From positions 1-64,000 of the forward strand of contig JAHHHO010000002.1 in the NCBI GenBank assembly GCA_019359315.1: a stretch of DNA of 64,000 nt, given 5' to 3'. The DNA is from Myxacorys californica WJT36-NPBG1. GTDB lineage: Bacteria; Cyanobacteriota; Cyanobacteriia; Leptolyngbyales; Leptolyngbyaceae. The first letter of the stretch is position 1. Every line of letters begins with the position of its first letter. Shown here in pieces: positions 1-64,000 of the stretch. The notes beneath the pieces were generated by a model that saw only the letters and a list, made by a program, of their open reading frames with translations, did no database searches and was not told the origin of the DNA. A program made the position numbers and the translations under genes.

Positions 1-116
1 GTGACTAGGGTTTGCAATCTCAGGCAGATGTGTCATCGGTAGGGCATTCATTCAACTGGTTCTAGCCTAAAATCTCCTCAAGCTCAGCTAACCAGCTTTT
101 AGATTCTCTTTATAAA

Positions 117-395
117 TTAGCTCTTACTAGAAGAAATTGAAGATATGGGTAGGAGTGAGAGCGGCTGTTGAAACAGGACTATCGATCGACACATTTCCGA
201 GTGAATCTCCTTTTGTGGATGAAGAAATTCTTGAGCTAAACTATACGGAGTGCCAAGAATTAGATCTTTAAAGTGCATCGTTAATCCTTTGATCTTCGTT
301 GACCCGCTCTCAATAATTTGAGCCACTTCCTGACGCGTAATCTCAATTTCTTGCAGAACGAGCAGTTCGGTGATCGCATCCAAGCGATCAAGCAC
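117..395 (-). CDS. hypothetical small protein, probably remains of a broken gene
   Basis: I do not recognise this 92-residue reading frame, which opens with a GTG codon. Its first ~65 residues look protein-like (mixed charged and hydrophobic, helix-forming), but the last ~20 are serine-rich and unlike a natural C-terminus. Two neighbouring fragments on the same strand suggest decay. Upstream (about 473-430) a GTG-initiated frame reads VNVDEYDAYIESICQ and then stops. Downstream (about 105-65) another frame ends in SKSWLAELEEILG before a stop, which looks like a normal C-terminus. Together they fit one ancestral gene broken by frameshifts, but a short real gene or chance cannot be excluded. Confidence 0.25.
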   Translation of the reverse strand: MLDRLDAITELLVLQEIEITRQEVAQIIESGSTKIKGLTMHFKDLILGTPYSLAQEFLHPQKEIHSEMCRSIVLFQQPLSLLPISSISSSKS

Positions 396-746
396 AGCCC
401 ATGGGTGTAAAAGTCAGCGCTGTTCGGAAATAATCATTGACAAATCGACTCGATATAAGCGTCGTACTCATCCACATTCACTTCTTAGTTTTGAGAAAGT
501 CCAAAAACCTAACCGTCCCGTCTCATGGCAACAAAGCAGGACGGCTAAAAGGAATGATAAAATCCTCGACTAGCTCTCCATACTGGTCTAGCCCAAGGGT
601 CCAGTAATTTATTACGATTGGAACAGCTCTGGGCAACACCAGATTATAAGTTGTGAAAAAAGTTCGCTAAAAAAGCTTAACTTAGGGCAAAACTATACAT
701 TAAAGAATTAAAAAATTTGCTCAAGTCAAGCTCAACCAAGAAATGC
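396..746. other. gene-free stretch left of the psaAB terminator
   Basis: Nothing with convincing coding character is visible apart from the short N-terminal-like fragment described for the preceding frame. The segment is AT-rich. It contains a small inverted repeat around 513-546 (CCGTCCCGTC against GACGG, imperfect). Confidence 0.4.
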
Positions 747-780
747 AAAAATCCCCTACCTAGAAGGCAGGGGATTTTTT
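747..780 (-). terminator. rho-independent terminator of psaAB
   Basis: The arms ATCCCCTACC and GGCAGGGGAT form a 10-bp stem with one mismatch and a 5-nt loop. An A run on one side reads as a T run after the stem on the minus strand. It lies about 29 bp beyond the psaB stop, as expected for the end of the psaAB transcript. Confidence 0.8.
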
Positions 781-808
781 ACTCTACAGCGTTAACCAAT
801 CTCAAGGA

Positions 809-3010
809 TTAATTAAACTTACCCGCTGTAGCCGCAATCAAGAAGGCAGCGTAAGTTAGGATATAACCCACCGTAAAGTGAGCTAGACCCACTAACCGAC
901 CTTGGACAATAGAGAGAGCAACCGGCTTGTCCTTCCAGCGAATCAGGTTCGCTAGAGGAGTCCGCTCGTGTGCCCAAACCAGAGTTTCGATCAGTTCTTG
1001 CCAGTAGCCCCTCCAGGAGATCAAGAACATGAATCCAGTTGCCCAAACCAGATGTCCAAATAGGAACATCCAAGCCCAAACCGCCAAATTATTCATGCCA
1101 TACGGGTTATACCCGTTAATCAATGGAGCAGAGTACTGCCAGAGGTAGTCACGCAGCCAACCCATGAGATAGGTGGAGCTTTCGTTGAATTGAGCGACGT
1201 TACCTGACCAGATTGCGAGGTGCTTCCAGTGCCAGTAGAACGTAACCCAACCAATCGTATTCAGCATCCAAAACATTGCCAGGAAGAAGGAGTCCCATGC
1301 AGAGGTATCGCACGTACCGCCACGACCCGGACCATCACAAGGGAAGGCATATCCGAAGTCTTTCTTATCTGGCATGAGCTTGGAACCGCGAGCATCCAAC
1401 GCACCTTTGACCAAGATTAAGGTGGTGGTGTGCAGACCGAGCGCGATCGCATGGTGAACCAAGAAATCGCCAGGGCCAATCGTCAGGAACAAAGAGTTGG
1501 TTCCATTATTAATGGCCTCTAACCAACCGGGCAGATAAAGCGCACCAGTATTGGATGCCAAGCTGTCAGGGTTAGCCAACAGTACGTTCAAGCCATACAG
1601 TGCCTTACCAGAGGAAGCCTGAACAAATTGAGCAAACACCGGCTCGATCAAGATCTGCTTATCAGGCGTTCCAAACGCGGTTACTACGTCGTTATGAACA
1701 TAGAGACCGAGCGTGTGGAAACCCAAGAACAGGGAGACCCAACTGAGGTGAGAGATAATCGCTTCTTTGTGTGACAACACCCGCGCCAACACATTGCTCT
1801 TGTTCTGATCCGGATCGTAGTCACGTACCCAGAAGATAGCTCCGTGGGCAAATGCGCCGACCATGAGGAACCCAGCAATGTACTGGTGGTGCGTGTAGAG
1901 CGCCGCTTGCGTAGTGAAGTCTTTCGACATGAACGCATAGGGAGGCATCGCATACATGTGCTGAGCCACCAAGGAGGTGATCGTACCCAAGGCAGCGAGT
2001 GCCAAGCCTAACTGGAAGTGCAGGGAGTTGTTCACCGTGTCATAAAGACCTCTGTGACCTTCGCCCAGTCCACCAGCCGGAGGAATGTGAGCATTGAGGA
2101 TGTCCTTAATGCTGTGACCAATTCCGAAGTTGGTCTTGTACATGTGACCCGCAATGATAAAGATCACTGCGATCGCCAGATGGTGGTGCGCCATGTCCGT
2201 CAACCAAAGCGATTCGGTTTGCGGATTGAACCCACCCAAGAACGTCAGAATTGCTGTACCTGATCCTTGCGCTGTGCCGAACACATGATTGGCAGTATCC
2301 GGATTTTGAGCATACGCTCCCCAGTTGCCCGTAAAGAAGGGCTGTAAGCCTGCGGGGTGAGGCAGCGTAGACAAGAAGTTACCCCAGCCGACATGCTGCC
2401 CCCGAGATTCGGGAATCGCAACGTGAACCAAGTGACCCGTCCAAGCCAAAGAGCTAACGCCGAACAAACCAGCCAAGTGGTGATTCAGGCGAGACTCAGC
2501 GTTCTTAAACCACGCCAAGCTCGGACGGAACTTGGGCTGGAGGTGCAACCAGCCTGCAAACAAGAAGATCGCAGACAAGATCAGCAAGAAGATCGAACCT
2601 TGGTACAGATCACCGTTGGTTCTCATGCCGATCGTGTACCACCAGTGATACAGACCAGAGTAGGAGATGTCTACAGGATAGGTAGCGCCGCCCTGCGTAA
2701 ACGCATCAACCGCGGGCTTACCAAACTGAGGATCCCAAATTGCGTGTGCGATCGGTCGCACATTCAGCGGATCTTTAATCCACTGCGGAAAGTTGCCTTG
2801 CCAAGCAACGTGAAACAAACTGCCTGAAGCCCATAAGAAGATGATTGCCAGATGACCGAAGTGAGTTGCAAAGATCTTCTGATGCAACTTCTCCTCTGTC
2901 ATGCCATCGTGGCTTTCAAAGTCGTGTGCCGTCGCAATCCCGTACCAAATCCGACGAGTCGTAGGATCTTGGGCAAGGTCTTGGCTAAATTTTGGAAATT
3001 TAGTCGCCAT
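809..3010 (-). CDS. psaB: photosystem I P700 apoprotein A2 (PsaB)
   Basis: PsaB is one half of the photosystem I heterodimer in the thylakoid membrane. With PsaA it binds P700, the core antenna chlorophylls and the FX iron-sulfur cluster. The 733-residue product has the usual length and begins [16 protein letters not shown]. Typical chlorophyll-ligand histidine segments ([29 protein letters not shown]) are present. The FX loop [10 protein letters not shown] lies near residues 556-566 and supplies two of the four cluster cysteines. The C-terminus ends in hydrophobic helices and AATAGKFN. The gene follows psaA by 23 bp on the same strand and is followed by a hairpin terminator. No truncation or unusual substitution was noticed. 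Confidence 0.98.
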
Positions 3011-3033
3011 AACTGTTTATTAATCCTCTCGGC

Positions 3034-5289
3034 TCATCCAATTGACAGTGACCGAGCAAGGAAGAATGCCCACGTGGTGACAATTCCTCCCAACAGATAG
3101 TGAGCAACGCCCACTGCCCGTCCTTGAATAATACTCAACGCACGAGGCTGAATCGCCGGTGCAAATTTGAGCTTATTGTGTGCCCATACAATGGATTCGA
3201 TCAACTCTTGCCAGTAGCCACGACCGCTAAACAAGAACATCAAGCTGAATGCCCAAACAAAGTGAGCGCCCAAGAACAAGAGTCCGTAAGCAGACAGAGC
3301 AGAACCGTAGGAGTTAATCACCTGAGAGGCTTGTGCCCACAGGAAGTCACGCAGCCAACCATTGATCGTGATTGCGCTTTGAGCAAAGTTGCCGTAAGTG
3401 ACATGAGTAACCGTGCCATCAGGAGCAACTGTTCCCCACACATCCGACTGCATCTTCCAACTGAAGTGGAAAATTGCGATCGACAGGGAGTTGTACATCC
3501 AGAACAGACCGAGGAAGACGTGATCCCAACCAGAAACCTGGCAGGTGCCGCCTCGACCCGGACCATCGCAAGGGAAGCGGAAGCCCAAGTTCGCCTTGTC
3601 TGGAACCAGACGAGAGCTACGTGCAAACAGCACACCCTTGAGCAGAATCAGCACCGTCACGTGAATCGTGAAGGCGTGGATATGGTGGATCATGAAGTCT
3701 GCCGTACCCAGCGCCATCGGCATCATGGCAACTTTGCCGCCAACAGCGACCACATCGCCACCAAACACGACAGAAGCAGGTCCTAAAGCGTTGGGAGCGG
3801 TGGCACCAGGAGCCAGCGTATGAATGTTTTGAATCCACTGCGCGAACACTGGCTGGAGTTGAATTGCGGTATCTGAGAACATATCTTGGGGACGGCCCAA
3901 CGCACGCATGGTGTCGTTATGGACGTACAGTCCAAAGCTATGGAAGCCCAAGAAAATACAGACCCAATTTAAGTGAGAGATGATGGCATCGCGGTGACGC
4001 AGGACGCGATCGACGATGTTGTTTTGATTCACAACCGGATCGTAGTCACGCACCATATAAATGGCAGCGTGAGCAGCTCCACCGACGATAAAGAATCCAC
4101 CGATCCACATGTGATGGGTGAAGATCGACAACTGGGTAGCGTAGTCAGTTGCCAAGTAGGGATAAGGCGGCATCGAGTACATGTGCTGAGCAACAATAAT
4201 GCTCAGAGAGCCGACTGCTGCCAAGTTGATTGACAATTGAGCATGCCAAGAAGTGGTTAGGTTCTCATAAATCCCCTTGTGGCCTTCGCCAGTGAAAGGA
4301 CCTTTGTGAGCCTCATGAATTTCCTTGATGCTGTGTCCGATACCCCAGTTGGTGCGGTACATGTGACCGGCAATGATGAACAGCACCGCGATCGCTAAGT
4401 GGTGATGCGCGCTATCTGTCAGCCATAAGCCGCCAGTTACAGGATTCAGACCACCTTTGAAGGTGAGGAAGTCAGCGTACTCACCCCAGTTCAGGGTAAA
4501 GAACGGAACCAAGCCTTTCGCGAAGCTGGGATAGATGTCTGCCATCAGTTGAGGATTCAAAATGAACTCATGAGGCAGAGGAATCCGATCCGCAGGAACG
4601 CCACGATCCAGCAATTCGTTGATGGGCAACGCAACGTGAATTTGGTGTCCTGCCCAAGCCAGCGAACCCAGTCCAAACAGACCGGATAGGTGGTGGTTCA
4701 GCATCGACTCCACATTCTGGAACCACTCCAGCTTAGGAGCGCGCTTGTGATAATGGAACCAGCCTGCAAACAGCATGAGACCAGCCATCACCAGACCGCC
4801 GATAGCCGTCACATAAAGCTGGAAGGTGTTTGTAAAGCCAGCTGCACGCCACAGTTGGAAGAATCCAGAAGTAATTTGAATGCCACGGAAGCCGCCGCCG
4901 ACATCCGCGTTGAGAATTTCTTGACCGAAGATGTCCCACACAACCTGGGCGCTGGGTTTGACTCCTAGCGGGTCGGCGAGCCATGCTTCATAGTTTGAAA
5001 ACTTAGCGCCATGGAAATACATGCCACTGAGCCAGATGAACACGACTGCCAAATGACCGAAGTGAGCGCTAAAGATCTTACGTGAAACGTCTTCTAAGTC
5101 GCTTGTGTGACTATCGAAATCATGAGCGTTGGCGTGTAGGTTCCAAATCCAGGTGGTGGTTTTAGGACCTTTGGATAGGGCGCGATCGAAATGACCCGGT
5201 TGCCCCCACTTCTCAAAAGAAGTTGGAGTGGGATCCTTATCGACGACAACCCGTACCTTTGCCTCACGCTCCGGTGGGCTAATTGTCAT
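3034..5289 (-). CDS. psaA: photosystem I P700 apoprotein A1 (PsaA)
   Basis: PsaA pairs with PsaB to form the photosystem I core. The start is set at [17 protein letters not shown], which matches the usual N-terminus and gives the standard 751 residues. A 14-residue upstream extension of the open frame is rejected because the AGGAGAG Shine-Dalgarno sits just before this ATG. The FX-binding loop [10 protein letters not shown] (about residues 573-583) and many antenna histidine motifs ([33 protein letters not shown]) are intact. The product ends in [10 protein letters not shown]-type sequence. The gene is first in the psaAB operon, and its promoter must lie in the 640-bp divergent region shared with the lipoprotein gene at 5934. 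Confidence 0.98.
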
Positions 5290-5933
5290 TGAGACTCTCC
5301 TCTCTCTAGACAAGGAACGAGGAATCCGCACACTTGGGCGAGTATCTCAAACCGTTTACCACTCGTTAGTGAGCAACCTGATACTTAAACGCCGCCCAGC
5401 AGATCGATCCAGCTAGGGATGGCATATGGGATTCAGGTTCAGTTTGAGATACAAGAAACATCCAAAATATTTTCAGAAGGTGAAATTATGGTGGATGCCG
5501 CTTTTGTGGGTTCTCACTCGAGTCATTATAGGGTGGTCTGTTAAGCCTTTTCTGATGGATTTAACAATAATTCAAAGTTCCGGGATCCTTACGGGGCTTG
5601 GGAAGCGATCGCACTCCATTTCAAGATTTACGCTTGGATAAACGGCAATAAAGTCAAGAGGTTTTTACTGAAGTTAATATTCCTTAAAAGTCGAACGTTG
5701 AACTTAAACCCCATAAGTGGAATTGATATTTCTTTTATCTGATTATTAATAAAACGTTGTGAAACGATTTGTAAACGCGCAACGCCGCTTTACGTTCTCT
5801 GAATTTCCCACAGGCAGACCGAGTTTTTCCGCTATAGTTCCGTATGGATGGCTAGAAAATCGAGAAATCGCAAGCTGTTCCTGTCGAATGACTTGGGTCT
5901 TCTCGGAGTGTTGACTGTTATTAGGAGTACGGT
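5290..5933. other. divergent promoter region between psaA and the lipoprotein gene
   Basis: This 644-bp stretch has no convincing gene. It must hold the psaAB promoter and leader on the minus strand and the promoter of the gene at 5934 on the plus strand. A HIP1 octamer occurs near 5615, and an AT-rich block spans about 5650-5760. A degenerate pair of TGTRAA-like boxes sits at about 5758-5775, but their 12-bp spacing does not match the HLR1 (RpaB) consensus. A TATAGT hexamer at about 5831 is a weak -10 candidate for the rightward gene. Confidence 0.5.
5295..5301 (-). promoter_or_regulatory. ribosome binding site that fixes the psaA start
   Basis: AGGAGAG on the minus strand lies 5 nt before the ATG at 5289. 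It supports that ATG over the longer open frame. Confidence 0.75.
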
Positions 5934-8360
5934 TTGGTGTTTGGGATCACGCGCTGGCGCAAAACTCGGATGCTTTCACTCTCTTTAGTGTTGGCAATGA
6001 CAGTAAGTTTGTGGGGCTGTGGAGGGTCTGCTCCGGCAGCGATTCCGCCAGAAGCGATTAGCGTAGGGCGCACTGGTGTGTCGAAACTAAAGCCCGCACC
6101 CACAAAGATTTCTGGAAAGATTTCGGAAGTGTCGCCTCCAGAGGTGATTGGGCAGCTAAAGGACGTGTTGGATCAGTACCAGCCGCAGCTTACGATCGCA
6201 AGTCCCCGCTCCGACGAAGTCTTAAACGACAATACTGTGTCGATCAAGTTTCAAGTCCAGGATCTACCTGTATTTAAAGATGAAAAACTAGGCTTAGGTC
6301 CTCATATTCATCTTTTCTTAGATGATCAGCCTTACCAAGCGGTTTACGATATCAGCAAACCTGTTGTTCTAAAAGATCTTGCCGCAGGAACGCACACAGT
6401 TCGTGCTTTTGCAAGTCGTCCTTGGCACGAAAGCTTCAAGAACGAAGGCGCTTACGCCCAAACGACCTTTCACGTTTTTACCAAGACGCCGGACAATAAT
6501 CCTAGTGCTGATCAGCCGCTTCTAACCTATAGCCGTCCCCAAGGAAGCTATGGCGCAGAGCCAATTATGCTAGATTTCTATCTCACGAATGCACCGCTTC
6601 ACTTTGTCGCTCAAGAGGACAAGAAAGATGAGATTGCCGACTGGCGAATCAAAGCAACGGTAAATGGCAGTAGTTTTATCCTCGATCGCTGGCAACCGAT
6701 CTATTTAAAGGGCTTTGAACCTGGCAAAAATTGGGTTCAGCTAGAATACATCGATGAGAACGGCAACGCAATTCAAAACGTTTACAACAATACGGCGCGA
6801 ATCTTCACTTACGAGTCGGGTGGCAACGATGCCTTATCTAAACTCGTGCGAGGCGATTTATCATTTGATGCTGCCCGGAGTATTGTTGACCCAAATTACA
6901 AACCGTCCGAGCCAAAAACACCAGAGGTTCCAACTCTAAAACCTGCTCCTAGCCTTGAGGTAACGCCTGCTCCTGATATTGCTCCAGTAGTTCCTCTGCC
7001 GCAGGTAAACAACAAAAGCCCGCTTGTTCCAGTGGTTCCTCTGCCAGAAGCAACTGAAAAGCTGCCTGCCGAACCTGAAAACGTTCCTGAGAAAGAAACT
7101 CCGCTTGCGCCAGCACCGGAAAGTCAATCTAGTAAGAAACCTAAAGGCGGATTCTTCAATCGCTTCCGTTCTGGTACTGAGAAATCAGACTCAAAGGCGA
7201 CTCCTGCTCCAAGTGAAGCACCGAAGCTTATAAACCCTGAAGAGCCATCTAAACCTTCAGAGACGACAGAAAACAAAACTCCTGAAATACCAAAAGTTAT
7301 AAAAGCGAAGGAGTTAGAACCTAAAAAGGTAGAGGTCAAGGAGCCAGAAGCTGTTCCTGCTGTTGAAGTGCCTGAAGTGAAGGAGCCAGCACCTGTAGTT
7401 CCTCCGATAAAAGAAACACCAAAAGGTGGGTTTTTCAATCGGTTCCGCCCCGGTGCAAAATCTTCTCCAGCACCTGCCCTGCCTGAGCCGCCTGCTGAAG
7501 CAATTAAAAAAGCAGTAGAACCTGAAGCGAAACCAAGTGATTCTAAAGATTCAGTAGTGGAGCGTTACGATGACAAGTTCAAAGAGTTAGAAGACGCTCC
7601 TGCTAAGCTATCGAAGCCTGCTGCAAAGCCTGAAGCTTCTGAGGCGTTAAAAGCGATCGACAAAGCTGTTCCTAAACCGTCAGCAACAAAAGCTCCGGTT
7701 AAAGCTCCGATTAGTGTGCCTGCTCCAACCAATCCATCACCTGTAGAAGATCTTGAAGCTACAGAGACAACCTTACCTGAACTTGCCGCACCACCCGCAC
7801 CCGAACCCACTCCAAAAGCAGGGTTCTTTAATCGCTTCCGTCCTACTAAAGCTCCGAAAGCGACTCCAACACCTAGCTTTGAGGTTCCAAAAGCAACTCC
7901 AAGTCCAACGCCTAACCCTCAAGATCCGTTACAGATTTTAGAGAAGAAAGAAACGGCAGATAACAAGCCGAATGAACCGAGTGCCAATGAGGGCGCGCGC
8001 GATAGTTTAGTCGATCGTCTTCTAAAATCGCCAGAACCGACTAAGCCAGATCCTACGATCGCGAAGCCTGCTGACACGACCAACAAATCATCTGAGAACG
8101 TCTCTTCTGAAGTCAGTCCGACACTCAGCAGTCCAAAGCCAACGGCATCGTCTGGGCCTAGCATTCGACCTACGGCTAAAACTCCTGCACCTGTTGAGCC
8201 ATCTTCTAAAGATATATCCACTCCAGCCGTACCTAAAGTAGAAACACCTGTTGCTTCACCTACAGAAGTTGAAGCTCCTGATACTTCAGGGTTTCAGCCT
8301 CAGACAGAGCTAGAACGACGACTCGGAATACCACTCAAAGCTTTATCTCCCACACCTTAG
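5934..8360 (+). CDS. proline-rich lipoprotein with three GFFNRFR motifs
   Basis: I do not recognise a characterised family. The N-terminus has a basic patch, a hydrophobic stretch and a lipobox-like LWGC, so export and lipidation are likely (inference). Residues ~75-320 form a globular, beta-rich segment with PHIHLFLDDQPYQAVYD and a paired Ig-like feel. From ~325 to the end the chain is almost entirely Pro/Glu/Lys/Ala/Thr low complexity. Within it the peptide GFFNRFR, preceded by PKG or PKA, recurs at about residues 402, 497 and 628, with different synonymous codons each time. The C-terminus (ELERRLGIPLKALSPTP) is again less biased. A TTG at 5934 or GTG at 5937 follows AGGAG; an internal ATG at 5970 is less likely. 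Confidence 0.8.
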   Translation: MVFGITRWRKTRMLSLSLVLAMTVSLWGCGGSAPAAIPPEAISVGRTGVSKLKPAPTKISGKISEVSPPEVIGQLKDVLDQYQPQLTIASPRSDEVLNDNTVSIKFQVQDLPVFKDEKLGLGPHIHLFLDDQPYQAVYDISKPVVLKDLAAGTHTVRAFASRPWHESFKNEGAYAQTTFHVFTKTPDNNPSADQPLLTYSRPQGSYGAEPIMLDFYLTNAPLHFVAQEDKKDEIADWRIKATVNGSSFILDRWQPIYLKGFEPGKNWVQLEYIDENGNAIQNVYNNTARIFTYESGGNDALSKLVRGDLSFDAARSIVDPNYKPSEPKTPEVPTLKPAPSLEVTPAPDIAPVVPLPQVNNKSPLVPVVPLPEATEKLPAEPENVPEKETPLAPAPESQSSKKPKGGFFNRFRSGTEKSDSKATPAPSEAPKLINPEEPSKPSETTENKTPEIPKVIKAKELEPKKVEVKEPEAVPAVEVPEVKEPAPVVPPIKETPKGGFFNRFRPGAKSSPAPALPEPPAEAIKKAVEPEAKPSDSKDSVVERYDDKFKELEDAPAKLSKPAAKPEASEALKAIDKAVPKPSATKAPVKAPISVPAPTNPSPVEDLEATETTLPELAAPPAPEPTPKAGFFNRFRPTKAPKATPTPSFEVPKATPSPTPNPQDPLQILEKKETADNKPNEPSANEGARDSLVDRLLKSPEPTKPDPTIAKPADTTNKSSENVSSEVSPTLSSPKPTASSGPSIRPTAKTPAPVEPSSKDISTPAVPKVETPVASPTEVEAPDTSGFQPQTELERRLGIPLKALSPTP

Positions 8361-8389
8361 TAAGGAGTCTGGGTAGATAAGACAAGAGT

Positions 8390-8436
8390 TAGCCCTTACC
8401 CCAATCCTCTTTTGCGGGAGAGGGAGCAGGAGTTGG
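8390..8436. repeat. CCCTTACCCC / GGGAGAGGG intergenic repeat
   Basis: The segment reads TAGCCCTTACCCCAATCCTC followed by TTTTGCGGGAGAGGGAGC. It resembles the common cyanobacterial intergenic element of type CCCTCACCCC...GGGAGAGGG, whose arms can pair partially. Only this copy was seen in the window. Confidence 0.4.
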
Positions 8437-8503
8437 ATATGGAAGAGGAGAGAAGCGGGGCTATTGGTAGACTAATGCTTATGTACTCATTGCTTTAACA
8501 GCT

Positions 8504-9778
8504 ATGCCTCGTTTTCTTCATTTAGCGGACGTTCATCTAGGGTTCGATCGCTACGACAGCAAAGAACGAACGAAGGATTTTTACCGAGCGTTTGAAAACG
8601 TGTTGGACAAATATGCTGTGGGTCACAACACTGAAGGTGTGCCTCCGGTTGATTTTGTGGTGATTGCGGGCGATTTGTTTGAGCATCGCACCATTCAACC
8701 CAACATCCTGAACCAAGCCAAACTCTGTTTGCAGATGCTGAAAGAGCATCACATTCCAGCGATCGCAATCGAGGGAAATCACGATAATCGACCCTACGGC
8801 ACTCAGACCAATTGGATTAAATATTTAGCAGACGATGATTTGCTGATTTTGCTGGAACCAGAGCGATCGCCCGACGGCGACATCGTCTATGAGATGTGGG
8901 ACGGTGAAGCGGGGGGATACATCGATCTGGATTGTGGCGTCCGCGTGTTGGGATCTCAGTGGTATGGTGCGTCTGCCCCTCGCGCGATCGGGTCGTTGGC
9001 TGAAGCAATTTACAAATTACCGCCGAGTCCAGGACATACGGTAATGCTGTTTCATCATGGGTTAGAAGGACAAATTGCGCGGTATCAGGGAGCGCTGAAA
9101 TATAGCGACTTGTTGCCGCTCAAAGACGCTGGCGTTGATTATTTGGGATTGGGACACATTCACAAGAGCTATGTTGAGCAGAATTGGGTGTTCAATCCTG
9201 GCTCGCTAGAGGCAAATAGCGTTGAAGAAGCGAACTACGATCGCGGTGCATTTCTGATCGAGTTGACGCCCGATGGTATTCAGGCAGAACTCAAAACAAA
9301 CTATCTTCAGCGATCGCTAGTTCGGCTAAAACTCAAAGCGACGGGACAGGAGAGTTCGCAGCAGATCGAGGAGGGCGCGATCGCAATCATTCAGTCGGCG
9401 ATTCAATCCGGGAAGCTCAATCCTGCTGTTGAACCGATGGTGGAATTGCGAATTGAAGGAACAGTCGGCTTCGATCGCTTCGAGTTAGACATCAAAAAGC
9501 TTCAGCAAAACCTAAAAACGCTGAGTGGAGCGCTAATTTTCTTGCTGAAATACGAGGTGGATTTACTTGAGTACGCCACACCTTTAGCGGAAGATGCGAG
9601 TCGAGTCCAGGTCGAACAAGAAGTCTTTACCGATTTATTAGCGGCAAATAACACGTATAAAAAACGAGCGACGGATTTAGCAAAAGGTTTGATTGACCTG
9701 AAGGACTTGCAGTTAGAAGACCAATCAGAAACGGAATTGTATCAGTTTGTAGAACAGCTAATTGAGCAGAGCAACTAG
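8504..9778 (+). CDS. SbcD-like DNA repair exonuclease (metallophosphoesterase)
   Basis: This 424-residue protein has the calcineurin-type phosphoesterase fold of SbcD/Mre11 nucleases, which process DNA ends and hairpins with two metal ions. The metal motifs appear in order: LADVHLG (D9, H11), AGDLFEH (D57), IEGNHDN (N92, H93), LFHHGLEG and GLGHIHKS. The residues after ~270 form the usual capping and C-terminal region, ending in a charged helix. The partner ATPase SbcC is not in the window, so the gene stands alone here. It reads from an ATG about 140 bp after the lipoprotein gene. Many cyanobacterial homologues are annotated only as exonuclease or phosphoesterase family, so the exact substrate is unknown. 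Confidence 0.88.
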   Translation: MPRFLHLADVHLGFDRYDSKERTKDFYRAFENVLDKYAVGHNTEGVPPVDFVVIAGDLFEHRTIQPNILNQAKLCLQMLKEHHIPAIAIEGNHDNRPYGTQTNWIKYLADDDLLILLEPERSPDGDIVYEMWDGEAGGYIDLDCGVRVLGSQWYGASAPRAIGSLAEAIYKLPPSPGHTVMLFHHGLEGQIARYQGALKYSDLLPLKDAGVDYLGLGHIHKSYVEQNWVFNPGSLEANSVEEANYDRGAFLIELTPDGIQAELKTNYLQRSLVRLKLKATGQESSQQIEEGAIAIIQSAIQSGKLNPAVEPMVELRIEGTVGFDRFELDIKKLQQNLKTLSGALIFLLKYEVDLLEYATPLAEDASRVQVEQEVFTDLLAANNTYKKRATDLAKGLIDLKDLQLEDQSETELYQFVEQLIEQSN

Positions 9779-9839
9779 CAATCTGTCAAATTGGGATCAA
9801 TGCATTTAAAAAGGGATAAGGGATGAAAAAATCCCTCTT

Positions 9840-9889
9840 GTAAAGACGCGACGCCTTCGGTGCTGCGAAGCAACTGATCGCGTCTTTAC
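9840..9889. repeat. inverted repeat with GTAAAGACGCGA arms
   Basis: Arms GTAAAGACGCGA (9840-9851) and TCGCGTCTTTAC (9878-9889) are perfectly complementary over 12 bp around a 26-nt centre. They resemble the widespread cyanobacterial GTAGAGACGCGAT...ATCGCGTCTCTAC element. The repeat lies between the convergent SbcD-like gene and the gene at 9932 and may also act in transcript termination. Confidence 0.6.
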
Positions 9890-9931
9890 GACTCGGCATT
9901 GAAGTCGATCAACAAGTCTCCAACACTACTC

Positions 9932-10294
9932 TTAACTGACTGCCTTCTCACTGACTTTCCGAGTGCGTCGCTTTCGCTGGCTTTTGCGAACACCGCCAGC
10001 CATTTCATATTCAGAGCTATCATTGCCGTACTGAAAAGCAACGCCAAGCAGCATTTTTTCTGAGATTTCCATCAATACTTTTTCAGCTTCTAGCATCGCG
10101 GTGCGGTCTGCATCTAGGCGTGAAAGTGTTGTGTTGTAAGCGGCTACCCGTTGGCGTGTGGTTTCGATCGATTCTGCAAATGCTTTAATGGTGAGACCCT
10201 TACCCAAGTCAAGCTCTGGGTTGATAGACTTCAAACCCGCTATTCGACGCTCGGCTTTATCGACACTGGTTGAACTGCGCTTTAGACGTGCCAT
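9932..10294 (-). CDS. conserved cyanobacterial hypothetical protein
   Basis: The function is unknown. The start is placed at MARLKRSSTSVDKAERR (10294), giving 120 residues; an upstream 20-residue extension is poorly protein-like. The protein is mostly alpha-helical: a helix-rich stretch from about residue 10 to 90 (DKAERRIAGLKSI, LTIKAFAESIETTRQRVAAYNTTLSRLDADRTAMLEAEKVLME), then EKMLLGVAFQYGNDSSEYEMAGG, then a very basic tail (RKSQRKRRTRK). No signal peptide or membrane segment is seen. Its basic tail and helical core would suit nucleic-acid or protein binding, but this is only inference. It is transcribed away from the repeat array at 10449-10607. Confidence 0.75.
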   Translation of the reverse strand: MARLKRSSTSVDKAERRIAGLKSINPELDLGKGLTIKAFAESIETTRQRVAAYNTTLSRLDADRTAMLEAEKVLMEISEKMLLGVAFQYGNDSSEYEMAGGVRKSQRKRRTRKVSEKAVS

Positions 10295-10755
10295 AAGACG
10301 TATTTCATTCTCAAAAGGTGGATACTGCCAAAATGCCCGGCACAATGCCACCATAAACCTATCGATCGCTCGGTAAATTACGGATTTTTTAGCGATTCAT
10401 TCTTTGGAATAACCGAGAATCTACTGATCAATTTGACTTTGAGTAAGTGAAATCGGCTAACGGAAACCGAAATGCTTTGAACACATACCTGAAATTGAGA
10501 AATCGGTATCCAAAACTAAGAAATGCTAACTTGAATTAAGAAATACTTATGCAAGCTCAAGAAACGCATACCTGAAATCGAGAAACGCTTATCTAAAATC
10601 AAGAAACAGGTCTGTGTTTCAAAGATTCGTCGAGCAGGAAGGCGAGTTATTGCAGTGGCGAAGCATTCAAATGGAGATGGCTTCCGCTTAACCGAATACA
10701 TTCGAGCTGTGTATCACTAAATAACCTGTTGACTGAACCTAACGAAGGTGAAGCG
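10295..10755. other. gene-free region holding a phased repeat array
   Basis: No convincing gene is present. A 61-codon minus-strand frame (10516-10701) spans part of the repeats and gives a heptad-periodic peptide (FLILDKR / FSISGMR / FLSLHKY). This periodicity follows from the 21-bp repeat and is not evidence for coding. The region lies between two minus-strand genes and must include the promoter of the gene at 9932. Confidence 0.5.
10449..10607. repeat. array of degenerate ~21-bp direct repeats
   Basis: A short box GAAAT or GAAAC recurs at 10449, 10469, 10499, 10520, 10540, 10561, 10582 and 10603, giving spacings of 20, 30, 21, 20, 21, 21 and 21 bp. The best units read GCATACCTGAAATCGAGAAAC-like and GCTTATCTAAAATCAAGAAA-like. 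The spacing of about two helical turns puts all boxes on the same face of the DNA. It is not a CRISPR array: the copies are adjacent and degenerate and no unique spacers are present. Confidence 0.75.
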
Positions 10756-12339
10756 TCACCCTTGCATCGGATCAATTGCCTCAACAGGTTCGGCTGAATC
10801 TTCGGGTTGAGCCTTCAACGGCAATAGCGCCCAAAGCATTTGCCTTATCGAAGTTTGCCGATTCTCTCGCACAAAGACTAACGGCAACAGCGCGAGCAAT
10901 CTCGTGCCGCTTGAGAGGGCAAATAGTCCTGGCAAGCCACCATAGTTAGCAAACTGAGCCAGGACGCCACCCACCGTTGTTCCTAACGCACCGCTAACTC
11001 CTGCGATCGCGGCGGCGATCGCAAAATAACTAGACTGATTTCTGAGCGGCGCAACTTCCAGTTGAATATTGTTATTGCACAGATCGATCGCAGCCCACGT
11101 TCCGCCTGCCACAATATGCAGCAACGGTAACCAGAGCCAGATCGACAGCGCATCTGTTCCCGTTCCTAGCCACAGAATCGGGGTTGCTGCAACCAATACG
11201 CCAACTGTCAATAACAAAAATCGATTTCCAACTCGATCTGCCAATTTGCCCCAAAAGATTAGCATTACCAAGTTTGCACCTGCCGTTAGGCTGTTGTAGA
11301 GCGTCACCCAACGAACATCAAGCGCCAGGTTATCTAGCATGTACAGGTTAAAAAATGGCGCACTCAAATTAACCGAAAACATCCACACGCCAAAGTAAAG
11401 GAGAAAGCGTAAGAAATTTTTGTCCTTTAGGATAGCTAGAACTGGAGACTGACTTGCCACTGACAATTCATTAGAGTTCTCTTCACTCGACTCCACCTCG
11501 CTACTGGAGTTCTCTTTTTCACCAGAAGAAAGGCTAGAAATAGAAGCCGCCGACTCCGCGTCTTGCAATTCATGTAGTTGGCGAGGATTCACATCCACCA
11601 TCCCCCACTGAAACGCTAGACTAAGTAACCCGATCAGAACTCCGAGAAACAGGATTATCCCATACCCTTCAATTGATCCGTCTGGAAACAACGACACCAT
11701 AAATCCGGCGAACGGAATCGAAATTAAACACGTCAGATTAGCCGCACTGTTGCGAATACTAAAATAGCGTCCTCTAAGGCGGCGGGGCACTAATGCTGCC
11801 ATCCAACTTAGCCAAGACGCGCTGCCAAATGCGCCCATAACGTGAGTGACAAATACGATCGCCAGCGTCCAAATAATCAGTACGTGGGAATCGATTTTGC
11901 CGTAGCTAAATAAGGCGATGCCAACGACCAGCAGCAGCCAGACCAAACGCGCTGGAGCATAAATCCATAAGCAATAGTTGTGACGACTCGTAGAGCGATC
12001 GCCAAAATAAGCGCCGATGGGCTGCATCAAATTTGCCAGCATCGGAATCGAGGCTAACATGCCAACCTCCGTCGGATTCGCGTGTAGCTCGACCAAAAAA
12101 TTGCTGAGCAGAACTCCCCCCGCCACATTTGAGAATACCGTCGCAAAAATTCCGTCTAGCGTAGAGGCGCGTAAGCTCTGGCGAATTTCGGGTTTAGACA
12201 ACCGGGATTCGGGTTCTTTGCCATATGAAATAACAGATTCGGTTCCCGTGATCGGCTCTGGCGATGTTTGTGAAAGATGGGTAATTGTTTCGCTCGTTCC
12301 TAAATCCACAGGTAACCCCTCTGCGATTATTCGCTGCAA
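10756..12339 (-). CDS. MFS transporter
   Basis: This is an inner-membrane major facilitator superfamily carrier of 527 residues. About 12 hydrophobic segments lie in two halves separated by an acidic, serine-rich cytoplasmic loop at about residues 250-300. A conserved-looking loop after TM2 (MQPIGAYFGDRSTSRH) matches the G-x-x-x-D-R motif region of the superfamily, and the second half repeats it as FWGKLADRVGNR. The first ~55 residues are a soluble, Ser/Thr/Pro-rich tail. The substrate cannot be told from the sequence. The start is uncertain: TTG at 12339 opens the frame, while GTG at 12309 has a GAGGGG ribosome site just upstream. The gene is divergent from the amidase. Confidence 0.88.
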   Translation of the reverse strand: MQRIIAEGLPVDLGTSETITHLSQTSPEPITGTESVISYGKEPESRLSKPEIRQSLRASTLDGIFATVFSNVAGGVLLSNFLVELHANPTEVGMLASIPMLANLMQPIGAYFGDRSTSRHNYCLWIYAPARLVWLLLVVGIALFSYGKIDSHVLIIWTLAIVFVTHVMGAFGSASWLSWMAALVPRRLRGRYFSIRNSAANLTCLISIPFAGFMVSLFPDGSIEGYGIILFLGVLIGLLSLAFQWGMVDVNPRQLHELQDAESAASISSLSSGEKENSSSEVESSEENSNELSVASQSPVLAILKDKNFLRFLLYFGVWMFSVNLSAPFFNLYMLDNLALDVRWVTLYNSLTAGANLVMLIFWGKLADRVGNRFLLLTVGVLVAATPILWLGTGTDALSIWLWLPLLHIVAGGTWAAIDLCNNNIQLEVAPLRNQSSYFAIAAAIAGVSGALGTTVGGVLAQFANYGGLPGLFALSSGTRLLALLPLVFVRENRQTSIRQMLWALLPLKAQPEDSAEPVEAIDPMQG

Positions 12340-12511
12340 AAAAGTCTACTGCGATTTCACGAAGCTTTATCCCGCTAATCAGAGACCGTTTTGCAAAGTC
12401 TGCGATTTACGCTAGAAACTCGTGTCAAGATCCAATAGACGACTTAAATATAAACGTAAATATATTATTTGCTTTACATAATAGAAACCTTCTGCCTCTG
12501 GGATAGCATTC

Positions 12512-13921
12512 ATGGATTTGGACCTAGCATTTTCCTCAGCTCTAGAACAAGCACGACTGATTCGAGAAAAACAGATTTCTCCTCTAGAGCTAACGCAGCT
12601 TTACCTCGATCGCATTGAGCAATTCAATCCTCATTTAGGCAGTTTTTACACGGTGACGGCAGAGCTTGCCCTGCAAGATGCCGCAGCAAAAACCGAACAG
12701 ATGATGCAGGATTCAGAATTGCCGCCTCTATTTGGCGTGCCGATCGCCATCAAAGATCTCAATCCGGTAAAAGGCATTCCGTGTTCCTACGGCCTCAGCA
12801 TTATTAAAAAGCGGGTAGCCGAACTGGATGACGTGACCTACATCAAACTGAAAGCGGCGGGTGGAATTTTACTTGGCAAAACTGCAACGTCCCAATTGGG
12901 TTCGTTTCCCTACACAGAGCCACCAGGCTTTCCACCCGCCCGCAATCCCTGGAATCTTGACTACACGCCTGGGGGTTCTAGCGGTGGGTCGGCGGCAGCA
13001 GTGGCGGCAGGATTGTGCGCGATCGCTCAAGGGTCAGACGGTGGCGGGTCGGTGCGAGGCCCAGCGTCTTGCTGTGGATTAGTGGGCTTAAAGCCCTCAC
13101 GAGGACGCATTTCTCAAGCCCCAATTGGCGAACATTTAGCGGGCTGCGCGACGAATGGGCCGATCGCCCGTACGGTTGCAGATTTGGCAGCGTTCATGGA
13201 TATCACCGCCGGGTACGTTACAGGCGACCCATACTGGTTGCCCAATCCTGAGCCATCGTTTTTAGCAATGACTCAGCGATCGCCGCAACCGTTAAAAATT
13301 GGGGTAGTGACAACCATCGAGCCAGTGGGAGAAGCTGATCCAGAATGTGTGGCGGCAGTGGAAAAGATGGCTCGGCTGTTGGAGGGGTTGGGGCATAAGG
13401 TTGAGCCTGCGATCGTTAACTTAGGCGATATGGTAGAGCCATTCATCATCCTGTGGCGGACTCAAACCGATGTTGGCGTTCCACCATTCTTCCTAGAGAA
13501 AGTAAATCGCTGGCTCTGGTGGAGAGCAAAATTTACGACTGCTGCTCGTTATGTTAGGGCAACGCACCAAGTCCAAACCTCTGCCCGTCGCTTGGTGCAA
13601 CTGTGTGAGCCGTTTGATGTGCTGCTCACTCCAACGTTTATGGCCCCGGTGATCCGCGTCGGCGAATGGAAACAGCTAAGCCCCGTGCAGACGCTCGACC
13701 AAATCATTCGATGGATTGCACCATTGCCGCCCTTTAATATGAGCGGTCAACCCGCGATCAGCATCCCCGCCGGATTCGATGAGCGTGGGCTACCGATTGG
13801 CGTGCAACTGGTCGGGCGTCCAGCAGGGGATGGAACCCTTCTATCGTTAGCGGCACAGATCGAACAGGCGCAACCGTGGGCCAGCGATCGCCCCACCTTT
13901 GCAACCCGTTCGATCCTCTAG
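12512..13921 (+). CDS. amidase signature family hydrolase
   Basis: This 469-residue enzyme belongs to the amidase signature family, which hydrolyses carboxamides with a Ser-cisSer-Lys triad. The triad is visible with classical spacing: K81 in AIKDLN, S156 in PGGSSGGSAAA and the nucleophile S180 in DGGGSVRGPA. The Gly/Ser-rich signature runs through GLVGLKPSRGRIS, and the C-terminal half has PPFNMSGQPAISIPAGFD. It is not GatA by context, since no gatB or gatC lies nearby and the C-terminal half resembles stand-alone amidases. The substrate is unknown. It starts with ATG, is monocistronic, divergent from the MFS gene and convergent with the EndoU-like gene 6 bp beyond its end. Confidence 0.9.
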   Translation: MDLDLAFSSALEQARLIREKQISPLELTQLYLDRIEQFNPHLGSFYTVTAELALQDAAAKTEQMMQDSELPPLFGVPIAIKDLNPVKGIPCSYGLSIIKKRVAELDDVTYIKLKAAGGILLGKTATSQLGSFPYTEPPGFPPARNPWNLDYTPGGSSGGSAAAVAAGLCAIAQGSDGGGSVRGPASCCGLVGLKPSRGRISQAPIGEHLAGCATNGPIARTVADLAAFMDITAGYVTGDPYWLPNPEPSFLAMTQRSPQPLKIGVVTTIEPVGEADPECVAAVEKMARLLEGLGHKVEPAIVNLGDMVEPFIILWRTQTDVGVPPFFLEKVNRWLWWRAKFTTAARYVRATHQVQTSARRLVQLCEPFDVLLTPTFMAPVIRVGEWKQLSPVQTLDQIIRWIAPLPPFNMSGQPAISIPAGFDERGLPIGVQLVGRPAGDGTLLSLAAQIEQAQPWASDRPTFATRSIL

Positions 13922-13927
13922 AGGACG

Positions 13928-14809
13928 TCAGCCCTTGCTAACCCCACAGTCGGGATCACCAGCGTTGGGAGTGGCGTCGGGATAGTAGGTCACGATCGCT
14001 CGGCTGGTTTTTACAAATACTGCCTTAAACGGTTGCTTTGCATCAGGATCTTGAACGGTATACAAGCAGGCCGCGTTACCAGCAGATCTGCCAGCAAATC
14101 CTTTAAACGCTTGACTTGCTTCAACCAAAATATCTTGAGCATCGCTGACGTAAGAATATCCCTTCTTAGAATCTCGAATTCTCCGATTGCCTTGCCGAAC
14201 TTCAACACCTAGCGTATAGATTTCTCCATCTAATACTTCTTCTGCCCCCGAATTGTTTGCCAAGCGTCCGCCAATGCCTTCGGTTTGCAGTTGCAGATAG
14301 CGACCCCTGAAATGCAAGCCGCCAATCTTTTGTGAGCCGCGAATCTCACCACAAAAAATGTGTTTAAACCCGTTGCGATCGGACCAAATCGTAATCAGGT
14401 CATCCTGAAACTGACTATCACTCCGGCGTCCAGCAAACAGTTCTCCGCCCACCGCCGCCTTAATTTTCTGAACCACTTCTGGCGATTCTGTAAACAAACG
14501 ACGAAGCGCGATCGTACCAACCTGACTGCCAAATGCTCCGCACGTTGCCAACACTTTCTGATCAAACGAATTGAGTTGCGGTGCGGATGGCGTGATATCG
14601 ACCTTACGATTTTTAGGTACGCCGACCGAAACCGGATTACTGGTTTGATCAAAAAACGGCAGTAGAGCGCTGCTTGTATTTTTAGGGGAATGTCGCTTTT
14701 TAGGACGAACCCGATACTCGCTTTGAGAAGTTTGAGCCAAGGCCAAGTCGTGAAGTGGAGTAACTACTCCTGCCAAAATAAGCAGCAATCCGAGAAAACG
14801 CATCGTCAT
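13928..14809 (-). CDS. secreted EndoU-like nuclease domain protein
   Basis: The ATG at 14809 follows an AGGTG ribosome site and opens a signal peptide (MTMRFLGLLLILAGVV...ALAQ), so the 293-residue product should be exported. Residues ~30-75 are a basic linker. The C-terminal ~160 residues carry features of bacterial EndoU ribonucleases: KHIFCGE followed by GGLHFRGRY, placing two histidines (about H150 and H166) at typical spacing, then lysines and a terminal VTYYPD carrying the Thr/Tyr expected near the active site. EndoU domains cut RNA and often serve as toxin tips. Here no secretion partner or immunity gene is adjacent. Four cysteines suggest disulfides outside the cytoplasm. Activity is inferred. 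Confidence 0.72.
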   Translation of the reverse strand: MTMRFLGLLLILAGVVTPLHDLALAQTSQSEYRVRPKKRHSPKNTSSALLPFFDQTSNPVSVGVPKNRKVDITPSAPQLNSFDQKVLATCGAFGSQVGTIALRRLFTESPEVVQKIKAAVGGELFAGRRSDSQFQDDLITIWSDRNGFKHIFCGEIRGSQKIGGLHFRGRYLQLQTEGIGGRLANNSGAEEVLDGEIYTLGVEVRQGNRRIRDSKKGYSYVSDAQDILVEASQAFKGFAGRSAGNAACLYTVQDPDAKQPFKAVFVKTSRAIVTYYPDATPNAGDPDCGVSKG

Positions 14810-14974
14810 AGAACGCACCTACAGATAATGAATAACGGGATGGGTAATCAATTGTGTAATCAATCACGTTATCCGCAGATCGTGTCACGAAATCCTCAAA
14901 GTGCAGCAACTTTCTTCAGCGCGTTCTAAAAACTGGTGGATGGGTAAACTCCCAATATCGTCTGTAATTGAGCT

Positions 14975-15208
14975 ATGCGTTCCAAGTTCCCGTTTGCGTT
15001 GATACTACTTCTCGGTTTGATTTACGTGGGGTTTGGCGATCAGTTTTTACCATCTGCGATCGGGCGCTACAGTTTGCAGACGCGAAGCGCGATCGACACC
15101 GCATTGGTTGGGTTGTTTCCCGCTTGGCGACCCAAAACCAACCCTCACAAACGAACGAATGATGCGATTGATCGCGTTGAAAAACAAGGCAAATCTGCTA
15201 ATCCCTAG
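14975..15208 (+). CDS. small single-span membrane protein, conserved hypothetical
   Basis: This 77-residue protein begins with a basic residue pair and one hydrophobic helix (FPFALILLLGLIYVGFG), followed by a hydrophilic part (FLPSAIGRYSLQTRSAIDTALVGLFPAWRPKTNPHKRTNDAID). It resembles a small cyanobacterial family with the pattern YVGFGDQFLP and WRPKTNP, judged from memory. The function is unknown; localisation to a membrane is inferred from the helix. It is divergent from the EndoU-like gene, and the short region between them holds a direct repeat of TAATCAAT near 14843 and 14855. Confidence 0.65.
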   Translation: MRSKFPFALILLLGLIYVGFGDQFLPSAIGRYSLQTRSAIDTALVGLFPAWRPKTNPHKRTNDAIDRVEKQGKSANP

Positions 15209-15213
15209 CGCTA

Positions 15214-15278
15214 GCAGCGGATTTAGTAACCAAATTAACGGATAAGATCATTTGTTAATCTGCTGCTAAATCCGCTGC
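15214..15278. repeat. 13-bp perfect inverted repeat between convergent genes
   Basis: Arms GCAGCGGATTTAG (15214-15226) and CTAAATCCGCTGC (15266-15278) enclose 39 nt. The element sits exactly between the end of the small membrane protein gene and the end of ilvC, so it may serve as a two-way terminator. No T run follows closely on the plus strand. Confidence 0.55.
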
Positions 15279-15286
15279 CAACCTAA

Positions 15287-16522
<1,236 letters not shown>

Positions 16523-16552
16523 TCATTGATCGTTGAGAAGACGACTGAATTT

Positions 16553-17743
16553 ATGGCTTCTGCACCTCGATTTCCGTTGCTTCGCTTCATTCGCGAATAC
16601 TTCATTTATCTCTTACCGTCTGCATTGATTGTTTATCTAGTTTTAGAGTCGTATCAAATCGATCTTCGTCCTTATTACATTGCGGGTAAGTCAATTTTGT
16701 ATGGATTAGATCCTTACTTCAACCATGTCAATCAATATCCTGAGTTCTACACGCCAGTCAATGCAAATGACTCGCCCGGTTCAGGATTTATTTATCTACC
16801 GATCGCAGCGTTTTTATTTGCGCCGCTTGCGGTAATGCCTTACATGACAGCGAAAATTGTTTACAGCGTTGTTATTTTGATTGTTTTATGGTTGCTTTTA
16901 TTTGAATTAGTCAAGCAGAGTAATTTTGTGATTCAGGGCGAACCCTTACTCTTTGCAATGACTAGTTTTCCTGTTTTTGCTACCTTTGAACGTGGACAAA
17001 TCGACATTCTTGTTTGTTATCTCACGGTCTTAAGTTTTCTGATTTATCAGCAGTCAAGACAAAAAGTTTTGCCCGCTTTTCTAATCGCGATATCGTTTTG
17101 CATCAAACTATTCCCCGGAATTGCGCTAGTTTACTTTCTAATTAAGCGAGAGTACAAACTAGTTGCTTATGGAGTGGGATTTATTATGGCGTTCCTTTTA
17201 GCGCCGCTTACCTATTTCAATTCGTCTATTTACGTTCATTACGTGCAACGAATCTTACCTGAGGTGTTTGGCAGACTTACGAGTTCAGTGCCCATTAGCA
17301 CGCATGGACAAAACACCCTCAATCGAGTCGTTACATCGGTCGATAGTCGAGGATTGCGAGTGACCCACGATTTCGTCAACGGCTACATGAATCCGTTTTT
17401 ACGCCATAGCCCAGTAGCATCAATGATTGTGGGCGCGATCGCATTTGCCCTCCTACTCTATTATCTCCGGCGAGATACGCTCGAATTTCAGTTTTTTGCC
17501 ATGATCAACAGCATTAATCTTTTCAATCCCAAACCCTGGATCACAGGAATTGTTTGGTATATTCCGCTATTCGTCTACTTGTTTGGTAAAGCGAATCATC
17601 TCGGTAAATTTATTCTGCTTCTACCGCTGTTTGTACCCCCATTCACCAACAGTAACGGAATGTTGGCCTATGCGATCGCATTAGCGTTTGCGATTCCTCG
17701 ATCAAGAAAGCGGCTATTGCAGCCTTTGACTGCGCCGCAATAA
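16553..17743 (+). CDS. glycosyltransferase family 87 / DUF2029 membrane protein
   Basis: This ~396-residue integral membrane protein has about 9-10 hydrophobic helices. It begins with an N-terminal helix and a large loop DLRPYYIAGKSILYGLDPYFNH, typical of GT87 (DUF2029) polyprenyl-phosphate-dependent mannosyl- or arabinosyltransferases. The acidic residues in the first loop and the FERGQIDI motif (compare xxGQxN in the family) support the assignment. Such enzymes transfer sugars from lipid carriers on the outer face of the membrane; the actual sugar is unknown. I use the ATG at 16553; the frame opens earlier at a TTG (16526). It faces a group of other glycosyltransferases on the opposite strand (19.9-24 kb). 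Confidence 0.75.
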   Translation: MASAPRFPLLRFIREYFIYLLPSALIVYLVLESYQIDLRPYYIAGKSILYGLDPYFNHVNQYPEFYTPVNANDSPGSGFIYLPIAAFLFAPLAVMPYMTAKIVYSVVILIVLWLLLFELVKQSNFVIQGEPLLFAMTSFPVFATFERGQIDILVCYLTVLSFLIYQQSRQKVLPAFLIAISFCIKLFPGIALVYFLIKREYKLVAYGVGFIMAFLLAPLTYFNSSIYVHYVQRILPEVFGRLTSSVPISTHGQNTLNRVVTSVDSRGLRVTHDFVNGYMNPFLRHSPVASMIVGAIAFALLLYYLRRDTLEFQFFAMINSINLFNPKPWITGIVWYIPLFVYLFGKANHLGKFILLLPLFVPPFTNSNGMLAYAIALAFAIPRSRKRLLQPLTAPQ

Positions 17744-17746
17744 GAT

Positions 17747-18517
17747 TTAGCGAAGCGATTGAAAGCCATCTACTAATGCAGATGCCGCACCTAACACGCG
17801 ATCGCCGCCTGATTCTGTTGCCGCAATCAGCAGCAGTAACACGCTATCCCGCACCTGACGCGATAGAATCACACCGCCCACGGGTTGAGTTTGCCCCGCG
17901 ATCGTTAGATTTCCTGTCCAGTCGAGTTGCAGTCCGCCCGGAATCGATCGCACTTCTCCCGTGGCAAAGCCTTCGCCCTGCTTAAACGCGTTCTGCACGA
18001 TCCTAACCAAGGCATCGTTAGGCAGTAGTCCACCCGCAACGCCTAACTGCGCCTGAGGCTGCACCTGCACCGTATAGGCCAAGTTACCATCGGGCGACTC
18101 GACCAACACCGAACCTGCCAACGGACTCACCTTAAAATCTTTAAGAATGCCAACCTTAAATTGTCCACTCGGATCTTGATACTCTCCGCCTAGGGGTAAT
18201 GGAGTCGCCGTCGGAGCAGCAGGCAACGGAGCCGAGGGAATGCCTCCTGGTGCAATGGGAACTGGCGTAATCGTCGGAATTGGCGTGATAGAAGCGCTTG
18301 GGGATGGAGAGGCAGACGGTGAAGCAGTCGGAATTGGGGGGCGTGGGTTGGGCAGACTCGGATCAACCGGGATCGGCTCGACAGGGACGCCTATCCCACC
18401 ACTGGGGGACGGCGAGGGCGACTGAGCAATCACAGAAACAGGGCGACCCATCCACAACGCAACAGCCACGATCGCACCTACAGCGCATCCAATCATCCAA
18501 CGGCGTCTCGATTTCAT
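17747..18517 (-). CDS. exported proline-rich protein with PsbP-like C-terminal domain
   Basis: The 256-residue product starts with a basic segment and a hydrophobic signal/anchor (WMIGCAVGAIVAVALWMG ... VIAQ). Residues ~33-110 are a Pro/Ser/Thr linker (SPSPSPSGG, PTASPSASPSPS). The folded part at ~112-256 begins YQDPSGQFKVGILKDFKV and continues with alternating strands and helices, with a closing helix at ALVDGFQSL. It is reminiscent of the PsbP/Mog1p fold in cyanobacterial hypothetical proteins; this is inference. It starts 5 nt after the CNT transporter stop with TAGGAG before its ATG, so the two are cotranscribed. The function is unknown. Confidence 0.75.
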   Translation of the reverse strand: MKSRRRWMIGCAVGAIVAVALWMGRPVSVIAQSPSPSPSGGIGVPVEPIPVDPSLPNPRPPIPTASPSASPSPSASITPIPTITPVPIAPGGIPSAPLPAAPTATPLPLGGEYQDPSGQFKVGILKDFKVSPLAGSVLVESPDGNLAYTVQVQPQAQLGVAGGLLPNDALVRIVQNAFKQGEGFATGEVRSIPGGLQLDWTGNLTIAGQTQPVGGVILSRQVRDSVLLLLIAATESGGDRVLGAASALVDGFQSLR

Positions 18518-18522
18518 GACTC

Positions 18523-19956
18523 CTACCCTCTTAGTACCGATGCATTACCAAAATAAAACACGCCCGCGACACAGCCGATCATCAGCGTCGCTAACGTCGC
18601 CGCCCACAGTGCTTTCCAGCCTAATTCGCTCAAATCTCTGCGGCGCGATGGAATCAAAACCGAAAATCCGCCGACAAAGATTCCGACCGAGGGCAAGTGA
18701 GCAAATCCGCACAGGGCGTAACTGACAATCAGCAAACCGCGATCGCTAATCACGCCCTGACTTGCTAGAACCGCAAGCTGTTGATAGGACGGCACTTCGG
18801 TCGTAATCAATCGGCTACCAATCAACACCGACGCCTGCCAGAGTTCATTCCAATTTCGCGAAATGCCTGTGAGAAAGGTGAGCGGCAAAAACAGCGCTCC
18901 CATAATGTTTTGCAGGGTGATCACTTGGAAAATTAAGCCAATCCGCCGCAAAATTAAACTATTGCTGTTTGCGAGAGACGCAAGATTACCAAAGAAGAGA
19001 TTGACTAAGGCAATCAGTCCGAGAATCGCAATGAGTAGAGCCGCGATCGCAATGGCCAACTTCACCCCTTCCATTGCCCCGACAATCACGCTCTCCATCG
19101 CATTGATGGATTCAGCTGGTTTATCATCGCTCTCGTCAATCTTTTCTTCGGGCAGACTGCCTAAAGTCTTTGGTACTTCTATTTCAGGAACCAACAATTT
19201 AGACATCACAAAACAGGCAGGAATCGCCATAATCGAGGCGGAAACCAAATGTCCTGTAATATTTGGAAACGTCGGACGCAACAGCCCGGCATACAGCGCT
19301 AACACAGTTGAAGCAATACTACCGTAGCAGGCCGTGAGAATCGCGCAGAGTTCACTACGAGTCATGTCTGCTAAAAACGGGCGAACCACAAGCGCCGATT
19401 CAATCCCGACAAAAATATTCGTTGCGCCGCTGAGCGCTTCTGCACCGCTCAGATTCATGGTTCGCCGAAATAGCTTGGCAAACGCTTGAACAACAGGCTG
19501 AATCAGCCTCAAATAATAGAGCAATGACATCAAGGCAGAGAAGAAAATCACGGAGGGCAATGCCCGAAACGCAAAGACGTAGCCCAAGCTGAGGTTTTCG
19601 GGACTTAAGCGATCGCCCGGAACCGGAACATAGGGAGGCGTCACAGCTCTTGCAATCCAGCGCCCTATCAAAATTGGACCCGATGGAGTGGCGGGATTAG
19701 GAACCAGCAACGGACCAAAGATAAATCGCGCGCCCTCTTCTGTGGCATCTAAGATTGCATTCACGCTGGTGCTAACGGCACTCACGAGGGTACGAGTGAT
19801 CGGAAATGTAAAAATTAACAATCCCAGGACTAGCTGTAGCCCAATTCCCCATAAAATCACCTTCCAAGGAATAATCTGGCGATTTTCTGACCCGAGCCAA
19901 GCAATGCCGCACAGAGCAAAGATGCCAGCAAATGACAGCAGATTTAACCAAGACAT
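18523..19956 (-). CDS. concentrative nucleoside transporter (NupC/CNT family)
   Basis: CNT proteins import nucleosides using a H+ or Na+ gradient. The 477-residue product has the CNT layout: N-terminal helices (LLSFAGIFALCGIAWLGSENR), a gate region, and the conserved core SGATNIFVGIESALVVRPFL followed by MTRSELCAILTACYGSIAS. The C-terminal part reads GFAHLPSVGIFVGG. The usual E-[AS]-P of the core is ESAL here. The start ATG at 19956 shares one base with the stop of the upstream GT2 gene (TAATG), so translation is coupled. An acidic cytoplasmic insert (PEEKIDESDDKPAES) divides the helices. The link to glycosylation genes may be only positional. Confidence 0.85.
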   Translation of the reverse strand: MSWLNLLSFAGIFALCGIAWLGSENRQIIPWKVILWGIGLQLVLGLLIFTFPITRTLVSAVSTSVNAILDATEEGARFIFGPLLVPNPATPSGPILIGRWIARAVTPPYVPVPGDRLSPENLSLGYVFAFRALPSVIFFSALMSLLYYLRLIQPVVQAFAKLFRRTMNLSGAEALSGATNIFVGIESALVVRPFLADMTRSELCAILTACYGSIASTVLALYAGLLRPTFPNITGHLVSASIMAIPACFVMSKLLVPEIEVPKTLGSLPEEKIDESDDKPAESINAMESVIVGAMEGVKLAIAIAALLIAILGLIALVNLFFGNLASLANSNSLILRRIGLIFQVITLQNIMGALFLPLTFLTGISRNWNELWQASVLIGSRLITTEVPSYQQLAVLASQGVISDRGLLIVSYALCGFAHLPSVGIFVGGFSVLIPSRRRDLSELGWKALWAATLATLMIGCVAGVFYFGNASVLRG

Positions 19957-20768
19957 TAGCGGTACAAACCCATACAATCGTTCAATCGAATCTTTAGCAA
20001 ATCTATCAGCATTCGGATCGAATCTTGCAGCAGATTCACGTTTGATGGTTTTAGCCGATAGCGAGTAGAAACTTTGGCTGGAATTTCGCCGATCGCATAG
20101 CCCCACTTTTTCGCCAAATAAATCAGCTCCACATCAAACGCCGCATTCGTTAGCTCTTGAGCGCCAAACAGATTTCTGGCCGCGTCCCCACGAAACCCGA
20201 CTAAGCCGGACTGCATATCGCTGTAGTTAAGATTTAAAATGCGGCGCGCTAAAAAGTTAGAAACTTTTCCAGCAAGTTTGCGCTTCAGCTTTAGTTCCTT
20301 ACCATTGCCTCTCGCTAGGGTTCGATCGCCGATCGCGACATCACACGAGCGCAGCTTTTCAACCAATCCATCTAAGTGATCTAATGAGTAGCTCAGGTCG
20401 CCATCTAAGTAGCAAATAATATCGCTATCGGTATATTCCACGCCGCGTCGCACCGCATATCCTTTGCCCGCACGAGGGCTATAGGACAACAGTTCAATTC
20501 GTCTGGCTTTGGTGGCATACAGCCCGGCTGCCAAAATTTCTTTGGTGCGATCGCATGATCCATCATTGACGAAAATAAACTTGTAATTTGGATGATCCGG
20601 CAGGTAGCGCAGCAACGCTTCAAAGGTTTTTTGAATAGACGCTTGTTCGTTATAGACGGGCAAAATGACCGATACCTGTCCCGTTGCACTGAAGCGAGTA
20701 GACAGTGAATGATTCGCGGTGCGACGCTCTATCGGAGGAGTTTGTCTTGCCTTCGGATAATTACTCAC
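19956..20768 (-). CDS. family 2 glycosyltransferase, DPM1/Alg5-like
   Basis: This 270-residue cytoplasmic GT-A enzyme likely transfers a sugar from a nucleotide donor to a polyprenyl phosphate. Motifs: VSVILPVYNEQASIQ at the start of the fold, FIFVNDGSCDRTKEIL, the AGKGYAVRRGVE box, and the metal-binding CYLDGDLSYSLDHL, then DMQSGLVGFRGDAA and a helix-rich C-terminus without membrane helices. The first ~30 residues are a hydrophilic tail; translation seems to start at a GTG (20768). Downstream it overlaps the CNT gene. A polyprenyl-phosphate sugar made here would be a logical donor for the membrane GT87 and DUF2079 proteins nearby; this is inference. Confidence 0.87.
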   Translation of the reverse strand: MSNYPKARQTPPIERRTANHSLSTRFSATGQVSVILPVYNEQASIQKTFEALLRYLPDHPNYKFIFVNDGSCDRTKEILAAGLYATKARRIELLSYSPRAGKGYAVRRGVEYTDSDIICYLDGDLSYSLDHLDGLVEKLRSCDVAIGDRTLARGNGKELKLKRKLAGKVSNFLARRILNLNYSDMQSGLVGFRGDAARNLFGAQELTNAAFDVELIYLAKKWGYAIGEIPAKVSTRYRLKPSNVNLLQDSIRMLIDLLKIRLNDCMGLYR

Positions 20769-20929
20769 AGTCGGTTCACCAAGAGATGCTACGGTACATT
20801 GGTTTCTTCATTTGCCGTCCTTCCTGCTGAAGGTGGCAGCCTATCACACCGCAGGTTGACTAGAACACATAAATTACGATACAGGAAAAGACGGAGGAGC
20901 CGCCTGTAATTTAATTTGACAGCTTCCTT

Positions 20930-22564
20930 CTAGGAACGGATTTGATTTAGTAAGAGCGACCATTGGCTCAGCGCTTGAGGATCAGACGGCTGGCTCTTTG
21001 CAAGCAAAACAACGCCATCTTCAACCTGAAGCAGCCCGTACTGGTTTTCAGCGAGGAGTTTTTCGATTTGTGGAACCGTCGTGCTGAGTGCCGATCGACT
21101 GTCAGGAAAAGCTTTGCTGTACTCGGCAAGTTGCCAAATATCCGCGATCGCATAGTCCACTGAAATCTTCTCGCCCCGGTCATCATAAAGCTCGACTCGT
21201 GGCAATCTCACGACTGCCCGCCGCGTCGAGACTTGCGGAATAATGTATGTTGTCGCAGAGACACTCACATCGCTCGGAATTCGTTTTAGTAAAGTATTGA
21301 TATGGCTGGCGTGTTCCCACTGCCGTGTAATCGGCACAAACACCCACGGACGAATTGAATCTGGAATGATAAATGACAGCGATCGATTCGGATTGCTGGT
21401 CAAAATCACTACAAATGACAGAACAATGCACGCTTTCCAAAATTTCTGAAACTTGGGTGTAAACCGTTCTGGGTGAAGCGACCACCAGAGGATCGCGCCG
21501 TAGAAGATGCCCGGAACCACCGCGATCGCGTAGCGCAATTGAATCGAAAGTGCGGATACTCCCTTCTGCGACATCAGCGACAGAAGCGGAAAGCCTGCCA
21601 CGACCCAAGATACTCCCGAAACGGCAGGGACAAAGGCAAGTGGAAGCCAATGACCCACCAGATAGCTAATTCTGCGATCGAGGGGTAAAAACACGCTCGA
21701 TAAGAGTTGTCCGGGATGAGTAATCATGCCCCACAGTACTTCCAGCGTCGAAGGACTGGGCGAATCAACATACTGTGAAAACCGCTTTGCTAAATACAGC
21801 CGCGAACTGTCGGGTGCGAGGTTCGGCAAAATCGCATTGGTGACAATCATCATGTAGCTAAAACTCACCACGCAAACCGCCGCGCCAAGCCACACATGGC
21901 GACGGCTCAGCATCAGATACACGCCAATCCCAAACAGAATAATTCCCGCTTCTTCTCGAATCCCCAAAATCAGCACGGCACAGACCCAAAACCAGATCCA
22001 GCGCTGCTTTTCCAGTGCTAGCAGTGCGCCAAACGCAAATAAAGGAATCTGACAGTGTTCGTAAAAATTGGCGAGCGTGGGACTAACGACCGCGATCGCG
22101 CTGTAATAACTTCCGGTAATCCACAGCGATAGTTGCGGTGCGAGGTAATGACGGGCTAAGGCATACAGGACTAATCCGCCTGCTGTCATCAGTCCCACTT
22201 GCAGCACGATGAGCGTGACCGGATGAGGGAACAGCGCGTACAACGGCAGCCACAGCAGAAAATCTAAAACAAAATGCTGTCCTAGATGGACAAATGCAAC
22301 CGTTGGCGTGACTCCATCTTCTAGCGTTACAACTGAGTTTGCCGACGTGAGCGAGCTTTGAAACCATCGCCCATGCAAGTTATTCCAGAACAACTGATTA
22401 AACAGTCCCTGATCATAGGATGTGTAGAACGTGAAGTAACGATGAATCCCGATCAGCAGGAGGCCGCAAAAGAAAATTGTGGCAAGCAACACGGCTCGCT
22501 GCACGCCAAGCCGATCCTGTTTGAGTAAAGATCCAAAAATAGCCGGAAGTTTCAGCGCCGCCAT
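20930..22564 (-). CDS. DUF2079 polytopic membrane protein
   Basis: The product of 544 residues has an N-terminal helix, a large loop with TSYDQGLFNQLFWNNLHGRWFQ, then about 10 more hydrophobic segments, and a soluble C-terminal tail of ~120 residues. The YDQGLFNQ... motif and the FVHLGQHFVLDFLLW segment are characteristic of DUF2079 proteins, which resemble GT-C type (GT39/GT83-like) membrane glycosyltransferases. The acidic D in TSYDQG would correspond to the catalytic position of GT-C enzymes (inference). The gene lies between the UGT-type gene (170 bp upstream) and GT2 (161 bp downstream), in the same orientation. The substrate is unknown. Confidence 0.85.
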   Translation of the reverse strand: MAALKLPAIFGSLLKQDRLGVQRAVLLATIFFCGLLLIGIHRYFTFYTSYDQGLFNQLFWNNLHGRWFQSSLTSANSVVTLEDGVTPTVAFVHLGQHFVLDFLLWLPLYALFPHPVTLIVLQVGLMTAGGLVLYALARHYLAPQLSLWITGSYYSAIAVVSPTLANFYEHCQIPLFAFGALLALEKQRWIWFWVCAVLILGIREEAGIILFGIGVYLMLSRRHVWLGAAVCVVSFSYMMIVTNAILPNLAPDSSRLYLAKRFSQYVDSPSPSTLEVLWGMITHPGQLLSSVFLPLDRRISYLVGHWLPLAFVPAVSGVSWVVAGFPLLSLMSQKGVSALSIQLRYAIAVVPGIFYGAILWWSLHPERFTPKFQKFWKACIVLSFVVILTSNPNRSLSFIIPDSIRPWVFVPITRQWEHASHINTLLKRIPSDVSVSATTYIIPQVSTRRAVVRLPRVELYDDRGEKISVDYAIADIWQLAEYSKAFPDSRSALSTTVPQIEKLLAENQYGLLQVEDGVVLLAKSQPSDPQALSQWSLLLNQIRS

Positions 22565-22681
22565 AGAATCGCTCTATCGATGAGTTGTGCCGATTGGTTG
22601 TAGGCAACTATACCGTAATTCATTCGCCGAAAGAGAGGACGCTAATGCGCTGTCAATTAAGTGCGTTGTTAATCAGGAGAG

Positions 22682-22702
22682 CCTACGGCAACGCTTTGCA
22701 AA
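22682..22702. repeat. second copy of the CCTACGGCAACGCTT repeat
   Basis: The 15 bases at 22682-22696 match 16440-16454 exactly. Here they are followed by a CTTTGCAAAG palindrome. The element is intergenic, between the UGT-type and DUF2079 genes. Confidence 0.5.
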
Positions 22703-22734
22703 GAGGGACGAACAAGTAAGAAAAACTTTATCCC

Positions 22735-24009
22735 TCATCTCTTCTCTATCGTGTTGTGCCTATGAGCATTCAAGGTTTGCGCGATCGCATCACACGCCCC
22801 CCCTACTCCGTCTTCGCTGCTAATCACTTGTTGAATCGCGGCGGCATTCTTGGCATAGCGCGAATTACCTAACACGTCCCGCAGTACGTTAACCACTCGC
22901 TCTGCCCGATAGCGGATACGTGGAATGGTACGCGACGTTCCCAAGCGTTCTAAGCGGGCAGCGTTATCTGGCTGATCGTGACTATACGGCATCACAACGG
23001 TTGGACAGCCTGCTCTGAGCGCTTGCGCCGTTGTGCCGATGCCGCCTTGATGTACCACAACACAGGCACGAGAAAAAATCGCAGAGTAAGGCGCATAATC
23101 AAACGCAACAATATCTGAAGTTAGTCCGCTCGGTCGAGGATTCTTGCCAATCAGCAGAACGGCACGACGATTTAATCGCTTCGCCGCTTCGATGCTTTCG
23201 CCATAGAAGTTTCGGGGGTCAAAAACGGCTGCTGAACCTAACGTAAAGACGATCGGCGGCTCTCCCGCGTCTAAAAACTCTTTTAGTTCTGGAGTCAGTT
23301 CTGAGTTGCCATCGTAGAAGACAAACCCTGGCTGAACCGTGCTTGCTGGCCAATCCGGTTGCGGAGCCGCAAACACCGCAGAGAATAACGCTAGAACAAG
23401 ATAAGGCGAGAATTTGCTTGTCGTAATTGGATTGCCGACAGGAGGTAAGCCGAGTTCTTGGCGCAATTGCTGCAACGGTTTGCTCCAATTCCAAGTGGCG
23501 AGATTTGCAGAATCAATGACTCGGCGCGTTACGACTGGAGGCAGCGATCGCAGGACTGTTAGCCCTGGCAATCCTGGAAAAACGGGCAGATCGTAAGCCG
23601 AGAGAAACGAAATGGGCGATAACTCCGCGATCGCCCAAGGAATGCCTAACGTCTCCGCCACCGATCGAGCTGGGTAAACGACTTCGCCTGCAATGATGAA
23701 GTCTGCATTCTGCGCGGCAGCGAGCAAATCAGCATAGGTTTCGCGTACGACGCTCATCAGTCCCTTCACCACAGACTCAGTTCCAGTTCGGGTGTCCATC
23801 AGTTGTGCCATTAATGCAGGCTCACTTTCCGCCGCGTTATGAGGACGCATCGCACCAAACTCGAACCCCAACGCTTCAATCGTCGGACGGTATTCTGCAT
23901 GAGTGGCAACGACGACCTCATGACCTCGTTCTTGTAAACCCAAGCCGAGTGCAATCATGGGATGAAGATCACCGAGCGATCCGATCGTCGCTAACACAAT
24001 TCGACTCAT
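22735..24009 (-). CDS. UGT-type glycosyltransferase (GT1, MGT/sterol-glucosyltransferase-like)
   Basis: This 424-residue GT-B enzyme should move a sugar from a nucleotide donor to a small acceptor such as a lipid, carotenoid or polyketide. The N-terminal acceptor domain begins MSRIVLATIGSLGDLHPMIALGLGLQERGHEV, a hallmark of this group. The C-terminal donor domain has FTLGSAAV, FDYAPYSAIFSRACVVVHQGGIGTTAQALRAGCP and the closing PYSHDQPDNAARLERLG. The start ATG at 24009 follows AGGAGA. The acceptor cannot be predicted from the sequence; carotenoid glycosylation is one possibility. It is the first gene of the minus-strand glycosyltransferase series. Confidence 0.9.
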   Translation of the reverse strand: MSRIVLATIGSLGDLHPMIALGLGLQERGHEVVVATHAEYRPTIEALGFEFGAMRPHNAAESEPALMAQLMDTRTGTESVVKGLMSVVRETYADLLAAAQNADFIIAGEVVYPARSVAETLGIPWAIAELSPISFLSAYDLPVFPGLPGLTVLRSLPPVVTRRVIDSANLATWNWSKPLQQLRQELGLPPVGNPITTSKFSPYLVLALFSAVFAAPQPDWPASTVQPGFVFYDGNSELTPELKEFLDAGEPPIVFTLGSAAVFDPRNFYGESIEAAKRLNRRAVLLIGKNPRPSGLTSDIVAFDYAPYSAIFSRACVVVHQGGIGTTAQALRAGCPTVVMPYSHDQPDNAARLERLGTSRTIPRIRYRAERVVNVLRDVLGNSRYAKNAAAIQQVISSEDGVGGACDAIAQTLNAHRHNTIEKR

Positions 24010-24239
24010 TGCCTTATCTCCTAATCGTTCGCTGCCTTCACTTCGCAAGTCTGACGGTCTTCATCTTAATAGTTTGCATGAATGGCAACACTCAAAGCGC
24101 AACTCACCGTACACCTGCACGTTGCATCTTCACAAACGAAACACCTTGACAAAACCTAAAGCCTACCTGATGAAATCCCCACAAATTTACCATCTGCTGC
24201 TATCTTTGTTGGGAACAACTATCACGAAAAATAAATACA

Positions 24240-24968
24240 ATGGGAGTCACGTATCGGCGGATTCTGCTAAAGCTTAGCGGGGAAGCTCTAATGGGAGAGC
24301 TTTCATACGGGATTGATCCTGCCGTCGTCAATGGCATTGCTGAAGAAGTTGCTGAAATCGTCCAAAGTGGAGTCCAGGTTGCGATCGTCGTCGGCGGCGG
24401 AAATATTTTTCGAGGCGTCAAGGGTGCAGCCGCTGGGATGGATCGCGCCACCGCAGACTATATCGGCATGATCGCGACCGTGATGAACGCGATCGCCCTG
24501 CAAGATGCACTCGAACAAATTGACGTGCAGACGCGGGTACAAACTGCGATCGCCATGCAAGAAGTGGCAGAACCTTACATTCGTCGCCGCGCCATGCGTC
24601 ATCTCGAAAAAGGTCGCGTTGTCGTGTTTGGCGCAGGGTCAGGCAATCCGTTCTTTACCACCGACACTACCGCCGCCCTTCGTGCCGCCGAGATTGGAGC
24701 AGATGTCTTATTTAAAGCTACAAAGGTAGATGGAGTCTACGATTCTGACCCGACGAAGAATCCGGCAGCAAAACGCTTTCAAAGCCTAACCTACGCTCAC
24801 GTTCTCACTAACGACCTGAAGGTTATGGACAGCACTGCCATCTCTTTATGCAAAGATAACGATATCCCCATCATTGTATTTGACCTCTCGGTGAGAGGAA
24901 ATGTTCGTCGGGCAGTGATGGGTGAATCGATCGGAACGATTGTCGGAGGTTCTTGTGAAGTTTGCTGA
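24240..24968 (+). CDS. pyrH: uridylate kinase
   Basis: PyrH phosphorylates UMP to UDP with ATP, for pyrimidine nucleotides and hence RNA, UDP-sugars and lipids. The 242-residue protein shows the amino-acid kinase fold: [11 protein letters not shown] (phosphate loop), [50 protein letters not shown], and [17 protein letters not shown] near the nucleotide site. It begins with ATG at 24240 with no clear Shine-Dalgarno. Its last codons overlap frr by 14 bp, so the two genes form the usual cyanobacterial pyrH-frr pair. Confidence 0.97.
24945..24949 (+). promoter_or_regulatory. ribosome binding site of frr inside pyrH
   Basis: GGAGG lies 5 nt before the GTG at 24955. It supports this as the frr start, although the open frame begins 33 nt further upstream. 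Confidence 0.75.
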
Positions 24969-25503
24969 TGTCGAAGACCATATGCAAAAGGCGGTCGAAG
25001 CCACGCAACGGTCTTTTAATACCATTCGGACAGGTCGAGCGAATTCGAGTTTGCTCGATAAAATCGTAGTTGAATACTACGGTGCGCCTACACCGCTGAA
25101 GCAAATGGCGAACATTTCTACGCCAGATGCTTCGACGATTCAAATTCAACCGTACGATCGCAGCAGTTTGAATATCATCGAGAAAGCCATCTCGTTGTCA
25201 GATATTGGTCTAACGCCCAACAACGATGGCTCGAACATTCGGCTGAACATTCCCCCGTTGACGAGTGATCGTAGAAAAGAACTTGTGAAGCTTGCTGCTA
25301 AGTACGCTGAAGAAGGGAAAGTGTCGGTTCGCAACATTCGCCGGGATGGTGTGGACGCGGTGAAGAAGCAGGAGAAAGCAAAAGAAATTTCTGAAGACGA
25401 ATCGAAAGATTTGCAGGACAAAATTCAGAAGCTAACGGACAAGTACACGGCTGAAGTCGAACGGGTTTTAGCTGACAAAGAGAAAGACATCATGACCGTC
25501 TAA
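24955..25503 (+). CDS. frr: ribosome recycling factor
   Basis: RRF with EF-G splits the post-termination ribosome. The GTG start at 24955, with GGAGG 5 nt upstream, gives 182 residues beginning (V/M)[17 protein letters not shown], the family norm. A longer ATG frame from 24922 would add 11 residues and lacks this support. Conserved segments: [67 protein letters not shown] and the C-terminal helix ending EKDIMTV. The gene overlaps pyrH by 14 nt. A strong hairpin follows. Confidence 0.97.
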
Positions 25504-25535
25504 CTAATTTTGTTGATTCGTTGAGATGCAACATT

Positions 25536-25569
25536 GAAAAAGCGATCCAATTTCTTGGATCGCTTTTTC
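25536..25569. terminator. bidirectional hairpin terminator between frr and trpA
   Basis: Arms GAAAAAGCGATCCAA and TTGGATCGCTTTTTC form a perfect 15-bp stem with loop TTTC, with A and T runs within the stem. It lies between the converging ends of frr and trpA and can act for both strands. Confidence 0.85.
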
Positions 25570-25595
25570 ATAGCTAAAAATGTTCACTGGAATGG

Positions 25596-26396
25596 TTACT
25601 CGGATACGATCGCGCTTCTTAAGCTTTGGCAAAACTCCGCGATCGCAGCCAATCCTGCTTTTGGTGTTCCTTCCGATAAGCGCTTCACAAACGCGCTCCC
25701 TACAATTACTGCATCCGATCCCCACTCCATGACTTGGTGGGCCTGGTCGGGTTGAGAAATTCCAAACCCGACACCAATCGGTTTATCTGTCGCTTGTCGC
25801 AGTTCTAGAATCAAATCTTTCACGCGAGATTGCATCTGGGCACGCATTCCAGTCACACCCGTCGTGCTGACGAGATAGATAAATCCTTGAGACTGTTGCG
25901 CGATCGCGGCAATTCGCTCTGCCGAGCTTGTCGGTGCAACCAGCAGAATTAATTCAATTCCATAGTCTTTAGCGGGTTTTAGCAGCGCGTCTGCTTCTTC
26001 TAACGGTAGATCAGGAACCACTAATCCTTTTGCACCCGCTTCCGAAATTTCTTTGAGAAAGCGTTCAATACCGCGATTCAGGATCGGGTTGTAGTACGTG
26101 AAGAGGATAATCGGCGATCGCAGATCGGGTGTTACGTCTTTTAGCAACTGAAGCACATCTTCGAGGCGCGTTCCTCGTTGCAGCGATCGGGTTGCCGCTG
26201 CCTGAATCACCGGGCCATCCGCCAACGGATCGGAGTAAGGCACACCCAACTCGATTAGATCAGCTCCACTGCGATCGAGCACTCGTAATGCTTCTGCCGT
26301 CGTCCCCAAATCTGGATCGCCAGCCGTAATAAAGGGAATCAGGGCACATCGAGCGTGATCTCGAAGCTGCTCGAAGCATTGAGAAACTGAAGTCAT
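25596..26396 (-). CDS. trpA: tryptophan synthase alpha subunit
   Basis: TrpA cleaves indole-3-glycerol phosphate to indole and glyceraldehyde-3-phosphate; indole passes to TrpB. The 266-residue TIM barrel shows [32 protein letters not shown] (with catalytic Glu), [26 protein letters not shown] (catalytic Asp), [10 protein letters not shown], and GFGISQPDQ...[13 protein letters not shown]. The start ATG at 26396 follows GAGGAT. It ends an operon order (ndhL, DUF3007, trpA) known from other cyanobacteria; no other trp gene is nearby. Confidence 0.97.
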
Positions 26397-26461
26397 GGCT
26401 ATCCTCTAGAAAGCGTAGATCAGTAGGGTACTGTAAATTTGCTCCTAGACATACCCATTCA

Positions 26462-26779
26462 TTACGAACCCGGCTTTCCTTTGCGTTCCTGCTCAACCTC
26501 CGCCTGAAGCTTTTCTAGCTCTTCTGGCGTCAGTTCTTCTAGGCGCTTCTGAAGCACGGCGTCCTCGTAATCTTTTAACTGCTGGTTGTAAGTCATATCT
26601 TTGCTGACCACACGGAACAAGTAACTGGCTAGCCAGCCCACCAATCCGCCGACCAGCAGTAGTTGGCTCCAGATTCCAGCGCTAAGACTATCGATACCCG
26701 CGCCTTTCAGCAGAAAGTAGGGCACTCCACCCGCAAGGAATACCCCGATTGTGATTGCGATCGCATCAATTCGACGCAT
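26462..26779 (-). CDS. DUF3007 membrane protein
   Basis: This 105-residue protein has two hydrophobic helices in the first ~60 residues (AIAITIGVFLAGGVPYFLL; WSQLLLVGGLVGWLASYLF) and a charged coiled-coil-like tail (KDYEDAVLQKRLEELTPEELEKLQAEVEQER). The pattern matches DUF3007, a family of cyanobacteria and plastids whose function is not established. It starts 9 nt after ndhL and is followed 65 bp later by trpA, on the same strand. A role near NDH-1 is suggested by position only. Confidence 0.88.
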   Translation of the reverse strand: MRRIDAIAITIGVFLAGGVPYFLLKGAGIDSLSAGIWSQLLLVGGLVGWLASYLFRVVSKDMTYNQQLKDYEDAVLQKRLEELTPEELEKLQAEVEQERKGKPGS

Positions 26780-26788
26780 TGACGTTCC

Positions 26789-27001
26789 TTATGCCTCAAT
26801 CTGACGACGCTTTGGTCTGAAATTGAGAAACGGCGAGAGCGCAAACAGCCCCGGAAAGAAGAAAAAGACCATGAAGTACATAAATGCTCGTTCAAATGAA
26901 CTTGCAACGTACCAACGCTTCTGTAGGTAGAAAAATAGAATCAGGGGCACTACCAATAAATAAGTACCACCAAGCGCTAAGTATAAGAGAGCAACAAGCA
27001 T
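26789..27001 (-). CDS. ndhL: NDH-1 subunit L
   Basis: NdhL is a small membrane subunit of the cyanobacterial NDH-1 complex, which drives cyclic electron flow, respiration and CO2 uptake. The 70-residue product has two membrane spans ([24 protein letters not shown] and [26 protein letters not shown]) with the family loop [17 protein letters not shown] and a basic C-terminus. It heads the minus-strand run ndhL-DUF3007-trpA, an order kept in other cyanobacteria (ictA/ndhL in Synechocystis). Confidence 0.95.
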
Positions 27002-27319
27002 AGCTGTACTGCTGTAGCAACTTTCCTATCGTACCGTTTTTCAGGGTAAGGAATCTTTACTGAACCGCAGAATGCTGAATTTTAGAGCCTAGAGACTGCT
27101 GCGATCGACAAAGCCAAGCCCCGAAGGATTGCTCAACGACGTGGATACTCGTAACGAATACTCGTAAAAAGTTGATAAGTTGCTCAATTAATGGTGAAAT
27201 AAACAAGGTAAAAGCTCAGCCTTTGTCCGAAGTCGACTTACGACTAGCAATAAGGAAGCCGTGTGCTGACTCTTTGCTTGTCTGAAGCTCGGTTCTGGTA
27301 CTTTAGCTGAAGCAAACTT
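27002..27319. other. promoter region between ndhL and tRNA-Leu
   Basis: No gene is visible in these 318 bp. The region must hold the ndhL promoter (minus strand) and the tRNA promoter (plus strand). It includes one copy of a dispersed repeat (27107-27138). Confidence 0.45.
27107..27138 (+). repeat. AAAGCCAAGCYCCGAAGGATTGCT dispersed repeat, copy A
   Basis: The core CAAAGCCAAGCCCCGAAGGA followed by TTGCTCAACG matches 37012-37039 (reverse orientation) and 40843-40874 (same orientation), with scattered differences. Confidence 0.65.
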
Positions 27320-27661
27320 GGGGGCGTGGCGGAATGGTAGACGCTACGGACTTAGATAAATTGAGCACCTGAGCAGAAATGCTCTGTGTGAATGGAGTCA
27401 AATTCGGTGAACGCTTTAACCTGCCAACGCCGAGCTAAGCTCTAGGTCAATACGTTGTCTCTCAGATAGCGCGTTGCTAGAGAAAGTGTAGAGACTAGAC
27501 GGCTCCTACCTGACTGGTGCAGTGCGCTAAAAGGTAAAGGCATAGTCCAGACTACAAACACGCTTAAGGTGAAACCAACTGAAAGCGTGGTAGTGAAAGC
27601 TACAGTAGTAAGAAAATCCGTTGACCGCAAGGTCGTAAGGGTTCAAGTCCCTTCGCCCCCA
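27320..27661 (+). tRNA. trnL-UAA: tRNA-Leu(UAA) interrupted by a group I intron
   Basis: The exons are 27320-27353 and 27613-27661. They form a 7-bp acceptor stem (GGGGGCG with CGCCCCC, then A) and an anticodon stem ACGGA/TCCGT closing the loop CTTAAAA, giving anticodon UAA. A long variable arm (TTGACCGCAAGGTCG) marks a class II leucine tRNA. The T-loop is GGGTTCAAGTCCC. The interruption lies between U34 and A35 of the anticodon, the position known for cyanobacterial and plastid tRNA-Leu introns. CCA is not encoded. A strong hairpin follows at 27683. Confidence 0.95.
27354..27612 (+). other. group I intron in tRNA-Leu
   Basis: The 259-nt insertion starts after the exon U (AGATAAATTGAGC) and ends with the conserved terminal G before the 3' exon. 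Its small size, position and the presence of P-Q-R-S-like blocks such as AATTCGGTGAACGCTTTAA and GGTCAATACG fit the self-splicing group IC3 introns of this gene. It contains no intron endonuclease ORF of meaningful length. Confidence 0.88.
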
Positions 27662-27682
27662 TATAAACACTTAAAACTCTTG

Positions 27683-27724
27683 AAACTCTGAACTTTTTAC
27701 TGTGAAAAGTTCAGAGTTTTTACT
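27683..27724 (+). terminator. terminator of tRNA-Leu
   Basis: AAACTCTGAACTTTT pairs with AAAAGTTCAGAGTTTTT around a short loop (TACTGTG). The stem is followed by a run of T, 22 nt after the tRNA. Confidence 0.85.
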
Positions 27725-27864
27725 ACTCCTGCATTTTTAATTGTTCTTTAACCTATCTCTTACGGAGATTTACGGAACAAGCACAGCAGCAATGTAGTCA
27801 GGCTTTTTACATCGCAATAGCAACTGTACTTCCATCTAAGCTGTGAAATGAGGATACAAAAATT

Positions 27865-28491
27865 GTGGGACTACAGGGATTTGCTAAATTTCATGAGCTT
27901 CTTAAGCATAATCACCACCCAGCAATGATGGGCTTTGGAACCAAGATTTGTGCAGGAGACATCAATCGATTTGCTAGTAGAATTAAGCTCGCTAAAAACT
28001 TCCGAAGTATCAATCTTGATGAGTATTCGCCATTAACAGTCCTAGGGTACGATGCTTTCTTTCAGGTCTTTCTAACGCATTCTGCCCTAGAAAGATTTCT
28101 TGAAATTTCAGCAGTTCAACTAGATGAACTTGAGGCTTTGATGATGCCATACAAGCCAGAAGAAGTTATTCAGAAGTTCGTGGAAGAAGACAAAAAGAAG
28201 TTGTTATTTGATTTTTTACACGAGCGGTTGAATTTCAGGTTGAGAAATAAATTAAGTGATTGTCGAGACTTGAGCAGTTGCAACGTGGCTTACATTTCTG
28301 CTTCAATTCGGCACATTTTCGCTCATGGTCACTTGTGCGCTCATTCTAAAAGGATGCAGCCGAAAAATGTACATATCATTTGCACGGCAGTTTCGGATTT
28401 TCTACTGAATTTTATGGAAGCCGAATTTGCAAAGAAGATAGAGAACTATCTCGAAGTATTAAGCAATAACCAGACCGATAAAGCTATGTGA
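27865..28491 (+). CDS. unknown protein with HEPN-like R-x4-H motif
   Basis: I do not recognise the family. The 208-residue product is mostly helical and AT-rich in codons compared with its neighbours. Near residues 145-157 it reads ASIRHIFAHGHL, an R149-x4-H154 arrangement like the catalytic Rx4-6H motif of HEPN ribonucleases, set in a hydrophobic helix and followed by Gly-His. Other marked segments are MGFGTKICAGDINRF near the start and LLFDFLHERLNFRLRNKL in the middle. Translation starts at a GTG (27865) with GAGG about 10 nt before. It lies 200 bp after the tRNA-Leu gene and upstream of a toxin-antitoxin pair. RNase activity is only a hypothesis. Confidence 0.6.
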   Translation: MGLQGFAKFHELLKHNHHPAMMGFGTKICAGDINRFASRIKLAKNFRSINLDEYSPLTVLGYDAFFQVFLTHSALERFLEISAVQLDELEALMMPYKPEEVIQKFVEEDKKKLLFDFLHERLNFRLRNKLSDCRDLSSCNVAYISASIRHIFAHGHLCAHSKRMQPKNVHIICTAVSDFLLNFMEAEFAKKIENYLEVLSNNQTDKAM

Positions 28492-28610
28492 TACGAGGGT
28501 TTAGCCGAATTGTGTTTGATCGCAGGCTAATCGGGTCGAGGAGAGTGTTTCTCCGTACGCTCCCATATGATATGTGAAACCTTTAAAGCTTTGATTTCTT
28601 AAACGGTCGG

Positions 28611-28759
28611 GATTTCAGAGTTTTTGTTTAAGTCGTTTCACGATCGAGAATCGCATCGAGCAGTACCTCTGCGCCAAAGCGAATTGGATCGGTGCAAGGC
28701 AATCCTGTTTCCTCTTGAGCCGTTGCGATCGCGCCCGCTACCTTATCCTCATTCAAATG
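28611..28759. repeat. left copy of ~150-bp imperfect direct repeat flanking the TA pair
   Basis: It is similar to 29365-29515 in the same orientation. Long identical blocks are present, for example ATTGGATCGGTGCAAGGCAA, and CAGTACCTCTGCGCCAAA. The segment between the two copies contains only the toxin-antitoxin genes. Confidence 0.85.
28628..28759 (-). pseudogene. remnant of the 3' end of a DUF1611 (DgcN-like) gene
   Basis: On the minus strand the bases from 28759 to the TAA at 28628-28630 encode HLNEDKVAGAIATAQ... and end ...LDAILDRETT. They match the C-terminus of the intact gene at 29384-30436 (HLDQDAALSAIAITQ...LDAILDREGD), with 27 residues identical from QEETGLPC to LDAILDRE. Homology stops abruptly upstream, where TGA lies in frame. 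At DNA level the similar segment also covers ~17 bp past the stop (28611-28627 against 29365-29383). No start codon or other part of the gene remains. Confidence 0.9.
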
Positions 28760-28830
28760 GTTTCAACACTGCTAACCTCCAAGCTATAATTGGTGGTCAT
28801 ACAAGTACGCTCTTGCAACGTGGAGTGCTT

Positions 28831-29052
28831 ATGACCACTCGCTTAGAGGTTGAATCGGCGATCAAGCAACTGCCAAAAGAAGAAGCCCGCAATCTTGCAA
28901 AATGGCTTCAGGAATACCTTGATGAGCTGTGGGATCAGCAAATTGAAGCGGATTTGGCGTCAGGTAAGTTGGATCGCCTGATTGCTCAAGCCGAAGCAGA
29001 CATAGCAAACGGCAATGTGAGAGATTTGGGTGAAGTCCTTCGCAACAGCTGA
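28831..29052 (+). CDS. antitoxin of a type II toxin-antitoxin pair
   Basis: The 73-residue protein begins MTTRLEVESAIKQLPKEEARNLAKWLQEYLDELWDQQIEADLASGKLD and ends with AQAEADIANGNVRDLGEVL. This matches small antitoxins that accompany RelE/ParE-type toxins in cyanobacteria. It is helical and acidic, and the C-terminal part (residues ~45-73) should wrap the toxin. The ATG at 28831 follows GGAG. The open frame extends 69 codons upstream, but that part runs antisense through the DUF1611 remnant and is not used. The toxin start overlaps its end by 23 bp, so the two are translationally linked. Autoregulation by the antitoxin is usual but no operator was identified. Confidence 0.85.
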   Translation: MTTRLEVESAIKQLPKEEARNLAKWLQEYLDELWDQQIEADLASGKLDRLIAQAEADIANGNVRDLGEVLRNS

Positions 29053-29287
29053 TTTTTGGAAAGCGTACGCTGCATTGTCACCCGACATGAAAGAGCAAGC
29101 GCGGAAAGCTTATAAACTTTGGAAGGAAGATTCACTTCACCCCTCGTTGCATTTTAAGAAGGTCGGTAAGAAACTTTGGTCTGCTCGTATCAGTGGTGAC
29201 TATCGAGTTCTGGCTTTGAAAGAGGGTGACGATTACTATTGGTTCTGGATCGGTGAACACGACGAATATGAGAGCCTTTTGAAATAG
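29030..29287 (+). CDS. RelE/ParE-family toxin
   Basis: This 85-residue basic protein has the compact RelE/ParE fold pattern: TADFWKAYAALSPDMKEQARKAYKLWKED (two helices), PSLHFKKVGKKLWSARISGDYRVLALKEGDDYYWFWIGEHDEYESLL (four strands). The phrase SARISGDYRVLALK and the closing WIGEHDEYESLL are typical of this group, which includes ribosome-dependent mRNA nucleases and gyrase poisons. Which activity applies here is not evident. A GTG at 29030 is the start, inside the antitoxin gene. About 100 bp further on lies the converging DUF1611 gene. Confidence 0.88.
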   Translation: MKSFATADFWKAYAALSPDMKEQARKAYKLWKEDSLHPSLHFKKVGKKLWSARISGDYRVLALKEGDDYYWFWIGEHDEYESLLK

Positions 29288-29364
29288 TTGTAGCAAGCCA
29301 TAAAGTCGTTGGAGTGCCGATTTGAGGACTTTGCGCTTCGTTACTCCAGAAGTTTAATGATCAA

Positions 29365-29515
29365 GATTTCGGAGTTTTTTTGTCTAATCCCCTTCACGGT
29401 CGAGAATGGCATCAAGCAGTACCTCTGCGCCAAAACGGATTGGATCGGTGCAAGGCAACCCTGTTTCTTCTTGAGTGATTGCGATCGCACTCAACGCCGC
29501 ATCCTGATCCAAATG
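29365..29515. repeat. right copy of the ~150-bp direct repeat (3' end of the intact DUF1611 gene)
   Basis: It covers the last ~43 codons, stop and following bases of the DUF1611 gene and is repeated at 28611-28759. Recombination between the copies would remove the toxin-antitoxin pair and leave one DUF1611 3' end. Confidence 0.85.
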
Positions 29516-30436
29516 CGCCGTATTTAAAGCAACTCCCGCTACTTTTGCTGGAACAAACGATCCTCCAGCTGCCGCTACTGTTTCATACACCGTCACTACA
29601 TCCTTGAGCGGCGGAATCGATACATGCGAAAAGTTGCGAATCTGGAGTTGCCCAGCCCGATGCACCAAGATCAGATGAGTAGGTTGACTTCCCCGAAGTA
29701 ACGGCAGCGTCGCAGTTGACGCAGGATTAAACAGAGATCCCTGTCCTTCAATGTGCAAAATCTCGTAATTTCTCCCGTGGCGCATCACCAACTGTTCCAC
29801 GGCTCCTGACGCAAAATCGACTCGGACGGCATCTAGCGCAATCCCATCGCCTGCAATCATGATCCCTGCCTGTCCAGTGCCCAGGAAGCGCGATCGCAGT
29901 CCTCGCTTTTGCCCGACGTGATCGAGTGCCAAACTGGTAGACATCTTGCCGACGCTCATATCGGTTCCCACCGTGAGAACTCTTCGACAGGGCAGCGATC
30001 GCGCTTGTCCGCTTCCCACGTTTAAGCCCAGAGGTTCTTGTCGAACATCCCAAATCCACTGCCTCGGTTGAAGCAATTCTTGAAGCTCGGGAAGGTCAGC
30101 TAGACGAGTATGCAAGCCGTTCACAATTGATAAGCCCGATGCGACGGCTTGCTTCAGTTCGGGTAGCCATTGGTCGGGCAATGCTCCGCCAGAGGGCGCA
30201 ATGCCGATCGCAAGAACGTTGGGTTGATAGGCTAAAGCCTCAGAAACTGAGGCAACAATGGGCGCATCACAAGCAATATTCGTCAGCGATCGCAGCGATC
30301 CATGCGCACAGTCTTGGTCAATCACCACTGCGATCGCATCAGAACGAAACCGAATCAGTGCCAGTCCCGTCTTTCCTTGGGTTCCCCGAATTCCTCCGTT
30401 TAGGAGGACAGCAATGCGATCAGTAGACTTCAACAT
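29384..30436 (-). CDS. DUF1611 family protein (DgcN-like)
   Basis: The 350-residue protein has an N-terminal Rossmann-like part (RIAVLLNGGIRGTQGKTGLALIRF...CAHGSLRSL) and a C-terminal P-loop part with the Walker A-like VGTDMSVGKMSTSLAL near residues 168-183, then FLGTGQAGIMIAGDG and HIEGQGSLFNPAS. This is the DUF1611 architecture. Some members (DgcN) have been described as D-glutamate N-acetyltransferases acting with the racemase DgcA; no such partner is nearby, so the substrate here is unknown. It starts 5 nt after the ndhM stop, and so is probably cotranscribed with it. Its last ~43 codons are duplicated at 28628-28759. Confidence 0.9.
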   Translation of the reverse strand: MLKSTDRIAVLLNGGIRGTQGKTGLALIRFRSDAIAVVIDQDCAHGSLRSLTNIACDAPIVASVSEALAYQPNVLAIGIAPSGGALPDQWLPELKQAVASGLSIVNGLHTRLADLPELQELLQPRQWIWDVRQEPLGLNVGSGQARSLPCRRVLTVGTDMSVGKMSTSLALDHVGQKRGLRSRFLGTGQAGIMIAGDGIALDAVRVDFASGAVEQLVMRHGRNYEILHIEGQGSLFNPASTATLPLLRGSQPTHLILVHRAGQLQIRNFSHVSIPPLKDVVTVYETVAAAGGSFVPAKVAGVALNTAHLDQDAALSAIAITQEETGLPCTDPIRFGAEVLLDAILDREGD

Positions 30437-30441
30437 TGGGT

Positions 30442-30792
30442 CTACGGAGTCGTATCATCCACATTGAGACGCGGCATTCCCATGCTGTAGTTCAGCACGC
30501 GGCTATTCAGGTTGTAAGAAATCTCGCCCTTATTGAGCAGCGATCGTACAAGATGTTCGAGATCCGATCCAATTTTGCGTAGGTTATACTCGGTCAAATC
30601 TTGTCCGTCATACGACTCAACGAGATCGTCAAATTTGCGATACACCTTTTGCAAAGCGTCATCGTTCCAGTTCAACTCATTGTCTGGATCAACATCCAGC
30701 GTCATTACGTTATTGCTAGGAACTAGCTCGTTATCTTGCACTTCTGCTGTGAAAATATGGATGTGACGCGTTGTGGACTTAACTAATGTCAT
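30442..30792 (-). CDS. ndhM: NDH-1 subunit M
   Basis: NdhM is a peripheral, cytoplasm-side subunit of cyanobacterial and plastid NDH-1, near the ferredoxin-binding arm. The 116-residue product carries the family's hallmark N-terminus KSTTRHIHIFTAEVQDNELVPS, then LTLDVDPDNE-type sequence, DALQKVYRKFDDLVES, TEYNLRKIGSDLEHLVRSLL and SYNLNSRVLNYSMGMPRL. There are no membrane segments. The gene precedes the DUF1611 gene by 5 nt on the same strand. A second NDH-1 gene, ndhL, lies 3.4 kb away, but the complex's other genes are not in the window. Confidence 0.96.
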   Translation of the reverse strand: MTLVKSTTRHIHIFTAEVQDNELVPSNNVMTLDVDPDNELNWNDDALQKVYRKFDDLVESYDGQDLTEYNLRKIGSDLEHLVRSLLNKGEISYNLNSRVLNYSMGMPRLNVDDTTP

Positions 30793-30951
30793 AGGTCAAA
30801 CTAGCTTTTCTTGGCTCTTCTCTTGCAATTGTAGTTGCACTTTTGACCGATCACGTCAGCCTACTAAAAGCGAACCTAAAATTTTCACTCCCCATCTTTA
30901 AATTCACCCAACCGATCTTTTAACTCCATCCCTCAACCCTCCTTCACGTCC

Positions 30952-31692
30952 ATGCCTAAAGTCTTAAAACTCCTTTTCATCCGCCATGCCCAATCTCAAG
31001 GCAACGTTGAAAAACGGATGCAGGGACATGAGGAGTTTGAGTTATCGGATCTCGGCAGACAGCAAGCCGAAAAGTTATCAAAACATTTATTAGCTGATTC
31101 TTGGCGTCCGAGTCACGTTTACAGCAGTCCGCTCAAACGTGCCGCTCAGACAACCGAAATTTTGTTATCGGGGTTTCAATCTGCAACCTTGCCCTCAACG
31201 GTGAGCGATCTAATTGATTCCGCCACCGAAACCCCGCCAGAAGATAAACCAATTCGTCGTCCGATCGTGCTGAAATACGCGGAAGAACTCAAAGAATTTC
31301 AGAACGGCGTCTTCAAGGGTCTGACTTGGGTAGAAGCACAATCTCGCTATCCCGAGTTCTGTCGCAAACTGGAAGCGTCCTCGGACTGGATTCAGATTCC
31401 TGAGGCAGAATCGCTGAAAGACGCTCGCGATCGCGCTCGAAAATTTATACAACGTTTACTAAATCTTCACAAAGATGGAGATCAAGTTTGGATCGTAAGC
31501 CACAGTTGGATTTTGCAGCATTTAATTGCAGAATTGCTAGGCAGCGATCGCTCATGGCGACTGCGCGCCGGAAATACCGCCTTATTTGAATTTTGGCTCG
31601 ATCGATCGCGCTGGAATTTAGATAACCAAAACCGCTTTAATACTGACCTCTGGCAGATTCGGCGCTTCAACGACAACCGTCATTTGCACTAG
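30952..31692 (+). CDS. histidine phosphatase family protein (phosphoglycerate-mutase-like)
   Basis: The 246-residue enzyme shows the histidine phosphatase motif near its start: LLFIRHAQSQGNVEKRMQGHEEFELSDLGRQQAEKL. The phospho-accepting histidine is H12, in RHAQ rather than the common RHGE/RHGQ. An arginine in YSSPLKRAAQTTEIL, then the second histidine in VSHSWILQHLI (about residue 180) complete the site, with Asp/Glu in EELKEFQNGVFKGLTWVEA. Such proteins dephosphorylate sugar phosphates, 2-phosphoglycerate-like compounds or others; the substrate is not evident. It stands alone between ndhM (divergent) and the next gene in the same direction. Confidence 0.88.
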   Translation: MPKVLKLLFIRHAQSQGNVEKRMQGHEEFELSDLGRQQAEKLSKHLLADSWRPSHVYSSPLKRAAQTTEILLSGFQSATLPSTVSDLIDSATETPPEDKPIRRPIVLKYAEELKEFQNGVFKGLTWVEAQSRYPEFCRKLEASSDWIQIPEAESLKDARDRARKFIQRLLNLHKDGDQVWIVSHSWILQHLIAELLGSDRSWRLRAGNTALFEFWLDRSRWNLDNQNRFNTDLWQIRRFNDNRHLH

Positions 31693-31863
31693 GAAATGGA
31701 CCTCTAACGTCGCGGCAAAAAATTATTTCTGCATTTTTTGCGAGCTAATCTATACTTCATTCGTGTCGCGGTTCCCATTTCTCATCTAGTAAAGTCAAAT
31801 CAAGCGATATATTATCGTATTGGTTCCAAATGCAGGGTCTTTTCATCGTTTACTGCTAAATTC

Positions 31864-32733
31864 ATGATTGCGAATCCAGCGAACGACATCCTTCGACAGG
31901 CTCATCAGGGCAGTGTTGCAGCTATCATCCAAGTTCTCAATGACAAACTCGCGGATTCGGGAGTGCGAACTCGCGCTATTTTTGCAAACGGCGTGTTGCA
32001 ATTGCTGTGCGAAGCACCGACCGCCGAACAATTAGATCAAACCTATTTAATCGATCGCATCCGCCAAACTCTCGAATCAATTTCTCCAAAGAATATTCGG
32101 CGGGTCAATATTAATTCCCGGATTGTTCGTGAGCAGCAGCTTCTTTGGCTAGATGAGATTCATCGCGATCCTGATGGACAAGTGCTCTGGTCAAAAGAAA
32201 TATCGCTTAAGTGCAAAAATATTTTTCGCCGGAGCGCTGAAGAGTGGCGCGAAGCGTTTTCTTATAAAGACGATTTTCGGAAGCCGCTATCGGTTCAAGC
32301 TGCCCGTGAAAAGCGCCTATTTGCTAAGGGGATCTTTGGCGGTTTAGGAATCAGTGCTGCCGTGTTAGCAGCAGGCTGGGGTGTCTATTCTTGGCAAACT
32401 GGAAGTTTTCCCCAATTGCTCCAGTCTAAGTTAGCGATCACGGCGCAGAAGTTGGTTCCTGCATCGGACAGAGCCTCAAGCGATCAGGGAGTGAAGAAGT
32501 CCAATCTGGCCCAAGATCCGTTTGCTGTTGCGGTTCGGCTAGCTGAGAAAGCCTCTAAAATGGGTACAACTGCTCAGACGGCTCAACAGAAACAGGACGT
32601 TGCGAAGCTGTGGGAACAGGCATCTGAGTTGATGGCATCTGTTCCTAAATCCGATAAGCGGAGCGCGATCGCACAAGACCGCACCGTTCTCTACCGCAAG
32701 TACAAAGAATCTACTCTAGAACGCTTGAAGTAA
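31864..32733 (+). CDS. conserved cyanobacterial single-span membrane protein
   Basis: The 289-residue protein begins MIANPANDILRQAHQGSVAAIIQVLNDKLADSGVRTRAIFANGVLQLLCEA, an N-terminal domain I recognise only as recurrent in cyanobacterial proteins of unknown function. A membrane helix follows at about residues 168-190 (GGLGISAAVLAAGWGVYSW). The C-terminal segment resembles a repeat seen in other cyanobacterial proteins, with TAQ...VAKLWEQASELMASVP and AQDRTVLYRKYKE. No catalytic motif was found. An ATG at 31864 is chosen because the 42-residue upstream extension is not protein-like. It converges on the HerA-like gene 8 bp later. Confidence 0.72.
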   Translation: MIANPANDILRQAHQGSVAAIIQVLNDKLADSGVRTRAIFANGVLQLLCEAPTAEQLDQTYLIDRIRQTLESISPKNIRRVNINSRIVREQQLLWLDEIHRDPDGQVLWSKEISLKCKNIFRRSAEEWREAFSYKDDFRKPLSVQAAREKRLFAKGIFGGLGISAAVLAAGWGVYSWQTGSFPQLLQSKLAITAQKLVPASDRASSDQGVKKSNLAQDPFAVAVRLAEKASKMGTTAQTAQQKQDVAKLWEQASELMASVPKSDKRSAIAQDRTVLYRKYKESTLERLK

Positions 32734-32741
32734 ATGCTCCT

Positions 32742-34424
32742 CTAATCAATACTGCGCCCTCGAACCGTTTTTGCTCGACTAGGAACGGCGACGGGCGCTC
32801 TTTCAAGAGTGCGTTCTTGAATGTGGTGAACCTGGAAGTGGCTTTGCCACATGGCGGGCGCATCCAGCGTTTCTCCGCCGTGTTTGGTGAGTCGCTGCCT
32901 CACTTTACACAGTACTGGGGTATTGACACAGGCTCCCGCCACAATGATTTGCCCCTTAGTTAAAGCAGGCAATTCTTTCAGCAAATCGCGCCCTGCGGCT
33001 TCAACTCCATATTTCAAACTATCTTGATCGACTGGATTTACAATTCGCATAATGAACTGACTCATGCATTGGGACAGCACATCCGAATCTAGTTTTCCAG
33101 GGCGTTGAGTGATGAGTCCCACCCCTAGCCCAAACTTTCGACCTTCGCTAAGAATAGTGCGGATCACTGCTTTACAGCGCGAAGGTTCGTTAGAAGGCGC
33201 GAATCGATGGGCTTCCTCTAATAGGATGAAAACTGGGAACGGTAAATAATGTTCGTCTGTTTTGGCAATTAGTTCCTTGTGAGTGTTCATCCGGGCTTGG
33301 TTCGTCTGCCGGAGAACGGCGGCGCAAATGACCTGCTGTTCCTCCTGGCTGATCTCATTCATCTGTAGAACCGTGACTTGCCCCGGTTCAAATAATTCTT
33401 TAGGTCCAATGCTGTGTTCTAACGGGTGGAAGTACTGCGATCGCTCTAGCCGCTCTAATTTCCACTCCAGCGCAGGAGCCGACGAACCAGATTTCTCATT
33501 ACCATCATCATCGACTTGAATATCGGCTTCTCGCACCGCCGCAATTAAGTCTTGAACGCCCCAGCGATAGTCCCCTTTCTTGTGTCGCTGCAACAACCGA
33601 TAGGCTTTGTTAAGAATCGATTGTTGACGATCACTCATCTCGGGCAGCAGCGTCAAGACATCGTAATAATCCAATGACGACACCCGAATTCTAATATCAT
33701 CTGGCGTCATCACTTTTACCTTTGGCGCATAGCCATCGGGTGTTTGAAAACTAGGATGCCCTCGCATGTCCGTGAGTGTTCCATACTCACCGTGCGGATC
33801 AAAAATTAGAACTGCTGCCCGGTTATGCGGCAACAGCAGTTCTTCGACCAAGACTCCTGCGGTATAAGATTTCCCCGATCCTGTGCCTGCCAAAATCGCC
33901 ATGTGCGTGCTAACCAGCTCTTTCACATCAAGCGCGATCGGCACGGCATCTCCTTCTCTTAGCAGCAAGGACCCAATGTGTGCGGCTCCTACTTCCCTCG
34001 GCTGCTTGCGGTTAAGAATGTGCCGCAACATATCATCGTCTGCTAAATGCACCTTCGCCCCTGGATCAGGCGTTTTGCGAGGATTCATAAAGCCCAGTGC
34101 GGTGTGAAAATAGCCAATCACATCAACGCTGACTTCGTAAATCTCAGGATTGGCATATGTAAATCCGACAAGCGCCGCGATCGCTTCTGGGCTAATTTCT
34201 GTATCTGCAAAAATACGGTCAGGTAAGTGATCAATCAATCGCCTATCCGAGATTTTGCCCAAAATTTTGCGCGGCTCTCCAGCTTCAGAAACTTGGTAGT
34301 ATACATACTCGCCAATCTTGACATAACGATTGTCCGATGTAATGAATACATACTGATTGCCGTTTTCACCCGGACCTTTGACCGTGCCAACGACGCCAGA
34401 AGAAGGGGAATGCTCTCTGCTCAT
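32742..34424 (-). CDS. HerA-like DNA translocase ATPase (DUF87)
   Basis: This is a 560-residue hexamer-type ATPase. It has a HAS-like beta-barrel N-terminus (VVGTVKGPGENGNQYVFITSDNRYVKIGEYVYYQ), Walker A AGTGSGKSYTAGVL near residues 179-192, Walker B VFILLEEAHRFAP, and the sensor LITQRP with GRKFGLG. HerA proteins act with the nuclease NurA at DNA ends or, in some systems, in phage defence. No NurA-like gene is adjacent, so the role here is open. An ATG at 34424 is preferred to TTG at 34430. The gene is divergent from the histidine kinase and convergent with the membrane protein. Confidence 0.87.
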   Translation of the reverse strand: MSREHSPSSGVVGTVKGPGENGNQYVFITSDNRYVKIGEYVYYQVSEAGEPRKILGKISDRRLIDHLPDRIFADTEISPEAIAALVGFTYANPEIYEVSVDVIGYFHTALGFMNPRKTPDPGAKVHLADDDMLRHILNRKQPREVGAAHIGSLLLREGDAVPIALDVKELVSTHMAILAGTGSGKSYTAGVLVEELLLPHNRAAVLIFDPHGEYGTLTDMRGHPSFQTPDGYAPKVKVMTPDDIRIRVSSLDYYDVLTLLPEMSDRQQSILNKAYRLLQRHKKGDYRWGVQDLIAAVREADIQVDDDGNEKSGSSAPALEWKLERLERSQYFHPLEHSIGPKELFEPGQVTVLQMNEISQEEQQVICAAVLRQTNQARMNTHKELIAKTDEHYLPFPVFILLEEAHRFAPSNEPSRCKAVIRTILSEGRKFGLGVGLITQRPGKLDSDVLSQCMSQFIMRIVNPVDQDSLKYGVEAAGRDLLKELPALTKGQIIVAGACVNTPVLCKVRQRLTKHGGETLDAPAMWQSHFQVHHIQERTLERAPVAVPSRAKTVRGRSID

Positions 34425-34797
34425 GGGCAAAACCGCCTGCTGTAATTCACCTAATGTCCGTTCAAGTGTACTATGTCAACGCCGAAAGAACGAATAAAGC
34501 CAACAATTTTCGCCGCTTTATTCTCACGTCCTACTTCGCTTCATGCCCTGTCTCTCCCCGTCGCCTACACCTCCTGACTTTATTTTGTCTTTTAGGTTTT
34601 CAATCACGCGAATTTACGGATACTCTTCATGTCTGCACGCGGTAACCTGAAAGCAAGGAGCATGACTAAAGAGGCGTAGGTAAAAAGGTACCAACTTTAA
34701 CAATGCCAACTTTTCTCTAGTCGCTAACAGCTACTTTGCCAGCCTGACTTGAAGGTGAGTTGACTCGAAGGTACTGTAAGCACGGGCATATGACAGG
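34425..34797. other. divergent promoter region, HerA-like gene and histidine kinase
   Basis: No credible gene occurs in 373 bp; a 63-codon plus-strand frame at 34454-34645 has an unusual composition. The region holds a direct repeat (34746-34772) close to the kinase start. Confidence 0.45.
34746..34772 (+). repeat. direct repeat GACTTGAAGGT / GACTCGAAGGT
   Basis: Two 11-bp boxes start 16 bp apart at 34746 and 34762 and differ by one base. They lie 25-50 bp upstream of the histidine kinase ATG and could be a tandem operator; no function is shown. Confidence 0.45.
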
Positions 34798-36912
34798 ATG
34801 CAAGCAAGAATTTCGCGATCGCAGCCAGAATTGCAAGAAGTAATAGGACGAGTCATGGACTCCCTAAATCCTAGAGAAGACATTCTTCTCGTTCAATCTG
34901 ATTATGTACCTTTGCTATCTAGCTATCCCGTCGAGCCGACGGCATCGCACTCATTATCGAGTCCGTCTAGCCATAGCTCATTAGAGGTGATGGCAGCGCG
35001 ACGGCTGATGCAAGTTGTAGCAACCGCTGCGCCTGTGTGTGCCTTGTTTAGCCTTGCAGAAACGTTAAGCCAAACCTTTAGCGCAGCAGGGTGTGTTATT
35101 TCGGTGCAAGCAAGCTCTACCGTGTCTGAGCAGTTGATCTACTGGTTTTCTAATTCGCAGATCGCCACTACATTGCCAGAAATCGTATCTCATCACCATG
35201 CGATTAGTGCGGAAGGCAATCTTGAAAAAATCGCAGCCAGATTTGAGGAATCTACTGATGTATTTACTCTAGAGCTACAGCATGGCGACAGCTCAGGAAC
35301 ACTAATTAGTCTAGCAACTCAGTGTCAAGGTCAGACGAATGCAGTAGTTAGCTTATTGCGAGGCTCCCAAGGATCGCTCATGTCAGTTTCTGATTGCTCG
35401 CCTGGCTACTGGACAGAAGCTGAAGTAAATACGTTCAACACGATTGCTGATCAAGTAGCCGTTGCAATTTCGCAGATTTTATTGCAGCAACGAGTTCACA
35501 GGCAAGCTCAGTACCAAACGTTACTGCGACAAGTTACGTTGGCGATTCAAAATTCTGCTGAACTGCCACAAATTACAGAACTTGCCATTCGAGGAACTGC
35601 ACAAGCGCTCGGAGCCGAACGTGCATTCTTATTGCGATTGAAGTATTGGGATCCTAGGCAAAGCTTGCGAATTGTCGATCGCGTTCCTCCAAAAGCAAGA
35701 GTGATCGTCGACTGCCACTGGCAGCACAGCTCGTTAGAACTGTCTAGCTCGGAAGGCTTAGAGGCGGTACTGCCGTTGAGCCAATCGTTTTGGGCGTCGG
35801 AGTGTGTGATTTGCCAAACAGCCCTCAACAGCACAGAGGAATTTCTCACCTTCTCAAACAAGTCTGCTTTTCCGGCGCTGACCGAGACGACTAGCATCGC
35901 TCCGATCTTCGATCCTGAAACAATGGCTTCTTTGATGCTAGTTCCGCTTGAGAGCAAAAGTCGCCTACTTGGGTTCATTGCATTGCAGCAGCGTCAACCC
36001 CGGACTTGGCTGCAAGAAGAAGTCGAACTCGTTGAATTGGTCGCGGCTCAAGTGAGTTCAGCAATTTTGCAAAAAGAGACGCTTCGACAAGTTGAATCAC
36101 TCGTTGAGGAGCGGACAGCTCAGCTTCAGCAGAGCTTAGAGCTTCAAGCTAAGCTGTACGAGATTACTCGTCGGCAAATTGAGAAGCTACGGGAAATGAA
36201 TCAACGAATGGATGAATTTCTCAGTACGCTAAGTCATGAACTGCGGACACCGCTTACTAGCATGATGCTGGCAATTCGGATGCTGCGGGAAGCAAATTTA
36301 TCGCCAGAGCGGCGTCAGCAGTATCTCAATATTTTGGAGCAGCAGTGTGCCCAAGAGACCAGCCTGATCAACGATTTATTAGCGCTGCAAGAATTAGAAA
36401 CGAAACAGGTTGCCTTCCAGTTTCAGCAAGTCAATCTTAATTCAGCGATTCAAGATTTGGTGCAATCGTTCCATCAGCGTTGGGCGCTTAAGGGTCTGAA
36501 ATTAGAAATGGACTTGCCGCCGCGATCGCCGAAGTTTAATACAGATGTAGCGAGCTTTAACCGAATTTTGTTGGAACTGCTGACCAACGCTGGAAAATAT
36601 GCTGATCCGAATAGCACTATCTTCCTGAAAATATCAGGGCTGCCTGGACAACGAATTCAAGTGATGTTGTCAAATACTGGCTCTGGTATTTCTGAAGCAG
36701 AGCTACCTCATATTTTTGATAAGTTCCGTCGCTGTCAAGGAATGACAAAAAATGCGGTTTCAGGTACAGGCTTAGGGCTTGCTCTAGTGAAGAGTTTAGT
36801 CCAGCACCTAAACGGAACAATCACAGCCTCAAGTCTGCCAATGGATGGGTCTCAATCTTACGAAACCTGTTTTACCATTTTGTTGCCGCAAAACCTTGAC
36901 CTTGGTGAGTAA
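34798..36912 (+). CDS. sensor histidine kinase with two GAF-like domains
   Basis: The 704-residue kinase has no membrane helix and should sense an internal signal or bind a cofactor through its GAF domains. Residues ~85-230 and ~245-435 look like GAF domains (for example EVNTFNTIADQVAVAISQ and VELVELVAAQVSSAILQ at their ends); the second contains several cysteines but no obvious bilin-lyase motif is claimed. A coiled coil (~438-475) leads to HisKA with SHELRTPLTSM (H near 479), then ATPase boxes: LLTNAGKYA (N), SNTGSGIS (G1) and GTGLGLALVKSL (G2). No response regulator gene is adjacent, so the partner is unknown. Confidence 0.9.
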   Translation: MQARISRSQPELQEVIGRVMDSLNPREDILLVQSDYVPLLSSYPVEPTASHSLSSPSSHSSLEVMAARRLMQVVATAAPVCALFSLAETLSQTFSAAGCVISVQASSTVSEQLIYWFSNSQIATTLPEIVSHHHAISAEGNLEKIAARFEESTDVFTLELQHGDSSGTLISLATQCQGQTNAVVSLLRGSQGSLMSVSDCSPGYWTEAEVNTFNTIADQVAVAISQILLQQRVHRQAQYQTLLRQVTLAIQNSAELPQITELAIRGTAQALGAERAFLLRLKYWDPRQSLRIVDRVPPKARVIVDCHWQHSSLELSSSEGLEAVLPLSQSFWASECVICQTALNSTEEFLTFSNKSAFPALTETTSIAPIFDPETMASLMLVPLESKSRLLGFIALQQRQPRTWLQEEVELVELVAAQVSSAILQKETLRQVESLVEERTAQLQQSLELQAKLYEITRRQIEKLREMNQRMDEFLSTLSHELRTPLTSMMLAIRMLREANLSPERRQQYLNILEQQCAQETSLINDLLALQELETKQVAFQFQQVNLNSAIQDLVQSFHQRWALKGLKLEMDLPPRSPKFNTDVASFNRILLELLTNAGKYADPNSTIFLKISGLPGQRIQVMLSNTGSGISEAELPHIFDKFRRCQGMTKNAVSGTGLGLALVKSLVQHLNGTITASSLPMDGSQSYETCFTILLPQNLDLGE

Positions 36913-37212
36913 AAATAATTTGTAATTCGTAGCTGATCAATACCGTGGCAATGCGGTGAATGATCTAGATTAAAGCGGCTTCCCGTTTGATCGTTGCTGC
37001 GGCAAAGCGTTGAGCGATCCTTCGGAGCTTGGCAACGCCAATCGCTAATCCGTACCCTGTTGAGGTGATGCAGAGTGTGAAATCACACTTTAGAGTGCAG
37101 CTAGATTGGGGATTTAACCCTCGACCTGCGAGTTTTGTATCTCGAAGGCTTGGCAATACGATCAAATTTGACTACAAATTGCCCGCCTTGGTTGGGTATA
37201 ATACTTGAAGTT
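36913..37212. other. intergenic region with repeat and palindrome before the UbiB-type gene
   Basis: No gene is seen. It contains a dispersed repeat copy (37012-37039) and the small palindrome AGTGTGAAATCACACT at about 37074-37089. A TATAAT hexamer occurs at 37197-37202, 10 nt before the ATG, but without a properly spaced -35. Confidence 0.45.
37012..37039 (-). repeat. dispersed repeat, copy B
   Basis: On the minus strand it reads GGCGTTGCCAAGCTCCGAAG then GATCGCTC, matching copies at 27107-27138 and 40843-40874. It is intergenic here. Confidence 0.6.
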
Positions 37213-38901
37213 ATGTTACAAACCACGGCTGCACCCCAATCGTTACGCTGGCAACGGCACTCATCATCTCCACTGGCTCGGCAGGTGGACATTTCGAGGG
37301 CGGTAAGTAAGCTTGCCTACTATTTGTGGTGCGACCATAACTCGACAACGCTTTCTTCAGCTCATCGAAATCGCCGTGCTCAGTGGCTAGTTGGTACGTT
37401 GCTTGATTTAGGTCCAACGTTTATTAAACTGGGGCAGGCGCTTTCGACTCGCGCTGACCTGCTGCCGCTAGAGTATGTCAAGGCGTTAGGGCGGCTTCAG
37501 GATGGAGTACCGGGATTTGACCCAGATCATGCGATCGCGATCATTGAGTCAGAGCTTGGCAATCCGCTTCAGACGTTATACCAGGAATTTGAGAAGACTC
37601 CGATCGCGGCGGCCAGTTTAGGACAGGTGCATCGCGCTCGACTTCATACCGGAGAAGAAGTTGTTGTCAAGGTTCAGCGTCCGGGGTTAGAGCAACTATT
37701 TGAAACCGATTTTCAAGCGCTGGGACGATTGGTGAACCTGATCACGCGCTTCTTTCCCGTAGCGAAGCACTACGATCTCAAAGCGATGCACCAGGAGTTT
37801 TTAGAGCTTCTATCGCGTGAGATTGACTATGTTCAGGAAGCGATGAACGCCGATCGCTTTCGTCACAATTTTGTCAATCATCCCCGCATAGTGGTTCCAA
37901 AAATTTATCCTCGCTATACGACTCGGCGCGTGCTAACGATGGAGTATGTGCCGGGAATCAAAGTCAACGATCGGCAAAGCTTGATGGCGATTGGGCTCGA
38001 CCCTAAAGAAATTAATCATTTAGGTATTTGCGCTTACCTTAAACAATTGCTGCAAGATGGGTTTTTCCAAGCCGATCCGCACCCTGGAAATATGGCGGTT
38101 AGCTACGATGGTAAGCTGATTTTTTACGATTTCGGCATGATGGCAGAAGTGCAGCCAATTAATCGGAATCAAATGGTTCAGACCTTTTTTGCTGTGCTGA
38201 AGAAGGACACCGATCAGGTGATCCGAACGATGATTGATATGGGCTTGATCGAGCCGACGTCTGATATGGCTCCCATCAAGCGAATTGTCAGTGTTTTAGT
38301 CGAGCGATTTGCGGATAAGCCGATTGAGATGCAGGCATTTAAGAGCTTGAGAAACGAGTTATACACTGTGTTTGAGCAGCAGCCGTTTCGCCTGCCCGCC
38401 AAAATGACCTTTATTGTCAAAGCCTTGACGACTTTAGATGGTGTGGCGCGAGATCTTGATCCGCAGTACAACTTGCTCGCTGCCGCTAAGCCATTCGTCA
38501 AAAGTTTGGCAACTCTTCCCGCGTCGCAGGGGGGAGGAATGGGAGAACTGGCGCGACAAGCAAAAAGTTTTGTAACGTATCAACTGACAAAACCCAACTC
38601 GACGCAGCAAGCTATTCGACGGCTAGAAGAACGGCTAGTGCAGGGAGAATTGCAGATGCAGTCGCAGCTGGTGGAGCGCGATCGCTCGATCAAAGTCCTC
38701 AAGCTGACGCTCAAAACACTGATTTATGGCTCTCTGACTGGGTTCTCATCTCTCATTGGAGTTCTACTTCTAACCAATGCTTCGTATGCAGGCGGCGCGG
38801 TGGCAGCATTCATCATTGCAGCAGTGTCGGGGGTGATGCTGCTTAAGTCGTTCATTCACGTTTTACTCCAAGAACGAATTAATCGATTGATCGATCAGTA
38901 A
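37213..38901 (+). CDS. ABC1/UbiB-family atypical kinase
   Basis: UbiB/ADCK proteins are protein-kinase-like ATPases tied to quinone biosynthesis and lipid metabolism at membranes. The 562-residue product contains the family's extended motif KLGQALSTRADLLP, the alanine-rich loop AAASLGQVHRA, a catalytic lysine in VVVKVQRPG, ADPHPGNMAV, and the metal-binding YDFGMMAEV. The C-terminus has hydrophobic helices (LIYGSLTGFSSLIGVLLL and AAFIIAAVSGVMLL), so it is membrane-anchored. An ATG at 37213 is used; the upstream part is not protein-like. In cyanobacteria several paralogues exist and plastoquinone or tocopherol roles are possible. Confidence 0.92.
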   Translation: MLQTTAAPQSLRWQRHSSSPLARQVDISRAVSKLAYYLWCDHNSTTLSSAHRNRRAQWLVGTLLDLGPTFIKLGQALSTRADLLPLEYVKALGRLQDGVPGFDPDHAIAIIESELGNPLQTLYQEFEKTPIAAASLGQVHRARLHTGEEVVVKVQRPGLEQLFETDFQALGRLVNLITRFFPVAKHYDLKAMHQEFLELLSREIDYVQEAMNADRFRHNFVNHPRIVVPKIYPRYTTRRVLTMEYVPGIKVNDRQSLMAIGLDPKEINHLGICAYLKQLLQDGFFQADPHPGNMAVSYDGKLIFYDFGMMAEVQPINRNQMVQTFFAVLKKDTDQVIRTMIDMGLIEPTSDMAPIKRIVSVLVERFADKPIEMQAFKSLRNELYTVFEQQPFRLPAKMTFIVKALTTLDGVARDLDPQYNLLAAAKPFVKSLATLPASQGGGMGELARQAKSFVTYQLTKPNSTQQAIRRLEERLVQGELQMQSQLVERDRSIKVLKLTLKTLIYGSLTGFSSLIGVLLLTNASYAGGAVAAFIIAAVSGVMLLKSFIHVLLQERINRLIDQ

Positions 38902-38968
38902 TTTTCCAGAAATTCACTTTAGGGTGTAGAACAGATCAAGAACAATTTGACGTTTTTGCATCCGACAT

Positions 38969-40753
38969 ATGATTGCTGCTTCCGGTCGAGGGTTTTGGCG
39001 GTTTTGGATCTTTGCGTTTTTGGCGGGTTGGATTGCGATCGCGGTGGCGGCGTGCAATCCCCAAGACTTTAAAACGCAAGCCGCACAGACCACCCAAATT
39101 GTTGCTCGGATGGGATCGGGACCAAAAACGTTTAACTATGCAATGAACGATTCGTCCCCCAACATTTTTGGTTATACCTACACAGGACTGATTGATACAA
39201 CAGGTGCGGGAGTGCTAGAACCTGGCTTGGCTGAGTCCTGGAAGATTTCAGACGATAAACTCAAATTTGTCTTTACGCTGCGAGATGGGCTGAAGTGGTC
39301 AGACGGACAGCCATTAACCGCAGACGATGTAATTTTTACGTTTAAAAATATTTACTTTAATCCTAAAATTCCGACAAATGTTCGGAGTGTTTTTGCGATC
39401 GGTGAATCACGAGCTTTACCTGTTGTGAAGAAAGTTAGCGATCGTCAAGTTGAATTCACGTTACCAGAGCCGTTTTCTCCGTTTCTGCGAAGCATTGCTC
39501 AGTCTGCCATTTTACCGGCCCACGCTTTACGAAGCGCCGTTGTTGAGAACGATCCGAAAGGGAACCCAAAATTTATTTCAACGTGGGGAACGGGAACGAA
39601 TCCGAATGAGATTGTGGTGAATGGTCCTTACCGAATTGCGGCTTACAATCCCAATCAACGAATTGTTTACGAGCGCAATCCCTACTACTGGCGTAAAGAT
39701 GAACAAGGTCGCCAGCTTCCCTACATTGAGCGAGTTGTGTCGCAAATCGTTGAATCAAGTGACACCGCGCTGATTCAGTTTCGGTCGGGGAGTTTAGATG
39801 TTTTGGATATTGGTCCAACATCCTTTCAGCTACTGAAGGCAGGAGACAAGCGAGGAAACTTCACCATTTACAACGGCGGAACTTCGGCGGGCACTTCGTT
39901 TATTGCATTTAACCTGAATCAAGGAAAACGCAATGGTAAACCGCTCCTCAACCCGATTAAATCTCGCTGGTTTAATACCGTTGAGTTTCGGCAAGCCGTT
40001 GCTTATGGCATCAATCGTTCTGCCATGATCAACAACATTTACCGAGGATTAGCAGAACCTCAAGACTCTCCGGTTGCAACTCAAAGTCCTTACTATTTGT
40101 CTCCTCAACAAGGCTTGAAAGCGTATGACTATAATCCGCAAAAGGCGAAAGAATTACTAAAGTCGGCAGGATTTAAATACAATGCTCAAGGTCAACTTCT
40201 AGATTCGGGCGGCAATCGAGTTCGGTTTACCATTAATGGCAACTCTGGAAGTCGGACGGTCGAAGCCCTGCTTTCGCAGATTAAAGGGGATTTGAGCAAG
40301 ATTGGAATTCAGGTTGATGCACAAATTATTGATTTTGGGACTTTGGTAGAGAAGATTACCAATAGTTTGGATTTTGATTGCGTCTTTTTAGGCTTTGGCA
40401 ATGATGTCGAGCCAAATAGTGTGGCTAACTTGTGGCAGCCTGACGGTGAATCTCATCTATTTAATCAAAAGCCTTTAACTGGAGAGCTTCAAGGGCGAGT
40501 GGTTGCCGACTGGGAAGCCGAAATTGGTAGCATATTTACTCAGGCAGCGAGAGAATACGACGAAACGAAACGCAAAGCGCTGTACGTCAAAATGCAGCAA
40601 ATTGCTCAAGAAAAGCTTCCTTTGATTCACTTAGTCAACTCCTTAACGTTCTCGGCAGTGCGAAACACGGTTAAAGGGGTTGAACTATCGCCATTGAGTT
40701 ATGAACAAACGATGTGGAATGTGGCAAAGATGCAAGTCATTGAAGATAAGTAA
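38969..40753 (+). CDS. family 5 ABC substrate-binding lipoprotein, copy 1
   Basis: The 594-residue protein is of the peptide/nickel-binding SBP family 5. An N-terminal signal ends at a lipobox AVAAC. The mature part has EPGLAESWKISDDKLKFVFTLRDGLKWSDGQPLTADDVIFTF, the family signature, then PYRIAAYNPNQRIVYERNPYYWRKDEQG and FRQAVAYGINRSAMINNIYRG. It captures a ligand (oligopeptide-like or other) outside the membrane for an ABC importer. No permease or ATPase gene is next to it. A related SBP gene begins 30 bp downstream, in the same direction; the two are tandem paralogues with many shared blocks. Confidence 0.9.
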   Translation: MIAASGRGFWRFWIFAFLAGWIAIAVAACNPQDFKTQAAQTTQIVARMGSGPKTFNYAMNDSSPNIFGYTYTGLIDTTGAGVLEPGLAESWKISDDKLKFVFTLRDGLKWSDGQPLTADDVIFTFKNIYFNPKIPTNVRSVFAIGESRALPVVKKVSDRQVEFTLPEPFSPFLRSIAQSAILPAHALRSAVVENDPKGNPKFISTWGTGTNPNEIVVNGPYRIAAYNPNQRIVYERNPYYWRKDEQGRQLPYIERVVSQIVESSDTALIQFRSGSLDVLDIGPTSFQLLKAGDKRGNFTIYNGGTSAGTSFIAFNLNQGKRNGKPLLNPIKSRWFNTVEFRQAVAYGINRSAMINNIYRGLAEPQDSPVATQSPYYLSPQQGLKAYDYNPQKAKELLKSAGFKYNAQGQLLDSGGNRVRFTINGNSGSRTVEALLSQIKGDLSKIGIQVDAQIIDFGTLVEKITNSLDFDCVFLGFGNDVEPNSVANLWQPDGESHLFNQKPLTGELQGRVVADWEAEIGSIFTQAAREYDETKRKALYVKMQQIAQEKLPLIHLVNSLTFSAVRNTVKGVELSPLSYEQTMWNVAKMQVIEDK

Positions 40754-40782
40754 ATCGCGTCCTTTGGTGGTATTTGCCTGTT

Positions 40783-42651
40783 ATGACAGTTGAAGAGTCA
40801 AGGGTTCAAAGAGGTTGGCGTTGGGTTTGTGCGATCGCGCGGTTGGCAAAGCCAAGCTCCAGAGGATTGCTAGCTGCATTTCTGTTTGCGATCGCGCTTT
40901 TGCTTCCATTCACATTAGCAAGCTGTAATGCTCAAGATTACAAAACTCAAGCTGCCCAAGTTTCTCAACTCGTATTAACAGCGCCGAGCGATCCCCAAAC
41001 GTTTAACTACGCCAACAATCAATCCTTTCCGAATATCTTTCTCTTCACCTATGCAGGACTAACGAGAGAGAATGGATTGACTGGCGAATATGAGCCAGAT
41101 TTAGCCGAGTCTTGGACGATTTCTGAAGACAAAAAGCAAGTTGTTTTCACCTTAAGACCTAACTTGAAATGGTCGGACGGAATGCCATTAACGGCAGATG
41201 ACGTGATTTTTACGTATCAAGATGTGGTCTTCAATCCTGATGTTCCAACCGATATGAAGGATGGAATTCAGATTGGCGTCAACAAAGTGTTTCCAAAGAT
41301 TCGCAAGCTAGATGAACGAAGAGTAGAGTTTACATTACCCGAACCGTTTGCGCCGCTGATTGCCGCGACAGCAGGACCAACGGGCATTTTGATTATGCCG
41401 AAACATGCCTTAGAAGAATCGGTGCGATCGCGCGGGAAAGACGGCAATCTTAAATTTATTTCGACTTGGGCAGCCAATACTGATCCGACTCAAATTGTCA
41501 CGAATGGTCCTTATCAACTAGAGGCTTACGTTCCAGGACAGCGAATGATCTTAAAGCGCAATCCCTATTACTGGCGAAAGGATGAGCAAGGCAATGCATT
41601 ACCCAAAGCGGAGCGAATCATTTGGCAAATTATTGAAAATCAAGATACCCAATTGCTGAAGTTTCGCTCAAGAGAACTCGATGTTATTGGGGATGTTCGC
41701 CCATTACGCCCAGAGTATTTTTCGCTGTTGAAAAAGGAAGAAAAGCGAGGCGATTTTAAGGTCCACAATGGCGGTCCTTGGTCGGGTGTGCTGTATATGG
41801 CGTTTAACTTAAATCAAGCGACCAAGGGGGGTAAACCCATTGTTGATCTTGTTAAATCCCGCTGGTTTAATAATCTTGCTTTTCGCCAAGCCGTAGCTTA
41901 TGCCATTAATCGAGAACGGATTAACAACAATATTTATCGTGGATTAGGCGTTATTCAAAATTCATTTATTTCGGTTCAAAGCCCGTTTTTTCGGTCTCCA
42001 AAAGATGGGCTGAAAGTGTATAACTATGATTTAGGAAAAGCCAAAGACCTGCTTAAAAATGCAGGCTTTAAATACGATGCAAGGGGTCAACTGTTTGATT
42101 CTGATGGTCATCGTGTCCGATTTACCTTGACCACAAACTCAAATAATTTAGTCCGGGTTGGTATTGGCGCTCAGATTCGACAAGATCTCGGTAAGCTGGG
42201 AATGCAGGTTGATTACAGCACGGTTAACTTCAATACTTTGAGCGAGAAATTGAGTACATCTCGCGATTGGGATGCTCACATCATCGGGTTTACGGGTGGG
42301 TTAGAACCTCATGGGTTAGCCAACTATTGGATGTCAAGTGGAGCATCTCACTATTTCAATTTAGCGCCACAAACAGGTCAACCTGAGCTTAAAGGATGGC
42401 AAGCGACCGAGTGGGAAAAAGAAATCGATCGGCTCTTTATTGAAGGAGCTAGAGAACAAGATCCCCTAAAACGGAAGAAAATTTACGGGGAGTTTCAAGA
42501 GCTGGTTCAAACGCAGTTGCCCGTTATCCTTTTAGTGAATGATTCTGCATCAATGGCGGTGCGCGATCGCGTCGATGGCTTGAAATATTCTGGGCTGCCA
42601 AGCTGGGGCTTGTGGAACATTGAAGAACTTGGAGTCACCCAGCAAAAATAG
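40783..42651 (+). CDS. family 5 ABC substrate-binding lipoprotein, copy 2
   Basis: This paralogue of the preceding gene has 622 residues from an ATG at 40783 (a TTG at 40774 is an alternative). A long basic N-terminal stretch precedes the hydrophobic segment LLAAFLFAIALLLPFTLASC with the lipobox LASC. The mature protein shares CNAQDYKTQAAQ, EPDLAESWTISEDKKQVVFTLR, RNPYYWRKDEQG and FRQAVAYAINRERINNNIYRG with copy 1. Ligand and transporter partners are unknown. Notably, codons ~20-30 (RLAKPSSRGLL) lie in a segment resembling an intergenic repeat found at 27107 and 37012. It lies 342 bp upstream of glgX. Confidence 0.9.
   Translation: MTVEESRVQRGWRWVCAIARLAKPSSRGLLAAFLFAIALLLPFTLASCNAQDYKTQAAQVSQLVLTAPSDPQTFNYANNQSFPNIFLFTYAGLTRENGLTGEYEPDLAESWTISEDKKQVVFTLRPNLKWSDGMPLTADDVIFTYQDVVFNPDVPTDMKDGIQIGVNKVFPKIRKLDERRVEFTLPEPFAPLIAATAGPTGILIMPKHALEESVRSRGKDGNLKFISTWAANTDPTQIVTNGPYQLEAYVPGQRMILKRNPYYWRKDEQGNALPKAERIIWQIIENQDTQLLKFRSRELDVIGDVRPLRPEYFSLLKKEEKRGDFKVHNGGPWSGVLYMAFNLNQATKGGKPIVDLVKSRWFNNLAFRQAVAYAINRERINNNIYRGLGVIQNSFISVQSPFFRSPKDGLKVYNYDLGKAKDLLKNAGFKYDARGQLFDSDGHRVRFTLTTNSNNLVRVGIGAQIRQDLGKLGMQVDYSTVNFNTLSEKLSTSRDWDAHIIGFTGGLEPHGLANYWMSSGASHYFNLAPQTGQPELKGWQATEWEKEIDRLFIEGAREQDPLKRKKIYGEFQELVQTQLPVILLVNDSASMAVRDRVDGLKYSGLPSWGLWNIEELGVTQQK
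40843..40874 (+). repeat. dispersed repeat, copy C, inside a coding sequence
   Basis: TTGGCAAAGCCAAGCTCCAG then AGGATTGCTAGC matches copies A and B with a few changes. It encodes part of the N-terminal region of the second solute-binding protein. Confidence 0.6.
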
Positions 42652-42993
42652 AGTCCCTTTAAAGAATCCCCTGTGAAAATGGGTTGTGGCAGACTCTGGG
42701 ATTTGAAGATGCGATTTGAAGAACTGCGATCGCGTAAGGTAAAGTCTTATTAGCAGGGAGACAAAGCGAATTGCATGCCTCGTCCTGCAAATGATTTGTG
42801 CGACGACCTGTGACTTCTTCGAGAAATTGAAGATTTCGGTGCGCAATTGTAGGTGCTCATCGCACATAATGTGGGCGGTACTGTGCCAATTCTGTCTCTG
42901 GATAGAATCAATTTTGTAACAAAACGTTATCCTGATTAGTTACGTACATCGTTAAAGCCCAACTCGCTTTTACTTTTATAAAAAATAAAATCT
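42652..42993. other. upstream region of the glgX-treZ-treY genes
   Basis: No gene is supported in 342 bp. The last ~30 bp before glgX are a very AT-rich block (TTTTATAAAAAATAAAATC), and no Shine-Dalgarno is apparent. The promoter of the trehalose genes is expected here. An NtcA-type GTA-N8-TAC site was looked for and not found in exact form. Confidence 0.4.
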
Positions 42994-45120
42994 ATGCACC
43001 TTGCACTCTGGCCCGGAAATGTTTATCCACTGGGCTCATATTGGGATGGAAAAGGAACTAACTTTGCCCTATTTTCGGAACATGCAACGGGGGTAGAACT
43101 CTGCTTATTCGATGCATCTGATCAAGAAACCCGCGTGGCACTAAAGGAAGTTAGTAACTTTGTTTGGTACGGCTACATTCCAGGAGTCGGACCAGGACAG
43201 CGCTACGGCTATCGAGTACAGGGACCTTACGAGCCGGAAAACGGACATCGGTTTAACCCAAACAAACTATTGATTGATCCCTACGCCAAAGCGATCGATG
43301 GGGATGTGGGTAATGGTCCCGAACTGTTTGGCTATAGTTGGGACGATCCCGCAGAAGATCTGTCCTTCTCGGAGTTAGACAGCGCGCCCTTGATGCCGAA
43401 GTCGGTGGTGGTTGATCAATCGTACGATTGGGGAAATGACACACTGCTTCGGACGCCTTGGCACGAGACAATTATTTACGAGGTGCATGTCAAGGGCTTT
43501 ACAAAACTCCATCCAGCCGTTCCGGAAGAACTGCGGGGAACCTATGCTGGAATGGCACATCCTGCCGCGATCGAGCATCTTCAGCGACTCGGAATTACGG
43601 CGGTTGAGTTGATGCCCGTGCATCACTTCTTGGCATATCCAGGCTATCTCGCCGACAAAGGACTGCGGAACTATTGGGGATACGATTCTGTTAACTACTT
43701 CGCGCCCTATTCGGGATACTGCGCAAGCGGCTCGCTAGGAGAGCAGGTTAACGAATTTAAGGACATGGTAAAAGCGCTGCATAAAGCGGGCATTGAGGTG
43801 ATTCTAGATGTGGTGTATAACCACACGGGTGAAGGCAATCATCTCGGTCCTACGCTGTCGCTGCGGGGCATTGATAACCGCAATTACTATCACACCGTGA
43901 CGGACAACGAGCGGTACTACATGGACTTCACCGGATGCGGCAACACCCTGTTTATGGGTCATCCGCAAGTGCTAAAGATGGTGATGGACAGCCTGCGCTA
44001 CTGGGTGACCGAAATGCACGTAGACGGCTTCCGGTTTGATCTGGCATCGGCATTAGCGCGAGAGTTATTTGAGGTGAGCAGCCTTGCCGCGTTCTTCGAT
44101 ATCATTCATCAAGACCCGGTTCTAGCGGGTGTGAAACTAATTGCTGAGCCGTGGGATGTAGGTGACGGCGGCTACCAAGTGGGTAACTTTCCGGTGCTGT
44201 GGTCAGAATGGAACGGGAAGTACCGCGACACGGTGCGAGATTTTTGGCGCAGTGTAGACAGTACCTTAGGCGAGTTTGCGTACCGACTAACCGGCAGTCC
44301 TGACCTATATTTTCAGACGAATGGACGCCGCCCGAATGCCAGTATTAATTTCATCACGGCCCATGATGGGTTCCCGCTCCGAGATCTGGTGAGCTATAAC
44401 GAAAAGCACAACGAGGCAAACGGTGAAGAGAACCGGGACGGAGAGAGCCACAATCGCTCGTGGAACTGCGGAGCCGAAGGAGAAACAGATGACCCAGAAG
44501 TGCTGCAACTGCGCGATCGCCAGCAGCGCAATTTCCTCACCACATTGATGCTGTCGCAAGGCATTCCGATGATACTGGCGGGAGATGAATTAGAGCGATC
44601 GCAGCAGGGCAACAACAATGCCTATTGTCAGGATAGTGAAATTTCTTGGCTGCACTGGTCGCTAGAAGAAAAGCCTGATGGGTTTATCAACTTTTGCCGA
44701 GAGTTAATTTATTTCCGGCGTCAGCATCCGGTATTTCGGCGGCGCAAATGGTTCCAAGGTCAGTCAATTCGCGGAACGGAAGCAGATATTGGCTGGTACA
44801 ACCCTGATGGCACAGCGATGACGCAAGAGCAGTGGGACGTGGGGTACGCGAAGTCAATTGCGCTGTTTCTCAACGGCAATAAAATTCCAAGTCCGGGTCC
44901 TCAAGGTCAACGCATTAGTGACGATAGCTTTTTGCTATTCTTCAACGCTCACTACGACACGATTGAGTTTACGCTTCCAGAAGGATTCCAAGCGGATCAG
45001 TGGCAGATGTTGATTGACACGAAGGAACCCCGGTTTGTGACCGACGATCGCATCTTTACCGGGAATCAAGCTGTCCCTGTGATCGGTCGGTCGATCGTCG
45101 TTTTGCGCCAGTTGCAGTAG
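42994..45120 (+). CDS. glgX: glycogen debranching enzyme GlgX (isoamylase type)
   Basis: GlgX hydrolyses alpha-1,6 branch points of glycogen limit dextrin, releasing linear maltodextrins. The 708-residue protein has a CBM48 N-terminal domain (LGSYWDGKGTNFALFSEHATGVELCLFD) and a GH13 barrel: VILDVVYNHTGEG, VDGFRFDLASALAREL (nucleophile Asp), KLIAEPWDVGDGGYQVG (acid Glu), NFITAHDGFPLRDLV (third Asp). The C-terminal domain closes with SFLLFFNAHYDTIEFTLP. It begins with ATG at 42994. treZ follows after 69 bp and treY after that, forming a glycogen-to-trehalose operon; the maltodextrins released are substrates of TreY. Confidence 0.96.
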   Translation: MHLALWPGNVYPLGSYWDGKGTNFALFSEHATGVELCLFDASDQETRVALKEVSNFVWYGYIPGVGPGQRYGYRVQGPYEPENGHRFNPNKLLIDPYAKAIDGDVGNGPELFGYSWDDPAEDLSFSELDSAPLMPKSVVVDQSYDWGNDTLLRTPWHETIIYEVHVKGFTKLHPAVPEELRGTYAGMAHPAAIEHLQRLGITAVELMPVHHFLAYPGYLADKGLRNYWGYDSVNYFAPYSGYCASGSLGEQVNEFKDMVKALHKAGIEVILDVVYNHTGEGNHLGPTLSLRGIDNRNYYHTVTDNERYYMDFTGCGNTLFMGHPQVLKMVMDSLRYWVTEMHVDGFRFDLASALARELFEVSSLAAFFDIIHQDPVLAGVKLIAEPWDVGDGGYQVGNFPVLWSEWNGKYRDTVRDFWRSVDSTLGEFAYRLTGSPDLYFQTNGRRPNASINFITAHDGFPLRDLVSYNEKHNEANGEENRDGESHNRSWNCGAEGETDDPEVLQLRDRQQRNFLTTLMLSQGIPMILAGDELERSQQGNNNAYCQDSEISWLHWSLEEKPDGFINFCRELIYFRRQHPVFRRRKWFQGQSIRGTEADIGWYNPDGTAMTQEQWDVGYAKSIALFLNGNKIPSPGPQGQRISDDSFLLFFNAHYDTIEFTLPEGFQADQWQMLIDTKEPRFVTDDRIFTGNQAVPVIGRSIVVLRQLQ

Positions 45121-45189
45121 ATCCTTCTGCTGATTCAAATTCCGTCTGTAAATCATCAATACACCAGCATCACCTCCAAACATCTGAAT

Positions 45190-47037
45190 ATGGACATGCA
45201 AGTTGGCGCTCGTTATCTGGGCAATGGACAGTGTAAGTTTACGGTTTGGTCGCCCAACGTCGAGGCAATGTCGGTGCAAATTGTGTCTTCGGCTCAACAG
45301 ATTCCCATGCAGCGATCGCAGGGGGATTATTGGCAGGTAACGGCAGAAGACATTTTGCCAGAAACGCTGTATTTCTACCAGTTAAACAATCAAGACGCCC
45401 GGCCTGATCCCGCCTCGCAGTCGCAACCCCAAGGAGTACATGGTCCGTCTCAAGTAATTGATCATGCGTTTGAGTGGACAGATCAGGACTGGTCAGGTGT
45501 GGCGTTAGAAGACATGATCATCTATGAATTGCATGTCGGTACATTTACACCTGAAGGAACATTTGACGCAATCATTCCGCACATTCAAACGTTAAAAGAA
45601 TTAGGCGTCACTGCGATCGAGTTGATGCCGATCGCTCAATTTCCGGGAGAGCGCCCGACAGATGATCCCGCTGCTTATCGAAACTGGGGCTACGACGGCA
45701 CCTATATCTACGCCGTGCAGAATTCTTATGGCGGCGTGAACGGACTCAAACGATTGGTGGATGCTTGTCATGCTCAAGGAATGGCAATCCTGCTTGATGT
45801 GGTCTACAACCATTTTGGACCAGAAGGAAATTACATCAGTCAGTATGGTTCCTATTTCACCGATTCCTATCGTACGCCTTGGGGAAGTGCGGTCAATTTT
45901 GATCACGTTCATAGCCATCACATTCGCAACTTTTTTATTCAAAACGCGCTGTACTGGCTGCGAGAATATCACCTGGATGGGTTACGGTTAGATGCCGTTC
46001 ACGCCATCTATGATTTGGGCGCAAAGCATATCCTGGCAGAACTTGCGGAAAACGTGGAGGCGCTTTCACAAGAACGGGGACGCAAACTTTATTTAATTGC
46101 AGAAAGTGACGCCAACGATCCCCGGGTGATTCGTCCCATCGATCGGGGTGGATATGGCATGGATGCCCAGTGGAGTGATGACTTTCACCATGCGCTTCAT
46201 TCCCTGGTGACGGGGGATAAGATTGGTTATTACCAGGACTTTGGCAAGTGTGAACAGTTAGCTAAGGCGTATCAAGATAGTTTTGTTTACGACTGGAAAT
46301 ATTCGCCGCATCGTCAGCGATTTCATGGTGATGCCTGTCACGATCGCCCGTCGAGCCAATTCGTGGTGTGCATTCAAAACCACGACCAAGTTGGTAATCG
46401 GATGCTAGGGGAACGAATGTCGGAACTGACGTCGTTTGAGGGATTGAAATTAGCGGCTGGTGCGCTGATCCTTTCACCGTTTATTCCGCTTCTATTTATG
46501 GGAGAAGAATATGGAGAAGAAGCGCCGTTTACTTATTTTGTCAGTCACTCCGATTCAGACTTGATTCATGCGGTGAGAGAAGGTCGAAAGCGAGAATTTT
46601 CGGCGTTCCATGCTCAAGGTGATCCTCCTGATCCCGAATCAGCAGAGACGTTTGGCATGTGCAAGCTGAACTGGGATAAACGCAAGGAAGGAAAACATCG
46701 TGCGCTGTGGTTGTGGTATCAGCATCTGATTGGATTGCGCAACACGGTTCCTGCGCTAGTGAATCGCGATCGCACTCACCTAAAAGCAGGATTTGATGAA
46801 GAGAAAAGGCTGGTTTGGTGGTGTAGATGGAGCGAAGATAATCAAGTATTTTGCCTGATGAATTTCAATAAAAATGATGTGGTTCATGCCCCTAACCTGC
46901 CAGAGAGCGGTTGGGGAAAACTTCTTGATTCTACCGATAAGAAGTGGATGGGAGACGGCTCTCAATCACCAGAAAAGTTAGACCCAGATCAAGAATTGAC
47001 CGTGCGATCGCAGAGTTTTGTGCTTTACCAAATCTAA
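45190..47037 (+). CDS. treZ: malto-oligosyltrehalose trehalohydrolase
   Basis: TreZ releases trehalose from maltooligosyl-trehalose made by TreY. The 615-residue GH13 enzyme has an N-terminal beta domain (VGARYLGNGQCKFTVWSPN), then YELHVGTFTPEGTFDAI, RNWGYDGTYIYAVQNSYGG (residues characteristic of TreZ), ILLDVVYNHFGPEGNY, LDGLRLDAVHAI (nucleophile Asp), LYLIAESDANDPR (acid Glu) and CIQNHDQVGNR. FMGEEYGEEAPFTYFVSH near the end is also typical. Two in-frame ATG codons lie at 45190 and 45196; the first is used. Gap to treY is 20 bp. Confidence 0.97.
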   Translation: MDMQVGARYLGNGQCKFTVWSPNVEAMSVQIVSSAQQIPMQRSQGDYWQVTAEDILPETLYFYQLNNQDARPDPASQSQPQGVHGPSQVIDHAFEWTDQDWSGVALEDMIIYELHVGTFTPEGTFDAIIPHIQTLKELGVTAIELMPIAQFPGERPTDDPAAYRNWGYDGTYIYAVQNSYGGVNGLKRLVDACHAQGMAILLDVVYNHFGPEGNYISQYGSYFTDSYRTPWGSAVNFDHVHSHHIRNFFIQNALYWLREYHLDGLRLDAVHAIYDLGAKHILAELAENVEALSQERGRKLYLIAESDANDPRVIRPIDRGGYGMDAQWSDDFHHALHSLVTGDKIGYYQDFGKCEQLAKAYQDSFVYDWKYSPHRQRFHGDACHDRPSSQFVVCIQNHDQVGNRMLGERMSELTSFEGLKLAAGALILSPFIPLLFMGEEYGEEAPFTYFVSHSDSDLIHAVREGRKREFSAFHAQGDPPDPESAETFGMCKLNWDKRKEGKHRALWLWYQHLIGLRNTVPALVNRDRTHLKAGFDEEKRLVWWCRWSEDNQVFCLMNFNKNDVVHAPNLPESGWGKLLDSTDKKWMGDGSQSPEKLDPDQELTVRSQSFVLYQI

Positions 47038-47057
47038 CGCTTACACCTTAAAATTTT

Positions 47058-49853
47058 ATGCGAATTCCTACCGCCACTTATCGAATTCAATTCAACGCCA
47101 ATTTTCGGTTTGAGCAGGCGAATCAAATCGTGAACTATCTCGCACAGTTAGGAATTTCTGACCTTTATGCCTCACCGATTTTTAAGGCCACAACCGGCAG
47201 TACTCATGGCTACGATGTTGTCGATCCAACCCGGCTAAATCCTGAACTTGGCACACGAGAATCGTTTGATGCTTTAGTTAAAGACTTGCAACAGCATGAG
47301 ATGGGATGGCTGCAAGATATCGTGCCGAACCACATGGCGTACAGCAGTGAAAACCAGTGGTTGATGGATCTGCTTGAAAATGGCGTTAACTCAGACTACG
47401 TTGCTTATTTTGATGTCGCTTGGAACTCTCCGTTTGAATCAAGCGATGAAGCAATTTTAGTGCCGCTATTGGGTAATTTCTACGGGGAATCTTTAGAGAA
47501 TGGTGAGATTCAATTAAAGTATAGTCAGAATGGTTTGAGCATTAATTACTACAGCTTGAGCATTCCACTTAATTTAGAGTCCTATGGAACGTTTCTCACT
47601 CATAACTTAGGCAAACTTGCAAAGGCATTAGGTCGTCGAGAGCCGAACTTTATTAAGCTATTAGGTATACTTTATTTGGTTAAAAATGTAACTTCTGACA
47701 TTACTGGAAAGCAGCGTCAAGACCAAGTTGAGTTTGTCAAAGGATTGCTGTGGGAACTGTATAGTGACAATGCAGAAGTTAGAAGTTTTGTTGATGAAAA
47801 CATTCAAGCTTTTAACGGAGAAACCGGAAATTCCGAAAGCTTCAATCTTCTGGACAACTTACTCTCTCAACAGTTCTTTCGCCTTGCGTATTGGAAAGTT
47901 GGAGCAGAAGAAATTAACTATCGACGCTTTTTTACCGTAAATGAACTGATTTCGGTCAAGGTCGATGAGACAAAAGTGTTTAATCACACTCATGATTTAA
48001 TCGCTCAGCTCGTAAAAGATGGAGCGGTTACAGGCTTAAGAATTGATCACATTGACGGGTTATATGATCCGACTCAATATCTGCATTCGCTTCGCGAGAA
48101 AGTAGGAGATACCTACGTCACGGTTGAAAAGATTTTACAACCTGGAGAAGATTTACCGTCTGTTTGGGATACACAAGGAACATCTGGCTACGACTATTTG
48201 AACTATGTCAATAGCGTTTTCTGTAAAACAGAAAATCAAGATAAATTAGATCAGATTTATCAAAACATTATTGGATTTCAAGCTTCATTTGAGAGGGTTG
48301 TTCTCGACAAGAAAAACCTAATTGTTGATAAGAACTTGGCGGGCGATATCGATAATTTAGCGTCCTTGCTCAAGAAAATTTCTGGTCGATATCGTTACGG
48401 AAATGACTTTACTATTAATGGTTTAAAGCGTGCGATCGCAGAGGTTCTCACGCGCTTTTCGATCTATCGGACTTACACCACAGCAGACGGTGTTTTGGAG
48501 AGCGATCGCCCCTACGTTCAAGACGTAATTCAAACTGCCAAAGAGCAAGCCCCTCTGCTGATTAACGAACTCAACTTTATTGAAAAATTGTTGCTGCTAG
48601 ATTATGACAGTTCTCTAACGCAAACCGAGAAAGAGCAGTGGCTTTATTTTGTGATGCGAGTGCAGCAATACACAGGACCATTGATGGCAAAAGGCGTCGA
48701 AGATACTGCGTTTTATGTCTATAACCGACTGATTTCTCTCAATGAAGTAGGAGGCGATCCGGATCGGTTTGGCATTGCGATCGCCGAGTTTCACGGCTAC
48801 AACCAGTATCGTCAGGCGCATTGGTCGAACGCCATGAGTGCGACTTCATCTCATGATACGAAGCGGGGTGAAGACGTTCGCGCTCGCATTAATGTCCTGT
48901 CCGAAATTCCGGATGAATGGCAGCAGCAACTTCGCACCTGGCTTGAGCTAAACCGAAAGCACAAAACCAAAGTCAAAAATGTTCTGTTCCCCGATCGCAA
49001 CGACGAGTATGCGCTCTACCAAACCTTAATCGGTGCGTTTCCCTTTTTGGAGCAAGAGCAAGAAAGCTTTACCCAACGGGCGAAGGATTACCTGTTAAAA
49101 GCGATTCGAGAAGCCAAGGTTTACACGGCTTGGTTACGTCCTAATGCTGCTTATGAAGACGCTTGCATGCGATTCGTTGATGCGGTGCTTGAGCCGTCCG
49201 AGGAAAATCCATTTCTTCAGTCACTGCTACCGTTTCAGAAGAAGGTGGCGTTCTATGGAATTTTCAACTCGTTGTCACAAGCGTTATTAAAAATAACATC
49301 GCCTGGAATTCCAGACTTTTACCAAGGCTGTGAACTTTGGGATCTCAGTCTTGTTGATCCAGATAATCGTCGCCCTGTTGACTTTGGACAGCGCCAAGCG
49401 TTTCTAGACGACATTCAACAGCGAATTCAATCTGACATTTCTAGCCTTGTGACCGAGTTATTAGAAACGAAAGAAGATGGCAGAATCAAGCTGTTTCTGA
49501 CGGTGCAAGCGTTGAAAGCCAGAACAAAATATCTATCTGTGTTTCAAAAGGGAAGCTACCAGCCGTTAGAGGTCGAAGGTGCGCTGCACGACCACGTGAT
49601 TGCGTTTGCTAGAAGCGAAGGTAGCACGACTCTCATCACCGTTGTCCCCCGCTTTTTAACCGCGATCGTGCAACCTGGTGAACATCCACTCGGAACCCAA
49701 ATCTGGTCGGATACCAAAGTGAAGTTGCCTGCACAATCGTCTTCAGGGTGGCAAGATGCGATCACGGGTCAGATTATTCAACACAACGAGGCTTTACTCG
49801 TAGGTGACGTACTCAGCCGGTTTCCGGTTGCGCTGCTGGTTAGCAGAGCGTAA
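47058..49853 (+). CDS. treY: malto-oligosyltrehalose synthase
   Basis: TreY converts the reducing end of a maltodextrin into an alpha,alpha-1,1-linked trehalosyl unit. The 931-residue protein starts PTATYRIQFNANFRFEQANQIVNYLAQLGISDLYASPIF, characteristic of TreY, followed by QDIVPNHMAYS, TGLRIDHIDGLYDPTQYL (nucleophile Asp), VTVEKILQPGEDLP (acid Glu), GTSGYDYLN, and ATSSHDTKRGEDVRARI (third Asp). The C-terminal half with YQGCELWDLSLVDPDNRRPVD is complete. It is last of the three carbohydrate genes. Trehalose serves as compatible solute and desiccation protectant in many cyanobacteria. Confidence 0.97.
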   Translation: MRIPTATYRIQFNANFRFEQANQIVNYLAQLGISDLYASPIFKATTGSTHGYDVVDPTRLNPELGTRESFDALVKDLQQHEMGWLQDIVPNHMAYSSENQWLMDLLENGVNSDYVAYFDVAWNSPFESSDEAILVPLLGNFYGESLENGEIQLKYSQNGLSINYYSLSIPLNLESYGTFLTHNLGKLAKALGRREPNFIKLLGILYLVKNVTSDITGKQRQDQVEFVKGLLWELYSDNAEVRSFVDENIQAFNGETGNSESFNLLDNLLSQQFFRLAYWKVGAEEINYRRFFTVNELISVKVDETKVFNHTHDLIAQLVKDGAVTGLRIDHIDGLYDPTQYLHSLREKVGDTYVTVEKILQPGEDLPSVWDTQGTSGYDYLNYVNSVFCKTENQDKLDQIYQNIIGFQASFERVVLDKKNLIVDKNLAGDIDNLASLLKKISGRYRYGNDFTINGLKRAIAEVLTRFSIYRTYTTADGVLESDRPYVQDVIQTAKEQAPLLINELNFIEKLLLLDYDSSLTQTEKEQWLYFVMRVQQYTGPLMAKGVEDTAFYVYNRLISLNEVGGDPDRFGIAIAEFHGYNQYRQAHWSNAMSATSSHDTKRGEDVRARINVLSEIPDEWQQQLRTWLELNRKHKTKVKNVLFPDRNDEYALYQTLIGAFPFLEQEQESFTQRAKDYLLKAIREAKVYTAWLRPNAAYEDACMRFVDAVLEPSEENPFLQSLLPFQKKVAFYGIFNSLSQALLKITSPGIPDFYQGCELWDLSLVDPDNRRPVDFGQRQAFLDDIQQRIQSDISSLVTELLETKEDGRIKLFLTVQALKARTKYLSVFQKGSYQPLEVEGALHDHVIAFARSEGSTTLITVVPRFLTAIVQPGEHPLGTQIWSDTKVKLPAQSSSGWQDAITGQIIQHNEALLVGDVLSRFPVALLVSRA

Positions 49854-49955
49854 GTTGAACAAGCTAAGTTCAACCATTTAACTTAGCTTCTGGCACGGTC
49901 AATCGGGTTCAAGAAACGTTACGATTCAACTATATCGTTTAGTCAGTGTTGCCTT

Positions 49956-50168
49956 ATGTTTCTGACCGAATTATCCCCTTTTCTTAAAGAACTGTCCCAA
50001 CAGCCGATCGCATTTTTGGGTGGTTTGGCGTCGGGTTTCCTGCGGCTGAGTTTAGCAGATGATCCGGTGAAAAGCTGGCTGGATCAACAGACGGGATCAG
50101 CCGTTTATCCGTCTGCAACCACCGACACTGGAAATGGTAGTGGCCCGCAATCGATTTCAATTGATTAG
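49956..50168 (+). CDS. small conserved cyanobacterial protein
   Basis: This 70-residue protein reads MFLTELSPFLKELSQQPIAFLGGLASGFLRLSLADDPVKSWLDQQTG, then a flexible Ser/Thr/Gly tail. The front resembles short cyanobacterial hypothetical proteins with the pattern PFLKEL...DPVKSWL, as far as I recall. One weakly hydrophobic helix (IAFLGGLASGFLRL) could associate with a membrane. No function is known to me. It lies 100 bp after treY and is followed by a hairpin, so it may be its own transcription unit. Confidence 0.7.
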   Translation: MFLTELSPFLKELSQQPIAFLGGLASGFLRLSLADDPVKSWLDQQTGSAVYPSATTDTGNGSGPQSISID

Positions 50169-50217
50169 ATGTCTGATTAGGCGTCGCGATCGCGCCACAC
50201 CACTGTGTCGAGATCAG

Positions 50218-50256
50218 GAGGCTATTAGAAGTCTTTGAAAGATTGAGAATAGCCTC
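50218..50256 (+). terminator. hairpin after the small gene, before uup
   Basis: GAGGCTATT (50218-50226) pairs perfectly with AATAGCCTC (50248-50256) around a 21-nt loop. The stem is followed by ATTCCTTT, a weak T-rich tail. Confidence 0.5.
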
Positions 50257-50348
50257 ATTCCTTTATGCAGGTCTGACCGTGCAGCAACGAGTCTAAGAAG
50301 TGAAACAGGTGTTAACGTTTGAGAGAGTGATTCGCGTCTTAGGTCAGC

Positions 50349-52271
50349 ATGAGTGTTTTAACCCTGCAATCGATCAAAAAAGATTTTGGCATCAAAGAAG
50401 TGGTTCGTGATGCCAGCTTTAGTTTAGAAGCCAGCGACAAGGTGGGCTTGATTGGCACGAATGGGTCGGGCAAATCTACCCTGCTGAAAATGATTGCGGG
50501 GCTAGAACCGATCGATGATGGGCAAATCGTCTCGTCGTCTAGCACCCGCACTGTGTATCTTCCACAACAGCCCGATCTCAACGAAAATCTCACCGTTTTG
50601 GAGCAGGTGTTTGCCGACAATAGCGAGCAGATGACGCTGGTGAAAGAGTATGAGCAACTAACAGAACAACTCGCTCATGAACAGGGCGATACCGATGCGC
50701 TGATGGCCCGATTTTCTCGCGTGACGGCACGAATGGATGCGATCGCAGCGTGGGATCTTGAAACGAAAGCCAAAATCATTCTCACCAAATTGGGCATCCA
50801 TGATTTAGATGCCAAGATTGGTCAGCTTTCTGGCGGCTACCGCAAACGCATCGCGCTAGCAACAGCACTGCTGTCTGAACCAGATGTGCTGCTGATGGAC
50901 GAACCGACCAACCATTTAGATGCGCTCTCGATTGAGTGGTTACAGAGTTACTTGGGTCGGTATCGCGGAGCGCTGTTGCTGGTGACTCACGATCGCTATT
51001 TCCTCGATCGCGTCACGAATCGCATTATCGAACTCGATCGGGGCGATCTCTTCACCTATAGCGGCAATTACTCTTACTATCTAGAGAAAAAAGCAGATGC
51101 AGAAGCCTCAGCCGCAAGTACTCAACGTAAGCATCAAGGGGTGCTAAGACGAGAATTAGAATGGCTCAAACGTGGACCCAAAGCGCGAAGCACCAAACAA
51201 AAAGCTCGCATTGACCGAGTTCACGACATGCAGAATACTGACTTTAAGCAGAGTCAGGGCAAAGTTGAAATTTCGACAGCAGGACGGCGGATCGGTAAAA
51301 AGGTGATCGAACTGCACCATGTTTCTAAATCTTACGATCGCCCCTTAATTAAAGATTTTACCTATCTGTTCAATCCTGAAGACCGAATTGGCATCATCGG
51401 TGGCAACGGCGCGGGCAAATCGACCTTGATGGATCTAATCACTGAGCGAGTGAAGCCCGATGCCGGAACTATTGAACTTGGCAGCACCATTCACATTGGT
51501 TACTTCGATCAGCATTCGGATGAGTTGCAAGATGCACTGAATGAAGATCAGCGTGTCATTGATTATCTTAAAAGCGTTGCAGAACTCGTTAAAACATCTG
51601 ACGGAGAAGTTATTACCGCTTCGCAGATGCTGGAGCGATTTTTGTTTCCGCCCAATCAGCAGTACGCGCCAATTCATAAGTTATCTGGCGGTGAGAAACG
51701 ACGGCTGTTTCTCCTGCGGGTGTTGATGAGTGCGCCCAATGTCCTAATTCTCGACGAGCCAACCAATGATCTGGACGTGCAAACTTTGTCAGTGCTAGAG
51801 GAGTATTTGGAAGACTTCAACGGATGTGTCATTGTGGTCTCCCATGATCGCTACTTTCTCGATCGCACCGTTGATTTTATTTTTGCACTAGAACCCGGCG
51901 GCACTATCCGTCAATATCCTGGTAATTACTCGGTTTATCTAGATTACAAAAAAGCCGAAGAAGAAGCCAATGAAGCATCCGAAGAAAAACAGGTTAAACA
52001 CGTTGAGCGCGACTCAACACTGAAAGAGCCGCTTGCAAAATCTTCAAAGCCCCGCAAGCTTACATTCAAAGAGAAGCGCGAGCTAGAGACTCTTGAAGCT
52101 CAGATTCCTAGACTGGAAGATGAGAAATCTAAAGTTGAATACGTGCTGTACAATAACCCACCCGAAGGGTTTACAGAGCTACAAACGCTGTCTGAAAAAT
52201 TAGCCACGCTAAGTGAGCAGATCGATACATCGACAGAACGATGGTTAGAACTGTCAGAGATTGACGCTTAA
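50349..52271 (+). CDS. uup: ABC-F family ATPase, Uup type
   Basis: ABC-F proteins are soluble twin-ATPase factors that act on ribosomes. The 640-residue protein has two nucleotide-binding domains: Walker A GTNGSGKST and GGNGAGKST; signature LSGGYRKRIALA and LSGGEKRRLFLL; Walker B LLMDEPTNHLD and LILDEPTNDLD. The linker between them contains RRELEWLKRGPKARSTKQKARIDR, characteristic of Uup. The C-terminal extension (KLTFKEKRELETLEAQIPRLEDEKSKVEYVL) is a coiled coil of the kind that binds DNA in E. coli Uup. No membrane domain is present. It begins with ATG at 50349. Confidence 0.93.
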   Translation: MSVLTLQSIKKDFGIKEVVRDASFSLEASDKVGLIGTNGSGKSTLLKMIAGLEPIDDGQIVSSSSTRTVYLPQQPDLNENLTVLEQVFADNSEQMTLVKEYEQLTEQLAHEQGDTDALMARFSRVTARMDAIAAWDLETKAKIILTKLGIHDLDAKIGQLSGGYRKRIALATALLSEPDVLLMDEPTNHLDALSIEWLQSYLGRYRGALLLVTHDRYFLDRVTNRIIELDRGDLFTYSGNYSYYLEKKADAEASAASTQRKHQGVLRRELEWLKRGPKARSTKQKARIDRVHDMQNTDFKQSQGKVEISTAGRRIGKKVIELHHVSKSYDRPLIKDFTYLFNPEDRIGIIGGNGAGKSTLMDLITERVKPDAGTIELGSTIHIGYFDQHSDELQDALNEDQRVIDYLKSVAELVKTSDGEVITASQMLERFLFPPNQQYAPIHKLSGGEKRRLFLLRVLMSAPNVLILDEPTNDLDVQTLSVLEEYLEDFNGCVIVVSHDRYFLDRTVDFIFALEPGGTIRQYPGNYSVYLDYKKAEEEANEASEEKQVKHVERDSTLKEPLAKSSKPRKLTFKEKRELETLEAQIPRLEDEKSKVEYVLYNNPPEGFTELQTLSEKLATLSEQIDTSTERWLELSEIDA

Positions 52272-52358
52272 ATTAGGGATATGGGATGCAACTGGGAAGA
52301 CGCTTACTCCTAGGTCTTGCACCTCATATCCCGCTTCAATAATTTCCTGTCCGTTGAC

Positions 52359-52781
52359 TCAAGTTTCAGAAGAAATTTCAGAAGCAAGCAGATTCGCAAG
52401 TTCAGCGTGCATAAAAGCGATATCCGGATCGCGTTGAATGGCGCGATCGTACTTCTGCTCCGCTGCTGTGCCTTGCTGAGACGGCTGGAGCAATAGGCGG
52501 GCTTGCTCTAGCAGATCCTTGGTTTGATCAAGAGTCATTGGTTCTTTCGCGCTCATTGCCTCGTCGATCTGAACAATAAATTGCGACATCGGACGGAGCC
52601 AGCTAAACCACTCATCGTCAAGGACTAGCTGAAAAAATTCGCCCGTCGAGCGGATGCGACCATGCGTTTGCTCATATTCCCCGCGCTCCGAGTCCAGCAA
52701 TGCCTTGTGCAGCCGAAGCAACGCAAGGCGCGTGTCCATCAAGCGTTTAAGGGCAATATCGAAAGAGGAAGTAGAAGACAT
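52359..52781 (-). CDS. conserved hypothetical protein, helical
   Basis: The 140-residue protein starts MSSTSSFDIALKRLMDTRLALLRLHKALLDSERGEYEQTHGRIRSTGEFFQLVLDDEWFSWLRPMSQFIVQIDE. I recall this pattern (LLRLHKALLDSER..YE...G.I...GE..QL....WF.WLR..S..IV.IDE) from bacterial proteins of unknown function. The whole chain is helical and likely oligomeric. No signal peptide or membrane segment is seen. An internal Met start (52781) is used because the 14-residue upstream extension is hydrophobic and lacks support. It follows speB by 76 bp on the same strand and may share its transcript. Confidence 0.8.
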   Translation of the reverse strand: MSSTSSFDIALKRLMDTRLALLRLHKALLDSERGEYEQTHGRIRSTGEFFQLVLDDEWFSWLRPMSQFIVQIDEAMSAKEPMTLDQTKDLLEQARLLLQPSQQGTAAEQKYDRAIQRDPDIAFMHAELANLLASEISSET

Positions 52782-52857
52782 CAGACTACAGCTCGCGATA
52801 AACACCTTGTTCCATATTGTCATATCCGAGCAAATTCAGAATTTCCTTGAGGCTCGC

Positions 52858-53901
52858 TCACGAATGCGATAGATCCATCAAATTACACAGCTTATACACC
52901 ACTCTCGCGGCGACATTTCCATCCCATTCCTGATCGCCGACTTCACACACATCAAAGCCAATAATCTGGCGTCCGCTCTGCACCACTTCACGGAACAGAC
53001 AAAACGCTTGCTCTAGCTCCAATCCGCCTGGAACTGGGGTCCCCGTATTTGAGCAGAGTTTTGGATCTAGTCCATCCACATCAAAGCTAATGTAAACCTG
53101 TGGTGGCAGTTCCGACACCATTTGTCTGCACAGTTCTAGCCACGAAACACCTGCATACATCTTCTGCTTCAACATCGGATCGTAGTAGGCGCTAATGCGT
53201 CCCTGCGATCGCTCGATCACCTCCACTTCGTCATGACACAAATCCCGAATGCCAACCTGCACTAGCTTGGAGATTTGCGGCAGTTTCAAGGCGTTGAACA
53301 TGATGGATGCATGGGAGAATTGGAAGCCTTCGTAAGCGTCGCGCAAATCAGCATGGGCATCAATGTGCAAAATGCCAAAGTCAGAGTAGCGGTCTGCTAA
53401 CGCCTGCATGTACCCCAGCGGAACGCTATGATCGCCGCCAATCACCCCGACGTGCTTTCCTCGATCCATCGCCGCAATTGCGCGATCAAACAGCCATTGG
53501 TTCATCGCTTGGCACTCTTGATTGAGCCGATCCAATCGCTCAGACAAATCGGCATCTTCTTCGACCAACTTGCCTTGCTCTAGATGTTCGATGATACGAG
53601 CAGCGTCGCGTCTCAAGGCAACGTTTTTGTCTTGCAGGTGGCTCGGAATCTGCTCCATGAAGATGCCGTGCTGCCACCCGTTGGGGTTGTCAAAGTCAAA
53701 AATATCGAGTTGGCGAGAAGCAGCCAGCACCGTTTGAGGACCGGCAGCAGTGCCCGCCCGATAGGAAACGGTTACCTCCCACGGCATCCCAAACACGATG
53801 ATATTGGCAGAGTCGTAGTCGAACGGCAGTCCTAACAGGTTACCGTTATCGACCCCAAGATCGTTTGGATTGAAGCTTTGTAGAATGTCTCTAGTTGCCA
53901 T
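52858..53901 (-). CDS. ureohydrolase family protein (agmatinase/SpeB-like)
   Basis: This 347-residue manganese-type enzyme belongs to the ureohydrolases. All metal-binding motifs are present: GVIGGDHSVPLG, LHIDAHADLRDAYEG, and ISFDVDGLDPKLCSNTGTPVPGGL. The C-terminal GFDVCEVGDQEWDGNVAARVVYKL is also typical. Agmatinase would give putrescine and urea, but cyanobacteria also contain SpeB-like enzymes shown to hydrolyse guanidine (GdmH in Synechocystis), usually nickel-dependent, so a gene symbol is not assigned. No guanidine riboswitch was recognised in the ~100 bp upstream. A helical protein follows 76 bp downstream. Confidence 0.87.
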   Translation of the reverse strand: MATRDILQSFNPNDLGVDNGNLLGLPFDYDSANIIVFGMPWEVTVSYRAGTAAGPQTVLAASRQLDIFDFDNPNGWQHGIFMEQIPSHLQDKNVALRRDAARIIEHLEQGKLVEEDADLSERLDRLNQECQAMNQWLFDRAIAAMDRGKHVGVIGGDHSVPLGYMQALADRYSDFGILHIDAHADLRDAYEGFQFSHASIMFNALKLPQISKLVQVGIRDLCHDEVEVIERSQGRISAYYDPMLKQKMYAGVSWLELCRQMVSELPPQVYISFDVDGLDPKLCSNTGTPVPGGLELEQAFCLFREVVQSGRQIIGFDVCEVGDQEWDGNVAARVVYKLCNLMDLSHS

Positions 53902-54001
53902 GAAGCCGTTTATAGCGAATCGCAGCGTCGTTGATTACTGTTCTAGTTTATCGTCCTTCTAAAGCGACGGAACTAGCAAAGGAAATGCTTTGCTCTCGGC
54001 G

Positions 54002-54313
54002 CTAATCGCTTACTACTCCATAGATTTCTGCAATCTTCTCATCTTGCGCTTCGGGTGAGAAGAGTTCCCATTCAATGCCGTTGGCATCGCGCTCGCTAGA
54101 GAATCCTTGCGCAGTTTCATCCTCAAAGCCTAGATGCCGTAGTTGTCCAGCATGTTCTGGCAGTTGGTTGATCGAGAAATTAAGTAAATCGGTTCGCCAC
54201 ATCGCATACTTGTCCAGGACAATAACGGTGGGGTCTTGTCCAAGCCGCTGAGTGTAGTCCGCGATCGAGGCTTGAAGATTGTTGACGGCAAGAGCAATAT
54301 GAAAGCGTTTCAT
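54002..54313 (-). CDS. VOC superfamily protein (glyoxalase-like)
   Basis: This 103-residue single-module VOC protein has MKRFHIALAVNNLQASIADYTQRLGQDPTVIVLDKYAMWRTDLLNFSINQLPEHAGQLRHLGFEDE, then SSERDANGIEWELFS. Candidate metal ligands are the histidine near the N-terminus (H5), the histidine of LRHLGF and the glutamate of EWELF, as in arsenic- or cadmium-response VOC proteins and related dioxygenases. The function cannot be named from sequence. Its start is preceded by a three-copy 16-bp tandem repeat. Confidence 0.82.
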   Translation of the reverse strand: MKRFHIALAVNNLQASIADYTQRLGQDPTVIVLDKYAMWRTDLLNFSINQLPEHAGQLRHLGFEDETAQGFSSERDANGIEWELFSPEAQDEKIAEIYGVVSD

Positions 54314-54338
54314 ACAAATCTTCTATCAATAGGCGTAA

Positions 54339-54386
54339 TTAAACACCATTCAAGTTAAACACCATTCAAGTTAAACACCGATTCAA
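54339..54386. repeat. three tandem 16-bp repeats
   Basis: TTAAACACCATTCAAG at 54339-54354 and 54355-54370 is repeated exactly. A third copy (TTAAACACCGATTCAA) follows at 54371-54386 with a one-base insertion. It lies 26 bp upstream of the VOC gene start. Confidence 0.8.
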
Positions 54387-54488
54387 CTCTATACGAATAG
54401 CTCTGCGGCATAACGTTCCTCATCACACGCCACAGATAACCTCAAACATCCAACAGAAGACTCTTTAGGCAGCTGGGTGATAGAGCCT

Positions 54489-56351
54489 TTAGGCAACATC
54501 ACGAATGTGCTGCTGGACAGGAATTTGAATGATAAACTCCGTTCCCTTGCCAAGGGTTGAAAAACAATCTAACTTACCGCCATGTTTCTCAGTGACAATT
54601 TGATAGCTAATTGGCATTCCCATGCCCGTTCCCTTACCGACAGATTTCGTAGTGAAGAATGGCTCAAAAATCCGTTTTTGAACAGATTCAGGCATTCCCA
54701 TTCCATTATCAGAAATTTCAATTCTTATCCATTTTGAATCAATCACAGAAGTCCGAATGGTAATCTGACTAGGATTTTCCTGGATCTCCTGATAGGTTCG
54801 GTTAACATTGGCTTCTTCCAAGGCATCAATGGCATTTGCCAAGATGTTCATAAACGCCTGATTGAGTTGACCAGGATAGCATTCCACAGGCAGTAGCCTA
54901 CCATAGTCACGAATAACTTGAATCGCTGGACGCTCTGGTCCATCTTTCAAGCGATGCTGCAAAATCAACAATGTACTATCAATGCCCTCATGGATATCAA
55001 CGGTTTTGAAGTCAGCTTCATCCATTCGTGAGAAGTTCCGGAGCGATAAGACAATCCGACAAATACGATCAGTGCCCATCTCCATAGAATCTAGCATTTT
55101 GGGTAGATCGGCTTGGACAAACTCCATATCCAGCTCTTCTGCCTTAGCCTGGATTTCGGGAATTGGGTCAGAATAGTACTTCTGGTAAAGATGCACAAAA
55201 TTTAGTAAATTGTGGGCGTATTCCCGCACATGCGTCAGGTTGCCGTGAATAAAGTTGACCGGATTGTTGATTTCATGTGCTATCCCTGCCACCATTTGCC
55301 CCAAAGCAGACATCTTTTCGCTCTGCACCATTTGAACCTGGGTGCGTTGCAGTTCTTCTAAAAGTTGTTGCAACTGCGTATTTTTGTCGTTGAGTTCTTG
55401 GGTTCTTTCCTCAACTTTAGATTCAAGTTTCTGGCTGTAGGTTTCGAGTTGTTCGTTAACTGTTTTCTGCTGCTGCAAGAGTTGCTTAACTGAGTGAATG
55501 AGCTGGTTAAAGGCATTGGCAAGCATTCCAATTTCGTCATCTTGCTCAACAGTCGCTTGTAAGTCAAAATTCGACTCTTCAGTGGAGCGTCGGGCAATGC
55601 TGGTTAGAGTTTGAATGGGTCGTGCGATCGCTCGGCTAGTCAAAACTGCCAAAAGAAGGGCGATCGCAACAGACAACCCAATACTTACAACTACAATTAT
55701 CTCAGCGACCTCGCTAGCCTGTTCACGTAACCTTCTCGCCACCTCCAATTCTTGGTAACTTTCGTCAATTAGACCCACCAAATTATCCGAAATGCCATCG
55801 AATTCAAGTGCTAGATCGCTGTTGGTAAACTCCAACATGATCGCTTGGGCTTGCTTAATATCAGACGGTAATGCGAGATTCAGATTACGAATTTGTTGAA
55901 CTCGGCGTTCTAATTCCTGCGAATAGCGTTGTGGTATGCGGTCATAGGTTTGCAAGAAGGCCGGTATCTCCTCCTGATGTACTTGGTCATGTAAGGTCTG
56001 ATTCTTTGCCGCGAATGCCTTAAGCTCAGTCCAAGTTTCTTGGATTTCAGTTTTATGCTCTAATAGATGAGCATATTCGTCCTGAAATTTTTCTGGGTAT
56101 TGCGCTAAAGGAATGAGTTGCTGTTGGTGAGTGCGGGTTTGGAGAACACGAACTTGTAGACGCTGCAAAAGTTCCACCTCGTTACGAGCGTGTTCTTCTA
56201 GCTCTTCAGCCTGCTGTTGATAGTGACGCCCAACGCCAAAACTAACAATTGTTCCAGACACCACAATGCCTAGAGCAAGAGCGTATCCCAAACCGATCTT
56301 TTGCCCAACTCTGAGGCTGGATAAGCGTTGTCCTAATCTCTGCTGCATCAT
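54489..56351 (-). CDS. membrane sensor histidine kinase with HAMP domain
   Basis: The 620-residue kinase has an N-terminal membrane helix (KIGLGYALALGIVVSGTIVSFGVG), a ~165-residue extracytoplasmic helical domain (residues ~40-210), and a second helix (AEIIVVVSIGLSVAIALLLAVLTS). A HAMP domain and a coiled coil follow, with VEERTQELNDKNTQLQQLLEELQRTQ. The catalytic core has GIAHEINNPVNFIHGN (His near 359), NILANAIDALEEAN, SDNGMGMP and GTGMGMPISYQIV. This ERT...Q-M-S-EKM form is common in cyanobacterial stress sensors. No response regulator is adjacent. It starts with tandem ATG codons. Confidence 0.92.
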   Translation of the reverse strand: MMQQRLGQRLSSLRVGQKIGLGYALALGIVVSGTIVSFGVGRHYQQQAEELEEHARNEVELLQRLQVRVLQTRTHQQQLIPLAQYPEKFQDEYAHLLEHKTEIQETWTELKAFAAKNQTLHDQVHQEEIPAFLQTYDRIPQRYSQELERRVQQIRNLNLALPSDIKQAQAIMLEFTNSDLALEFDGISDNLVGLIDESYQELEVARRLREQASEVAEIIVVVSIGLSVAIALLLAVLTSRAIARPIQTLTSIARRSTEESNFDLQATVEQDDEIGMLANAFNQLIHSVKQLLQQQKTVNEQLETYSQKLESKVEERTQELNDKNTQLQQLLEELQRTQVQMVQSEKMSALGQMVAGIAHEINNPVNFIHGNLTHVREYAHNLLNFVHLYQKYYSDPIPEIQAKAEELDMEFVQADLPKMLDSMEMGTDRICRIVLSLRNFSRMDEADFKTVDIHEGIDSTLLILQHRLKDGPERPAIQVIRDYGRLLPVECYPGQLNQAFMNILANAIDALEEANVNRTYQEIQENPSQITIRTSVIDSKWIRIEISDNGMGMPESVQKRIFEPFFTTKSVGKGTGMGMPISYQIVTEKHGGKLDCFSTLGKGTEFIIQIPVQQHIRDVA

Positions 56352-56501
56352 ACAACCTTCTCTAGCCCTACAGGAGTTTGCATAGGTCTAAGATTCCCGT
56401 TTTCTTGTTGGTTTAACTTCTGTTTGAGCTGATTTGGCTCGTTCTACTCTGTGTCACCCACCTAACAAATTTTGTACAAATCACCATCACAGACTAGAAG
56501 T

Positions 56502-56539
56502 GGATGTGTTGTGCAAACCTTGATTTGCACAACACATCC
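56502..56539. repeat. perfect 16-bp inverted repeat, strong hairpin
   Basis: GGATGTGTTGTGCAAA (56502-56517) and TTTGCACAACACATCC (56524-56539) are fully complementary with a 6-nt loop CCTTGA. It lies 42 bp beyond the end of the amylo-glucosidase gene and upstream of the minus-strand kinase. Lack of a T run makes a classic terminator uncertain, but the stem is very stable. Confidence 0.8.
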
Positions 56540-56580
56540 CTTGGAACCTGATCGAGGCATTGCTCTGCACCCGGAGGCGG

Positions 56581-58866
56581 TTACGCCTCTATTACAACCC
56601 GCAGATTGCCCCGTTTTTTAGAGACTCGGCATGATGTAGAAGATCCTGATCGCTCAAACTCCAAATCGAGTAAAGTTGCCCCGACTCGCAAATTCTTCAG
56701 CGCTAAGAAGTTGATCGATTCTGGCAAGGCTGGATCAATAATGCGTAGGTAGTTTCCGGGCGCATCAGGAACCAAGTTCACAATCATGTGAACGAGTTGG
56801 AACACGCTGCCCGTTGCCCATGCTTGAGGAGAACAAGCGACTGGATATTGAACGGGTTCGTTATCGTCTATCCGTTCGTAGCCGCAAAACAGTTCGGGCG
56901 GACGCTGGTAGGGCTGATGTCGCGTCATGTCGAGCAACCCTTTACACAGTTCGAGTGCTTGATCGATCAAGCCGAGCGATCGCAGCCCGATCGCCGTCAG
57001 CGTATTGTCGTGAGGCCACACCGAGCCAATGTGGTAGCCCATCGGATTGTAGGCAGGCGAAGAACTGCTGAGCGTGCGAATCCCCCACCCATTAAACATG
57101 TCTGGGCCGCGAAGCCGTTCTGCTACGCTGTAGGCTTTCTCTGGCGTAAAGATGCCCAAACTTAAACAGTGTCCGGGATTTGAGGTAATGCTATCGACCT
57201 GGTTTCCATCTCCATCTAACGCCAACGCGCAGAAATCTTGATCTTCCATCCAAAAATCGCGGTTAAAACGCATCTTCAGTTCTCTGGCTTCTTCGTCCCA
57301 ACGATCGGCAAGATCAATGCGTTTCTTCATGCGGGCAATCTGACTGAGTCGCACCTTTGCCGCATACACATAGCCTTGCACTTCACAGAGCGTGATTGCG
57401 CCTTGAGCGAGTTTGCCTTTGCGATCGACAATGCAGTTCCCCGAATCTTTCCAGCCTTGGTTATCGAGTCCGCGTTTCGAGATGCGCTGGTAGGCAAGGT
57501 AGCCCGTTTCTTTGAGGTTGCGATCGCACCAGTCCATCGCCGTGATCGCATTGCCCCACAATCGATCTAGTGTTTCATAATCAGCTGTCCAGGCAAAGTA
57601 CTCGGCGTAGAGCATCAACCAGAGCGGCGTTGCATCGACCGTGCCGTAATAGGGCGTGTGGGGCACTTCCTGGCATCGCGCCATCTCGCCAAACCGGATC
57701 TCATGCAGAATCTTTCCGGGCTGCTCTTCGCGCCATTCATCATCGACCTTGCCCTGATAGTGAGCCAAAATCGTCAGCGTCTCGCGGGCAATCTGCGGAT
57801 CGAGCATTAGGGTTTGAGACGCCGCAATGATGGAGTCTCGTCCAAATAGAGTAGAAAACCACGGCACCCCAGCAGAGAGAGCCTTATTTTTACCAAAGGT
57901 TTGACGCAGGAGATAAATGTCTTGCTCTGCTCGCTCAATTACCCGGTTGAAGGTGTTTTTATCGGAGCGAATTTGCGTTGCATGACTGCGCCACGTTTCT
58001 TCTTCGGCAAATTCAGCCGCCTTTGCTTGAGAGAGCGTAATCGGCGCGCTCACATTGGACACGTTGCGGCCATTGCTAAGGGGTTGCAGCCGATAGCCCA
58101 TCTTCTGAATTTCGTGAGACTGTAATTCAAGCTGCCAGATCGCAGTGTTGCCTTTGATCAAGTCGGGCTGACAGTGAATGAATTCGATATGAGACTCTAG
58201 AATCGCGTGATCAAGTCCTTGATAGGCAAGGGTTAGCTCCTTGGCGGACTGATCCCGATCACCGCCAAACGACGACACGAATTCTTCTGCCTCACTGTCT
58301 TCTGGCTCTAAACGGTGAGCTGGATCAAGGGGCGGTAGCAAGCGCAGGAGACGACCGCGATCGCTACGCCCATAGCCCCGCACTTCAAACAAATCAACAA
58401 AATCCGCATCAAAGCTGAGGCTGATTTCAAATCGAGCAGGTTCGGTACTGTAGTTCGCAATTTCGATCTCTTCAAACAAGCCGCCATTGAGAACAAGTTC
58501 GCGCTTGATGCCAATGGTTTCGGCTTGAATAGAGTCTCCTAATCGTGGATTGGCGCACAGCACCGACAGCACAAACCCTTTTTCTGCGGTGCTACTTAGT
58601 AAAATTGGTGGATGTCCATCGATTTGCAGTTCTAAGCGATTGAGAAATCGGGTGTCGTTGCAAAATAGCCCCATACTGCTGCTGCGCCCATCATCCCATG
58701 CGCCGCCGATATTGCCGAACGTGTCGGTCAGCAGAAACAGATCATCATCTTTCAGGGTCAAGACGGGCTGAGGGCGTTCGTTTAGGACGGAGGGCCATTC
58801 TGGAATCGGAAGTTGCTCGGCTGGAACAAATTTTTTACCGTCGAGTTCGATGATCTCCGAAGTCAT
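56581..58866 (-). CDS. amylo-alpha-1,6-glucosidase / GH63-like glycosyl hydrolase
   Basis: This 761-residue cytoplasmic protein has an N-terminal glycogen-debranching beta-sandwich domain (GGAWDDGRSSSMGLFCNDTRFLNRLELQIDG, residues ~55-300). An (alpha/alpha)6 barrel follows with ETLDRLWGNAITAMDWCDRNL, NQGWKDSGNCI, CEVQGYVYAAKVRLSQIA, NPMGYHIGSVWPHDNTLTAIG and SPQAWATGSVFQL. These are typical of bacterial amylo-alpha-1,6-glucosidase and related glycosidases, which cut alpha-1,6 links or other glycosyl bonds; the acids in GWKDS and the WPHDN region are probable catalytic residues. The substrate is unproven. A direct repeat lies 45-70 bp upstream of its start, and a strong inverted repeat lies downstream. 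Confidence 0.88.
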   Translation of the reverse strand: MTSEIIELDGKKFVPAEQLPIPEWPSVLNERPQPVLTLKDDDLFLLTDTFGNIGGAWDDGRSSSMGLFCNDTRFLNRLELQIDGHPPILLSSTAEKGFVLSVLCANPRLGDSIQAETIGIKRELVLNGGLFEEIEIANYSTEPARFEISLSFDADFVDLFEVRGYGRSDRGRLLRLLPPLDPAHRLEPEDSEAEEFVSSFGGDRDQSAKELTLAYQGLDHAILESHIEFIHCQPDLIKGNTAIWQLELQSHEIQKMGYRLQPLSNGRNVSNVSAPITLSQAKAAEFAEEETWRSHATQIRSDKNTFNRVIERAEQDIYLLRQTFGKNKALSAGVPWFSTLFGRDSIIAASQTLMLDPQIARETLTILAHYQGKVDDEWREEQPGKILHEIRFGEMARCQEVPHTPYYGTVDATPLWLMLYAEYFAWTADYETLDRLWGNAITAMDWCDRNLKETGYLAYQRISKRGLDNQGWKDSGNCIVDRKGKLAQGAITLCEVQGYVYAAKVRLSQIARMKKRIDLADRWDEEARELKMRFNRDFWMEDQDFCALALDGDGNQVDSITSNPGHCLSLGIFTPEKAYSVAERLRGPDMFNGWGIRTLSSSSPAYNPMGYHIGSVWPHDNTLTAIGLRSLGLIDQALELCKGLLDMTRHQPYQRPPELFCGYERIDDNEPVQYPVACSPQAWATGSVFQLVHMIVNLVPDAPGNYLRIIDPALPESINFLALKNLRVGATLLDLEFERSGSSTSCRVSKKRGNLRVVIEA

Positions 58867-59424
58867 GAAACTAATCTCTAAATGATGAGGGCAAATCGAG
58901 GCACTGACGTTTACATTTAATGCCGCTTACATTTAAGCCGATTTAACCGATAGAGTGCCACGAGATACTGAAAATTCTTGACTAATTTTTGACTACGGTT
59001 TGGAGTGGTTCAGGCACGCAACAAGTCCTTATATTTCAGGGTTTTGCATCTTTATTACTTGAGTACAACATTTTTGTTTTAGTAATGTTTTTGTAATGTT
59101 TTTAACTTGCGAACAAGAAATGTTTGCGAGATCACCATTTGTATTAAAGGATTCTTAAGTTCTGCGGTTTCTGAGGGTTGGCGAGCCACTATGAGACTAT
59201 GGATTTATACGGCGGATCTCACGCTTCACACACGCCTTCCACCATACAGAATGCGCTGCAAACGTGGTAGTATGCCTGATGCTTCCACGTCAGTTTTCCG
59301 TAACATTGATCGCAATTCGCGCAAGGTGTAAATCTGACGGAACCGCGCGTCTGGCCCAGATCTTGTCTTAAACTTTTTACAATTTCACTCTTTCCCCCTT
59401 AACCCTTTTTTGGATCTCCAGTTC
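58867..59424. other. gene-free region between the glucosidase and pyruvate kinase
   Basis: These 558 bp contain no convincing gene; a 74-codon plus-strand frame at 59107-59331 is not protein-like. The region holds both divergent promoters. It is T-rich at 59060-59110 (TTTTTGTTTTAGTAATG) and contains the TTACATTTAA repeat at 58911-58936. Confidence 0.45.
58911..58936. repeat. TTACATTTAA direct repeat, 16-bp period
   Basis: TTACATTTAA occurs at 58911-58920 and again at 58927-58936, each followed by GCCG-type bases, and a shorter ATTTAACCG follows. The array begins 45 bp upstream of the glucosidase ATG (58866). Confidence 0.5.
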
Positions 59425-61206
59425 ATGCAAGTGCCATCCTCTCGCCGTAGAACAAAAATTGTCGCCACGATCGGTCCGGCTACCAGCACACCAGACGCCC
59501 TACGAGAACTCATTAAAGCCGGAGCAACCACGCTCCGTCTCAATTTCTCTCACGGAACGCACGACGACCATTTACGCAGTATTCGTCTGATTCGCCAGAT
59601 TTCGTTTGAGCTAAACCAGCCCGTCGGGATTCTTCAAGATTTGCAGGGGCCCAAAATTCGCCTCGGACGGTTTGAGAATGGTTCGATTGTTCTCAACAAA
59701 GACGACAAATTTACGCTGACAAGTCAGATCGTTCCGGGAACGCAGGAGATTAGTTCAGTCACCTACGATCGCTTGTCTGAGGAAGTTCCAGAAGGGGCAA
59801 CCATTATGCTCGATGATGGCAGAGTCGAAATGGTGGTGGAAGCGGTTGATCGCGTGGCTCAAGAACTGCGGTGCCGAGTGGTTGTCGGAGGTCCCTTATC
59901 CAACAATAAAGGGGTGAATTTTCCTGGGGTTTATCTGTCCATCAAAGCGTTGACCGATAAAGATCGCAGAGATTTGACGTTTGGCTTAGACCAAGGCGTA
60001 GATTGGGTTGCTCTCAGCTTTGTGCGCAATCCTCAAGATGTACTAGAGATCAAAGAATTGATCTCGAGTGCCGGGAAGTCGGTTCCTGTGGTGGTGAAAA
60101 TCGAAAAACACGAAGCGATCGAGCAGATGGAATCGATTTTGTCGATCGCAGATGGCGTGATGGTAGCTCGCGGCGATTTGGGTGTCGAACTTCCGGCAGA
60201 AGACGTGCCGATTCTGCAAAAGCGCTTGATTGCGACGGCAAATCGCTTTGGCATTCCGGTGATCACCGCGACGCAAATGCTCGATAGCATGGTGCATAGC
60301 CCGCGCCCGACTCGGGCCGAAATCTCCGATGTCGCTAACGCGATTTTGGATGGAACCGATGCAGTGATGCTCTCGAATGAAACCGCAGTGGGTAAGTTTG
60401 CAGTAGAAGCGGTAGCAACGATGGCCCGGATTGCGATTCGCACGGAGCAAGAGCCAAAGCGTCACACCCTCGAAGGTACGGGGCGATCGATCCCCAACTC
60501 GATCAGTCAAGCCGTTGGCAAAATTTCTGAGCAATTAGGCGCGATCGCCATCATGTCGCTCACCAAGTCAGGAGCGACTGCTCGCAATGTCTCGAAGTTT
60601 CGCCCCACAACTCCGATTCTTGCGATCACGCCTCACGTCGATGTTGCGCGTCAGCTTCAGCTAGTATGGGGCGTCAAACCGTTGCTCGTTCTCGATTTAC
60701 CGTCCACAGGTCAAACCTTCCAAGCCGCGCTGAATGTAGCGCAAGAGAAGGGATTGGTGTCAGAAGGTGATCTGGTCGTGATGACCGCTGGAACGCTGCA
60801 AGGGGTCTCGGGTTCTACCGATTTGATCAAGATCGAAGTGGTGACTGCCGTTCGTGGAAAAGGGATCGGTATTGGTCAAGGCTCGATCAGTGGTCGCGCC
60901 AGAGTTGCCCCAAATCCGGGCGAGTTATCGCGCTTTCGATCCGGTGAAATCTTAGTTGCCCCCAGCACTAGCGCTGATCACATTGACGCAATTCGCAAAG
61001 CCGCCGGGATCATCACAGAAGATAGTAGCCTGACGAGTCATGCGGCTGTCATCGGGTTGCGGTTGGGCATTCCGGTTTTGGTTGGAGTGAAGAATGCGAC
61101 TGGAGTGATTCGAGATGGTGAGATTGTTACGCTGGATATGCAGCGTGGCTTGGTTTACTCCGGCACAAACGGCGCAACGCAGACCGATTCAGCCCTAACC
61201 GTTTAA
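59425..61206 (+). CDS. pyk: pyruvate kinase with C-terminal PEP-utiliser domain
   Basis: Pyruvate kinase converts phosphoenolpyruvate and ADP to pyruvate and ATP. From the ATG at 59425 the protein has 593 residues; a TTG frame start 5 codons earlier is less likely. The barrel shows RRTKIVATIGPATSTPDALRELIKAGATTLRLNFSHGTHDDH, LQDLQGPKIRLG, VDWVALSFVRNPQDV, VVVKIEKHEAIE, GVMVARGDLGVELP and ITATQMLDSMVHSPRPTRAEISDVANAILDGTDAVMLSNETAVG. After ~residue 490 comes an extra C-terminal domain with SLTSHAAVIGLRLGIPVLVG, the histidine-bearing mobile domain motif common in cyanobacterial and Bacillus enzymes. Confidence 0.97.
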   Translation: MQVPSSRRRTKIVATIGPATSTPDALRELIKAGATTLRLNFSHGTHDDHLRSIRLIRQISFELNQPVGILQDLQGPKIRLGRFENGSIVLNKDDKFTLTSQIVPGTQEISSVTYDRLSEEVPEGATIMLDDGRVEMVVEAVDRVAQELRCRVVVGGPLSNNKGVNFPGVYLSIKALTDKDRRDLTFGLDQGVDWVALSFVRNPQDVLEIKELISSAGKSVPVVVKIEKHEAIEQMESILSIADGVMVARGDLGVELPAEDVPILQKRLIATANRFGIPVITATQMLDSMVHSPRPTRAEISDVANAILDGTDAVMLSNETAVGKFAVEAVATMARIAIRTEQEPKRHTLEGTGRSIPNSISQAVGKISEQLGAIAIMSLTKSGATARNVSKFRPTTPILAITPHVDVARQLQLVWGVKPLLVLDLPSTGQTFQAALNVAQEKGLVSEGDLVVMTAGTLQGVSGSTDLIKIEVVTAVRGKGIGIGQGSISGRARVAPNPGELSRFRSGEILVAPSTSADHIDAIRKAAGIITEDSSLTSHAAVIGLRLGIPVLVGVKNATGVIRDGEIVTLDMQRGLVYSGTNGATQTDSALTV

Positions 61207-61262
61207 AGAATTTCTCCTGTCTAGCCCCGGTTACTTGCGTAAAGAAACAGTGTAGTGACAGA

Positions 61263-61306
61263 CAACTCTTATCTGGGTAAACTCATCCCAGTTACACTGA
61301 GAGTTG
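61263..61306. terminator. interrupted hairpin between pyk and the phosphohexomutase gene
   Basis: CAACTCT (61263-61269) pairs with AGAGTTG (61300-61306) and, inside, CTGGG pairs with CCCAG, leaving internal loops. CTTTT follows. It may terminate pyk or form an RNA structure in the leader of the next gene. Confidence 0.45.
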
Positions 61307-61342
61307 CTTTTAGTCCCCCACCGTTTTTTAGGAGATTGCAAT

Positions 61343-62794
61343 ATGGCTCACGCCGCTTCTGTGATTACGGCGATTAACCCAATCAAGTTTGGGACAGATG
61401 GATGGCGCGGTCTGATTGCAGCCGATTTTACCTACGATCGCGTCAGGCTTGTTGCTCCGATCGCGGCTCAAATTTTGGCGGAGGAATACGGCTTCCAAAC
61501 GGGCAGCAATACCGTGATTGTGGGATACGATCGCCGCTTCATGTCGGAAAACTTTGCTCAGGTAGCGGCTGATTCGATTCGCGTGATCGGGTTTGATGTT
61601 CTCCTATCCGAATGCTTTGCGCCTACTCCTGCGTTTAGTTGGGCAGCCAAAAAGCTAAATGCTTTGGGCGCGATCGTCATTACGGCTAGCCACAATCCGG
61701 GCGGATATTCTGGCTTAAAAGTAAAAGGGGCATTTGGGGGATCGGTTCCGCCAGAGGTGACGCAGAAAATAGAAGCTTTGCTGGCAAGCGGTCAGTTGCC
61801 AGAAGCGACGACTCAGGGCACTTTTCAAACGTTTAATCCTTGGACGAGCTATTGTGAAGGGCTGCGATCGCTGGTCGATATCGATTCGATTCGCACTGCT
61901 ATTCGTAACGGTAAGCTCACCGTATTTGCAGATGTGATGCACGGAGCCGCTGCAAGTGGGATCGCTCAATTGCTCGGCGTCGAGATCGAAGAATTGAACA
62001 GCGATCGCGATCCCTTGTTTGAAGGCGGCGCACCGGAACCCTTGCCCAAATATTTATCGAAACTGCTGCACACGATCCAATCGTTTCAGGGTGATAGCTT
62101 AGCCGTTGGATTGGTATTTGATGGGGATGCCGATCGCATTGGTGCAGTCGATGGAAAAGGTAATTTCCTTAGCTCTCAAATTCTAATTCCAATATTGATC
62201 GAACATCTATCTAGAAAGGGCTACAGTGGCGAAGTGGTGAAGACTGTAAGCGGTTCAGATTTGATCCCCAAAGTCGCAGCTTTGCATAATCTTCCGGTGT
62301 TTGAGACGCCTATTGGGTATAAGTACATTGCCGATCGCATGTTAGAAGCCAAGGTCTTGCTTGGTGGTGAGGAATCGGGTGGGATCGGTTACGGACACCA
62401 CATTCCAGAGCGCGATGCCCTGTTAGCCGCGCTATATGTGTTAGAAACAGTAGTTCAAACTGAACTGGATTTAGGCGATTTGTACCGCCAGATTCAGCAG
62501 AAAGTAGGATTTGATGCAGCGTACGATCGCATCGATCTCCCCCTTGCCAGCATGGAAGTCCGCGCCAAACTTCTAGAGCAACTGCAAACCAAACCGATTC
62601 AAGAGATTGCAGGACGTGCTGTTACCAATTGTCAAACAGATGACGGTTACAAATTCCGTCTAGCAGACCAAAGCTGGTTGCTGATTCGCTTTAGCGGCAC
62701 TGAGCCTGTATTGCGGCTCTACTGCGAAGCTGACACGCTAGAACAAGTTCATGCAACGTTGAATTGGGCAAAGGAGTGGGCCAACTCCATTTGA
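61343..62794 (+). CDS. phosphoglucomutase/phosphomannomutase family enzyme
   Basis: This alpha-D-phosphohexomutase of 483 residues interconverts hexose 1- and 6-phosphates through a phosphoserine. The start MAHAASVITAINPIKFGTDGWRGLIAADFTYDRV (ATG 61343) follows TTAGGAGA. Conserved sites: VIVGYDRRFMSENFA, VITASHNPGGYSGLKVKG with the catalytic serine (about residue 127), VFDGDADRIGAVDGKG (metal loop), LGGEESGGIGYGHHIPERDALL (sugar specificity region) and RFSGTEPVLRLYCEA (phosphate site). This subgroup is often annotated as phosphoglucomutase in cyanobacteria. Its neighbours in storage-carbon metabolism fit a role linking glucose-1-P and glucose-6-P. Confidence 0.93.
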   Translation: MAHAASVITAINPIKFGTDGWRGLIAADFTYDRVRLVAPIAAQILAEEYGFQTGSNTVIVGYDRRFMSENFAQVAADSIRVIGFDVLLSECFAPTPAFSWAAKKLNALGAIVITASHNPGGYSGLKVKGAFGGSVPPEVTQKIEALLASGQLPEATTQGTFQTFNPWTSYCEGLRSLVDIDSIRTAIRNGKLTVFADVMHGAAASGIAQLLGVEIEELNSDRDPLFEGGAPEPLPKYLSKLLHTIQSFQGDSLAVGLVFDGDADRIGAVDGKGNFLSSQILIPILIEHLSRKGYSGEVVKTVSGSDLIPKVAALHNLPVFETPIGYKYIADRMLEAKVLLGGEESGGIGYGHHIPERDALLAALYVLETVVQTELDLGDLYRQIQQKVGFDAAYDRIDLPLASMEVRAKLLEQLQTKPIQEIAGRAVTNCQTDDGYKFRLADQSWLLIRFSGTEPVLRLYCEADTLEQVHATLNWAKEWANSI

Positions 62795-62890
62795 GACTTG
62801 CCTTGTGGGGTCCGGCTAACCTACATGTTGTACGTTTTGGTCATGCAGCTGTTTTAATTTGGTTGTTCAACGTTGAAGTTAGTAGCGTAG

Positions 62891-63553
62891 TTGCATTTAC
62901 TAAATTGCTGGGTTAGCCACTTCATAAGCGTTTCTATTTACTACAGTGCCATTCCTCCTAAAAGTGAGTTTTATCAACGTCTTCAACGAGACAAGGCGTT
63001 TGCGATTCTCATTGTTTCCTTCTTCCCTATGGGTTGGGGAACTTTCAACGCTTTTGAGATGAAGCCATTGAAGCTTAACTATTATCTGGATGAGATCATC
63101 GAAGAGAACCAGGAAGTATTTGGAGATGAGTTAGCAGCAGATTGGGTGATCACTGAACTTAGGACTGCCTTGAGGCGAACGCGCCAAGCTTATCCTGGGA
63201 TTGAAAATCGAATTGGTGCACTAGAAAAATGCTATTTCGAGATTGAACAGAGATTAATCGAAGTCTTGTTAGAGCAGCAGGACGAAAATGCGAGTGAACT
63301 GGTCAGCAGGTTAATTCCTGGAGAGCGATCGCTGACTCCACACTTTGAGTTTGATGTTGAAAAGACATTGACCTTGGTTTCCACATCCCTGGTTAAGCAA
63401 GGAGCAAAAATGCTTCGCAAAGTTAATTCAAAGACAGCATTCTTAAGCGATCGCGATGCTGACTGGTATCGAGGGTGGTTTGAGGAGTGGCGTAATTTAT
63501 ATCTTGCAGCCGCGAGGCGAGGAGAAGAAATTGTTGTTGGAGCTACTGGATGA
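62891..63553 (+). CDS. hypothetical protein
   Basis: I do not recognise a characterised family. The likely protein begins in the stretch VSIYYSAIPPKSEFYQRLQRDKAFAILIVSFFPMGWGTFNAF, followed by a conserved-looking helical part, EMKPLKLNYYLDEIIEENQEVFGDELAADWVITELRTALRRTRQAYPGIENRIGALEKCYFEIEQRL, and ends SKTAFLSDRDADWYRGWFEEWRNLYLAAARRGEEIVVGATG. The closing part looks folded. The frame opens at TTG 62891; no ATG is near the probable N-terminus, so the start is uncertain. It is an isolated gene, codirectional with the phosphohexomutase. Confidence 0.6.
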   Translation: MHLLNCWVSHFISVSIYYSAIPPKSEFYQRLQRDKAFAILIVSFFPMGWGTFNAFEMKPLKLNYYLDEIIEENQEVFGDELAADWVITELRTALRRTRQAYPGIENRIGALEKCYFEIEQRLIEVLLEQQDENASELVSRLIPGERSLTPHFEFDVEKTLTLVSTSLVKQGAKMLRKVNSKTAFLSDRDADWYRGWFEEWRNLYLAAARRGEEIVVGATG

Positions 63554-63622
63554 AGAAAGCTAACATAGCCTTTGATGTGGGTAAGCATGCTTCACTTGAT
63601 TGCTCTCATCGCTTCTGCAAAT

Positions 63623-64000
63623 CTAATCACGACAGCCTAAACTTTCACGCGTATCAACGCCAGTCACAGGATTCGTGCCCGAAGCGCGATCGCACAGTTG
63701 TTTCACCGTGTATCGATCGACGAGTGCATCGGTAAAATCTGCGCCCGTAATCTCTGTTCCATCTAAAATGCTATTCGTTAGCGTCGCGCCCGTAAAATTG
63801 GCATTGGTCAAATTCGCTTTGTAGAGCGTCACGCGATCGACCAAGGCATCTTCTAAATTTGCGCCCGCTAAATTGGCTTGTAGAAGATTTCCTTTCGTCA
63901 GCATCGAACTTTTAAGATTGGCTCCCTCGAAATTGGTTTCCCGCGCTTCGACCGCTACAAAGGTATAGCCTTCCAAATTTTGGTTGGAGAAATCTTGCCC
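63623..64000 (-). CDS. pentapeptide-repeat protein, 3' part only
   Basis: This minus-strand gene is cut by the right edge of the window; the reading frame stays open to position 64000. The visible ~125 residues are A(D/N)LXX-type pentapeptide repeats: [34 protein letters not shown]-like, then [34 protein letters not shown]. Such repeats form a right-handed quadrilateral beta-helix. The end [26 protein letters not shown] has two cysteines, a tail I have seen in cyanobacterial thylakoid-lumen pentapeptide proteins. The function is unknown. Confidence 0.85.

What the first reader, a model, noticed from the sequence alone, without database searches (positions are those of the whole stretch)
28611..29515. 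Toxin-antitoxin pair lies between two copies of a neighbouring gene's 3' end
The last ~43 codons plus a short tail of the DUF1611 gene (29365-29515) recur as a gene-less remnant at 28611-28759, in the same orientation. Only the antitoxin-toxin operon (28831-29287) lies between them. The 27-residue identical stretch shows common origin; the DNA copies differ at scattered, often synonymous sites, so either the event is old or an incoming homologous 3' end arrived with the TA cassette. Recombination between the repeats would excise the TA pair cleanly and restore one gene end. This could be a simple, transposase-free way for TA modules to enter and leave a chromosome.
Basis: partly seen in the sequence, partly recalled or inferred. 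Interest (0 to 1): 0.62.

Follow-up and report, generated by a model that had tools for sequence, protein, structure and literature searches.

The report
Toxin-antitoxin insertion with long target duplication
A small toxin-antitoxin gene pair sits in this cyanobacterial chromosome between two copies of the end of its neighbour gene, and the same signature recurs at many unrelated toxin-antitoxin loci in related cyanobacteria, which suggests that these selfish modules enter chromosomes by an insertion that duplicates about 50-300 bases of the target and uses no transposase of its own.

Summary
28611-28759 and 29365-29515 are direct repeats (151 columns, 81.5% identical) of the DUF1611 gene's 3' end and tail. 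Only a ParE-like toxin-antitoxin (TA) pair lies between them. The host is a Myxacorys (its only same-genus relative held is M. almedinensis).

[quoted passage not shown] The two copies are sisters relative to M. almedinensis (bootstrap 92); the remnant evolves about 2.4 times faster, the gene copy mostly at third codon positions.

The pattern is not local. Of 30 loci of this toxin family (window included), 8 are bracketed by different, locus-specific repeats of 56-300 nt; at least 4 of 30 DUF5615 loci are too; the Uma2 control gives 1 of 30. In 2.04 Mb scanned without regard to TA genes, 5 of 7 isolated direct-repeat pairs bracket TA modules (one decayed). Two loci have single-copy empty alleles in same-genus relatives.

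At the window itself the empty site is confounded: the junction is also a rearrangement breakpoint (inferred ~115-kb inversion). Clean excision today is doubtful (longest identical run 20 nt). The insertion mechanism is inferred.

The parts
28611..28759 (-). Remnant: outer copy of the DUF1611 3' end (about 43 codons, stop and 3' tail), now gene-less; outer target-duplication copy
   Evidence: 81.5% direct repeat of 29365-29515; faster evolution than the gene copy; its 3' tail matches M. almedinensis at 36 of 39 nt
28760..29364 (+). Inserted cassette (605 bp) carrying the TA operon; no terminal inverted repeats, no transposase ORF
   Evidence: Ends not shared with cassettes of related TA loci and no terminal inverted or direct repeats above shuffled sequence; homology to other TA loci starts at 28772-28830 and stops at 29271-29291
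28831..29052 (+). Antitoxin (73 aa, no Pfam, NCBIfam or PHROGs match)
   Evidence: ORF; overlaps the toxin by 23 bp; conserved upstream of the toxin at other loci
29030..29287 (+). ParE-like toxin (85 aa)
   Evidence: PF24732 ParE_like 32.4 bits; up to 90% identical toxins in other genera of the family
29365..29515 (-). Inner target-duplication copy: the 3' end of the intact DUF1611 gene plus tail
   Evidence: Direct repeat of the remnant
29384..30436 (-). DUF1611 (DgcN-like) gene, intact, 350 aa
   Evidence: PF07755 and PF17396; 88% identical in M. almedinensis

Best explanation
A ~0.6-kb DNA fragment carrying a ParE-like TA operon was captured at the 3' end of the DUF1611 gene by an insertion that duplicated at least 150 bp of target (insertion with long target duplication). 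The gene kept one copy of its end. The other copy, cut off from the gene body, decays as a remnant. The cassette has no transposase and no conserved ends, so the joining was probably done by host DNA repair, for example capture of a fragment at a break with long overhangs that were filled in on both sides. Such duplications should be unstable because recombination between direct repeats deletes the insert. Those carrying TA modules persist because a cell that loses the module is poisoned by the longer-lived toxin. This retention would explain why isolated direct repeats in these genomes so often bracket TA modules. Shown here: the repeat, its sister relation and asymmetric decay, recurrence with locus-specific repeats, and single-copy empty alleles at two other loci. 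Inferred: the repair mechanism and retention by addiction.
For: (1) Repeat and TA content. (2) Gene and remnant are sister (UFBoot 92), with M. almedinensis next (81); remnant branch 0.165 against gene 0.070. Polarised by M. almedinensis (from the site list), gene-only changes are 4 of 5 at third positions and remnant-only changes 7 of 11 at first or second positions. (3) Same toxin family: 8 of 30 loci bracketed by locus-specific repeats of 56-300 nt, 78-94% identical. The repeats include the 3' end of PEP carboxylase in G050 and a stretch running into the start of an ABC-transporter gene in G013. (4) Other TA families: DUF433/DUF5615 at the cobK 3' end in M. almedinensis (161 nt, 90%); PIN and antitoxin at the adenosine deaminase 3' end in G006 (95 nt, 92%); a Gp49-like and HTH_37 pair in G006 (56 nt, 88%). 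DUF5615 sample: 4 of 30 with isolated repeats. (5) Scan of 2.04 Mb: 7 isolated pairs, 5 bracketing TA modules. (6) Empty alleles: G000:C53:55775-56381 for cobK and G022:C1:4628954-4629516 for the G013 locus are contiguous with one copy. At cobK the two copies are 90.6% identical to each other and 71-73% to the empty allele. (7) At the adenosine deaminase end the duplication is held by G006 and G033 while G021 and G029 gave one match each; in G033 it encloses three PIN TA pairs with nested repeats.
Against: No empty allele exists at this exact junction: in M. almedinensis DUF1611 is next to ftsH on another contig. Gene-remnant divergence (16%) is close to gene-almedinensis divergence (15%), so the sister relation rests on ~105-130 nt. 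Remnant substitutions are unevenly spread, which simple neutral decay does not predict; gene conversion may have acted. About three quarters of same-family TA loci show no detectable repeats, so other routes or older events must exist. The Uma2 control differs from the TA samples only at p about 0.02-0.04. TA function was not tested.
Confidence: 0.77

Rival explanations
1. Homology-facilitated illegitimate recombination: incoming DNA from a related TA-bearing strain carried its own DUF1611 3' end. It recombined by homology inside the gene and joined by chance outside, so the present gene end is foreign and the remnant is the old native end.
For: In the conserved block 7 of 7 gene-remnant differences are at third positions, as if both copies had diverged under selection. 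The remnant tail is closer to M. almedinensis than the gene tail is. Natural-transformation precedents are cited in PMC2884548.
Against: Gene and remnant are sister and share the derived AEVLL. Gene-almedinensis identity shows no step at the 3' end. The donor would already need the TA beside the same gene, so the first insertion stays unexplained. At cobK both copies are equally far from the empty allele.
Confidence: 0.13
2. By-product of the large rearrangement: the tRNA-Leu|DUF1611 junction is a breakpoint, and the duplicated gene end was made by the rearrangement rather than by TA insertion.
For: The junction is a breakpoint relative to M. almedinensis (tRNA-Leu is followed there by a different ParE-like TA and an ABC-transporter block; DUF1611 by ftsH). 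Staggered-break inversions can make duplications.
Against: Inversion-associated duplications end up inverted at the two far breakpoints; here the copies are direct and 606 bp apart. No DUF1611 end lies at the other breakpoint. TA loci elsewhere show the same bracket without any evident rearrangement at the empty-site pairs.
Confidence: 0.06
3. The TA pair is a cassette of a known mobile type (integron gene cassette, composite transposon or IS).
For: TA genes do occur in attC-like arrays in these genomes (G022 1-2453, L206).
Against: The repeats are host gene ends, unique to each locus, without attC-like ends. There is no integrase or transposase between the copies and no terminal inverted repeats.
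Confidence: 0.03

Closest known systems
Insertion with long target duplication of restriction-modification systems (Nobusato et al. 2000, Gene 259:99; Furuta et al. 2010; both known here only through papers that cite them: PMC3874152, PMC3031569, PMC1643837)
   Same: A selfish addictive module lies between long, variable (order of 100 bp) direct duplications of the target, with no transposase of its own; reported as linked to inversions or translocations
   Different: Here the inserts are type II TA modules of several unrelated families in cyanobacteria, 0.5-3.6 kb, and the copies have diverged by 6-22%
ParE/ParD-like TA of Microcystis aeruginosa PCC 7806 fenced by two identical 152-bp direct repeats (PMC7935541)
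   Same: RelE/ParE-type TA pair with a long direct repeat on each side in a cyanobacterium
   Different: One locus; the paper's text holds none of the words mobile, horizontal or transpos*; its repeats are identical and carry a 16-bp inverted repeat; no empty site or recurrence reported in the passages read
Integron gene cassettes carrying TA pairs
   Same: Small TA units between repeated sites, gained and lost by recombination
   Different: Repeats here are locus-specific host gene ends, not attC sites

Membership tests
Insertion with long target duplication | Insert flanked by direct repeats of tens to hundreds of bp that derive from the target | tested here: met
   Window repeat is the neighbour gene's own 3' end; cobK, adenosine deaminase, PEP carboxylase and ABC-transporter gene parts elsewhere
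Insertion with long target duplication | Empty allele in a relative with a single target copy | tested here: inconclusive
   Met at two other TA loci; at the window the relative has one DUF1611 end but a rearranged junction
Insertion with long target duplication | Duplication made in the lineage that holds the insert | tested here: met
   Gene and remnant sister, UFBoot 92 on 105 nt; cobK copies 90.6% to each other and 71-73% to the empty allele
Insertion with long target duplication | Insert is a restriction-modification system (original cases) | tested here: not met
   Insert is a ParE-like TA pair; therefore filed as a TA variant that works like it, not as one of the original RM cases
Type II TA of the ParE/RelE superfamily | Toxin profile match and adjacent small antitoxin gene | tested here: met
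   PF24732 above cut-off; 23-bp gene overlap; the antitoxin has no profile match
Type II TA of the ParE/RelE superfamily | Toxin inhibits growth and antitoxin neutralises it | not testable with these tools
   Needs expression assay
Integron cassette | attC-like recombination sites at both borders | tested here: not met
   Borders are coding ends of DUF1611 without attC-like ends; judged by reading, no attC model was run
Transposon or composite IS | Transposase and terminal inverted repeats | tested here: not met
   No such ORF; end complementarity at shuffled level

The most novel reading that the evidence does not exclude
Long-target-duplication insertion is a general entry route for chromosomal type II TA modules of unrelated families in these cyanobacteria, and the persistence of isolated long direct repeats there is largely explained by addiction: only inserts that punish their own loss keep their repeats, so the repeats mark TA modules and could serve to discover new ones.
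Probability: 0.5. Interest if true: 0.76.

Novelty: new variant of a known kind. Interest (0 to 1): 0.6.

Why it matters
TA modules are called mobile, yet how a bare two-gene module enters a chromosome is mostly unexplained. Here a recurrent and datable insertion signature links TA modules to the long-target-duplication pattern known for restriction-modification systems. It suggests that addiction preserves insertions that recombination would otherwise erase. It also gives a homology-free way to look for new TA modules (what lies between isolated direct repeats) and predicts a test: deletion between the repeats should be rare unless the antitoxin is supplied in trans.

Tried and rejected
Rejected: (a) chance repeat. 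(b) Remnant as part of an unrelated conserved gene: its only homologs are DUF1611 ends. (c) Integron cassette or transposon. (d) tRNA-Leu as integration site: the gene is whole, with a group I intron, and is not repeated at the insert. Led nowhere: outgroup gene order around DUF1611 is not conserved, so the rearrangement could not be polarised. ARAGORN and Rfam at gathering thresholds missed the intron-bearing tRNA. The toxin has no PDB relative by sequence. One further M. almedinensis locus (C84:73047) has no counterpart in the window's genome. An M. almedinensis pair at C16:2419/3474 first looked like a target duplication, but its 85-nt repeat is dispersed over dozens of genomes and has attC-like ends. 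The G022 pair at 302/2038 lies in a repeat array and was left out. Furuta et al. 2010 is not in the library.

Full report
WHAT IS THERE. The window is part of contig C90 (177 kb) of a 5.97-Mb cyanobacterial genome. The reported repeat is real: 28611-28759 and 29365-29515, 151 aligned columns, 81.5% identical. The right copy is the 3' end of an intact DUF1611/DgcN-like gene (29384-30436, minus). The left copy encodes the same last ~43 codons with its own stop and no gene body. The 605 bp between hold an antitoxin (28831-29052) and an overlapping ParE-like toxin (29030-29287, PF24732).

WHICH COPY IS WHAT. Codon-level comparison with M. almedinensis gives gene-remnant 20/123 differences, gene-almedinensis 18/123 and remnant-almedinensis 24/123. 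Reading the site list against M. almedinensis, changes private to the gene are 4 of 5 at third positions, and changes private to the remnant are 7 of 11 at first or second positions. Both copies share the derived AEVLL where M. almedinensis and most relatives have ADxLL. A maximum-likelihood tree of 31 ends (105 nt) puts gene and remnant together (UFBoot 92), M. almedinensis next (81), with a longer remnant branch (0.165 against 0.070). So the remnant is best read as a decaying duplicate made after the split from M. almedinensis. One irregularity remains: changes in the remnant are concentrated in its inner 45 nt, so gene conversion of the rest, or a diverged donor patch, is possible.

THE JUNCTION IS ALSO A REARRANGEMENT BREAKPOINT. 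In M. almedinensis trpA-DUF3007-ndhL-tRNA-Leu(UAA) is followed by a different ParE-like TA (59% identical toxin) and an ABC-transporter/gltX block, and DUF1611 is followed by ftsH on another contig. In the window's genome ftsH lies at C90:144266. The adjacencies fit an inversion of about 115 kb plus a nested 11-kb one (inference). Outgroups do not conserve this order, so the direction is unknown. A clean empty site therefore cannot be shown here.

THE PATTERN IS GENERAL. Testing 30 loci of the same toxin family, 8 (window included) are bracketed by direct repeats, each of a different, locus-specific sequence: 79 nt around a GNAT gene and the TA in G006, 101 nt 94% in G010, 101 nt in G013, 96 nt in G015, 56 nt in G037, 156 nt in G056, 300 nt covering the PEP-carboxylase 3' end in G050. 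In 30 DUF5615 loci, 4 have isolated repeats and 2 more have arrays or dispersed repeats. In 30 Uma2 control loci only one, a three-copy dispersed repeat, was found (Fisher p 0.02 for the toxin family, 0.04 for both TA families).

SCAN NOT GUIDED BY TA GENES. In 2.04 Mb from six genomes plus short stretches, asking only for direct repeats of at least 45 nt and 75% identity with a 300-2000 nt gap and no array, 7 pairs present exactly twice were found. Five bracket TA modules: the window; DUF433/DUF5615 at cobK in M. almedinensis; PIN and antitoxin (with a GNAT gene) at adenosine deaminase in G006; a Gp49-like and HTH_37 pair in G006; and a decayed PIN pair in M. almedinensis C84 (PIN only at E=0.004, below its cut-off). 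The other two are an attC-like cassette and a coding stretch in G000 C92 that looks paralogous (judged by reading). If a random interval held a TA module with probability 0.01-0.05 (an assumed range; TA density was not measured), 4 of the 6 pairs other than the window would have probability 1.5e-7 to 9e-5.

EMPTY ALLELES. A query that joins the outer flanks with one repeat copy matched without interruption at G000:C53:55775-56381 (cobK locus of M. almedinensis) and at G022:C1:4628954-4629516 (the G013 locus) (alignments). At cobK the copies are 90.6% identical to each other and 71-73% to the empty allele, so the duplication is younger than the species split. At the G013 locus the copies are 79% identical, and the empty allele is 80% and 74% identical to them, so that duplication may be as old as the split and G022 may either never have had the insert or have lost it. 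At the adenosine deaminase end, G006 and G033 both hold the duplication while G021 and G029 gave one match each. In G033 the copies (167 nt, 86%) enclose three PIN TA pairs and further nested repeats.

HOW IT MOST LIKELY WORKS. Shown: long, variable duplications of target around TA modules, no conserved cassette ends, no transposase, no terminal inverted repeats, several unrelated TA families. Inferred: a fragment carrying a TA operon is captured during host DNA repair with fill-in of long overhangs; the duplication tends to leave neighbouring genes whole; recombination between the copies would normally delete the insert, but cells that lose it are killed or arrested, so TA inserts persist until the copies are too different to recombine. 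In the window the longest identical run is now 20 nt, so excision by homologous recombination is expected to be inefficient.

WHAT IS KNOWN. [quoted passage not shown] also PMC3031569, PMC1643837). PMC3874152 says this for some RM systems; in the passages found it treats TA systems as mobile without this mechanism. A search for TA together with 'target duplication' gave 14 papers, none of which describes it for TA loci as far as titles, abstracts and the passages read show. One TA locus of Microcystis is known to be fenced by identical 152-bp direct repeats (PMC7935541) and is probably another case. Hence: new variant of a known kind, with a recurrence that appears not to have been reported. 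The library holds only open-licence papers.

LIMITS. The host-repair mechanism and retention by addiction are not shown. TA assignment of inserts rests on profiles and gene arrangement. The control family is small.

Noticed in passing
27321-27661 (+): tRNA-Leu(UAA) interrupted by a group I intron (RF00028, 49.7 bits against a gathering score of 50); ARAGORN and Rfam at gathering threshold both miss it.
   Followed up: partly
27663-29383 against L084 (G001 C16:11925-12923): In M. almedinensis a different ParE-like TA pair (59% identical toxin) lies just downstream of the same tRNA-Leu; the window junction is one end of an inferred inversion of about 115 kb.
   Followed up: partly
27865-28491 (+): Orphan 208-aa ORF without Pfam, NCBIfam or PHROGs match; relatives at 31-36% identity in only three of 58 genomes.
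   Followed up: partly
L092 (G001 C16) 2419-2503 and 3474-3558: 85-nt repeat with attC-like ends (GCATAAC...GTTATAC), present in dozens of the related cyanobacterial genomes and here bracketing a single dioxygenase-like gene: looks like a scattered integron-type cassette. No attC model was run.
   Followed up: no
L137 1-2453 (G022) and L206 (G014): Arrays of long repeats with GCTAAC/GTTAGC ends carrying PIN or DUF5615 TA genes; possible chromosomal integron-like arrays.
   Followed up: no
L257 2026-5882 (G033): Nest of three PIN-type TA pairs inside one duplicated adenosine-deaminase gene end, with nested 49-57 nt direct repeats: repeated TA insertion at one site.
   Followed up: partly
28794-28801 and 28831-28838: 8-bp perfect inverted repeat GTGGTCAT/ATGACCAC just upstream of and over the antitoxin start, a possible autoregulatory operator (seen by eye only).
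   Followed up: no
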